A DNA stretch of 38,303 nucleotides from a virus. The notes beneath the pieces were generated by a model. The model ran no database searches and had not been told where the DNA came from. It worked only from the letters and a program-made list of their open reading frames with translations. Both the position numbers and the translations under genes were made by a program. Numbering within the stretch: position 1 is the stretch's first letter; every line of letters starts with the position of its first letter. The stretch spans positions 1-38,303 of IMG/VR virus record IMGVR_UViG_3300022074_000133. The stretch is one strand, 5' to 3'. This document shows, piece by piece, positions 1 through 38,303 of this stretch.

Positions 1-744
1 TGTTGCGATTTGGTTAGCAACTCTGTTGATTAACACAGCCAATGCCGCGTGTTCATCACCAACGAATGTTGCAGTACCTGACACAGCCGCTTGGTCAAAA
101 GTCTCAGAAGCCGAACCGGCTAATGTTCTTAATGAACCAATTACTTCTTGATCGATCTCAGCAGTAATCTCTTGAGCTAACGCCGCCATGATTTCCGCTT
201 CAACATCGATACCTTGCTGTGCTTGAGCATCTTGAGCCGCTTCAAAAGTCCATCTAGCACTTAATTTTCTAGATTTCGCTTCAACCGGTTGTTTCAAGAT
301 CTGGATTGATAATCTCTTACCAGGTGTACCCTCTAAAGAGGCAGTTGATGCACCTTTTGGAGTAGTGTTGTTCTGGTTACCAGAATATGCTTTCGCAATT
401 TTGAATGGAGATAATGCTTCTTCACCTGCTGTCGTGTTTGACGCAACTGTGTCTGCATATCTTATTCTTAGTGTGTGGATCTGACCAACTGGACCAGTCA
501 TTGGTTGTACACCAACGATCTCGTTCGCAATAACAGTAGGCATTACCCTTCTGATTACTGGTAGGATCACTCTGTTTAACGTAGCAACGTTACCTGCAGA
601 TGTGGCACCAGCAGTTGATTGCTCTGCCAAGTACCTTTTAGTGTTTTCCAACACTACATCCATAGTTTTTTTCTTGTTGCCTGCTAAACCTTCTGTAAGA
701 GCGGCTTTAGTTTCGCCCCATTTTGATTCAAATATATCTGACAT
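1..744 (-). CDS. 23: Major capsid protein gp23 (5' part; C-terminus beyond window)
   Basis: The reading frame is open from the ATG at 742-744 to the window edge, giving the first 248 residues of a protein that is about 520 residues in T4. It forms the hexamers of the head shell. Residues about 63-100 contain the family hallmark RRVMPTVIANEIVGVQPM followed by TGPVGQIHTL, closely matching T4-type gp23. An LAE triplet at residues 39-41 fits the hydrophobic-x-Glu cleavage rule of the gp21 prohead protease, so a short propeptide is probably removed during maturation (inference). A good ribosome binding site (AAAGGAAG) lies about 8 bases before the ATG. The gene is last in a minus-strand head operon, 25 bases after gp22. 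The family assignment is firm; only the 3' end is missing. Confidence 0.97.
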   Translation of the reverse strand, partial: MSDIFESKWGETKAALTEGLAGNKKKTMDVVLENTKRYLAEQSTAGATSAGNVATLNRVILPVIRRVMPTVIANEIVGVQPMTGPVGQIHTLRIRYADTVASNTTAGEEALSPFKIAKAYSGNQNNTTPKGASTASLEGTPGKRLSIQILKQPVEAKSRKLSARWTFEAAQDAQAQQGIDVEAEIMAALAQEITAEIDQEVIGSLRTLAGSASETFDQAAVSGTATFVGDEHAALAVLINRVANQIAT

Positions 745-769
745 TTGTAATCTTCCTTTAGTTTAGTTG

Positions 770-1834
770 TTATATACCCGCTAATTTACGGATATTTGTT
801 AAGTCAGCATCTTCCCTTTGTGCTCTGTCGCCGCTTGATTCAGAAATAACTTGTTTTCCTGTTTCAACAGCTTTGTCAGCCATCACGTGTGGTAGATACT
901 TGTTGAATGAAGCCTCAAGTTTTTCTGTTTGAACTGATTCTAACAGTTGACTCATTACCTCACTCTTTTCTTTGCCCAATGGTTTGAGCATCTCAGCCAT
1001 CTTTTCCTTACGTTCCATCAAGTCAGCTTGTCTTTTGGACTCAGCTTCTTTCGACTCAATCACCGCTTGTTTGTCTTCGACGGCTTTCTCAGCGTCTTTT
1101 AATTTAAGTGCAGTTTCATCCACAACTTTCATTAGCTTCGCAGTCTCAGATTTCTCATTTAAGTAAGAATTCTGGTACTCTGAAGCAAACGCTTCGAATA
1201 TTTTCTTACCAAAGTTAATAGTTCTTGCCGCTGTAATGTCTTCTTTAAGAGATTTTAACTCTTCAGCAAGTTTTTTGTTTACAGCAGATTCTACAACTTT
1301 AGCAGATCTTGTTATGAAAGCTTCTTTCATCTTAGCCATTTGTTTTTTGGCCTCGGCTACTAGTTTAACTTTCGTTTCCACAACGCCTTTTTTGTCTTCA
1401 TGGAACTCTTTAATTTCTTTTGCAAGAGCACCAACTACGAATTCTTCCATTTTCTTGAAGTTTTCGTGGACACCTTTTCGGTCACCGTGTAGTTCTTTTA
1501 ACTCTTCTGACAATTTAGAAAGGATAAATGATTCTAATTTGGCAGAATGTTTGCCTACGTTTTCTTTGTAAGCGATTTTTTCTTGTGCAAGTGCTTTTCT
1601 ATCTTCAACGAACTTGGTAATCTCTTCAGATAACTTCTCGTTCATCATAGAGTCGATCGCTTCGATCATGTTTGATTTGTCATGTTCGTATCTTTTAGCG
1701 AATTCTTCTCTTAATTCAGCGCCTACAACTTCTTTGTTTTCTTTAATTTTCAAATCCCAAGCCTCTTGGATGCCTTTTTGAACATCTTCCGAGATTGCTC
1801 CAGACTCTACTAATTTTGATATTGCGTCTATCAT
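770..1834 (-). CDS. 22: Prohead core scaffolding protein gp22
   Basis: A 354-residue, Lys/Glu-rich, almost wholly helical protein between the prohead protease and the capsid protein, exactly where T4 gp22 sits. gp22 forms the internal scaffold around which gp23 assembles and is then digested by gp21. The N-terminus (ISKLVESGAISEDVQKGIQE) resembles marine T4-like gp22. It is longer than T4 gp22 (269 aa). The middle contains four diverged copies of a helical motif of the type xKLSEELKEFxxDRK, at residues about 59-80, 99-120, 129-149 and 180-200. These may be expanded coiled-coil units. The start ATG lies 1 base after the gp21 stop, with AAAGGA inside the end of gp21, so the two are translationally coupled. 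Assignment rests on position, composition and N-terminal similarity. Confidence 0.88.
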   Translation of the reverse strand: MIDAISKLVESGAISEDVQKGIQEAWDLKIKENKEVVGAELREEFAKRYEHDKSNMIEAIDSMMNEKLSEEITKFVEDRKALAQEKIAYKENVGKHSAKLESFILSKLSEELKELHGDRKGVHENFKKMEEFVVGALAKEIKEFHEDKKGVVETKVKLVAEAKKQMAKMKEAFITRSAKVVESAVNKKLAEELKSLKEDITAARTINFGKKIFEAFASEYQNSYLNEKSETAKLMKVVDETALKLKDAEKAVEDKQAVIESKEAESKRQADLMERKEKMAEMLKPLGKEKSEVMSQLLESVQTEKLEASFNKYLPHVMADKAVETGKQVISESSGDRAQREDADLTNIRKLAGI

Positions 1835-1835
1835 G

Positions 1836-2468
1836 TTATTTCAGGTCCTTTATTATGTTTGTTAGTGCCTCTTTGAGGAACTTTTGTGCTTTTGCATCAT
1901 TTCTAACTTCAGCCGCCAAACCCTTTGCCATGTGACCACCCTTTGAATTCATTAGGTGTTCATAAATTGGCGTAGGATAAGCACCCGGTGCCGAAGGTTG
2001 GGCCACAACATCTACTGTGATGATCTCAAAGTCCGAAACTTCACCGCTTCCGTATTCGTTCATGTTTCCAGAACCTCTACTTGAAACGCCTAGTTTCACA
2101 CCTGATTCCAACATAGTTTTGACAAGTTGACCCATTGGTGTTGGCAGGATTTTCATCTTACCATATCCATTTGGTCCGTCCATCCACATTTCTGTTATCA
2201 TGTGTGACACACGGTCCAAATTAATTTTTAAATCATCAGGGTGATCTACTTCACCTAACACAGAGTATCCTGAGCTGATCTGATCATTCAGTGTTTTAGT
2301 TGCTTTTGCAATTTCATTTACTGGATAGATCCTTTGATTAGCATTTTTGATCCCACCTTGAATGCAGATGCCCTTCATGTACAAATCCTTACCGTCTTTT
2401 CCCTCGTGTAAGACCTGCACTCTGGCTTGATCAAATGTTAGATTCTCTCTTAGGTATAGTGAACTCAT
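1836..2468 (-). CDS. 21: Prohead core maturation protease gp21
   Basis: A 210-residue serine protease of the T4 gp21 family (prohead protease, herpesvirus assemblin-like fold). It digests the scaffold and trims capsid proteins inside the prohead. The expected catalytic blocks are present: His76 in GEVDHPDD and Ser129/Ser130 in LGVSSRGSG, followed by the conserved SDFEIITVDVVAQPSAPGA block at residues about 145-163. Length matches T4 gp21 (212 aa). A strong AGGGAG ribosome binding site lies upstream of the ATG at 2468. It is flanked by the acidic core protein upstream and gp22 one base downstream, the usual T4 order. Confident. Confidence 0.96.
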   Translation of the reverse strand: MSSLYLRENLTFDQARVQVLHEGKDGKDLYMKGICIQGGIKNANQRIYPVNEIAKATKTLNDQISSGYSVLGEVDHPDDLKINLDRVSHMITEMWMDGPNGYGKMKILPTPMGQLVKTMLESGVKLGVSSRGSGNMNEYGSGEVSDFEIITVDVVAQPSAPGAYPTPIYEHLMNSKGGHMAKGLAAEVRNDAKAQKFLKEALTNIIKDLK

Positions 2469-2502
2469 CCGATGACTCCCTTTTTAATCAACAATGTGGC
2501 AA

Positions 2503-3510
2503 TTACTTGCCAGCGATTGGTGATTTAGCAGATTTTTCTGATCCGTCAGCAGTGTTAGCCGCCATTGTCTTCGTGAAAGAAGTACCTTTAGCTTTACCGC
2601 CTGTGTTTTCAAACTCACCAGCCATTTTTTGAGGTGTTGTCGATCCATTAATGGAAGTTGACGCACCCGAAGTACCACTGTCTGCTTGTGATTGTGCAAT
2701 GTTAGAACCGCTCGCGCCTGTCTTAACTTTTGAACCACCTACCATTGGTGTTGCTCCTTTTGCCGCTTTGTCTGATTGATCTGAATGGTCAGCTTTTACT
2801 GGGTTTTTGTATTCAGCCATTTTTTTCTTATGCATAGCCTCTTTTTTCATGCCTTTGTCTTTGTGCATGGCCTCAGTCTGTTTGCCTTCCATTTCTACTT
2901 CTGGAGTTAACTCTGGTGCAACTTCTAAAGACTCATCTTCTTTATCGTCCATGTCGTCTTTTTTGTCGCCCATCATTGCTTCGAATTCAGCTTTTAGTTC
3001 GTCTAAAGCGTCTTCTAAGTCTACTACTCTGTCTTCAACATCGCCTTCTGGATCTTTGTCCATGTCGCCATCTTTGTCCATATCCATGTCTTTTTCCATG
3101 TCCATGTCCATTTCTTTAGCGCCTTCTTCGTCTGCTGAGATGTCTTTAACCAATTCGTCAGTAGCGTCGCCACCAACTTCTTCTATTGACTCTTCTTCAG
3201 TAGTTTCTGATTCCGTTGCTTCGTCTTCGATTTCAACAACTTCGTCTACTTGTTCGTCTTTAGCTTCTTCTGAAGTCTCTTTTACTTCTTCATCTTTAGT
3301 TTCTTCTTCAGATGATTCAGTTTCCGTAACTTCGTCTTCTTTTTTCATTTTCTTGTCATGCATCGCTTCAGCAGTAACTTCTTCGTCTGCTAGGTTCTCG
3401 TAGATATCTCTTGATTTTTCTACAACGATTTCATGGAATAAAGCTTCTGCTTTATCGTTTTCTTCATTTATTAGTAATTCTAATAAACTCTCAAATTTAT
3501 TATTTGACAT
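2503..3510 (-). CDS. Extremely acidic prohead core protein (gp68 position)
   Basis: A 335-residue protein dominated by Glu and Asp. Residues about 55-215 are nearly continuous acidic sequence, including a Met-Asp-Lys repeat (MDMDMEKDMDMDKDGDMD) around residue 135. The rest is Lys/Ala/Ser/Gly-rich and low in complexity. The N-terminal 40 residues (FESLLELLINEENDKAEALF) look like a real amphipathic helix. Its place between the portal end of the operon and protease gp21 is that of T4 gp67/gp68, small charged internal core proteins that are degraded or retained in the head. By that position it is probably a core/scaffold component, but homology cannot be claimed from composition alone. A clear AAGGAG ribosome binding site precedes the ATG at 3510. 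The long Ser-rich frame on the opposite strand is its mirror image and is not a gene. Confidence 0.8.
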   Translation of the reverse strand: MSNNKFESLLELLINEENDKAEALFHEIVVEKSRDIYENLADEEVTAEAMHDKKMKKEDEVTETESSEEETKDEEVKETSEEAKDEQVDEVVEIEDEATESETTEEESIEEVGGDATDELVKDISADEEGAKEMDMDMEKDMDMDKDGDMDKDPEGDVEDRVVDLEDALDELKAEFEAMMGDKKDDMDDKEDESLEVAPELTPEVEMEGKQTEAMHKDKGMKKEAMHKKKMAEYKNPVKADHSDQSDKAAKGATPMVGGSKVKTGASGSNIAQSQADSGTSGASTSINGSTTPQKMAGEFENTGGKAKGTSFTKTMAANTADGSEKSAKSPIAGK

Positions 3511-3543
3511 TTTACACGTGCTCCTTTGTATTAGGTCGATTTG

Positions 3544-3551
3544 TACTTATA
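3544..3551 (-). promoter_or_regulatory. Possible late promoter, TATAAGTA
   Basis: On the minus strand the octamer TATAAGTA differs from the T4 late consensus TATAAATA at one base. It sits about 33 bases before the ATG of the acidic core protein, in the one sizeable gap (104 bases) within the head operon. It lies in a perfect 10-base palindrome, ACTTATAAGT (3545-3554). This could be an internal late promoter for the core-protease-scaffold-capsid segment, but one mismatch in AT-rich DNA is weak evidence. Confidence 0.3.
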
Positions 3552-3614
3552 AGTGTTTGTATTTACGAATAAAGCGTAAAAAAGGTGGTGTAATTGGCGC
3601 CAAAAGGCGGATTT

Positions 3615-4244
3615 TTATGAGTTCTTCAATTTTAGATCAAATTTTGCTAAAAATTCATCTGTGCTTGGATGATCAATGTTTCCCTTCCACTCCAGATCCT
3701 TGGGCTTGAACCAGCCTGTTGGGATCACCCTGTGGAATTTTACGTTTGGGAAGTCCTGGACACACTTCTTAGTCTGGTTCAACCAGTTGCCATGGAAGGT
3801 GGCCTGCTCATTGCTCTTCTTGTAGTTCCGTGTATCTTTAAACATGTTGTTGAAACGGTAACCTTGGTTCTTGCCTTCTGTTGAATGGCCTTGATAGTCA
3901 AAACCTAGTATGTATATCTCTGTAAATCCATGGTCAAGTGCCATCCGTAGTGCTGTTGGTCCACTTGACCAGCCCAGGCTAGGTTTGAACCAGTTTACAT
4001 GATTCAGTATTTTGTCATGCTTGGCGTACTGGGCGTTGTAGTTTGACCACACTTTATTATGTATAGCATAATCTGTCTCCCCTATTTCCAGTATCATTTT
4101 GGGATCTACTGCTATTAGGAAGTCAGGTTGGTGTGTTCGATAGACTCCGTTACAGGCAAAAACCTTGCCTCGCTCCTTAAGGTCATTGATTTCTATGCCC
4201 CTACGTGATTCACCGTTACCTAGTACGAATGCTATTGACGACAT
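3615..4244 (-). CDS. MptE/DUF115- or sialyltransferase-like protein inserted in the head operon
   Basis: A 209-residue protein beginning SSIAFVLGNGESRRGI, then KVFACNGVYR and PDFLIAVDPKM. A GNGxS nucleotide-binding loop followed by a CN-x-x-Y(R) and a D-P strand is the pattern of the DUF115/MptE (6-hydroxymethylpterin diphosphokinase-like) and CstI-type sialyltransferase families, which bind nucleotide or CMP-sugar groups. A central IYILGFDYQG strand and a W/H-rich C-terminus follow. The start codon overlaps the preceding stop as TAATG, so it is fully embedded in the head operon. This gene is not part of the standard T4 head set, so it looks like an accessory insertion. It might glycosylate or otherwise modify head proteins, or simply be cargo expressed late. 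The fold family is moderately likely; substrate and role are unknown. Confidence 0.72.
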   Translation of the reverse strand: MSSIAFVLGNGESRRGIEINDLKERGKVFACNGVYRTHQPDFLIAVDPKMILEIGETDYAIHNKVWSNYNAQYAKHDKILNHVNWFKPSLGWSSGPTALRMALDHGFTEIYILGFDYQGHSTEGKNQGYRFNNMFKDTRNYKKSNEQATFHGNWLNQTKKCVQDFPNVKFHRVIPTGWFKPKDLEWKGNIDHPSTDEFLAKFDLKLKNS

Positions 4245-4486
4245 TATAACTCTAAGTTATCGTCTTGGGCAGGTTGTCCGTACATCTTTTGGACGAAAAC
4301 TGCTTCTTCCTTCTGCTGTGCATCGTGATCTTCTGATGCAAGTCTCATTGAGTTGATTTGTTTGAGTGTCAAACGTGTTTTTCTTGTGTCTTCTGAATCG
4401 AGAATTGAAATATCGTGCTCTGGTTCATAGCTTTTGTCTTGCTCAAAGCCATCTGCGCCATAAGTGAAAAATTCATTCAGTTTCAT
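4244..4486 (-). CDS. Small prohead-core-position protein (possible gp67 counterpart)
   Basis: An 80-residue acidic protein directly after the portal gene, where T4 carries the small head-core gene 67. The middle (TRKTRLTLKQINSMRLASEDHD) resembles small proteins found beside gp20 in marine T4-like phages. The ends are acidic. Its stop overlaps the next start as TAATG, and its start lies 16 bases after the gp20 stop with an AAGGA between. Coding status is well supported by coupling and context. The gp67 equivalence is by position and size only (T4 gp67 is also about 80 aa). Confidence 0.72.
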   Translation of the reverse strand: MKLNEFFTYGADGFEQDKSYEPEHDISILDSEDTRKTRLTLKQINSMRLASEDHDAQQKEEAVFVQKMYGQPAQDDNLEL

Positions 4487-4501
4487 AAACGTATTTAATC
4501 C

Positions 4502-6232
4502 TTATACCTGTCCGCCACCACCTGTTCCACCTGGTGTCTGTCCGCCTGGTGTCTGTCCTGGCTGTCCTGGCTGTGGTGAACCTGGTTCTGGTGATTCAGG
4601 ATCCGCTGTTGGCTCTTCAAACTGGTCCAGATCGCTTGAGATTCCGGACTGTGTTACGCCACCTGATCGTAGTTGTGCGTTCTTGTTCTGTTTCTTCTGT
4701 GGAATGTTGTTTTCTTCTGCCCATAGGTCGGCATTTCTCGCCATCTCTTCTTCACTCAATCCGAGATATCTCTTTAGTGCGAATCTCTTACTCATATACG
4801 GTAGGTCCGCCACTGCTGTAAATGTGTTTACCCTGCTTTGATCCATCTCTGTCTGCCTGTACTGTGCGAAGTTTTGTGGTGGATTAAGTTTAATCTCAAA
4901 CATGCTGTTGTCGATGTTGTAACCTTTGCCTTTGATATAAAGTTTGAACTCTTCGTCGAAAGTTTCCGCCAACATGCTCTGTAATCTTGAACAGTACTTG
5001 TTGAATCTCAACTCTTGAATGTATGCTGTTCCTACCCTACCATCGTTGTACTGTTGTCCACCGTCTTCCGCACCCGTTGGTAGATAAGAACTTGGAATTC
5101 GCAATCCTCTGAATAACTTATTTGTAAAAAATCTTAGATCGTCAATCTCGCCTAGGTTTGTACCACCAGGAAGTGTGTCCACTTTAGATCCTCTACCTTC
5201 CGCTGTCTGTGGGAAGAAGTAATCCTCATTTATACTCATTGGGTTGTAGGTTGCGTCGATGAAGTTGGCCCCACCTGATGCACTTGGAATTCTTCTTTGG
5301 TTGATCTCGTTTTTAACTCTCTCAACGAACTGCATGGCCAAGTGTGTTGGCATGTTACCTACGTCGATGTAGAAAACTCTTCTCTCTGGTGCTCTCTGCA
5401 CCCTGTAAATTATAATTGCGTCTTCTAGTAATTCTTTTTGTTTGTACACTTTGAAAATTTGCTCCAGCACTGATTGTCCAAACGGGAAAAGGTTGTCTAA
5501 ACCATCCGACATCGACATGTGGACCACATGTTCTGCATTTATGTTGTATGCGTTCATTGTCTTGTAGAATCTTCCACCCGTGTTTCCACCTGCAAACCCT
5601 GACATACTGTTTGTGGCACCTGCGTTTGCATAACTTGATCCGTATGCGGCAGTTCCGCCTCCTGTTGTTCCACCGCCACCGTATGTTTGGTTGGGTGTTA
5701 TCTGTGTCGCTGATAGTCTCTGTAGGTTAGGATTGATGTCTCTGATCACATACTGTTCAGGTTTCTTGCCTTCAGACTCGTTGACGACGATCCTGTCAAC
5801 TTTTGCGTTGTCGATGTAGAGCCATTTGTGTGTCTCTGGATCTCTTACGAAGAAACAGTCTCCGTACTTCAGTGCGTTCCTGAATATTCTGAAAATTCTT
5901 TTGTTGAACTTGTTTGACTTCGTCCATTGTTGCAAGGCCTTCTTTAAAAGTTTCACTTCATGTTCTGTTGTCTCATCTTTGAATACAAGATCAAAAGGAG
6001 TTTCGTTCTCTTGATTTTTCTGTGTTGAAAATTCTGCTAGGATGTCCAGTGCGGCGTTGATTTCCGAGTCCGAATCCATTTGATCATACTGGAAGTATCT
6101 CTGTATCCTGTTCGGGTGCCCTGTGTACACATCTGGCAAGTAAGAACTGTAGTTCCTCTTTGCGAAATTTGGCACTTTCTCTCCACTAATGGGAGACATG
6201 TTTGCGTCTTTAAAATATTTTTTCCAAGCCAT
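4502..6232 (-). CDS. 20: Portal vertex protein gp20
   Basis: A 576-residue protein matching the T4 gp20 family (524 aa in T4), the dodecameric portal that starts head assembly, threads DNA and joins the tail. Diagnostic blocks include residues 48-64 (QYDQMDSDSEINAALDI), the LKYGDCFFVRDPETHKWLYI strand near residue 121, the central YIDVGNMP and the LPGGTNLGEIDDLRFF block before the crown. Two low-complexity segments are unusual: a Gly/Ala/Thr/Ser-rich insert at residues about 184-220 and a Gly/Pro/Gln-rich C-terminal tail. It follows the tape measure gene by 6 bases and begins the classic 20-core-21-22-23 order. Confident. Confidence 0.97.
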   Translation of the reverse strand: MAWKKYFKDANMSPISGEKVPNFAKRNYSSYLPDVYTGHPNRIQRYFQYDQMDSDSEINAALDILAEFSTQKNQENETPFDLVFKDETTEHEVKLLKKALQQWTKSNKFNKRIFRIFRNALKYGDCFFVRDPETHKWLYIDNAKVDRIVVNESEGKKPEQYVIRDINPNLQRLSATQITPNQTYGGGGTTGGGTAAYGSSYANAGATNSMSGFAGGNTGGRFYKTMNAYNINAEHVVHMSMSDGLDNLFPFGQSVLEQIFKVYKQKELLEDAIIIYRVQRAPERRVFYIDVGNMPTHLAMQFVERVKNEINQRRIPSASGGANFIDATYNPMSINEDYFFPQTAEGRGSKVDTLPGGTNLGEIDDLRFFTNKLFRGLRIPSSYLPTGAEDGGQQYNDGRVGTAYIQELRFNKYCSRLQSMLAETFDEEFKLYIKGKGYNIDNSMFEIKLNPPQNFAQYRQTEMDQSRVNTFTAVADLPYMSKRFALKRYLGLSEEEMARNADLWAEENNIPQKKQNKNAQLRSGGVTQSGISSDLDQFEEPTADPESPEPGSPQPGQPGQTPGGQTPGGTGGGGQV

Positions 6233-6238
6233 ACTTTA

Positions 6239-8224
6239 TTATACTAGACTTCCGCCCATGTCTGCAAGACTTTTATTTGTTGATTTAGTATTCTTTTCAG
6301 TCATAGTACCTATCGTTACAAGCGTATTTAAGTGGTTTGCAGTTTTTTCTGTCAAAGCGATAAGCTCTCGTGTGTTTGCGTTTAATGTGCTGAGGTCTAT
6401 AGTAGTGCTGTTGTTGGTAATCGTGTCACCTACCGTAGTGTTTGTATTGATGTTTCCACTCCCCAAAGTGCTGACTGCATTTGCTAACTTTTCTGCTAAT
6501 TCGCCAACGTTTCTTTCAGGTAGAACCATTTCTGAACCGTGCAACATCATTGGTGTTCCTGCACCAAAGTCACGGAATCCTCGGGTACCAAACTGAGCGC
6601 CACCTTCGCCCATGTCGTTTTGACCAGGCTTAGGTAGTATGTCATCTATGTTCAGCGTTTCGCTTTCGGGTTTTGTCGTTGTGGGCAACTTGCCTGTGAT
6701 GAGGAATTCTTTGAATTTAGATAATCCTTCATAGAACTTGTCCAATCCTCCACCCTCTTCCACTATGGCTTTTATCTTGTCGTTGAATGCTGATGTAAAT
6801 TCCACCACTGCTTCACTATTGCTATAAAGTACAGGTGCCAACAGTTCGAATCTGTCTATCTGTAGTCTTGATGCAACTCTATCAAATGTGCTTGTGATGT
6901 TTCTTAAATTCTTTATGTTGTCTCCAACAGCGTCTAATTCATCCTGTATTATACTTGGATCTACCGCTGTTCCTATGGCTTCCACCACAGCGTTCAAGGC
7001 ATCTGCAAACTGTCCTGTTACAAGTCCCGCCTGACCAAATGACTCACTATTGTTCATTACGTCCGCTGATATGGTCTTGATTGCGTTGGAGAACGCCACA
7101 GGATCCAAATCTTTTTGGAAAGCCTTTATTGCATCGTTGAACCTTCCATCGGATATAGCGGTCAATTCTTTGCTGGTATCACTGATAGGTGCGCCTAGTC
7201 CTACTACTTCTCTGGCCAGTTGTTTAAGGCCTGGTGGCAGTGCGCCGATCGAATCACGCAATATCGTTGCATCCTCCGCCGCCATCTTGGTCAACTGCGA
7301 TTGGAACACACCGTCCGCGGCCATGGCGGCGTTCTGGTTGTTTAGTTCGTCTACACTTTGGCCAGTCAGTTTACTTAGAATTACTAAATTTTTAGTGTAT
7401 TCTTTGGTTCCTGCTAAAAGTTGGGACTGTGATAAATTGTTTAGGTTACCCCTTGCCCTTTCTAGCTCTAGGAAAGTAGCTAAGAAGCCCGAAGTGTCAT
7501 CTAGTGTCAATCCAAATTTTGCGAATTCATTTTCTGTTATATCCCTTAATTTTGATGTCAGTCCCACTATCTGTGGAATACCTTGATCCACTGATCCAAA
7601 GAATTTTGCCAGCAGTCCTGAATTGGTTCCGATCAGGTCTGTGAACTTTCCTAATGGTAGTGTGGCATCCGCCGCCGCCCTACGTAGCATCACTATGGAA
7701 CTTCCAAATGTTGCTCCTGTTTTGGCCAGCTGTGTGAATGATTCAACGTTGGAATCTATCTCCCGAGCCAGTTCCTTTGTAACTTTACCAAGTCCCGGTA
7801 TGTCTCCAAACCCTGCGTCTATAAAATCCTCCACAGAGCTTATTGATTTAGTGGTGTCTGAAAATGCAAGACCGGTTTTAATGCCTGCAGTTGCAACGCT
7901 TATTACTGCGTCCTTTAAAAAGTTTAGAGCCTTGGCCAATAGTGTCATCACGCCCGCTCCTGCTTTCGCAGTCTTTTGGAATTTTTCTAATGAATTTATT
8001 GAATCGTCAATCTCTTTGTTTAGTTCTTTGGTAAGTTTACCCCTCTTCTTTAAATCTTCCCTCTGGTCTTCTAGGGCTTTGATGGCCATCTTCCTAACAT
8101 TGGTTTCTTGTTTGATGGTCTTAGTTCCTTCCATTGCAGACTTGGCAGATCCTCGCAAAACCCGGGTAAGGTCCTTGAGCTCGGAGGTCATGTCTTTGAG
8201 TAACTGTTCTAATTCTCTGTCCAT
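6239..8224 (-). CDS. Tail tape measure protein (gp29-equivalent)
   Basis: A 661-residue, mostly helical protein with an N-terminal coiled coil (residues 1-80, Lys/Glu/Leu-rich), a hydrophobic stretch rich in Ala/Val/Gly at about 85-125, and a long central helical region. A C-terminal block (GTRGFRDFGAGTPMMLHGSE then MVLPERN, near residue 560) is typical of phage tape measure C-termini. Tape measures set tail length at roughly 0.15 nm per residue, so 661 residues would predict about 100 nm, a T4-like tail (inference). T4 gp29 has 590 residues. The gene is divergent from gp26/gp51, which act in assembly of the T4 hub, and immediately precedes gp20. An AAGGTAAG ribosome binding site lies upstream of the ATG at 8224. 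Sequence identity to T4 gp29 is not obvious by eye. Confidence 0.8.
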   Translation of the reverse strand: MDRELEQLLKDMTSELKDLTRVLRGSAKSAMEGTKTIKQETNVRKMAIKALEDQREDLKKRGKLTKELNKEIDDSINSLEKFQKTAKAGAGVMTLLAKALNFLKDAVISVATAGIKTGLAFSDTTKSISSVEDFIDAGFGDIPGLGKVTKELAREIDSNVESFTQLAKTGATFGSSIVMLRRAAADATLPLGKFTDLIGTNSGLLAKFFGSVDQGIPQIVGLTSKLRDITENEFAKFGLTLDDTSGFLATFLELERARGNLNNLSQSQLLAGTKEYTKNLVILSKLTGQSVDELNNQNAAMAADGVFQSQLTKMAAEDATILRDSIGALPPGLKQLAREVVGLGAPISDTSKELTAISDGRFNDAIKAFQKDLDPVAFSNAIKTISADVMNNSESFGQAGLVTGQFADALNAVVEAIGTAVDPSIIQDELDAVGDNIKNLRNITSTFDRVASRLQIDRFELLAPVLYSNSEAVVEFTSAFNDKIKAIVEEGGGLDKFYEGLSKFKEFLITGKLPTTTKPESETLNIDDILPKPGQNDMGEGGAQFGTRGFRDFGAGTPMMLHGSEMVLPERNVGELAEKLANAVSTLGSGNINTNTTVGDTITNNSTTIDLSTLNANTRELIALTEKTANHLNTLVTIGTMTEKNTKSTNKSLADMGGSLV

Positions 8225-8254
8225 ATGGTTTTATTTCTTACCTTTTTGTACGCA

Positions 8255-8262
8255 TATAAATA
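8255..8262 (+). promoter_or_regulatory. T4-type late promoter TATAAATA for gp26
   Basis: An exact match to the T4 late promoter octamer, in the short divergent gap between the tape measure gene and gp26. It lies 30 bases before the gp26 ATG, allowing a leader of about 24 bases. T4 late promoters are recognised by host RNA polymerase carrying gp55, and a gp55-like gene is in this window. Confidence 0.72.
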
Positions 8263-8287
8263 TTGACACCTATACGCATTTAGTGTA

Positions 8288-8295
8288 TATTTATG
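8288..8295 (-). promoter_or_regulatory. Possible late promoter CATAAATA for the tape measure/head operon
   Basis: On the minus strand CATAAATA (one mismatch to TATAAATA) lies about 63 bases before the tape measure ATG. It physically overlaps the gp26 start codon on the other strand. It would complete a divergent late promoter pair with the exact octamer at 8255-8262. The octamer variant also occurs before gp6. Confidence 0.42.
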
Positions 8296-9162
8296 GATAC
8301 AAAAAACATGGAAAATACTAACCCATTACAGAAGTACTACAGGCAACCGGCCATATACATCAAGTTGCCCAGTGGTGGCAGGTACTATGCCAAGGAGGTG
8401 TTCACCCCAACGGAGACAGGAGAGATACCAATATTACCAATGACCGTGAAAGATGAGTTGGCATTCAAGACACCAGACGCTATGATCAACGGGCAATCAA
8501 CAGTTGACGTGATAAAAAGCTGTGTTCCGAATTTATTAGATCCATGGAAGATGGTTAACTACGACACAGATGCTGTGCTGTTAGCGATAAGGATTGCAAC
8601 CTATGGTGAAACCATGGATGTAAGCTATCGTGTTCCGGTCACAAACGAAGATCAATCACACACAATCAATTTACCCGCACTGCTTGAGGATTTAGGCAAA
8701 GCCGAGATAGTGGACGAGACCACAACAACAACAAACTTCAAGATAACAATAGAACCACTGTCATACAAAACTCTAACTAAAATACAAATTGCAAGATTCG
8801 AACAACAGAAGATGTACGGAACAATAGATAATAGCCAAATGACTGATGAGGCAAAGCAATCGGCATTTGCAAAAAGTTTTGAAACATTGAACATGGTCAA
8901 CTTCTCACTATTAGTTGATTCAATTAAATCTATTACAACTCCAGAAGGCAACACGGTTGTAGACAGATCGCAGATCATAGAATTTTGCAACAACGCAGAT
9001 GCTAAGACGGTTACGGAAATACAAGCAAAACTTTCCGAGCTTAGAGTACAGGCACAAATCCCGCCTTTAAGGATTAAGTCCTCTGACGATCAGATAAAGA
9101 AAGGTGCACCGGCTTCATTTGAAGTGCCGGTAACATTTGATAGCTCAAATTTTTTCGGGTAA
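8293..9162 (+). CDS. 26: Baseplate hub / tail assembly protein gp26
   Basis: A 289-residue member of the T4 baseplate gp26 family (T4 gp26 is 208 aa), with a typical N-terminus, LQKYYRQPAIYIKLPSGGRY, and the following ILPMTVKDELAFKTPDAMINGQ region. In T4, gp26 takes part in assembly of the central hub but is hardly found in the finished baseplate. The frame ends SSNFFG-stop, exactly on a slippery run (AAATTTTTTCGGGTAA) that opens into gp51 in the -1 frame. Start at 8293 is chosen because a late promoter lies 30 bases upstream. An in-frame ATG at 8308 is an alternative, and neither has a strong ribosome binding site. Its neighbour is the divergent tape measure gene, supporting a chaperone role for the tail. 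Confidence 0.9.
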   Translation: MDTKNMENTNPLQKYYRQPAIYIKLPSGGRYYAKEVFTPTETGEIPILPMTVKDELAFKTPDAMINGQSTVDVIKSCVPNLLDPWKMVNYDTDAVLLAIRIATYGETMDVSYRVPVTNEDQSHTINLPALLEDLGKAEIVDETTTTTNFKITIEPLSYKTLTKIQIARFEQQKMYGTIDNSQMTDEAKQSAFAKSFETLNMVNFSLLVDSIKSITTPEGNTVVDRSQIIEFCNNADAKTVTEIQAKLSELRVQAQIPPLRIKSSDDQIKKGAPASFEVPVTFDSSNFFG

Positions 9163-9386
9163 CCCTACTGACAAAGGGTAACTCTGAAATAGTAAGCTAT
9201 CTAAAAGACTTCGACAACCAAGTGAAAAATCTAAAACTGGAAACAATGAAGGTGTGCTGGTTTATGCGTGGAGGTATCACATGGCAGGAGGCACTAAACC
9301 TGTCTCCAGAAGAGCGTGGGGTGGTGGCGCAACTGGTAAAAGAAAACATGGAAACTACCAAGAAAAGCGGTCAACCTTTCTTCTAA
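9144..9386 (+). CDS. 51: gp51 region, -1 frame; probably expressed as a gp26-gp51 frameshift fusion
   Basis: This -1 frame is closed by TAG at 9141-9143 and open from 9144 to the TAA at 9384. It encodes a segment with gp51-like features: YLKDFDNQVKNLKLET, then VCWFMRGGITWQEALNLSPE, ending KKSGQPFF. The first ATG in frame is at 9246 and would give only 46 residues, beginning inside what looks like a conserved block, with no good ribosome binding site. Upstream possible starts are only CTG 9168, ATA 9189 and GTG 9222. A -1 slip at 9147-9156 instead gives a 364-residue fusion: 287 or 288 residues of gp26 plus 77 or 76 new ones. T4 gp51 is an assembly catalyst of the baseplate hub. The coding signal is strong; the expression route is inferred. 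Confidence 0.8.
   Translation, partial: LKFFRVTLLTKGNSEIVSYLKDFDNQVKNLKLETMKVCWFMRGGITWQEALNLSPEERGVVAQLVKENMETTKKSGQPFF
9147..9179 (+). promoter_or_regulatory. Programmed -1 ribosomal frameshift site with downstream hairpin
   Basis: In the gp26 frame the codons are TCA AAT TTT TTC GGG TAA. Two overlapping X-XXY-YYZ heptamers fit this frame: A-AAT-TTT (9147-9153) and T-TTT-TTC (9150-9156). A small hairpin, ACCCT (9162-9166) pairing with AGGGT (9175-9179), follows after 5-8 bases, the spacing usual for -1 stimulators. The gp26 stop lies between. Slippage leads directly into the gp51 frame. Confidence 0.72.
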
Positions 9387-9388
9387 GA

Positions 9389-9404
9389 TATAGTATACTA
9401 TAAT
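9389..9404 (+). promoter_or_regulatory. Perfect 14-base palindrome overlapping a TATAAT -10-like box
   Basis: TATAGTATACTATA (9389-9402) is a perfect inverted repeat, and its right arm runs into TATAAT (9399-9404). It lies 3 bases after the gp51 stop and about 35 bases before the next ATG. It could be a host-type promoter with an operator-like palindrome for the two small genes that follow. No convincing -35 box was found. Confidence 0.35.
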
Positions 9405-9438
9405 GGTGTTAGAAAATGCAGATAATTAACATTTACAT

Positions 9439-9756
9439 ATGTCCGAAAAAGACCTAGTCAAGGAACTTAAATCAGCAATCACAGACATCACTCAAGACCG
9501 TGATGATACTCTGATTAAAATGAAGGCCAAGGATAGCCGGAACAAGCAAGTGTTGATTAAACTGGAACACGCTACAGCAGACGTGCAGAGCATGGGCCAC
9601 AAGATAGGCGAACAGAACAAAATGATAGCCGATTTGCAGGCCAAGTTAGAGACCAAGGAGAAACTTTTAGATGAGGCACTCCAGAAATTGAAGGACATAC
9701 ATGACGACTCAACTCAAAAAACAAACACCCACACAGACGATCCAGACCTGGATTAA
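9439..9756 (+). CDS. Small coiled-coil protein of unknown function
   Basis: A 105-residue, highly charged helical protein. Residues about 5-92 show regular hydrophobic spacing (for example LVKELKSAITDI, then QNKMIADLQAKLETKEKLLDEALQKLKDI), a predicted parallel coiled coil. The last 13 residues are polar and probably disordered. No enzymatic motif, signal peptide or membrane segment is seen. It follows gp51 by 52 bases and overlaps the next gene by 56 bases, so both are probably co-expressed. It might be another tail or assembly factor because of its neighbours, but that is only context. Confidence 0.72.
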   Translation: MSEKDLVKELKSAITDITQDRDDTLIKMKAKDSRNKQVLIKLEHATADVQSMGHKIGEQNKMIADLQAKLETKEKLLDEALQKLKDIHDDSTQKTNTHTDDPDLD

Positions 9757-10213
9757 GGATTTTGTAACAAGACCCAATCCTGTATTCGGCAACTTACCGC
9801 CATGCCCTTTCGCACAGAAGGCCATCGTTGATGGCAAGGTTAAATTCCTTGAGTTGGACGGCATTGGTGAGTTCGGCACAATATTCACACACATATGGGA
9901 TTTTAACTTTGACAAAAAAGATGTGTTGGTGATCATAGCGGAGCCCGACCAGTTCACGGCCAAGCAGACGGTGGAGATAGCAGACAAGTTGAACTTTGCC
10001 TTCATGCCGCGTGATGTTGTTGTGTTAGAGGATCATCCAAAAATTAAAGAGTCCGTAAAAGGCATAAAACTTAACAACGGTCATTTCATATTATTCCTAG
10101 TACAGAAGTTAAGCAAGTTGAACAAGTTTTCCAAAATGCTAGAGGTCGGTCCTTATTACAAAAATTGGACCAAAAAATATATTAAATCTGTTAAAAAATT
10201 TAGGGAAAGATAA
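9701..10213 (+). CDS. Unknown protein, DUF1415-like
   Basis: A 170-residue protein overlapping the end of the coiled-coil gene by 56 bases. Near its N-terminus TWIKDFVTRPNPVFGNLPPCPFAQKA recalls the W-x(n)-CPFA signature of DUF1415 proteins, whose function is not known to me. Alternating strands and helices follow (KDVLVIIAEPDQF, HFILFLVQKL), compatible with a small alpha/beta domain, and the C-terminus is strongly basic (YYKNWTKKYIKSVKKFRER). It ends 2 bases before the convergent SDR gene. The gene is real by length, composition and overlap coupling. The family link is tentative. Confidence 0.7.
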   Translation: MTTQLKKQTPTQTIQTWIKDFVTRPNPVFGNLPPCPFAQKAIVDGKVKFLELDGIGEFGTIFTHIWDFNFDKKDVLVIIAEPDQFTAKQTVEIADKLNFAFMPRDVVVLEDHPKIKESVKGIKLNNGHFILFLVQKLSKLNKFSKMLEVGPYYKNWTKKYIKSVKKFRER

Positions 10214-10215
10214 TA

Positions 10216-10746
10216 TTACTGTCTTAGTTGTATTTTAACAACTTCAGGATGTGCAATTAGATATTGCACAGCATCGATCACTTTCGAAACTTCCATGCCC
10301 TTGTAATTACTCATGCCTGTTTGGAAAGCGGCAGGTTCACATATTTGTATCCTGTGTCCACCAACAGACTTGGTACCCATATCCATGTTCATTTGATTAT
10401 AATCTGAAACGTACTGTGATAATGATCTTTTTGCGTTTGCGTATATCATGGCTAGGTTTGAGATGCCGGGAAAACTTGTATACTCCGCAGACATAGATCC
10501 AATTACAATGTAACGTATGTCTTTTCTTGTTACGGATTCGATTTGGCTCACAATGTCTGTGTAGCACCTATCAATTATTGTTTTGACCCCACCCCTTGCT
10601 GTTCCTTGTGTGATGATCACCAAATGGTCATCATCTGTTAGATCTAAAATCTCGCCCGCCCTGGAATTATCTATTGCTTCCACTAAATGATTGGCTAATT
10701 GTGTTTTACCTGTGACTATGATAGGCATCATTGTAGTAGAAATCAT
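10216..10746 (-). CDS. Short-chain dehydrogenase/reductase-like protein
   Basis: A 176-residue protein with the order of elements of an SDR Rossmann fold. These are an N-terminal strand and turn PIIVTGKTQLANHL (a reduced TGxxxxxG-type loop), a strand YIVIGSMSAEY carrying Ser84/Ser86 as the catalytic serine, and Tyr102-ALA-like spacing to Lys106 (IYANAKRSL) as the YxxxK pair. It is shorter than usual SDRs (about 250 aa) and its cofactor loop is degenerate, so activity is uncertain. The ATG at 10746 overlaps the upstream oxygenase gene by 41 bases; ATG at 10728 (giving MPIIVTG) is equally plausible. It is probably co-expressed with that oxygenase as part of a small-molecule or glycan modification set. 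Confidence 0.75.
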   Translation of the reverse strand: MISTTMMPIIVTGKTQLANHLVEAIDNSRAGEILDLTDDDHLVIITQGTARGGVKTIIDRCYTDIVSQIESVTRKDIRYIVIGSMSAEYTSFPGISNLAMIYANAKRSLSQYVSDYNQMNMDMGTKSVGGHRIQICEPAAFQTGMSNYKGMEVSKVIDAVQYLIAHPEVVKIQLRQ

Positions 10747-11860
10747 AATAAGTTTTTATGGTATCTATGTGTTTGGGTGTCTTTAGTAATAAGTTTTCAT
10801 CACAGAACAGTAATTGACATCCGTCGTCTAATGCTTTTTGGAAAAGGTCAATCCTTTCTTCCACAGGAATTGAGAAATTGTAAATGCTTGGGAAAACTAT
10901 TCCGGTGTTTTCACGAGAAATAAAATCAAACAACTTTGGCATCCAATCGCAATGATGGAATTCGTTAGTCCATTCCTTGGGCTTGATGCCTTGTGTCCTG
11001 CACCAATTCAGAACATATTCTCTGATCATAAAATATGGGGCGGTGCTGATGTATTCGTCGTTGGGGTTAGTGAAAACTAACCAATTCCTATCGTAATCTA
11101 TATCACTTTTATCTAATTGATCGTATTGGTTGGGTATCCTATAAAATGATCCGGGTTTCCTTCGACCAAAGTCTACGGTTTTGTGTGGCATTCGCACATC
11201 AAAACTCATCCTGGTTCTGCCAGTTTCGTTGTTGACATTGCCATGGAGATGTCCCTGTCCGAACAACCAACACTCGCCTACCTTGACATCAATTGGCCAT
11301 GATACTTTTTCACATTCCGATTGTATTTTATCAATTCCCCATTTTTCATGATGGATTTTATCTATCAACTTATGACTGGTGTCCCAATCTGTCACGTACA
11401 TGGTGTTGGTGTCATAAGCATCTGTGATGGGTGTCCAAATAGTGTTAGTCCCGTTGTCGTAACCTGTCCAGAACCCGTTATGGAAGTTCAACAACCTGTT
11501 GATTTTGGCCTGATCCGGAACTACTATCCTAACACCCGCTGTGTACTGCACAAGATATTCGGATGGGTATCTGTCATTGCCTAGTTTGTCCCTAAAAATC
11601 TCTTCCACAAACTTATCCACATCTGCACTGAACTCCTCGGAACGTGTGTAAGATTCTATGTGATGCCTTAATCCTATCAGATCACTAGTTGAGAGAACTT
11701 CATGAATTTTGGTAAGGTCTGTGATTTGTGGAAATTTCTCCTGTGCCGCATTCAGGAACTTCTCTGGCCAATTGTATCTGGACAGATCGTACTGCATTTT
11801 CTTGTTGTCCCACTTCGGATCAAGGTTCTTAAGGTTATATTTTGAAGTTATGTCCAGCAT
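10706..11860 (-). CDS. 2OG-Fe(II) oxygenase, StrG/PhyH-like, with C-terminal extra domain
   Basis: A 384-residue protein. Residues about 100-230 fit a double-stranded beta-helix non-haem iron oxygenase: VRIVVPDQAKINRLLNFHNG (His127), a middle block GTNTIWTPITDAYDTNTMYV, then GECWLFGQGHLHGNVNN (His204/His206) and TGRTRMSFDVRM with an arginine suitable for 2-oxoglutarate. This is the pattern of the StrG/phytanoyl-CoA hydroxylase-like group. Residues about 255-384 form a separate domain I do not recognise. Such enzymes hydroxylate small molecules, sugars or amino acids; the substrate here is unknown. It heads a two-gene minus-strand unit with the SDR and is divergent from the radical SAM gene, 25 bases away. 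Confidence 0.78.
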   Translation of the reverse strand: MLDITSKYNLKNLDPKWDNKKMQYDLSRYNWPEKFLNAAQEKFPQITDLTKIHEVLSTSDLIGLRHHIESYTRSEEFSADVDKFVEEIFRDKLGNDRYPSEYLVQYTAGVRIVVPDQAKINRLLNFHNGFWTGYDNGTNTIWTPITDAYDTNTMYVTDWDTSHKLIDKIHHEKWGIDKIQSECEKVSWPIDVKVGECWLFGQGHLHGNVNNETGRTRMSFDVRMPHKTVDFGRRKPGSFYRIPNQYDQLDKSDIDYDRNWLVFTNPNDEYISTAPYFMIREYVLNWCRTQGIKPKEWTNEFHHCDWMPKLFDFISRENTGIVFPSIYNFSIPVEERIDLFQKALDDGCQLLFCDENLLLKTPKHIDTIKTYYDFYYNDAYHSHR

Positions 11861-11869
11861 ATTAAATAC
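11861..11869 (+). promoter_or_regulatory. Possible late promoter variant ATTAAATAC
   Basis: ATTAAATACTATT lies 17 bases before the radical SAM start codon, in the 25-base divergent gap. The TAAATACTATT part matches the common extension of T4 late promoters, but the first two bases depart from TATAAATA. No other promoter candidate is available for this plus-strand gene. Confidence 0.33.
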
Positions 11870-11885
11870 TATTTTAATTAGTTGT

Positions 11886-12944
11886 ATGGATTTCAGTTAC
11901 CAAGATATCAGAGTGCTACAGGCCGAGATCAGTTCGGACTGCAACGCCGCCTGTCCACAGTGTCCACGTAACATCTACGGTGGCAAGACAGTTCCTAATT
12001 TGCCTATCAAACGGTGGAGGTTGGAAGATTTACCAAAGATGTTTAGGAACAATTTTGTGGCCAATCTTGACTTGGTATATTTTTGCGGCACATACGGAGA
12101 TCCAATGATGAACCCGCAGGTTACACAGATAGCAGACTGGTTCCGACAACGTAACCCTGCAGTGAAGATAGGTATACACACAAACGGAGGTGTGGGGAGG
12201 ACAGACACCTACAAGGAATTGGTAAAGGTAGTTGATTTCATCAGTTTCGGTATAGATGGCTTGGACGACACAAACCACTTGTACAGGAGGAAAGTCAAAT
12301 GGAACCAAGTTATGGAACGTGCAGAAATTTTCATATCAGCAGGAGGTAAGGCAGTATGGGATTTCATTGTGTTTGAACACAATCAGCATCAGGTTGAAAA
12401 AGCCAGGACAGTGGCCGCAACACTGGGCTTCTCAGAATTCAATGTCAAGAAAACTTCACGTTTTTTAAATCGTAAACATCAGGTAATGCCGTTTCAGCCA
12501 GTGTTAGACAAAAATGGCAACGAGGAATACCGGATATACCCTCCATCAAACAGCAAGTACATCAACAAAGAAGTCACTATGCCAGATAAGGAAACACTAC
12601 TACAAACTAAAATTTCCTGTAACGCTCAACGTATCAATGAGGTGTACGTTGCGGCCGACGGGATGGTTTTCCCCTGCGGATGGTTACACGATCGTCTGTA
12701 TGGCCCAGAGGTTGAAAGCACCGAGGATTACGTTAAGATGAAGACCATGCTTCAACAAATTGGTGGCTCACTGCGAGCCAACTGCCAATACAGAGAACTC
12801 CAAGACATAGTGGATGGTGATTGGTTCAAGATGATTTCAGACAGTTGGTATAGCAAAGAGAGGTTCGAGCGTTGTTCGGTGTTGTGTGGAGCCTGTGTTA
12901 ATCCAATTGGTGCACAGAATCAAGACATCAACTACAAAGAGTAG
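11886..12944 (+). CDS. Radical SAM enzyme with SPASM-like C-terminus
   Basis: A 352-residue protein with the canonical CxxxCxxC iron-sulfur motif at Cys19, Cys23 and Cys26 (SSDCNAACPQCPRN). It continues through a radical SAM barrel: IKRWRLEDLPKMF, GDPMMNPQV as the GGE-like strand, and IHTNGG. Later cysteines in a SPASM/twitch-like arrangement are C-x-A-Q-R...FPCGW and ERCSVLCGACVNP near the end, likely ligating an auxiliary cluster. Such enzymes typically modify peptides, sugars or nucleotides. The start at 11886 (MDFSYQDIRV) is chosen because upstream codons run into the divergent oxygenase gene. It converges on the GC-rich gene downstream and overlaps its end by 17 bases. Enzyme class is confident; substrate unknown. 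Confidence 0.88.
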   Translation: MDFSYQDIRVLQAEISSDCNAACPQCPRNIYGGKTVPNLPIKRWRLEDLPKMFRNNFVANLDLVYFCGTYGDPMMNPQVTQIADWFRQRNPAVKIGIHTNGGVGRTDTYKELVKVVDFISFGIDGLDDTNHLYRRKVKWNQVMERAEIFISAGGKAVWDFIVFEHNQHQVEKARTVAATLGFSEFNVKKTSRFLNRKHQVMPFQPVLDKNGNEEYRIYPPSNSKYINKEVTMPDKETLLQTKISCNAQRINEVYVAADGMVFPCGWLHDRLYGPEVESTEDYVKMKTMLQQIGGSLRANCQYRELQDIVDGDWFKMISDSWYSKERFERCSVLCGACVNPIGAQNQDINYKE

Positions 12945-13890
12945 ATTCAGCAACAAAGCGTTTGTCGAGACCTGCCAGTATTTCCTGGTTGTGTATCACA
13001 ATCTCGCCTTGTCGGGTCTGCCAGTTCTTGGTCATCTCCGTGTTCGAAAAAACTGCTTTTAGCCACAACATCTGGTCTATGAGTTTCTCCGGTGTCTCCG
13101 CCATGGGCATGTGTGGGCGGAACCCCCTGTCGGACATCAGTTTCCTCTGGTGTGTGTTGCCAGCGTAGATCCATGGTATGCCTGCGGCGATGGGGTACAG
13201 CATCTTCTCAGAGTGCAGTGCCGAGTAGTCATCGTTGAAACAGTAGTTGTCCAACACCACGGCCGTCTGGCACGTGAGCATGTAGGGTCTGAGCGTGTGC
13301 CAGTTCTGCCCGTGCAGGTACCTCTGCTCGTGGTTGATGGACTTGCCCTGTGCCTCCATGGTCCTGCCCTGTATCTCCGACACTGGTGGTTGTTCTCGGT
13401 ATATGGGAGTTTGTGTCCCCCTGTCCGTGACCGGTGGCCTGCTGTAGACACTGTTGTCGAGCATGTTGAGGGATTCCATGGCCCTCATCACACGTTCACG
13501 ATCATGTGACTCAGTGCCGTAGGCCACGTAGAAATCTTTGGTCACCGAGTCCCCGCCGTGGTGGTAGTGCCTGTGCTGGGCCTGTGCCTTCTGCAAGGCC
13601 TCGATGTGCTGTGGCAACCAGGGATCGTGGGTGATGTGTGTGCAGTGTGGACTGGACAGCACTGGCCATCCCTCGGGTATGTGACTGCGTGTGACCACGT
13701 GGTACGGTCCTCCATGTTCCATGGCGTTGACAGCCTCCACCAGCGGTCGCCATTCCGTCAGCCTCACGAACTCGTCCAGCACCACACCTCCGTGCTGTCT
13801 TATGTCCGCAATCATCCTGTCCGTGTCTGGCTTGTTGTCCTGTAGGTAGTGGGGGAAGCCCTCCACCAGGCTTTGGTACTGCGACTGCAT
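12928..13890 (-). CDS. Glycosyltransferase-like protein with SEK...P motif (GC-rich gene)
   Basis: A 320-residue protein of markedly GC-rich DNA. Near residue 230, HSEKMLYPIAAGIPWIYAGN then LMSDRGFRPHMP gives an acidic/Ser-Glu-Lys, Pro-Ile, Gly-x-Pro, Gly-Phe pattern. This recalls the nucleotide-sugar-binding half of GT-B fucosyltransferase-like proteins, and the protein at 15919-16974 has a related block. The N-terminus is His-rich (KAQAQHRHYHHGGD). No signal peptide is seen. It starts 3 bases after the stop of the upstream gene (13894-14664), so they form one transcription unit read from the structured leader at 14690-15000. Its end overlaps the convergent radical SAM gene by 17 bases. A glycan role is inferred from the motif and neighbours only. 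Confidence 0.68.
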   Translation of the reverse strand: MQSQYQSLVEGFPHYLQDNKPDTDRMIADIRQHGGVVLDEFVRLTEWRPLVEAVNAMEHGGPYHVVTRSHIPEGWPVLSSPHCTHITHDPWLPQHIEALQKAQAQHRHYHHGGDSVTKDFYVAYGTESHDRERVMRAMESLNMLDNSVYSRPPVTDRGTQTPIYREQPPVSEIQGRTMEAQGKSINHEQRYLHGQNWHTLRPYMLTCQTAVVLDNYCFNDDYSALHSEKMLYPIAAGIPWIYAGNTHQRKLMSDRGFRPHMPMAETPEKLIDQMLWLKAVFSNTEMTKNWQTRQGEIVIHNQEILAGLDKRFVAESTLCS

Positions 13891-13893
13891 GGG

Positions 13894-14664
13894 CTAATGG
13901 TCTCCCTTGATCAGCGTGATGTCGCCGATGTCACGCAGTGTGTCTATCTTTGAGTCCCTCCTGCACAATCTCTTGTACTGCTTCTTGTTGGTGCTCCACT
14001 CCGTACCTGTCCACCACTCGAACCCGCGATAGTTGGCCTTGTACTCCGATGACAGCTCGTAGCCGGATCCCATGTAGAAATACCTCACGTAGTTGTTGGA
14101 GGCCCACTCGATCTCCATGTCCAGTGTGATGTCTGATATGGGTATGGTGTTGGCGTGTATCACGCTCTCCAGTCCAGCGAGGTCCTGTGAGTCGAAGGTG
14201 TCTATGGTGCTGTAGTTGTCCTCTTGGTATCTGTATCTCTTCTGCTTGGTGAATCCCACTATGTTGTCAGCGGTGTCTATGTAGAATATCATGAACTGGT
14301 CACGCTTGTGGTAGTGGGCAAAGGGATCGTAGTCCGCGCCAAAATTTTTCCGCTTCATGTACTGCTTGTATATGTGCGGCAGGCTCAACAGCCTCACCAT
14401 CTCGGATGCGTCTATGACCTTGATGCCGATCTCTTTCCCTAGGTGCGTGTGTTTTTTGTAGCGTGGCCTGTACAGGTCTATGTTTATGCGTGTGCTACGT
14501 GACTGGTAGAACACCTCCTTGTCCATCACTGGATGGTCAAGTGCCAGCCAGCCCCTGTCTATGGCTTCCGCTTCCTCGTCCTCGTGTACAAGCGCCATGG
14601 GTTTGCATATCACTAGATCCTGTTGTTCCTGTTTGCCGAGGGTGTGATCAAATATCAGTTCCAT
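13894..14664 (-). CDS. Unknown protein, possibly GNAT-fold (GC-rich gene)
   Basis: A 256-residue protein, also GC-rich. The centre (FMIFYIDTADNIVGFTKQKRYRY) looks like the paired strands of a GNAT N-acyltransferase. The later block RYFYMGSGYELSSEYKANYR then GFEWWTG resembles the YLG...YK...E region of aminoacyl-tRNA-protein transferases, which share that fold. This is a pattern impression, not a proven relationship. The start ATG at 14664 lies 26 bases after the last hairpin of the upstream structured region. It leads the two-gene GC-rich operon. There is no signal peptide or membrane segment. If GNAT-like, it could acylate an amino sugar or protein in this island. Confidence 0.66.
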   Translation of the reverse strand: MELIFDHTLGKQEQQDLVICKPMALVHEDEEAEAIDRGWLALDHPVMDKEVFYQSRSTRINIDLYRPRYKKHTHLGKEIGIKVIDASEMVRLLSLPHIYKQYMKRKNFGADYDPFAHYHKRDQFMIFYIDTADNIVGFTKQKRYRYQEDNYSTIDTFDSQDLAGLESVIHANTIPISDITLDMEIEWASNNYVRYFYMGSGYELSSEYKANYRGFEWWTGTEWSTNKKQYKRLCRRDSKIDTLRDIGDITLIKGDH

Positions 14665-14791
14665 TGTGTATTACTTAATGATGTGTCAGAGACGGCTAAC
14701 GCCATCTGAAACTTCGCTTACGCTCGTTTCCTTTTCTAGATTTACGCTTTACGCAGTAGTAAGAATTTACGGAATGACGCATTTATGCGTC

Positions 14792-14869
14792 CCCTGTGGT
14801 AGATGAGCAGTCACAATTCGGCTATTTCTAGCCGAACCGACTTGAACCCTGTGGTGAGTTCGCAGTCAC
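14792..14869. repeat. Pair of 23-base imperfect direct repeats within the structured region
   Basis: CCCTGTGGT-N6-GCAGTCAC occurs at 14792-14814 and again at 14847-14869. The outer 17 bases are identical and the central six differ (AGATGA versus GAGTTC). On the minus strand each copy is followed by its own hairpin, so the unit looks duplicated as a module of about 55 bases. Confidence 0.8.
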
Positions 14870-15076
14870 TATACATCGCTACCGTAGTCGGGCGGTTGTG
14901 CTGTACCCGTTAGCTCATTCATTACAACGCGAGCCCGTCAAACCCTTGCATAATAGTTCTTGGCGGACCTGGGGATTAACTTTTTCTAATTGCCCCATCA
15001 TTTTTTGCTGTTTGCATCTAAGGATTCACCTGTCGCTTGTTAGCCGCATTTCCTTGCTCACTGGTTGCGATGCTAT

Positions 15077-15119
15077 GTTTGCCTATTGGAATTTTTAAAA
15101 GAAATTGTAGTTTGCCTAT
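15077..15119. repeat. Short direct repeat GTTTGCCTAT
   Basis: The 10-mer GTTTGCCTAT occurs at 15077-15086 and 15110-15119, upstream of the GIY-YIG gene. Function is unknown; it may be chance in AT-rich sequence. Confidence 0.4.
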
Positions 15120-15177
15120 CGCACTTGTTTATATGAGTTTTAATTTTAGGTCAATCTTTTTGGCTTTAAATACCGTC

Positions 15178-15582
15178 ATGCTCTGGACATATCAAGGAAA
15201 TGAAATTACCAACATGCCGGAAGATGTTGTTGGATTTGTTTATCTCATAACAAACACAACCAACGGTAGGATGTACATAGGTAAGAAACTTGCCAGATTC
15301 AAAAGGTCCAGACCGCCATTGAAAGGCAGGAAGAACAAGCGTAGGTACAAAGTCGACTCTGATTGGCAGGACTACTATGGTTCCAGCGATGACCTAACAA
15401 TTGATGTGAACAAGCTGGGTAAACACAAATTTAAGAGAGAAATACTGTTCTACTGCAAGTCAAAAGCGGAACTGTCCTACGTTGAAGCACGTGAACAGTT
15501 TGCACGTAAGGTTCTAGAATCAAATGACTACTACAATGGACATATCCGTGTGAGGGTTCACGGCAAGGGCATATTGAAATGA
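15178..15582 (+). CDS. Small GIY-YIG nuclease-domain protein
   Basis: A 134-residue protein with the GIY-YIG core: GFVYLITN at residues 19-26, GRMYIGKK at 30-37, basic residues after it, SDWQDYYGSS at 61-70, and a glutamate in LSYVEAREQ as a candidate metal ligand. T4-like phages carry small GIY-YIG proteins, some of them homing endonucleases of the Seg type. This one lacks any visible DNA-binding extension, so it may be a conserved phage nuclease rather than a homing enzyme. Start at 15178 is chosen because the N-terminal MLWTYQGNEITNMPEDVVGF is family-like. A TTTAAATACC box lies just upstream. It overlaps the next gene by four bases (ATGA). Confidence 0.82.
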   Translation: MLWTYQGNEITNMPEDVVGFVYLITNTTNGRMYIGKKLARFKRSRPPLKGRKNKRRYKVDSDWQDYYGSSDDLTIDVNKLGKHKFKREILFYCKSKAELSYVEAREQFARKVLESNDYYNGHIRVRVHGKGILK

Positions 15583-15926
15583 AATACGGATATATGATGT
15601 ATGACTGCACAATAGATGAAATGCAAAAACACAAAGCGGATTGCTATGATTTAAAGAAAGAATCTGATCCCGCAAGTATCTTTGGCTACTACAAATTCGC
15701 CAACGTTCAAGATGCTGTCGAGAGGATCAACAGCCTGTACGTGCCTATGGAACATGGTGATATACCACACGTGGAATGGCAACTAGATGAGTCGGGTACA
15801 CTGTTGATAAAAGAGATCACGTTCGACAAACCCGAAGATCAAACGTTGTACCAAGATGCGGTTGAACGGGCATGGGCTCTCGGAGGACACCTGGATGTCC
15901 GTGTGCAACAAATTTTTTATGACTAA
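15579..15926 (+). CDS. Unknown 115-residue protein
   Basis: Translationally coupled to the GIY-YIG gene through an ATGA overlap and to the next gene through an 8-base overlap (ATGACTAA), so it is very probably expressed. The sequence suggests a small alpha/beta domain: GYMMYDCTIDEMQKHKADCY at the N-terminus, then IFGYYKFANVQDAVERINSL, then strands around VEWQLDESGTLLIKEI. I do not recognise the family, and there are no signal, membrane or catalytic motifs. Confidence 0.72.
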   Translation: MKYGYMMYDCTIDEMQKHKADCYDLKKESDPASIFGYYKFANVQDAVERINSLYVPMEHGDIPHVEWQLDESGTLLIKEITFDKPEDQTLYQDAVERAWALGGHLDVRVQQIFYD

Positions 15927-16974
15927 CAACCAGACTATATTATTAGATAGGGCAACATACAATATCACAAGTGCATCACTGATAGAAAGTGATACCAAAG
16001 TCCTTAATTTAATATTCTCAGATTTCACGGAGCCAGCAAACTTCACATTGATAGGTAAAAGCATGGAATGGAAACCGTTGATATGGATGCAGTTCGAAAA
16101 AGAGAGGATCAAGCGTTTAGAGTGTCTACGAATAATAAATTGTGAAGGCACACTGCAGGACGCATTCAAGCAAAAAGTAAAAGGTATATTTCAGCACTTG
16201 GATATTGAATTCATTGATGTGAAACACCTAGGCAACTGGATGTTCAATCAGGAGTGTAAAAATGTAAAGGACAGTGTTGTTGCACAGGATAGGATAAAAA
16301 GTGTTACCTACTCTGCCGGCACGATGAGACTCAATAGATATGTGTTGTTGGGGTGGTGCCAACAGAACCAACTACATGACGTGGGCCGTCCAGCTATGTC
16401 CAAAAATCAACTTCGCATGTTCAACAACGAATACTCTAGACTAGCAGGCACACAGTTTGACATGCATTATGACGCCAAAGCCAACAGGTTTTTTGGCGAT
16501 GTAGGACAGGATGCTTTCAACTTGAAATATTGTCAAGTGCTCGGGGGTTCACACATAAACTTTGTGGCCCATCCACCGGACTATGGTCTAAGACACGGTG
16601 CATTTGATGAGAAACTTTGGTACACGTTGATATGTAAGACTGTGCCTTTCTTTATTGGTAATGTCAGCGAAAATGATAATTTGAAAATGTATGGTTTCGA
16701 ATCCTACGTAGGGTTCGACTATTCTGCGGACTCCATATCCAATCCCATCGAACGTTGGTTAAAACTTCTAGATGACAACAAGCGTTTTTTCATAGACATA
16801 GATGAATCTAAAAAAATACATGATCTGAATAAGGATATAATTGAACACAACTATGATAGGTTGTCCAACACAGACTGGAAAAAAGTTGCAAACGATGACC
16901 TTGCTGGTTCCCCCGACCATGTGCAAGAAGTTTTAAAGTACGGTGCACCAGACCTGTACTCCCTACTTTCTTAG
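15919..16974 (+). CDS. Glycosyltransferase-like protein with DEK...P motif
   Basis: A 351-residue protein when started at 15919 (MTNNQTILLDRATYN). This start overlaps the preceding stop by 8 bases, and a longer form from 15856 would run through the upstream gene. Near residue 250, FDEKLWYTLICKTVPFFIGN then LKMYGFESYVGFDYS, followed by NPIERWLKLLDDN, gives the (D/S)EK-x(n)-P-(F/W)I-x(n)-GF pattern seen in fucosyltransferase-like and related marine-phage glycan proteins. A similar block occurs in the 12928-13890 product. The N-terminal half shows alternating strands compatible with a Rossmann-like domain. The acceptor and donor are unknown. It ends 3 bases before the terminator of the convergent histone-like gene. 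Confidence 0.72.
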   Translation: MTNNQTILLDRATYNITSASLIESDTKVLNLIFSDFTEPANFTLIGKSMEWKPLIWMQFEKERIKRLECLRIINCEGTLQDAFKQKVKGIFQHLDIEFIDVKHLGNWMFNQECKNVKDSVVAQDRIKSVTYSAGTMRLNRYVLLGWCQQNQLHDVGRPAMSKNQLRMFNNEYSRLAGTQFDMHYDAKANRFFGDVGQDAFNLKYCQVLGGSHINFVAHPPDYGLRHGAFDEKLWYTLICKTVPFFIGNVSENDNLKMYGFESYVGFDYSADSISNPIERWLKLLDDNKRFFIDIDESKKIHDLNKDIIEHNYDRLSNTDWKKVANDDLAGSPDHVQEVLKYGAPDLYSLLS

Positions 16975-16976
16975 CC

Positions 16977-17007
16977 AAAAAAAACCCCCGACTGGAAGCC
17001 GAGGGTT
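16977..17007 (-). terminator. Rho-independent terminator of the histone-like gene
   Basis: On the minus strand AACCCTCG pairs with CGGGGGTT (8 bp including one T-G wobble) around a 9-base loop and is followed by eight Ts. It lies 26 bases after the stop of the 17033-17227 gene, just beyond the convergent plus-strand stop. On the plus strand no T tract follows, so it works in one direction only. Confidence 0.85.
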
Positions 17008-17032
17008 CTAAACTTATAAATGTTAAAGAAAA

Positions 17033-17227
17033 TTACGCCGCTGTTTTTGCCGCGTTCTTAACTTCTTGTATTTCTTTTCTTCTTGCTTTGATCAGCTTTG
17101 ATAATTCTGCTAATGCTTTTCTGGCTCTTGTTGCCGAAGCTTTCACGCCCTTATCAACGAACTTACCGTTCTCTTCTGAGTAAGTTTGGATTGCTGTCAT
17201 GATCGAATCATGTGTTTCATTTGACAT
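17033..17227 (-). CDS. Histone H1/Hc1-like small basic protein
   Basis: A 64-residue protein with a short acidic N-terminus and a basic helical C-terminal half (GVKASATRARKALAELSKLI then KARRKEIQEVKN) ending in Ala/Lys. The TRARKAL-x-x-L-x-K pattern resembles bacterial and phage histone H1-like (Hc1 family) proteins that bind DNA. It has its own strong ribosome binding site (GAAGGAG, 8 bases before the ATG) and its own terminator. It is thus a single-gene transcription unit, consistent with high expression. A role in condensing DNA or altering host chromatin is inference. DNA binding is plausible, not shown. Confidence 0.75.
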   Translation of the reverse strand: MSNETHDSIMTAIQTYSEENGKFVDKGVKASATRARKALAELSKLIKARRKEIQEVKNAAKTAA

Positions 17228-17246
17228 ATGTTTTTTCTCCTTCTAT

Positions 17247-17262
17247 TATCGTACGATATAAT
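17247..17262. promoter_or_regulatory. 12-base palindrome and TATAAT box in a divergent gap
   Basis: TATCGTACGATA (17247-17258) is a perfect inverted repeat in the 45-base gap between the histone-like gene and the divergent oxygenase gene. It overlaps a plus-strand TATAAT (17257-17262) only 10 bases from the ATG at 17273. It could be a shared operator or promoter; no -35 box is evident. Confidence 0.35.
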
Positions 17263-17272
17263 TAATTAACAT

Positions 17273-17833
17273 ATGTTTAATTTAAGCACACAAGATGTGG
17301 TTTTGTCAATTGAAAATACACCTTTGGTAAATTTAGATGGAATACTTTACCAAGAGTACAATAATTTTTTTGGTAAAGATATGCTTGAGGAGTTATTGGA
17401 TATAAATTTTGCCAATAAAAATTTAGTCAAGTTGGAGAAACATGAAAATTTTCCACGACTTATGTTGGAGTACCAAGACATCACAATGAAAAAATTAAAA
17501 GTTTTCTTTATGGACGAAAAAATAAAAAGTGCCCTTGAAAGGAAGTTTGACACCACCTTAAAATTTGACAGCGTTGATTTTTGGATTGACGACAAAGGTT
17601 ATAGTCTTAAGCCACACACAGACGATGACAGGATCAAACTAGCAATTCAGATATATCTGGGCAATGATAACATTGGCACGTCATTGTTTGGTTTGGAGAA
17701 CACAAGTATCAAAACATTCGAGTACAAAGAAAATTCAGGATATGCACTGTTGAACAACAGCGTCAGCAGGCATGGGACACAAGGTAGGAGTGAAAAAGGT
17801 AATCGTAAAAGTGTTTACGTGAGGTATGGATAA
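17273..17833 (+). CDS. 2OG-Fe(II) oxygenase, prolyl-hydroxylase-like
   Basis: A 186-residue protein with a complete non-haem iron site in its C-terminal half. His115 and Asp117 are in SLKPHTDDDRIKLAIQIYLG, distal His167 is in NNSVSRHGTQGRS, and Arg178 (EKGNRKSVYVRYG) is placed to bind 2-oxoglutarate. Length and order match the small 2OG-FeII oxygenases common in marine T4-like phages. The DNA is AT-rich (one 60-base line, 17461-17520, counts 28% GC). It overlaps the aminotransferase-like gene by 8 bases (ATGGATAA) and is probably co-translated with it, suggesting they act on a related substrate. Confidence 0.86.
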   Translation: MFNLSTQDVVLSIENTPLVNLDGILYQEYNNFFGKDMLEELLDINFANKNLVKLEKHENFPRLMLEYQDITMKKLKVFFMDEKIKSALERKFDTTLKFDSVDFWIDDKGYSLKPHTDDDRIKLAIQIYLGNDNIGTSLFGLENTSIKTFEYKENSGYALLNNSVSRHGTQGRSEKGNRKSVYVRYG

Positions 17834-18629
17834 TTTAACAATTCAAGATCTGGATACCCAACTGTTTCCTTTGCAAGATTCATATCTAGCAGAGTTAAAG
17901 GACAGTTGGTACACACAACCACAGAAGGACATCGAACATGAAACATTTGTTGCAAAAGCCGACGAATGGTTTAGAAGTACTAAAATTAATAATGTCCAGG
18001 GGTGGAATAAGTTTCCTTGTATTGACGTCATAATGGGGTGTACACACTTCATAGAGAGTCTGGCCAGTAAACACAAATGGAACATACAGATACTAGGAAG
18101 AGAGTACGCTTACTACAGTGTTATGGGTAAGCAGTCCACAAAGCAGGGAGAACTTGTGCCTGGTGTTCCTTTGATAGTCTCGATGCCAAACTACTTCTAT
18201 GGCAATAGGCCAGATTGGGAAATGGTATTAAATGAATGTGAAGCAAAAGGAATAGATATTCATATAGACTGTGCGTGGATCACGGCCGCAAAGGATTGGA
18301 GTTTCGATTTTGATCATCCTAACATCAAATCATTTGCAATGAGTATGTCCAAGTATAATTTTACCTGGAATAGGATAGGACTGAGATGGTCAAGACAACG
18401 TAGCATGGACTCATGCACATTGATAAGTGCCCAGCGTAAGTACAATGAACTTACAACAGCATGTGGATCTTTCATGATGGATAATCTCCCTAGGGACTAC
18501 GGTTGGAACACATATGGTGAAAAAAATAAAGAGATTGCTAAAAAACTAGGAATGGATCAGACTATGTTTTTCTATACCTTAAAAGATAAGGATAAACTTT
18601 ATTCGGTTGGTAGGATTTTAGGACGATAG
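17826..18629 (+). CDS. PLP-dependent aminotransferase-like protein, short
   Basis: A 267-residue protein with recognisable fold-type-I PLP features. These are VPLIVSMPNYFYGNRPDW, Asp148 in GIDIHIDCAWI (the Asp that contacts the pyridine nitrogen), and Lys176 in SFAMSMSKYNFTWNRIGLRW (the Schiff-base lysine in an S-x-S-K...R-x-G context). Full aminotransferases have about 400 residues; this one lacks most of the C-terminal small domain. It may therefore be a trimmed enzyme, have another partner, or have lost transaminase activity. In the island it could make an amino sugar or amino acid derivative (inference). Its 3' end overlaps the convergent methyltransferase gene by 31 bases. Confidence 0.74.
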   Translation: MDNLTIQDLDTQLFPLQDSYLAELKDSWYTQPQKDIEHETFVAKADEWFRSTKINNVQGWNKFPCIDVIMGCTHFIESLASKHKWNIQILGREYAYYSVMGKQSTKQGELVPGVPLIVSMPNYFYGNRPDWEMVLNECEAKGIDIHIDCAWITAAKDWSFDFDHPNIKSFAMSMSKYNFTWNRIGLRWSRQRSMDSCTLISAQRKYNELTTACGSFMMDNLPRDYGWNTYGEKNKEIAKKLGMDQTMFFYTLKDKDKLYSVGRILGR

Positions 18630-19192
18630 CAAATATCCCATTGGCTTTTGAAATTTTGATCCTCTTCGTAGCCAACACTTGCTAGTATCTCGTCAATCAA
18701 CAACTTGTCAGGTTCCGCTTCAACAGTGCATATTTTTGGTCTGCTATTTTTTAACATCTTCATTCCACTTTTGATGACCCGTGCATTGTCAGTCGCACAG
18801 TCTATTTTTACAATATCTACTTTAAGTTTGTTGTTGTTAAGCCACCATGTGTCCAACTGTTCCGTCTGGACCTCGATGTACTCTTTGCCACCCTTGACAA
18901 AATCAAGTCGGCTCCTGCCAGGTTCGTCGTGTATGTGAAACTGTTCAGTGCCGTCCTTTAGTGAAACTGCTTTGCATCTTGGCTTGAGGTTCTTTAATTT
19001 ATAGTGTCCTATGCCTTTTTTGAATATGATAGGGTCGGGCTCCCAACTGATGACTTCACCGGTGCCTCGCAGATGTTTCAACATTATCCACGACATTCTG
19101 CCAGTGTTGGCGCCTATGTCTAAGCATCTGTCACCGGCCTTGATGTTATTTGCATATAATTGATTTAATTCTTTAGCACCGTTGTCTGGCAT
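18599..19192 (-). CDS. FkbM-family SAM-dependent methyltransferase
   Basis: A 197-residue Rossmann methyltransferase. Motif I is CLDIGANTGRMSW (Asp25, GxNxG), the acidic end of strand 2 is VISWEPDP, and VDIVKIDCATDNARVIKSG matches the FkbM-type KIDxEG motif IV, slightly altered (CATDN instead of VEGxE). These enzymes methylate sugar hydroxyls and other small groups, commonly in glycan biosynthesis. It starts 1 base after the gp46 stop, so it is probably transcribed with the recombination genes while functionally belonging to the island. Family assignment is good; substrate unknown. Confidence 0.85.
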   Translation of the reverse strand: MPDNGAKELNQLYANNIKAGDRCLDIGANTGRMSWIMLKHLRGTGEVISWEPDPIIFKKGIGHYKLKNLKPRCKAVSLKDGTEQFHIHDEPGRSRLDFVKGGKEYIEVQTEQLDTWWLNNNKLKVDIVKIDCATDNARVIKSGMKMLKNSRPKICTVEAEPDKLLIDEILASVGYEEDQNFKSQWDICYRPKILPTE

Positions 19193-19193
19193 G

Positions 19194-20969
19194 TTACACT
19201 ATTATATCTACGTCATTCGCGTAGTTTGTAAAACCATTTTCTTTGACAACTTTTAGCACACTGTTTACTCTGCTCACCAATTCATCTTTGTGGGATATTA
19301 GGAAAATATTTTTTTTCTGAGTCCTGCTCATATCTTTCAATACTGCCATCGAGCTCTCAACACCCGAAATATCCATACCAGCGTCCACCAGTTCGTCAAT
19401 GAACAACAAGTTGATCTGTTGATAAAGGCTCTCCCACACATCTCGGAATGCCCAACTTAGACTTAATATCAACCTGTTCCTTTCACCCCTACTTAAATTA
19501 TCGAAGTCCAGTTCCCTGCCCAGTTCCTCGATACGCACACTCAGATCCGATTGGAAAGTCACCGTGTGTGGCAGTTTCACTTTGCCCAGGAAGTATGCGA
19601 GTCTCTGGTTCAAGTATGTTAAGTTTTGTTCTATGATCCTTGTTCTTATGAAAGAATCTTTTGCAGTCAACAATTTATACAAGAAGTCTTGGTGTCTGTG
19701 TAGGTCTTCCATTTCGTTGGCTTTCTCATAGTCGACATCCTGTATGGCAGACTTCTTCATTTCTGCTATCTGCTCCGCGTATGTGTCTTCTTTGTTTTCG
19801 GTCTGATCTAACTGCCTCTTAAGATCCTGCAGTGAACTTTTATGATTGTACGCCTCGTCGATTGTGTCATAGTACGTGTCCGGTATTTGTCCTAAATCTC
19901 CCACTTCATCTATGCCCTCTTGTATTTTTGCAAGATCCGTTTTAAGTTTTGTAACGTACTCTGTTGATTCCGTAAGTTGTGCCTTTAGTTTTCCAACCAG
20001 GTGCTCGTGTTTATCATCGTGCAGTTCTTGTTCACACGTAGGACATTTTTGTTGTTTAGTGTATTCTAGGTCTGCTTCAGTTTTTGTCACTGTGCTTTCT
20101 GCTTTGGTCAGCGAGTTTTCATGATATGCTTTTTCTTTTTCCAAACCTCTCAGTGCTGTTTGCATCTCGTTGTGCTTCTGTAATTTTTTGTGTTTGGCAA
20201 TCTCTATCTCACTGTCTACCTTCTCCAATTCTGCTATTGCTTCTTGGAAACTTTTTACATCGTCCTGCTTCTGCTTGGACCAAGCGTTTGATCTGATCTG
20301 TAGGCTTTCAATGGATTCCTGTATCTTCTCATTTGATGCCACTCTGGCATCTATTTTCAATTTCTCCTCAGTAAGCATCTGCTTTGTTGCTTTCTGTTTT
20401 TCACGTAATAAATCTGCCTTCTGTGACAACAGTGTGATACCCAACAACTGTTCAATTATTTCACGCTGTTCTGCCTGCTTTGTTGACAAGAACGGTTGTG
20501 TGTATGTGTTCAATGCAATTATGTTTTTAAACATAGAATGGGTCATGCCCATCAATTTGTTTATTTCTATTTGTGTTTCTCTGTTCTCACCTTGTGCTTC
20601 GTTGCTTTCCGTATTTTGTTCAATGTTGTTTGCATAGAATTTAAATATTTGTGGTTTTCTTCCTCTTTCGATAGTGTACTCGACATTATTCTTTACAAAC
20701 TTAACACCAACCAACATTCCTTTTTCGTTGGTTTTGTTTACGAGATTATCTCTTCTAATGTTAGTTAATGCCTCGCCAAAGAACACGTAACTCAATGCGT
20801 TTATAATCGTTGTCTTTCCAGTACCGTTTCTCGCACCTGCATCATCACCACCTAAGTCCATGTTCTCACCAATTACAAGAACAAGGCTTTTGTTAGAGAA
20901 GTCTATTGCCTGGGCCTGATTCCCCACACTCATAAAGTTCTTTACTGTAAGTTCTTTAATCGTTAACAT
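19194..20969 (-). CDS. 46: Recombination endonuclease subunit gp46 (Rad50/SbcC-like ATPase)
   Basis: A 591-residue SMC-like ATPase (T4 gp46 is 560 aa). Walker A is GARNGTGKTT at residues 45-54, followed by the INALSYVFFGEAL strand. A long coiled coil is interrupted by the zinc-hook motif CPTC (309-312). The ABC signature is LSRGERNRL (492-500) and Walker B is LLFIDELVDAGMD (521-533). With gp47 it forms the T4 Mre11-Rad50 equivalent that resects DNA ends and degrades host DNA for recombination-dependent replication. Its start overlaps the small upstream gene by 14 bases. Confident. Confidence 0.97.
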   Translation of the reverse strand: MLTIKELTVKNFMSVGNQAQAIDFSNKSLVLVIGENMDLGGDDAGARNGTGKTTIINALSYVFFGEALTNIRRDNLVNKTNEKGMLVGVKFVKNNVEYTIERGRKPQIFKFYANNIEQNTESNEAQGENRETQIEINKLMGMTHSMFKNIIALNTYTQPFLSTKQAEQREIIEQLLGITLLSQKADLLREKQKATKQMLTEEKLKIDARVASNEKIQESIESLQIRSNAWSKQKQDDVKSFQEAIAELEKVDSEIEIAKHKKLQKHNEMQTALRGLEKEKAYHENSLTKAESTVTKTEADLEYTKQQKCPTCEQELHDDKHEHLVGKLKAQLTESTEYVTKLKTDLAKIQEGIDEVGDLGQIPDTYYDTIDEAYNHKSSLQDLKRQLDQTENKEDTYAEQIAEMKKSAIQDVDYEKANEMEDLHRHQDFLYKLLTAKDSFIRTRIIEQNLTYLNQRLAYFLGKVKLPHTVTFQSDLSVRIEELGRELDFDNLSRGERNRLILSLSWAFRDVWESLYQQINLLFIDELVDAGMDISGVESSMAVLKDMSRTQKKNIFLISHKDELVSRVNSVLKVVKENGFTNYANDVDIIV

Positions 20970-21189
20970 TTTTTTTCCTACGTTTCTTTTTGCCTAATTT
21001 TTCTATTGCTTCGTACACTTCAGGTGGTGTTGAAAGTGTGTGTTGCTCAACCCATCTCTTGTATCCCTTCAACCATTCTTCCTGTGTGACGGGTTTGGAC
21101 ATGTGATCCAACAATGATTTTTCGGTGAGCGGTTCCTCGAGATCACCCTTTAAAACTTTTATCAATCTTCTTTTACTAATTCGTGACAT
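20956..21189 (-). CDS. Small basic protein between gp46 and gp47, unknown
   Basis: A 77-residue, Lys/Arg-rich protein overlapping both neighbours (14 bases with gp47's end, 14 with gp46's start), hence part of one tightly coupled unit. It contains LTEKSLLDHMSKPVTQEEWL and a very basic C-terminus (KLGKKKRRKKNVND). A small gene in this position is common in T4-like phages. No motif is recognised; an accessory role to the gp46/47 nuclease is only suggested by location. Confidence 0.74.
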   Translation of the reverse strand: MSRISKRRLIKVLKGDLEEPLTEKSLLDHMSKPVTQEEWLKGYKRWVEQHTLSTPPEVYEAIEKLGKKKRRKKNVND

Positions 21190-22198
21190 CTAGATCGTTG
21201 TAAATTGCTGTTAATACGTTTTTGTCATAGACTTCTGAATCCACACCCTGCAACTGTTTGACAACTATTTGATCCACACTGTCAAACTTCTGCACTTCCA
21301 CCAATGGTTGTCGTGCGTTGTCCACCTGCTCTGGTATCAGTTGTAGTTCTCGGAGTTGATATTTGTCTATGAACGTTTCTCTAACGAAGTTCGCTTCTTC
21401 GTAACTAATTTTTATATCTAGTGTTACCCGCACATACATTTTTGGTTTCAGGTACTTGTCTGGATCTTCTAGTAGTTCAGACACTTTAATAGTGATGTAT
21501 CTCGGCATATCTGGCCAATTGATATATTTAGGTTTGCCGCCCATTTCTATAATCATCATGCCTCGGTCATCGTCCCAGGCATCTGCATAGTTGTGTGGAA
21601 ATGCGTTGCCCATGTAAGTGACGTTCTTCATTACTTGTCTTTTATGGAAGTGTCCTGAGAACACTTGTCCACAGTTGGCAAAATGATCCGTCTGTATTCC
21701 TCCAACGTCTGGCATCTCCACCATTGCGTTCATTTTGAAATACGGCAGTTCAAAGTGTCCAAACACATACTGTTGTTTCATCTTTTGTATTTTTTTATAT
21801 TCATCACCTACTATCCATGGGATAATTGCAACATCGTCTTCGACAAGCCATTCGTTAACAAGATGTATGTTTGGTATGTTTCTTATGAACTCCATGGAAT
21901 TAATTTCCCTTTTTTCTCTGTAGAATAAATCGTGGTTACCCATGATAACATAAACTTTTTCAAATGCCGCACCCAGTCTTTCCATGTTGGAAACTGTGTA
22001 GTTCATTGTGGATACATTCGTTGAAGATCTATGATGATGCCAGTCGCCCAGGAATATACAGGTCTCACAACCTTCTGCCTTCGCTTGTGATATGAACCAT
22101 TTTACGAAATCCTCACAGTCATCGTTGTGTATCCTAGAATTACCCTTCATGCCGAAGTGTATGTCCGTGAAACAGGCTACCTTTTTAAAGAATGCCAT
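21176..22198 (-). CDS. 47: Recombination endonuclease subunit gp47 (Mre11/SbcD-like nuclease)
   Basis: A 340-residue metallophosphoesterase matching T4 gp47 (339 aa). The metal-binding motifs appear in order: TDIHFG (Asp12, His14), FLGDWHHH (51-56), MGNHDLFY (86-93), FGHFELPYF (147-154) and FSGHFHKRQ (180-188). It is the nuclease partner of gp46. The stop of the sigma-like gene lies 3 bases upstream and the linker gene overlaps its end, so 55-47-x-46 form one operon. Confident. Confidence 0.97.
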   Translation of the reverse strand: MAFFKKVACFTDIHFGMKGNSRIHNDDCEDFVKWFISQAKAEGCETCIFLGDWHHHRSSTNVSTMNYTVSNMERLGAAFEKVYVIMGNHDLFYREKREINSMEFIRNIPNIHLVNEWLVEDDVAIIPWIVGDEYKKIQKMKQQYVFGHFELPYFKMNAMVEMPDVGGIQTDHFANCGQVFSGHFHKRQVMKNVTYMGNAFPHNYADAWDDDRGMMIIEMGGKPKYINWPDMPRYITIKVSELLEDPDKYLKPKMYVRVTLDIKISYEEANFVRETFIDKYQLRELQLIPEQVDNARQPLVEVQKFDSVDQIVVKQLQGVDSEVYDKNVLTAIYNDLDVTN

Positions 22199-22201
22199 TG
22201 A

Positions 22202-23185
22202 TTACCATTTCTTCTTAACGATTGGTTTATGATTAGTCATGTCTATCTTGTTCTTAAACTTGACGTCTTCAAAATCATCTGAATCTAGTTTGCCTTTTTT
22301 CTTCAACACTTTGTTTAATTTTTTCAAAGTTGTCTTGTTGACTTCATGCACGTCGCCGTGAGCGGTCTTCATTCTTTTTTTGTACGAAGGGCCAGTGCTT
22401 TCATTCTCGTTCTGCCTAGTGAAGCTTGGCATCATGCCGTTGTATTCCAGCAAGTCGTCACGTATCGATTGATTTTTCTTTTCTATGTTCAATATTCTGG
22501 TGAAACTGTTTGTGATTGCCGCCGTGTAGTATGCGAACGGATTGTCCGACTTTGATTCATCGAACTGTAGTCCTATCTGACTCAATTGCATCAGCGCCTG
22601 TGACTGCATCTCGTCATTGTATGTGTAACCTCTCCAGTTTGCCCTTGTGCCATAACGTTCACACAATTTCATGTACATCATGGCCAACTGGTTTGTCATC
22701 TTGCCATGGTCCACGCTGAAGTGTCCGTTGCTCATTCCGCCAATCCAATGACTCTTGCCCACGCAGATTAGTTTGCTATTCTTGTCAAATTTGTAATGTT
22801 GGAATGGGGGAAAGTTGACCTTGGAGTGATGGTCCGCAGTGCTTTTTGGATTTTTCTTCCTTTCGTTGTCCATTGGTACGTGGTCGAACATCATTACCCT
22901 GAACACTAGATCTGTTTTCTCTATCTTTCTTGGACTCACTGTGTAGTCCGCTAATTTTATCTTTTTAAGTCCTGCTTCCTTGGCCTGTTCCCATGCTTCT
23001 TGTGTTAGCCTCTTTGCCTTGGCCTTACGTGCCTGTGCCACAGCACTGGCGTTGACCTTCTTCAGATTGGGTACAATTAAATCATACCGTGCGTCCTCCG
23101 GCGTAACATATGAGCAGTAGGTGTTCTTGCTGGCGTGTATTTGTGCCAACAGATCTCGGTTATTTAGGTACTTGACTCTCTTCAT
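22202..23185 (-). CDS. 55: gp55-type late sigma factor with long N-terminal extension
   Basis: A 327-residue protein whose residues about 160-245 match the T4 gp55 sigma-like core. They include MTNQLAMMYMKLCERYGTRA, TYNDEMQSQALMQLSQIG, then the sigma region 2-like KSDNPFAYYTAAITNSFTRI with an IEKKNQSIRDDLLE tail. In T4, gp55 (185 aa) directs host RNA polymerase to TATAAATA late promoters, and exact octamers are present in this window. The C-terminus is basic and Lys-rich. Residues 1-145 have no counterpart in T4 gp55 and contain a separate-looking module (HASKNTYCSYVTPEDARYDL to DLVFRVMMFDHVP). It sits directly upstream of gp47/gp46, as in T4-like genomes. Confidence 0.87.
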   Translation of the reverse strand: MKRVKYLNNRDLLAQIHASKNTYCSYVTPEDARYDLIVPNLKKVNASAVAQARKAKAKRLTQEAWEQAKEAGLKKIKLADYTVSPRKIEKTDLVFRVMMFDHVPMDNERKKNPKSTADHHSKVNFPPFQHYKFDKNSKLICVGKSHWIGGMSNGHFSVDHGKMTNQLAMMYMKLCERYGTRANWRGYTYNDEMQSQALMQLSQIGLQFDESKSDNPFAYYTAAITNSFTRILNIEKKNQSIRDDLLEYNGMMPSFTRQNENESTGPSYKKRMKTAHGDVHEVNKTTLKKLNKVLKKKGKLDSDDFEDVKFKNKIDMTNHKPIVKKKW

Positions 23186-23276
23186 AAATTCCTTCTCTGT
23201 ATATAATGTAAAGTGACCACAAACAGGTCTGTTGAATCGTGCCGTATGGTGAATTAAGTGCGCCTAGAATAATGCC

Positions 23277-23284
23277 TATAAATA
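23277..23284 (+). promoter_or_regulatory. T4-type late promoter TATAAATA for the baseplate operon
   Basis: An exact TATAAATA in the 143-base divergent gap, 44 bases before the gp48 ATG. A good ribosome binding region (AAAGGAAAG, about 23309-23317) lies between. It would drive the whole gp48-gp53-hub-gp5 series. Confidence 0.8.
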
Positions 23285-23328
23285 TAGTTAAAGTATACGA
23301 AATTTTACAAAGGAAAGCAACCATTTAA

Positions 23329-24159
23329 ATGGCATTTGGAGAAATAGGTAAGATAGTAAAGAACGTGGGATCGGGGATATTTAACAGGACCCTGGGGAGG
23401 CTCACCGGTGCAGGTATTTCTACTGACAGTAGGATAGTGCAGGCTCGAGCAAAATGGTCTGGACGTAGCGACAAGAAAGATTGGCGTGTAAGACTGGAAG
23501 TGCCAGATGGACCGCTGACCAAGTTCTTTGACTTTGAGAACAATCCATTGATGAAACCCTTGGCCTCGTCACGAGGCATATTTTGGCCCCTAACTCCTGC
23601 AGTTGTAATACAACATTCAGCGAACTATAATGCCATGGATCAGGTACACAGCAACTTTCCACACCAGGCATACCAAAATTCACAGGTCGATTCATTGAAC
23701 ATCATTGGAGAATATCCTGTACAGAACTCGGAGGACGCCAAGCATTGGATCGCAACTGTAAACTTTCTAAGGACTGCTACAAAAATGTTTTTTGGTAGAG
23801 AGGGAGGCATAGAAGGATTGAAAGGCAATCCACCGCCAATCATGCACTTGTTTGGTTATGGTGATCATATGTTTAATAGGGTACCTGTAGTTATAAACAC
23901 ATTCAACGTAGAACTTAGACCAGGGATCGACTACATATCAACAAAACAGTCACAGACGGGATATGGGCAAGGGAGAGTAGACCCAACATTAGCGGCCGCT
24001 GTGGAGGCTGGCGAAAATCAATCATGGGCACCTACGCTGTCAAATATATCTGTGTTAGTGACACCAATATACAGCAGAGATTCAATTAAGAACTTCTCAA
24101 TGAAAAAATTTGTAAGAGGTGAATTGAACGGTAAGGGCAATGAGGTAGGATTCATCTAA
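23329..24159 (+). CDS. 48: Baseplate tail-tube cap protein gp48
   Basis: A 276-residue protein resembling marine T4-like gp48 (T4 gp48 is 364 aa), which caps the baseplate hub and starts tail-tube polymerisation. Supporting blocks are GIFWPLTPAVVIQHSANYNA, NSQVDSLNIIGEYPVQNSED, then FLRTATKMFFG and PPPIMHLFGYGDHMFNRVPV followed by VINTFNVELRPGIDYIS, the pattern of tube-initiator proteins. gp54 belongs to the same fold family and cannot be wholly excluded. It follows a late promoter and its stop overlaps the gp53 start as TAATG. Confidence 0.82.
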   Translation: MAFGEIGKIVKNVGSGIFNRTLGRLTGAGISTDSRIVQARAKWSGRSDKKDWRVRLEVPDGPLTKFFDFENNPLMKPLASSRGIFWPLTPAVVIQHSANYNAMDQVHSNFPHQAYQNSQVDSLNIIGEYPVQNSEDAKHWIATVNFLRTATKMFFGREGGIEGLKGNPPPIMHLFGYGDHMFNRVPVVINTFNVELRPGIDYISTKQSQTGYGQGRVDPTLAAAVEAGENQSWAPTLSNISVLVTPIYSRDSIKNFSMKKFVRGELNGKGNEVGFI

Positions 24160-24458
24160 TGGCCAAGTATTCGAACACATCTCCTTATTTTGAAACTGAA
24201 GAAATTGCAGACTACTTAGACATCCTGAATCCAAGAACTATAACCGCAGAGCAAGATGACCCAAGTTACACAATCGAAAGAACTTACGCATACAGACCAG
24301 ATCTATTGGCCTTTGACCTTTATGGTACGCCAAGACTCTGGTGGGTTTTTGCTCAAAGAAATCCTGACCAGATCGAAGATCCTATCTATGACTTTAAACC
24401 AGGAGTGACAGTTCAGTTACCCAAGAAAGAGAACCTACTTAAAGACATAGGAATTTAG
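24159..24458 (+). CDS. 53: Baseplate wedge protein gp53
   Basis: A 99-residue protein with the clear gp53/LysM-like signature YRPDLLAFDLYGTPRLWWVF followed by AQRNPDQIEDPIYDF and a beta-rich end. T4 gp53 (196 aa) joins wedges around the hub; the marine forms are shorter, as here. The start overlaps the gp48 stop (TAATG), and the next gene begins 3 bases after its stop. Confidence 0.9.
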   Translation: MAKYSNTSPYFETEEIADYLDILNPRTITAEQDDPSYTIERTYAYRPDLLAFDLYGTPRLWWVFAQRNPDQIEDPIYDFKPGVTVQLPKKENLLKDIGI

Positions 24459-24460
24459 TC

Positions 24461-26602
24461 ATGGCAACCGATTCATATACATACGCGGCCAACGCCAGGA
24501 AGCGTAGCATAAATCAACTTCCTATCACTCCAGACCCTAATGTGTTGCATCAGTTTGCATCATATAATACACTGTTTACATTGTCAGCACTGAGTACACA
24601 GGAGTTGCGAAATCCTAAAACGTTTTTCCAAGGCAAGCCGCATGACATAATTGCTCGTAGTGGTGGCATATCGGACGCCAACTTCTCGAGCCACACGGAG
24701 GCATCAGCCAACAACAGGGAAAGTCGTAGAGATCCCACTAATGAATTTAACAAGACAGTAGACAAGGGAAGGGTAGGAGCGTCACTAGGACAGGCTTCCA
24801 GGACCTTTAAAAGAGACCATGATTTGTATTTTAGAAATGTTGAACTTACATCTGTACCAGGATTCAATGAAAAAAGACGGTTAACCAGTGTGACAAATAT
24901 TACTATGGAGCTAGTAGAGCCTTCAGGGATCACATTATTAGATAAAATAAAGGCCGCGGCGGCCAACAACGGTTTCCTAGATCACCTAGATGCACCCTAC
25001 ATGCTTACCATAGAATTCGTAGGCTTTGATGAAAATGGCCAATCGATAAAAGAAAAATCGGATTTTATTAAAAGGGTCATTCCTGTTAAATTGATTACCA
25101 TGGACATCGATGTGAATCAAGGCGGATCCTACTATAACATTAAGGCAATACCATATAATGAGTTTGGATTCACAAACAATTTTATGTATCCTAGGACAAG
25201 TGGAAGTTTGAAATCCACTAATCGAACATTTAAAGATGCCGTAGTTGATCTACAAAACATTTTGAACGATCAAAATGAGCAGGAGAAGGATAGCAAATTC
25301 AACCAATATCCTGACAAATATGAAATTTCCATCAGCGAAGATCTAGACCCGGAACAACAACTTGCATATGAACTACTGCAACAGGCAGACATGACCCAGA
25401 CAAATGTTAATCAGGCGCCCGGGGAAGAAGCATTTGAGATGACATTCATAAAATTTTCGTCCGCTGTTGGTATACCTATGCTTTTAGAAAATTTAATGAA
25501 GACCCATCCTAAGTACGGGGCCGTAAGTTTTGATAAATGGAGCGAGGCGGTGTCCAAAAAAGGATCTGATAAGTTTGATCCTAACGATGGCTTGTCTACA
25601 TATTTTAAATATTTTAGAATACGAACTAGTGTTGAGCCTACTCTCGACTTTGACGAGATTCGACAAACTAATCGGAAGATAATAAAAATTGTGGTGGAAC
25701 CATACTACATCAGTGCATACAATTTGGCAACTGCCGGCATCCACCAGGATAGAAATTACCAAACCTACGTGGCCAAAGCATACAATTACATCTTTACAGG
25801 TGATAATGTTGACATTCAAAACCTAGACATAAACTATAAGGTTGCATACTATCAATCAAGGCTGAAAGATCTTGAAGCCAATGATGCCAGGACGTTTGAA
25901 ACTAGTAATGATGCCACTACAGAAGAGACAGGTACTCCTACTAATAGGACTCGACCAGATAATATGCCGGATCATTTAACACTTTTGCCCCTCAAGAGTG
26001 AAGTGTCTTTATACAAATCTAGCACAGATGGCAGAACAGGAAAGGGCGATAACAGAGTAGATGCATTTTTTGATGCCATTACAAACCCACAGGCAGACAT
26101 GGTAGTAATAAACATGGAAATTTTAGGAGACCCTGCATGGCTTGGGCAGAGCCAATTCATCCCAGCAACACCTGTAAATTCAAATGGTAGCTCAATTGAT
26201 AATAACCTAGAATTTTTCAGAGGAGGCGAAAAAACCAACATTTGGAATCCAAAACTTCGTTGTTACAATTATGATGTGGCGGAGCCGGTGACCAACTTGA
26301 CATTTAAGACACCGCAGGATTTCAATGACATGACAGGTGTTTACGAAATATCGAACGATCAACGGCAGGTGTTTTCCGGTCTGTACAAGGTGGTACAGGT
26401 GGCCCATAGCTTCACTGATGGAAAATTCACACAGAATCTTACCATGGTACGTTTCAATAATCAAGATAAGTCAGTTACAAAAACCTTAAATGAAAAAATT
26501 GTTAAGAAAAACAATGTTATAACTAGTGTCAAGAACCCAATCCAGCTCTCACGTGAAAATGAGAACATTTGGAGTATTAGGGAAGATGATAGGATGGCGT
26601 AA
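24461..26602 (+). CDS. Baseplate hub structural protein at the gp27 position
   Basis: A 713-residue protein immediately before gp5, to which it is coupled by TAATG. In T4 the hub protein gp27 (391 aa) is the partner on which gp5 sits, so by position this is probably the marine-type gp27 equivalent. The N-terminal third contains a well-ordered beta domain (LTSVTNITMELVEPSGITLL, MLTIEFVGFDENGQ, VIPVKLITMDIDVNQGGSYY), reminiscent of the tube-like domains of gp27. The C-terminal part includes WNPKLRCYNYDVAEP and a final beta block (FSGLYKVVQVAHSFTDGKFT) typical of hub proteins. The middle (about 260-520) is unfamiliar. No enzyme motif is seen. Its virion role is well supported; the gp27 name is not certain. 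Confidence 0.72.
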   Translation: MATDSYTYAANARKRSINQLPITPDPNVLHQFASYNTLFTLSALSTQELRNPKTFFQGKPHDIIARSGGISDANFSSHTEASANNRESRRDPTNEFNKTVDKGRVGASLGQASRTFKRDHDLYFRNVELTSVPGFNEKRRLTSVTNITMELVEPSGITLLDKIKAAAANNGFLDHLDAPYMLTIEFVGFDENGQSIKEKSDFIKRVIPVKLITMDIDVNQGGSYYNIKAIPYNEFGFTNNFMYPRTSGSLKSTNRTFKDAVVDLQNILNDQNEQEKDSKFNQYPDKYEISISEDLDPEQQLAYELLQQADMTQTNVNQAPGEEAFEMTFIKFSSAVGIPMLLENLMKTHPKYGAVSFDKWSEAVSKKGSDKFDPNDGLSTYFKYFRIRTSVEPTLDFDEIRQTNRKIIKIVVEPYYISAYNLATAGIHQDRNYQTYVAKAYNYIFTGDNVDIQNLDINYKVAYYQSRLKDLEANDARTFETSNDATTEETGTPTNRTRPDNMPDHLTLLPLKSEVSLYKSSTDGRTGKGDNRVDAFFDAITNPQADMVVINMEILGDPAWLGQSQFIPATPVNSNGSSIDNNLEFFRGGEKTNIWNPKLRCYNYDVAEPVTNLTFKTPQDFNDMTGVYEISNDQRQVFSGLYKVVQVAHSFTDGKFTQNLTMVRFNNQDKSVTKTLNEKIVKKNNVITSVKNPIQLSRENENIWSIREDDRMA

Positions 26603-28089
26603 TGGCAGGTAAGGACTATTTAAAAGGACACTCTTCAACAAGCAAGGCACCAGGAGGTGACAAGTCGTGGATGGGCGGAGAGCCCGGTCCATACATAGCC
26701 ATAGTAAAGAATAATGTTGATCCATTAAGGATGGGCAGACTGCAGGTAAACATTCCTGCTTTGAGTAAGACAGCAAATCCTATAAGCAGTAACCTATTTA
26801 CATGTGAATATCTTTCGCCTTTTTATGGCGCCAAGGATGTAAGGTATAACATCGGAGGATCTACGAAATACCAAGACAGTCAACACAGTTATGGTTTCTG
26901 GGCAGTGCCACCCGACATTGGTACTAGGGTGCTTGTGATATTTGCAGAAGGCAAATTAGAACAGGCATTCTGGATAGGTTGTTTACAAGATCCTGTTACC
27001 AACCATATGGTGCCAGGTATAGCGGCCAGCACAAAAACACATGACAGTTTGGATGGGACATTCACTGGTCCGGATGCAGGTTTCCAAAAAGACAAGCAAT
27101 CAACGTATGGAACAAAAAATGTACCGGCGGGAGAAGTAAACAGAACAAGTGCTGGAATCAATCCCGCAACCAATTATGATAATATTAATAAACCTATCCA
27201 TCCATTTGCTAATGTACTTGCCGATCAAGGACTATCGGGTGATGAGATTAGAGGTACCACTACTAGTTCTGCTAGAAGGGAAACTCCGAGTAATGTGTTT
27301 GGCATAAGCACACCTGGCCCTAAGGACACAGATTCGACCAGGCAATTGGTTGGAGTCAAAAACTCGCAACGACAAGACTATGTAGCAAGGAAAATAGGAC
27401 ACACCTTTGTGCTTGACGATGGAGATGTGGAAGGAAACAATCAACTTACAAGATTAAGGACGGCATCAGGTCATCAATTATTGATGCACGACACCGAAGG
27501 TGTTGTTTATCTTGCAAACGGATCAGGCAAGGCATTTATAGAGATGGACAAGAATGGAAAGATCAGCATATATTCAGACAAGGGAATAGACATACGGGCA
27601 GAGGGAGATTTTAATCTACACGCAGATGATAATATAAACTTCCATGCAGGAAAGAAAATTAAATTCACCGCTGAAGAGAACTTAGTGCTCAACGCAGAGA
27701 AATATGTTTACGTTATGGGTGAGTCTGGAATATTAAGTGCCTCACAGAAAGGCAGTGTAAGGAACTTTGCTAGGGATGGTATAACTTCCCACACCAAAGG
27801 TATACAGTTCCACAGTGCAGACGGTAGGATCGATCTAGCGAGTGGTAGTCAGGTTCATCTAAATTCAGTTGGTCCAAGATCTAACATGGGACCTGGTTGG
27901 TTAAAACCAACTAGCGTAAAAGTCGGAATACAGGAAACAAAAAAACAAGATGTTATTGCACAACAACCTATTTTAAACGGAAAACCAAACTACGAGAAAG
28001 TTAAGGTAAAAACAACTGTAGGAGGCTTTGTGACACATGAGCCTTACACAAGACCGGCGGGTGGCAGAGAGCGAGACGACATAGCGTAA
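26602..28089 (+). CDS. 5: Baseplate hub/tail spike protein gp5, without lysozyme domain
   Basis: A 495-residue central spike protein. Residues about 28-140 form the gp5/VgrG OB-fold (IVKNNVDPLRMGRLQVNIP, then YGFWAVPPDIGTRVLVIFAE and LEQAFWIGCLQDPV). Residues about 260-420 form a repeating beta-helix needle (KISIYSDKGIDIRAEGDFNL, then HADDNINFHAGKKIKFTAEE), as in T4 gp5C and VgrG. T4 gp5 (575 aa) carries a lysozyme domain between these parts. Here the linker (145-260) is short, polar and has no lysozyme motif, as in other marine T4-like phages. Start ATG overlaps the hub gene stop. gp25 follows after 9 bases. Confidence 0.93.
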   Translation: MAGKDYLKGHSSTSKAPGGDKSWMGGEPGPYIAIVKNNVDPLRMGRLQVNIPALSKTANPISSNLFTCEYLSPFYGAKDVRYNIGGSTKYQDSQHSYGFWAVPPDIGTRVLVIFAEGKLEQAFWIGCLQDPVTNHMVPGIAASTKTHDSLDGTFTGPDAGFQKDKQSTYGTKNVPAGEVNRTSAGINPATNYDNINKPIHPFANVLADQGLSGDEIRGTTTSSARRETPSNVFGISTPGPKDTDSTRQLVGVKNSQRQDYVARKIGHTFVLDDGDVEGNNQLTRLRTASGHQLLMHDTEGVVYLANGSGKAFIEMDKNGKISIYSDKGIDIRAEGDFNLHADDNINFHAGKKIKFTAEENLVLNAEKYVYVMGESGILSASQKGSVRNFARDGITSHTKGIQFHSADGRIDLASGSQVHLNSVGPRSNMGPGWLKPTSVKVGIQETKKQDVIAQQPILNGKPNYEKVKVKTTVGGFVTHEPYTRPAGGRERDDIA

Positions 28090-28098
28090 ATATAGTAT

Positions 28099-28524
28099 AT
28101 GGCATACGGAGATTCAGGATCAGGTTCAGGAGCAGGTGGCTTATCAAACAAGTCTGTAACCTTCAAGGGTTTCAGTTCACGTGCCGACAAGAAGAACTTC
28201 AAACTGTATGACTTTGAGGTTGCCAAGCAGGACCTCATCAACAGATTAAGCATACGTAAGGGCGAGAGGGTCGAGAACCCTGAATTCGGCACTATAATAT
28301 ATGATGCCATATTCGAACCATTCACAGAACAACTTAAAGACGCCATTGTTGAGGATGTTACTGCCAATCTTAATGCTGATCCACGTATTGCAACAGAAGA
28401 GATATTGGTAACAGAAGCGGACAAGGGCATAGCCATACAGGCCACTATTACATATGTTCCGCTTAACATTACAGAGAAATTGAGATTCAATTTTGACGAA
28501 AACTCACTATTGCGTCTATCTTAA
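28099..28524 (+). CDS. 25: Baseplate wedge protein gp25
   Basis: A 141-residue protein of the gp25 family (T4 gp25 132 aa; also the TssE fold of type VI secretion). Diagnostic blocks are QDLINRLSIRKGERVENPEF then GTIIYDAIFEPFTEQL (the conserved GERxxxPxFG region) and DPRIATEEILVTEADKG. The N-terminus has an extra Gly/Ser-rich stretch (YGDSGSGSGAGG) absent in T4. gp25 initiates sheath assembly with gp6. It is 9 bases after gp5. Confidence 0.94.
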   Translation: MAYGDSGSGSGAGGLSNKSVTFKGFSSRADKKNFKLYDFEVAKQDLINRLSIRKGERVENPEFGTIIYDAIFEPFTEQLKDAIVEDVTANLNADPRIATEEILVTEADKGIAIQATITYVPLNITEKLRFNFDENSLLRLS

Positions 28525-28544
28525 TATACGCACATTTCCTAACA

Positions 28545-28552
28545 CATAAATA
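28545..28552 (+). promoter_or_regulatory. Late promoter variant CATAAATA before gp6
   Basis: CATAAATACC in the 42-base gap between gp25 and gp6 matches seven of eight bases of the late octamer. It is only 14 bases from the gp6 ATG, so a transcript starting here would have a leader of about 8 bases and no room for a ribosome binding site. Readthrough from 23277 is an alternative source. Confidence 0.5.
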
Positions 28553-28566
28553 CCGTTGTATACACA

Positions 28567-31500
28567 ATGGCCACAACAGATAGACAGAACAGATTACTAG
28601 TAGCGGAAGATTGGAGAAAGATCTACCAGGCATTCCAACAGGCGGATTTCAAATCTTACGATTTTGAGACACTGAGAAGGACTATGGTTGCCTATCTCCG
28701 TGAGAACTACCCAGACGATTTCAACGATTTTGTAGAGAGTTCGGAGTACGTGGCACTTATAGATCTGATAGCATACATATCGCAGGCCCTATCTTTTAGG
28801 GTTGATTTAAACGCTAGGGAGAATTTCCTTGAAACTGCGGAAAGAAGAAATTCAGTATTAAGATTAGCACGGCTAATCAACTACAATGCCAAGAGAAACA
28901 AACCTGCAACAGGACTATTGAAGATAGATAGTATATCCACATCACAAGATGTGCTAGACAGTTCTGGAACGAATTTAGCAAATTCAAATATCATATGGAA
29001 TGATTCCGCAAACGCCAACTACAGAGAGCAGTTTACTGCTATTTTGAATGCGGCAAACCAAACCGGACAACTGTTTGGCAATCCAAGAGAGTCTGGGAAA
29101 ATAGGCGGCATAAACACGGAAGTCTACACATTAAGTTCTAACCAGTTGGATCTGCCTGTATTTAATTTTACTAAAGGTGTCGGAGGCATAAGCAGAAATT
29201 TTGAGATTGTTTCAAGCACTATCACAGATTCAGATTCTATATATGAGTCATCACCTGTGCCAGGAACAGGACTGACATACACATACAGAACAGACGGTGC
29301 TGGTGACAGTTCAAACAACACAGGATTCTTTTTTCTTTTTAAACAAGGAACATTAGAGCAAACAGACTTTACTGTTGATACATCAGTAACAAACTACGTA
29401 AAAAGTTTAGAAACAACAAATATTAACGACTCGGATATTTGGCTATACAAATTAGATCAGTTTGGACAGATATTGAACTTGTGGTCTAAGGTTCCGTCAT
29501 TAGCTGGAAACAATGCAATTTATAATTCATTGTCCAAAGCGGAGCGAAATACCTACAATGTAGTGACTAAGAATAACGACGCTATAGACTTTGTATTTGG
29601 TGATGGCAACTTCTCGAACATACCACTAGGCAGTTTCAGGACCTACTATAGGGTCAGCGACAATGCCAAGTTTGCTATACAACCAGCCGACATGCAGAAT
29701 GTACAGTTGACCGTGCCTTATACTGATGCCAACGGTGCTCAGCAGTCGTTAACCTTGAGTATAAGTTTAAAGGCAAGTGTCTACAATTCAGCGGCGACAG
29801 AATCCAACGAATCAATTAAGGAAAAAGCATCGCAGGTTTATTATTCACAGAACAGGATGATAACCGCTGAGGACTACCAAGTGGTTCCCTTGTCTGCATC
29901 ACAGGAGATTGTTAAAGTGAGATCCGTAAACAGGTCAGCCTCAGGCATAAGCAGAGCCAAAGAAATTTTAGATCCAACAGGTGCTTATTCAAACGTCAGT
30001 GTGTTTGCAGAGGATGGAATACTTTACAGGGAAGAATCAACACAACAGTTTACTTTTACTTTCAACAACAGGAGTGACATACAGTCTACAATAGATACAT
30101 CTGTGGAAGCCAAGTTAAAGGAAGCATACGCAAGGCAATTTTATTATTTAAAATACGCTACAAAAGATGTCAGCACTCTTACTGCAACATGGAATTCAAC
30201 GACAACTTCCACTAACACCAATACTGGATACTTCACATCAGGTGGTGCATTAGTAATAGGTGACTCGGCCACTTCCAACTTAAAGTATGCCAAACCCGGA
30301 GCATTGGTCAAGTTCACTTCCCCAGACACTAGAAAGTTCTTAAACGGGACTTTGGTTACTTCAACAACGGACAATGCAGAGGATAGACTATGGGCCAAGA
30401 TAGGAGCGGTCGTGCTAGATGGTGCCAACAGTGGATTGGGAAATTTAGAATCAGGCGTAGGTCCTGTGACTTTGAACAACATAGTTCCAAATGGTTCCGT
30501 GATAAATGCAATTATCCCTAACCTTACCACGTCATTTTCAGCAACACTTGAAGCAGATATTATAGCTAGAATTGAAGCGTATGAAGAATTTGGACTTAGA
30601 TACGACATTGATACAGAAACATGGAAGGTAATAACTTCAACTAACTTATCGGCTAGCACAGTTTTTAGCCTCGGTAATCAAGGTAGCACAGCAGGAACAA
30701 ACGCAGACGCCAGTTGGTGGTTCAAGTTCACGAATGACGGAAACACTTACACAGTGCAGTTCAGAAAATTAGATTACATCTTTGAATCAGAATCGCAGAA
30801 CAAGTTTCATTATGACCTTGAGGAAAAAATTTATGATTATAAAACTGGTAAGAGCGTAAAAGACACAGTAAAAATATTAAAGACCAACAGCATTGTTTCA
30901 TCAGGTAATAGTATTGGTTACCCATTAACTTGGCAAGTTGTGGACACAGTAACGGAATCAGACGGATTCCAGGACAACAGGAAAGTTAAAGTTGGTTTCT
31001 TTGATGATGACGATGACGGGGTAGTTGACAATCCTGAACTGTTCGACATTATAATTGAACCAACTGTCTCAGAATCAACTAAATTTGTGTTCTCTGAAAA
31101 ATATCTTTCTTATGACAAAATAGAACGATATAAACCATACGCTTCCTCTAATTTTGTTGTGAGCCAAAATGAGGCAGATATTAATCTTAGCACTGGAAAT
31201 TACACAGACGGCCAATTATTTTATTTTTATGACGAGGATGAAGATGTAGTTAAAAAATACAGTTCCACTACAAATACACTTACAACTAGCACTGACTACA
31301 TAGCAAGGAAAGGCAGAGGTAGTATAAGTTTCCAATACAAACATCATGCAGGGCAGGAAACCAGGATTGATCCCAGCGTTTCCAACATAGTAGATGTATA
31401 TCTTTTAGAAAGGACGTATGATAATCTATACAGGATCTATCTGCAAGACGGTGGTACTAAACCAGACACGTCAACTGCGGATCAGTTAAGGATAAGTTAT

Positions 31501-32055
31501 TCAGGGACACTAAATCCTCTGAAATCACTCTCCGATCAAATAGTCTACCATCCGGTAAAATACAAAGTGCTATTTGGTACCAATGCAGAAGAAGAACTGC
31601 AGGCAACATTTAAGGTTGTTAAAAATCTTAAGACAAACGTGTCGGACGCAGTCATTAAGACACGTGTCATTGCCGCTATCAACGAATTCTTTGCACTTGA
31701 TAATTGGGATTTTGGTGATGCATTTTATTTTACAGAATTAGCCGCTTACATACACAACCAACTGGCTCCAGACTTGTTGACGGTAGTCATTGTACCAAAT
31801 CAATCGGGACAGACATTTGGATCTCTGTTTCAGTTGAATTCCGCGGCGGACGAAATTTTTATCAGTGGGGCCACCGTTGATGATGTTTCTATCATAACTG
31901 CACTTGGAGCCAACCAATTGGCATCCTCTGGCACTGTGGTTACATCAACATCAACTGCCACGACAAGTTCTACATCAGGATCAGCAGTATCAGGCTCTAC
32001 TACAACCAGTTCCGGCTCAAGTTCAAGTTCGGGCAGTAGTGGATCAGGATATTAA
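28567..32055 (+). CDS. 6: Baseplate wedge protein gp6 (enlarged)
   Basis: A 1162-residue homologue of T4 gp6 (660 aa), the J-domain wedge protein that dimerises around the hub and holds the baseplate together. The N-terminus (FKSYDFETLRRTMVAYLREN, then YVALIDLIAYISQALSFRVD and LNARENFLETAERRNSVLRL) is typical. The Baseplate_J core (IDFVFGDGNFSNIPLGSFRT, then ITAEDYQVVPLSASQEIVKV) is near residues 340-460. Residues about 520-850 are a marine-type insertion rich in strands. The last about 45 residues are almost only Ser, Thr, Gly and Ala, an apparent disordered tail. Its stop overlaps the next start (TAATG). Confidence 0.93.
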   Translation: MATTDRQNRLLVAEDWRKIYQAFQQADFKSYDFETLRRTMVAYLRENYPDDFNDFVESSEYVALIDLIAYISQALSFRVDLNARENFLETAERRNSVLRLARLINYNAKRNKPATGLLKIDSISTSQDVLDSSGTNLANSNIIWNDSANANYREQFTAILNAANQTGQLFGNPRESGKIGGINTEVYTLSSNQLDLPVFNFTKGVGGISRNFEIVSSTITDSDSIYESSPVPGTGLTYTYRTDGAGDSSNNTGFFFLFKQGTLEQTDFTVDTSVTNYVKSLETTNINDSDIWLYKLDQFGQILNLWSKVPSLAGNNAIYNSLSKAERNTYNVVTKNNDAIDFVFGDGNFSNIPLGSFRTYYRVSDNAKFAIQPADMQNVQLTVPYTDANGAQQSLTLSISLKASVYNSAATESNESIKEKASQVYYSQNRMITAEDYQVVPLSASQEIVKVRSVNRSASGISRAKEILDPTGAYSNVSVFAEDGILYREESTQQFTFTFNNRSDIQSTIDTSVEAKLKEAYARQFYYLKYATKDVSTLTATWNSTTTSTNTNTGYFTSGGALVIGDSATSNLKYAKPGALVKFTSPDTRKFLNGTLVTSTTDNAEDRLWAKIGAVVLDGANSGLGNLESGVGPVTLNNIVPNGSVINAIIPNLTTSFSATLEADIIARIEAYEEFGLRYDIDTETWKVITSTNLSASTVFSLGNQGSTAGTNADASWWFKFTNDGNTYTVQFRKLDYIFESESQNKFHYDLEEKIYDYKTGKSVKDTVKILKTNSIVSSGNSIGYPLTWQVVDTVTESDGFQDNRKVKVGFFDDDDDGVVDNPELFDIIIEPTVSESTKFVFSEKYLSYDKIERYKPYASSNFVVSQNEADINLSTGNYTDGQLFYFYDEDEDVVKKYSSTTNTLTTSTDYIARKGRGSISFQYKHHAGQETRIDPSVSNIVDVYLLERTYDNLYRIYLQDGGTKPDTSTADQLRISYSGTLNPLKSLSDQIVYHPVKYKVLFGTNAEEELQATFKVVKNLKTNVSDAVIKTRVIAAINEFFALDNWDFGDAFYFTELAAYIHNQLAPDLLTVVIVPNQSGQTFGSLFQLNSAADEIFISGATVDDVSIITALGANQLASSGTVVTSTSTATTSSTSGSAVSGSTTTSSGSSSSSGSSGSGY

Positions 32056-35000
32056 TGGCCGACAATATAACAAATCCATCAGCAAACAATGAAGTTGTAA
32101 AGCAAGGCACCAACGAGTACAGACGATCTGTGCAACATTTGCCTGCTTTCTACAGGACAGATACTAACCAAAGATTCTTGTCAAGCACGATTGATCCTTT
32201 GATACAGCAAGGTAACCTAGAAAGACTAGATGGGTTTATCGGCAGGCAGGACGCCTACACTAGAGATGTCACTGACAGGTATTTGCCGGCAACCAGCAGA
32301 GACAGGATGGCTTATCAACTTGAACCTGCTGTAACTTACACGAACAAAGACACAACGTCAATAAATCCAGAAGACCAAGTACAGTTCACGGGTACCTATG
32401 ATGATTACCTTAATCAAATAAAGTATTTCGGTGGTAATGTTGACAATCATGATAGATTGAACAAAGAGACAGTCTACAGTTGGAATCCAGCAATTGACTA
32501 CGACAAATTGGTAAACTACAGGGAGTACTATTGGATACCGGAGGGACCTGGTGCAATAGAGATAGATACGCTTGGGCCGTCTGTTGTTGCAGAGTACAAA
32601 GTAGAAATTGCAGAAGCTGATGGAAGTTCTGCAAGGGGTTACAGTTTCCCGCACAGGGAAAATGAGAGGAATCCTAGTATTACCTTGTACAGGGGTAACA
32701 CATACAAGTTCAATGTGAATGCAAAAGGACATCCTTTCTACATAATGACTGAACCATACAAAAGCCAAGTTTCGGAGGATGGTTCAACATCCACACTTTT
32801 TAACACTGGTGTTACAAACAACGGTGCAGACTATGGAACGGTTACATTTACAGTTCCGACTGCAGGTGTGCCTGACACACTTTACTATCAATGTAGCAAT
32901 CATGATGCCATGTATGGTATATTACAAATAAGGGACATCACCAGCACGGTTAAAATAAATCCTGACAACGACATTATAGGTGTAAAAAATTATAGTCTAA
33001 GGACTTTAGATCTTTCAAATGGAATGAAGGTCAAGTTCACAAACAGTTTGGTACCGACTGAGTATCAAGATAAAGAATACTATGTTGAAGGTGTTGGTGA
33101 CGCTATCACGCTGACGAACGTTGAGGATCTTATCACTCCTGGATCCTATGCCACAGAGTCTACTATACTTTATGATTCCGTGGCCTATGACTCACGACCA
33201 TATGCAAAGGCTTACTACACTCCAGATACTACAGATTATATCACAATAAAAAGAGACAGTCTAGACCAAAATGCGTGGTCCAGGTACAACAGATGGTTTC
33301 ACAAATCCATTATCGAAGAGACAGCCAGGGTAGGAGGTTTTACTCCTAATTTGGACGAGGGCGACAGGGCCAAGAGACCAATCATAGAGTTTGATTCGGG
33401 ACTTGCACTGTACAACCATGGAACAGTGGCCAAGAAATCTGTAACTTTGTACGACACAGTAACCACTGATGCGTTCAGCAACGTTGTACTGCAAACAGGT
33501 TACATAATAGATGGACTTGCTCTAGCCGAGGGCATGAGGGTAATTTTTGCCGCAGACACTGATCCAACTGTTAAAGGCAGAATATACAAAGTCAGCTTTG
33601 CGACTGCAGGTGACAGTTCACAGGTGATATCATTGACACAGGAGCCTGACGGTGTACCAGGAGTTAATGACAGTGTGTTCATAGAATTTGGTACAGACAA
33701 CCAAGGAAAAACTTTCAATTACGATCTTGCAACAACCTCATGGCAGGAGTCACAACAAAAAACAAAAGTAAATCAACAACCATTATTCAGTATGTTTGAC
33801 AATAATCATGTATCGTTTGATGATCCTACTACGTATCCAAACTCGTCGTTTGTAGGAGCAAAAGTTTTTGAATTTGCAACTTCAGACACAGCAACCGAAG
33901 ACACCGTACTTGGTATAAAGGTAAAATACAACACAATCAACAATGTTGGAGATATAGTTTTTGATTCCGATCATACATCAGGAAGTTTCACCTACAAAAG
34001 TGGCACAACAACTGTAACAAAAAAATTAGGGGAAGGACACCTACACTACACCACAGGACGTACAACACACAACTCCAGAAGTTCTTGGATAAAAAGAACA
34101 GTAAACAGTAAACAGCGTGTCGTAAGGACCTTAATAGTTGATGCAACAGAAAGACAGTTGTTTCCAATTGATGTATATAAAAATTCAGCTTTACTATCTG
34201 ACATAGAGGTGTCTGTCAACATAAACGGAGTTAGGAAAACACTGACTACAGACTACACACTAGTTGACGGAACTACAAACAAATATATAAAATTTAACAA
34301 CAAACTTGCCGTAGACGATCAGGTTAGAATTGCAACGTATAGCAGTGCTGACAAAGTAAGTGATAAAGGTATATATGAGGTACCACAAAATTTATCAACC
34401 AACAGTCTTAACGAACAGTTAGGTACTTTCACCTTTGGGCAAATACTAAATCATGTCAGAGACATATTAGATAGGAATCAGGAGGTTACCGGCAGTATTC
34501 CAGGTGTGTCCAACCTAAGGGACAAACCAGACGCTAGACTCAAAGGTGGTAGCATCCAGCAACACGAGGCACCATTGCTTCCTGCCGTGTTTAGCATTAT
34601 AGATCAAGATTCAAATGCAATTACAGCCATCGATTATTCAAATAAGGAATACGAAAAATGGTACAACGCATTCCTTACACATGCCACAGGCACTGCGTAC
34701 GAAGGCGTGGCCACAGATAGGGTTGACGAAATTATAGCGGCAATCACTCCAGGAAGAAACAGCAGTTTCCCATTCTATTATGAAGACATGATAGGCTATG
34801 GTGAAAACGTTTCCAAAAGGTCATACACTGTAATGGGTGCGACCCAGACGGAATATGCATTAGACTCGCAACACACTATTACAAAAACAAGTAACAGGGC
34901 AGTTTATGTGTACTTGAATGACGTCCAACTTTTATTAGGGACAGATTACACTTTCAGCACTGTAGATGACAGTGTAGTCATTTCCAAAGCCCTAGTCGAG

Positions 35001-38000
35001 GGTGATAAAATTGTAATAAAAGATTACGAGGACACCACAGGTAGTTACATGCCACCGTCGCCTACCAAATTGGGAATGTATCCGAAATACACTCCTGAAA
35101 TATACACTGATACCACTTATCTCACAAACACTTCCGTGATAAGGAAACACGATGGATCAATTATAAAAGCATACGGTGACGAACGTGATGATCTTATTTT
35201 AGAACTAGAGAAAAGGATTTATAACAATATTAAGGTATCATATGATTCAGATTTACTTGAAATAAATGACGTGATGCCTAGTGCTTTTAGCTCTACAGAA
35301 TACAAGTCTACAGAGATAGACAATGTAATGGGTCCTGATTTTTATCAATGGGCGGGTCGGAACAACGTGCAATACATTAACAACACTGTGTTCTCAGAAG
35401 GATCCCCATTCACATACAACTATTCTAGATCGAAAGGAAGACTGACTGGTGAGAACCTACCAGGACACTGGAGAGGCATATACAAATATTTCTATGACAC
35501 TGATGCACCTCACGTGAGACCATGGGAGATGCTAGGCAATTCCCAAAAGCCTTCGGACTGGGAGGCAACATATGGCCCCGCACCGTACACATCTGCAAAT
35601 GACGTGCTGTGGAACGCCATAGCGACACAGACCGGAAGGTACGGTAAGCCTGAGATCAAAACATACTTGCCGGTAGATGCATCTGGCAACCTTCTGGATC
35701 CACTTGCGGCAGGAGTAGTTGACAATTTTGACATACCAGGTAGGCAGAACGCTTGGAAGTTCGGAGATCAAGCCCCAGCGGAGACGGCATGGAGGAGATC
35801 CAGTGCATTTCCGTTTACCGTATTAAAAACATTGGCACTTACAAAGCCGGCAAAATTCTTCTCAAACTTTTTTGATACATCAAGGCTTTCGACTAACGTT
35901 TCTAATAATCAAATTGACACAGATACTGGAATAAGGAGATCATTGGCCACGGCCAAGTACCACCTTGAAACAGAAACCAACAATGCAACGGGTGTTACTA
36001 CTCGATACCAAACAACAGGCTATCAGCCCTACGTGGTGAATTATCTGGTTTCAAGAAACCTCGACGCCAAATCATTCTATTATGACAAGATGAAGGAGTT
36101 GACTGTCCAGTTGTCCTACAAGCTAGGTGGGTTTACTGATAAAGCAAATTTAAAAGTGCTTACAGACAGTGTGTCACCTGGATCAACGGCAGGTTCAAAA
36201 TTTATTCCTGATGAGAACTACAAAATAGTTTTTAGAACTTCAAATCCTGTTGAAAGTTTTTACTACTCAGGTGTCCTAGTTGAGAAGAACACAGACATCA
36301 GCGAAGATGGGTCAACTGTGTTACCTGGATTCAAGGTACTAGGTTACAGCACAGTCAAACCATATTTCAGCTTCAATTATCCTGTGAAAACTTCTACAGA
36401 GACACCGGTATCAGTTGGGGGATCGATTACAGTAAAACAATACAATACATATGAAGAAAACACACAAACAATACCTTATGGATATGTGTTTGACACCATA
36501 CAAGACGTAGCTGATTTCTTGTTTGGTTATGGATACTGGCTTGAAACACAGGGATTCAAATTCAACAAGTTTTCAACTGAAATCAAAGAAACATTAAACT
36601 GGTCTAACGCAGTAAGAGAATTCTTATTTTGGACAACACAGGATTGGGCTCCCGGAGCCGCGGTCACTGTATCTCCGGCCGCGGATGGGTTCGAGCTCGA
36701 CACTAATAACAGTGTGGTTGGAAAATTAAGGAATCTAGCAGGCGACTACTCAATATTAGATGCTGGCGGAAGAAAGATAGATATAAAAGAAATATCGACC
36801 AAAAGGATAGGAAAAACTTTTGAGTTGGGCATCAAGTCTGATACAGTCGGACTTTACAACGTTGCACTAAACACAGTGCAAAAAGAACATCTATTGTTAT
36901 TTGATAACAAGACTGTGTTCTCGGACATTATATATGAGCCAAGCACTGGTTTTAGACAGCAGAGATTAAAGTTGGTAGGTTGGAAAACAGCAGGGTGGAA
37001 TGGTGACTACTATGCACCAGGCTTCGTGTTTGACGCCGCACAGGTGACATACTGGTTGGCCAACACAGACTACAGGATAGGAGACAGTGTTGAGTACCAA
37101 GGAAAGTTCTACGTAGCCAAGACAAATCACAACTCGGGGACTAGCTTTGTTACTGCAAACTGGACACAGAAAGATAATAAACCAGCGCCGCAACTTATTC
37201 CAAACTTTGAATACAAGATATCGCAGTTCAACGACTTCTATGAGCTAGAAACTAATAACTTCGATGAATCACAGCAACAACTGGCTCAAAGATTGATAGG
37301 ATATCAGAGCAGAGACTACCTAGAAAATCTTTTTGTCAATGACGTATCGCAATATAAGTTTTATCAAGGTTACATTAGAGAAAAAGGCACACAGAACGCA
37401 ATTGACAAGATCTTAAAAGCCAAGTACGAAGGAGAAGATATAAGTTTAGATCTATATCCTGAATGGATGATCAGGACAGGCAATTTTGGAAATCAAGATT
37501 CTATAGAAAACATACAAATTACAATGAAGGACAACGAAATCACTAAAAATCCTCAGAGTATTGAACTTCTAGACAATAGCAGTGACACAGTATCATATTT
37601 GGGGTCACGTGGGATAGTCAAAGAGAATTTTTATTACAAACCTGTTGAGTACACAGCGTCGACTACATTCAGCAGGCTGGACTACACCAAGGAGGGTGTA
37701 AGTAGGGACACCGCACAGGTTTTTAAGACAGCAGGGTATCCACAACTTACACAGGTGCAACACACTGCATTCAACATAGCAGATCTTTTGAACCTTGACA
37801 TCAATAACATCAAAGGTAATGACCTCGTATGGGTTGCCAATAAGAGCAACAATGATTGGGACGTTTTTAGAATTACAAATGTTGGTTTTAAAATAGCAAA
37901 TCTTATTTTAATCAATGACAGCACACAATTAGAGATTACATTCACTGGTTCTCATGGATTGTCGGCAGGATCACGTACCACACAGGCAGACTACTTTGCC

Positions 38001-38303
38001 ATATCCAACAGTGAGGAGACTACCTTGAACGGCGTGTACCAGGTATCTGCTGTGCCAAGTCACAAGTCAATAATAATAGACTACACAGGAAATGTTGGAT
38101 TTATTCCTGCATTGGAAGATGGATCCACAGCTGACAGTTTTGGAAATGTTTTGAAATTCATATCTGTGAGGTTGGCATCAATGGACAATGTAAACGATCT
38201 CCTAAATTATGCAGAATACAAAGACAGGGTAGATGAAATAGAAAAGCCGGGTGACAAAGTGTTTGCGGACACTGACAGTGCGGGCCTATGGCACGTGTAT
38301 GAA
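32055..38303 (+). CDS. Giant baseplate/virion structural protein at the gp7 position (3' end beyond window)
   Basis: Open from the ATG at 32055 (overlapping the gp6 stop) to the window edge: 2083 residues with no stop. In T4 the next gene is gp7 (1032 aa), the wedge initiator. This may be its enlarged counterpart, although no T4 gp7 identity is visible to me. The N-terminus (QHLPAFYRTDTNQRFLSSTI, then DPLIQQGNLERLDGFIGRQD) and the block HDGSIIKAYGDERDDLILEL near residue 1037, then EKRIYNN, resemble large marine-phage virion proteins. A cupredoxin-like segment (residues about 205-295) has His226, Cys280, His283 and Met286. Around residues 1672-1706, YRIGDSVEYQGKFYVAKTNH resembles a CBM5/12-type carbohydrate-binding module. 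Confidence 0.85.
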   Translation, partial: MADNITNPSANNEVVKQGTNEYRRSVQHLPAFYRTDTNQRFLSSTIDPLIQQGNLERLDGFIGRQDAYTRDVTDRYLPATSRDRMAYQLEPAVTYTNKDTTSINPEDQVQFTGTYDDYLNQIKYFGGNVDNHDRLNKETVYSWNPAIDYDKLVNYREYYWIPEGPGAIEIDTLGPSVVAEYKVEIAEADGSSARGYSFPHRENERNPSITLYRGNTYKFNVNAKGHPFYIMTEPYKSQVSEDGSTSTLFNTGVTNNGADYGTVTFTVPTAGVPDTLYYQCSNHDAMYGILQIRDITSTVKINPDNDIIGVKNYSLRTLDLSNGMKVKFTNSLVPTEYQDKEYYVEGVGDAITLTNVEDLITPGSYATESTILYDSVAYDSRPYAKAYYTPDTTDYITIKRDSLDQNAWSRYNRWFHKSIIEETARVGGFTPNLDEGDRAKRPIIEFDSGLALYNHGTVAKKSVTLYDTVTTDAFSNVVLQTGYIIDGLALAEGMRVIFAADTDPTVKGRIYKVSFATAGDSSQVISLTQEPDGVPGVNDSVFIEFGTDNQGKTFNYDLATTSWQESQQKTKVNQQPLFSMFDNNHVSFDDPTTYPNSSFVGAKVFEFATSDTATEDTVLGIKVKYNTINNVGDIVFDSDHTSGSFTYKSGTTTVTKKLGEGHLHYTTGRTTHNSRSSWIKRTVNSKQRVVRTLIVDATERQLFPIDVYKNSALLSDIEVSVNINGVRKTLTTDYTLVDGTTNKYIKFNNKLAVDDQVRIATYSSADKVSDKGIYEVPQNLSTNSLNEQLGTFTFGQILNHVRDILDRNQEVTGSIPGVSNLRDKPDARLKGGSIQQHEAPLLPAVFSIIDQDSNAITAIDYSNKEYEKWYNAFLTHATGTAYEGVATDRVDEIIAAITPGRNSSFPFYYEDMIGYGENVSKRSYTVMGATQTEYALDSQHTITKTSNRAVYVYLNDVQLLLGTDYTFSTVDDSVVISKALVEGDKIVIKDYEDTTGSYMPPSPTKLGMYPKYTPEIYTDTTYLTNTSVIRKHDGSIIKAYGDERDDLILELEKRIYNNIKVSYDSDLLEINDVMPSAFSSTEYKSTEIDNVMGPDFYQWAGRNNVQYINNTVFSEGSPFTYNYSRSKGRLTGENLPGHWRGIYKYFYDTDAPHVRPWEMLGNSQKPSDWEATYGPAPYTSANDVLWNAIATQTGRYGKPEIKTYLPVDASGNLLDPLAAGVVDNFDIPGRQNAWKFGDQAPAETAWRRSSAFPFTVLKTLALTKPAKFFSNFFDTSRLSTNVSNNQIDTDTGIRRSLATAKYHLETETNNATGVTTRYQTTGYQPYVVNYLVSRNLDAKSFYYDKMKELTVQLSYKLGGFTDKANLKVLTDSVSPGSTAGSKFIPDENYKIVFRTSNPVESFYYSGVLVEKNTDISEDGSTVLPGFKVLGYSTVKPYFSFNYPVKTSTETPVSVGGSITVKQYNTYEENTQTIPYGYVFDTIQDVADFLFGYGYWLETQGFKFNKFSTEIKETLNWSNAVREFLFWTTQDWAPGAAVTVSPAADGFELDTNNSVVGKLRNLAGDYSILDAGGRKIDIKEISTKRIGKTFELGIKSDTVGLYNVALNTVQKEHLLLFDNKTVFSDIIYEPSTGFRQQRLKLVGWKTAGWNGDYYAPGFVFDAAQVTYWLANTDYRIGDSVEYQGKFYVAKTNHNSGTSFVTANWTQKDNKPAPQLIPNFEYKISQFNDFYELETNNFDESQQQLAQRLIGYQSRDYLENLFVNDVSQYKFYQGYIREKGTQNAIDKILKAKYEGEDISLDLYPEWMIRTGNFGNQDSIENIQITMKDNEITKNPQSIELLDNSSDTVSYLGSRGIVKENFYYKPVEYTASTTFSRLDYTKEGVSRDTAQVFKTAGYPQLTQVQHTAFNIADLLNLDINNIKGNDLVWVANKSNNDWDVFRITNVGFKIANLILINDSTQLEITFTGSHGLSAGSRTTQADYFAISNSEETTLNGVYQVSAVPSHKSIIIDYTGNVGFIPALEDGSTADSFGNVLKFISVRLASMDNVNDLLNYAEYKDRVDEIEKPGDKVFADTDSAGLWHVYE

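Follow-up and report, generated by a model that had tools for sequence, protein, structure and literature searches.

Does the gp51-like reading frame behind the gp26-like gene of a marine T4-like phage encode a protein of its own, or are both frames parts of one gene with two products? The question is raised by a virus record of 38,303 bases from an unannotated marine lineage (the window). Several further genes of the window are T4-like. These are the portal protein gp20, a head maturation protease, gp46/gp47-like SbcC and SbcD and a late sigma factor. A hub lysozyme and a baseplate wedge protein are also encoded. An open reading frame at 11709-12944 (+ strand) has a radical-SAM-type appearance owing to its Cys motif (SSDCNAACPQCPR) and is a candidate by motif alone. 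The gp26-like product reached 45.8 bits against PF12322, for which the gathering cut-off is 24.5, and thus belongs to this family. Its gene is the only PF12322 gene in the 38-kb record. The locus comprises the following features.

4502-6232, - strand: portal protein gp20 (PF07230, E 2.9e-110), T4-like context
6239-8224, - strand: candidate tape measure protein of 661 aa, divergent neighbour (position, profile match and annotation of distant homologues)
8293-9162, + strand: gp26-like gene, short form (TAC-N), 289 aa (PF12322 T4_baseplate, E 7.7e-12; phrog_150 baseplate hub, E 1.3e-17)
9147-9153, + strand: overlapping heptamer A-AAT-TTT, in register, conserved only in the marine clade of the window
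9150-9156, + strand: slippery heptamer T-TTT-TTC, most likely shift site, in register (X-XXY-YYZ before the 0-frame stop)
9156-9386, + strand: -1 frame extension (gp51-like, T domain), 76 codons and TAA, homologues in all relatives
9157-9184, + strand: local hairpin (-11.0 kcal/mol), possible stimulator, unproven
9160-9162, + strand: 0-frame stop TAA, 3 nt past the slip site

In the gp26 frame positions 9145-9162 read TCA AAT TTT TTC GGG TAA. The original prediction had placed two overlapping in-frame heptamers at this gene end, and both were located there. It had also described the -1 frame as closed by a TAG at 9141 and open for 76 codons thereafter. The sequence bears this out: the frame is shut by TAG at 9141-9143 and then remains open up to the TAA at 9384-9386, the 76 codons being counted from CGG at 9156. 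The fusion join(8293..9156,9156..9386), in which base 9156 is read twice, was recomputed as 364 aa, in agreement with the approximately 364 residues claimed.

From these and the comparative data below we conclude that gp26 and the -1 open reading frame are very probably one gene with two forms, a 289-aa TAC-N and a 364-aa TAC-NC generated by a predicted -1 slip. Three observations lie behind this conclusion: the slip site is conserved, the -1 frame is under selection as coding sequence, and the homology extends through the junction. The majority of ribosomes would stop at 9160 and release the short tail assembly chaperone (TAC-N, G-like) of 289 aa. A minority would slip one base back on U-UUU-UUC (9150-9156), for which the overlapping A-AAU-UUU may be of help in this clade, and would produce the long form of 364 aa (TAC-NC, GT-like) with the gp51 domain at its end. 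For this phage we infer the occurrence of slippage, its efficiency and the role of each form.

The conservation of the slip site was determined in a set of 165 junctions (130 distinct). A search of IMG/VR with gp26 yielded 78 marine relatives, and a search with S-PM2 gp26 yielded 80 cyanophage-like loci; eleven jumbo phages and several T4-like genera were added from GenBank. The set covers the marine, jumbo and cyanophage lineages and five other T4-like genera. T4, CfP1, CPt10, K362, Maynard with its IMG/VR relatives and LR756508, which are without the site, were examined apart from it. In this set, composed of lineages already known to have a -1 open reading frame and the site at the junction, an in-frame T-TTT-TTN was present at the end of gp26 in 165/165 junctions. 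The proposed check of heptamer conservation across T4-like genomes was thus positive for every junction scanned. The heptamer was TTTTTTC in 127 of the 130 distinct junctions, TTTTTTG in two and TTTTTTT followed by A in one. The codon preceding the two Phe codons was NNT in all cases and specified eight different amino acids (N, S by TCT and AGT, D, H, A, T, R and Y). Under gp26 codon usage this rule has a naive log10 P of -35.9, which is no true probability since the sequences are related. The distance from the slip site to the 0-frame stop varied between 3 and 33 nt across the relatives, and site and -1 frame were kept throughout. An open -1 frame with a homologous extension was found in the marine, jumbo and cyanophage lineages as well as in KVP40, phiM7, phiM9, RHph_Y68 and Asswx_1.

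The two heptamers differ in their distribution. Of 54 marine junctions 51 had an intact A-AAT-TTT; it is mostly lacking in cyanophages, and jumbo phages do not have it. Three loci (L068, L069 and L072) retained T-TTT-TTC and had lost A-AAT-TTT. Because T-TTT-TTC is retained in relatives where the other heptamer is lost, it is the likely shift site. In the marine junctions the codon before AAT was TCA (32) or GCA (19) and no other, compared with background shares of 0.26 and 0.51, respectively. Consequently, A-AAT-TTT is also constrained in the marine clade. The earlier remark on two overlapping heptamers is therefore meaningful for this clade, where both are under synonymous constraint, and the tandem arrangement may help slippage there.

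A downstream RNA stimulator is a frequent but not obligatory element of -1 frameshifting and no defining requirement. The hairpin that had been noticed after the slip site exists as a fold, with -11.0 kcal/mol and a z of -2.9 versus dinucleotide shuffles. However, it was not significant against synonymous recoding of the window (p 0.10), and it is not conserved in the clade. Its absence from the close relatives in the marine clade and a mean z of 0.01 versus synonymous recoding in 52 marine sequences rule it out as a conserved signal of this clade. The cyanophage hairpin, which begins about 4-10 nt past the slip site, gave a mean z of -2.68 versus synonymous recoding, with p<=0.05 in 37 of 48 sequences, and is under selection. 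It is conceivable, though we lean against it, that the marine tandem A-AAT-TTT-TTC does the job of the cyanophage hairpin, so that two T4-like lineages would hold the same ratio of short to long chaperone by different signals. The contrast between a tandem slip site in one clade and a hairpin in the other offers a testable comparison of frameshift signals.

The coding capacity of the -1 frame ahead of its first ATG in the window was assessed over 9156-9245 with 49 distinct marine relatives of the same layout and the window. Differences summed over all pairs amounted to 13,579, 7,717 and 20,286 at -1-frame codon positions 1, 2 and 3, respectively. In the -1 frame 60% of the single-base codon differences were synonymous, compared with 17% and 7% in the other two frames. 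The suggested examination of -1-frame conservation between the slip site and 9246 hence gave a positive result. Within the clade of the window the FFR motif and eight later residues were invariant across 38 aligned extensions. A tblastn search with the -1 open reading frame matched Atu_ph07 and Phosso over residues 2-79, and the matches to jumbo phages covered the whole frame, with the segment ahead of Met 9246 included. The codons of 9156-9245 are thus under protein-level selection, and the gp51-like sequence starts well before the ATG at 9246, as had been proposed. Relatives with an own ATG for gp51 at this point had been named as an observation that would speak against a fusion. The first ATG of the -1 open reading frame wanders between codon 1 and codon 36 in the relatives, and this result came out in favor of the fusion. 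The model of the extension was predicted to be all-helical (pLDDT 86.8). Comparison of the -1 domain with Pfam and PHROGs gave no direct sequence link.

Some public records treat this region differently. The gp51 domain is annotated as a separate gene at or after the gp26 stop in S-PM2 (L104:3691-3864), KVP40 (L190:2322-2489), Atu_ph07 (L080:6115-6237) and 121Q (L084:4828-5037), and these annotations cut away the conserved FFR segment. The annotated gp51 of S-PM2 begins past the gp26 stop; the -1 frame, however, extends upstream of this start without a stop, through an FFR at the corresponding position. The large open reading frame directly after it (L104:3857-7001) contains a phage tail lysozyme domain (PF18013) and has a weak N-terminal match to ADP-ribosyltransferase families. 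The jumbo-phage records inspected annotate gp26 only, with or without a separate small gene.

A separate small gp51 protein, made by termination-reinitiation or from a start codon of its own, either Met 9246 or a non-ATG codon further upstream, would agree with the annotation in the records of S-PM2, P-SSM2, KVP40, 121Q and Atu_ph07, with the TAATG overlaps in the relatives KVP40 and 121Q, and with the Ackermannviridae, which retain the overlap without a slip site. We nevertheless regard it as quite unlikely for the window. The protein-level selection on the codons from the slip site up to Met 9246, the invariance of FFR in the clade and the unconserved first ATG speak against such a product, and reinitiation leaves the invariant heptamer and the NNT codon rule unexplained. 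Furthermore, the 0-frame stop of several jumbo phages lies 33 nt past the site, within the homologous -1 sequence.

The run of six T itself, present in 130/130 distinct junctions, could alternatively cause transcriptional slippage on T6 (or A3T6), and mRNAs with an extra base would yield the same fusion. Six T are short for bacterial transcriptional slippage. The run is followed by C (G or T in three records), always keeps the X-XXY-YYZ register and never exceeds seven T, and the selected cyanophage hairpin lies at the distance expected for ribosomal shifting. Transcriptional slippage is accordingly a very improbable source of the fusion. Homopolymer indels do occur at the site, as the T5 of IME-SM1 demonstrates, and a single ancestral gene broken by a sequencing error or a natural frameshift mutation might be considered on this ground. 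The same break together with the conserved heptamer in 165/165 junctions refutes this explanation and leaves it practically no probability. Ribosomal -1 slippage within one gene is the reading that we retain.

The IME-SM1 record (KR560069 / NC_054952; L189:2210-2240) shows T5 at the slip site where Mendera shows T6, and over the slip region 14 near-identical Menderavirus records exceed it by one base. Because of these longer records and the T6 of Mendera, the published IME-SM1 sequence probably contains a one-base indel which alters the annotated end of gp26. IME-SM1 was initially a candidate for a +1 exception; one T missing from the record explains it, and the candidate was dropped.

Certain phages have no heptamer at the junction. 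The gp51-like -1 open reading frame is nevertheless retained in the Ackermannviridae (Maynard and 18 IMG/VR loci) and in Vibrio phage K362. Apparently, the gp26/gp51 pair can therefore be expressed in another way too. Some junctions of this type contain a TAATG overlap, and this arrangement suggests reinitiation. In Kuttervirus-type phages (L193:2190-2400; L196-L213 at the gp26 stop) an invariant ATTTTCAT[TC]TAAT[TG]TTTG was observed, and the canonical heptamer is missing. Their gp51-like open reading frame overlaps gp26 in the -1 frame and may use an ATG or ATT over the stop as its start or an unusual shift. A PF12322 protein without an accompanying slip site is encoded by the uncultured phage LR756508.

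The relationship of the fused products to the T4 proteins was analyzed by HHalign. The marine plus jumbo profile matched the cyanophage profile with E 2.8e-14, and the cyanophage profile matched T4 gp51 with E 1.6e-6; both alignments cross the junction. Direct comparison of the marine plus jumbo fusion profile with T4 gp51 gave no match (E 0.053). By these profile comparisons, the relation of the marine and jumbo products to T4 gp51 runs through the cyanophages. When the extensions alone were compared, the marine or jumbo similarity to the cyanophages was weak (probability 6-15%). T4 gp26 and gp51 are mutually related, since both belong to PF12322 (9e-64 and 4e-52) and match each other in BLASTP (E 2e-6); gp51 bears an extra C-terminal domain (phrog_634). 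With TAC-NC defined as a short form plus a C-terminal domain homologous to gp51, the long form of the window corresponds to a TAC-NC by way of the cyanophage bridge.

The number of PF12322 copies differed between the phages. All searched complete GenBank records with the slip site, including S-PM2, had one copy. Two copies, without slip site, were found in T4, Citrobacter phage CfP1 (pseudo-T-even) and Campylobacter phage CPt10; the latter two phages each have a short copy and one that carries the gp51 tail. The gp26 tree, the root of which is arbitrary, places shifting members on both sides of the deepest split and confines the two-copy members to one of them. This topology fits an ancestral shift that would later have been replaced by duplicated genes.

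The 661-aa divergent neighbour had originally been taken for the tape measure gene. It occupies the same position in the marine and most jumbo relatives and has a profile match (E 5.6e-17) to the jumbo-phage neighbour family. The PA5oct member of this family is flagged ESI-MS/MS, and distant homologues in Erwinia phages, a weak match, are annotated as putative tape measure protein. HHalign comparison of the neighbour with T4 gp29 and with the downstream open reading frames of S-PM2 and KVP40 gave no match. The assignment is no more than plausible, with a weak match to annotated tape measure proteins; a relation to T4 gp29 was not detectable. Atu_ph07 gp701, called tape measure in its paper, has 205 aa in the record and gives no help in testing the neighbour. 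PDB fold searches with both models gave no convincing match and none in favor of a chaperone fold; no match reached E <= 0.001, and the listed Z values lie inside the stated noise of the tool. In a viral fold library T4-like baseplate proteins were found, and an Arthrobacter phage tail assembly chaperone at E 9.8e-3 with a TM of 0.25 only.

The review of Atkins et al. 2016 (PMC5009743) states that frameshifting of the G/GT type is conserved widely among long-tailed phages "except T4". The chaperone identity of the T4-like gp26/gp51 is taken from the literature. T4 gp26 and gp51 are hub assembly chaperones, and gp51 is not found in the final particle (PMC3004832). T4-like tail assembly chaperones were identified by Vladimirov, Gautam & Davidson 2022 (Virology 566:9-15), as cited in PMC10885494 and PMC12846349. 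According to these citations, some T4-like phages have separate short and long genes (PMC10885494), and poly-T slippery sequences occur in T4-like TAC-N genes (PMC12846349). The proposed function of gp26/gp51 as tail chaperones agrees with this literature, as far as it is cited there. Since such chaperones with poly-T sites are already published by those accounts, the two-form mechanism is known in kind.

With the T4-like TAC-N/TAC-NC systems so described the locus shares the PF12322 family, the gp51-type C-terminal domain and the poly-T slippery site. It differs in its unannotated marine lineage, in the constraint on both overlapping heptamers, in having no conserved hairpin and in the position of the gene on the strand opposite to the tape measure candidate. 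Lambda G/GT likewise form a short and a long product by -1 shifting close to the end of gene G, and G and GT are absent from the final lambda particle (PMC5009743) as gp51 is from that of T4. The slippery sequence is a different one, and the tape measure gene lies downstream in lambda, whereas the candidate in the window is divergent. By analogy to lambda, coating of the tape measure protein would be the task of the short form and recruitment of tail tube subunits that of the long form; both would leave before the virion is finished. A comparative argument like ours was made for the TAC locus of Pakpunavirus/Vandenendeviridae (phage Adele, PMC12846349), where the -1 frame is always open and the poly-T motif (GTTTTT) invariant; these are other phage families.

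Our data match the published answer, as far as the citing papers give it: a single gene with a shift serves the relatives of T4, and separate short and long copies occur in T4 and some others. To this we add comparative data on the marine and jumbo lineages, a test for coding ahead of the ATG, the contrast in PF12322 copy number and the difference between clades in their frameshift signals, all of which may overlap with Vladimirov et al. 2022. For uncultured marine phages the locus is a clear example, and the site is shown across jumbo phages. Gene callers should join gp26 and the -1 open reading frames.
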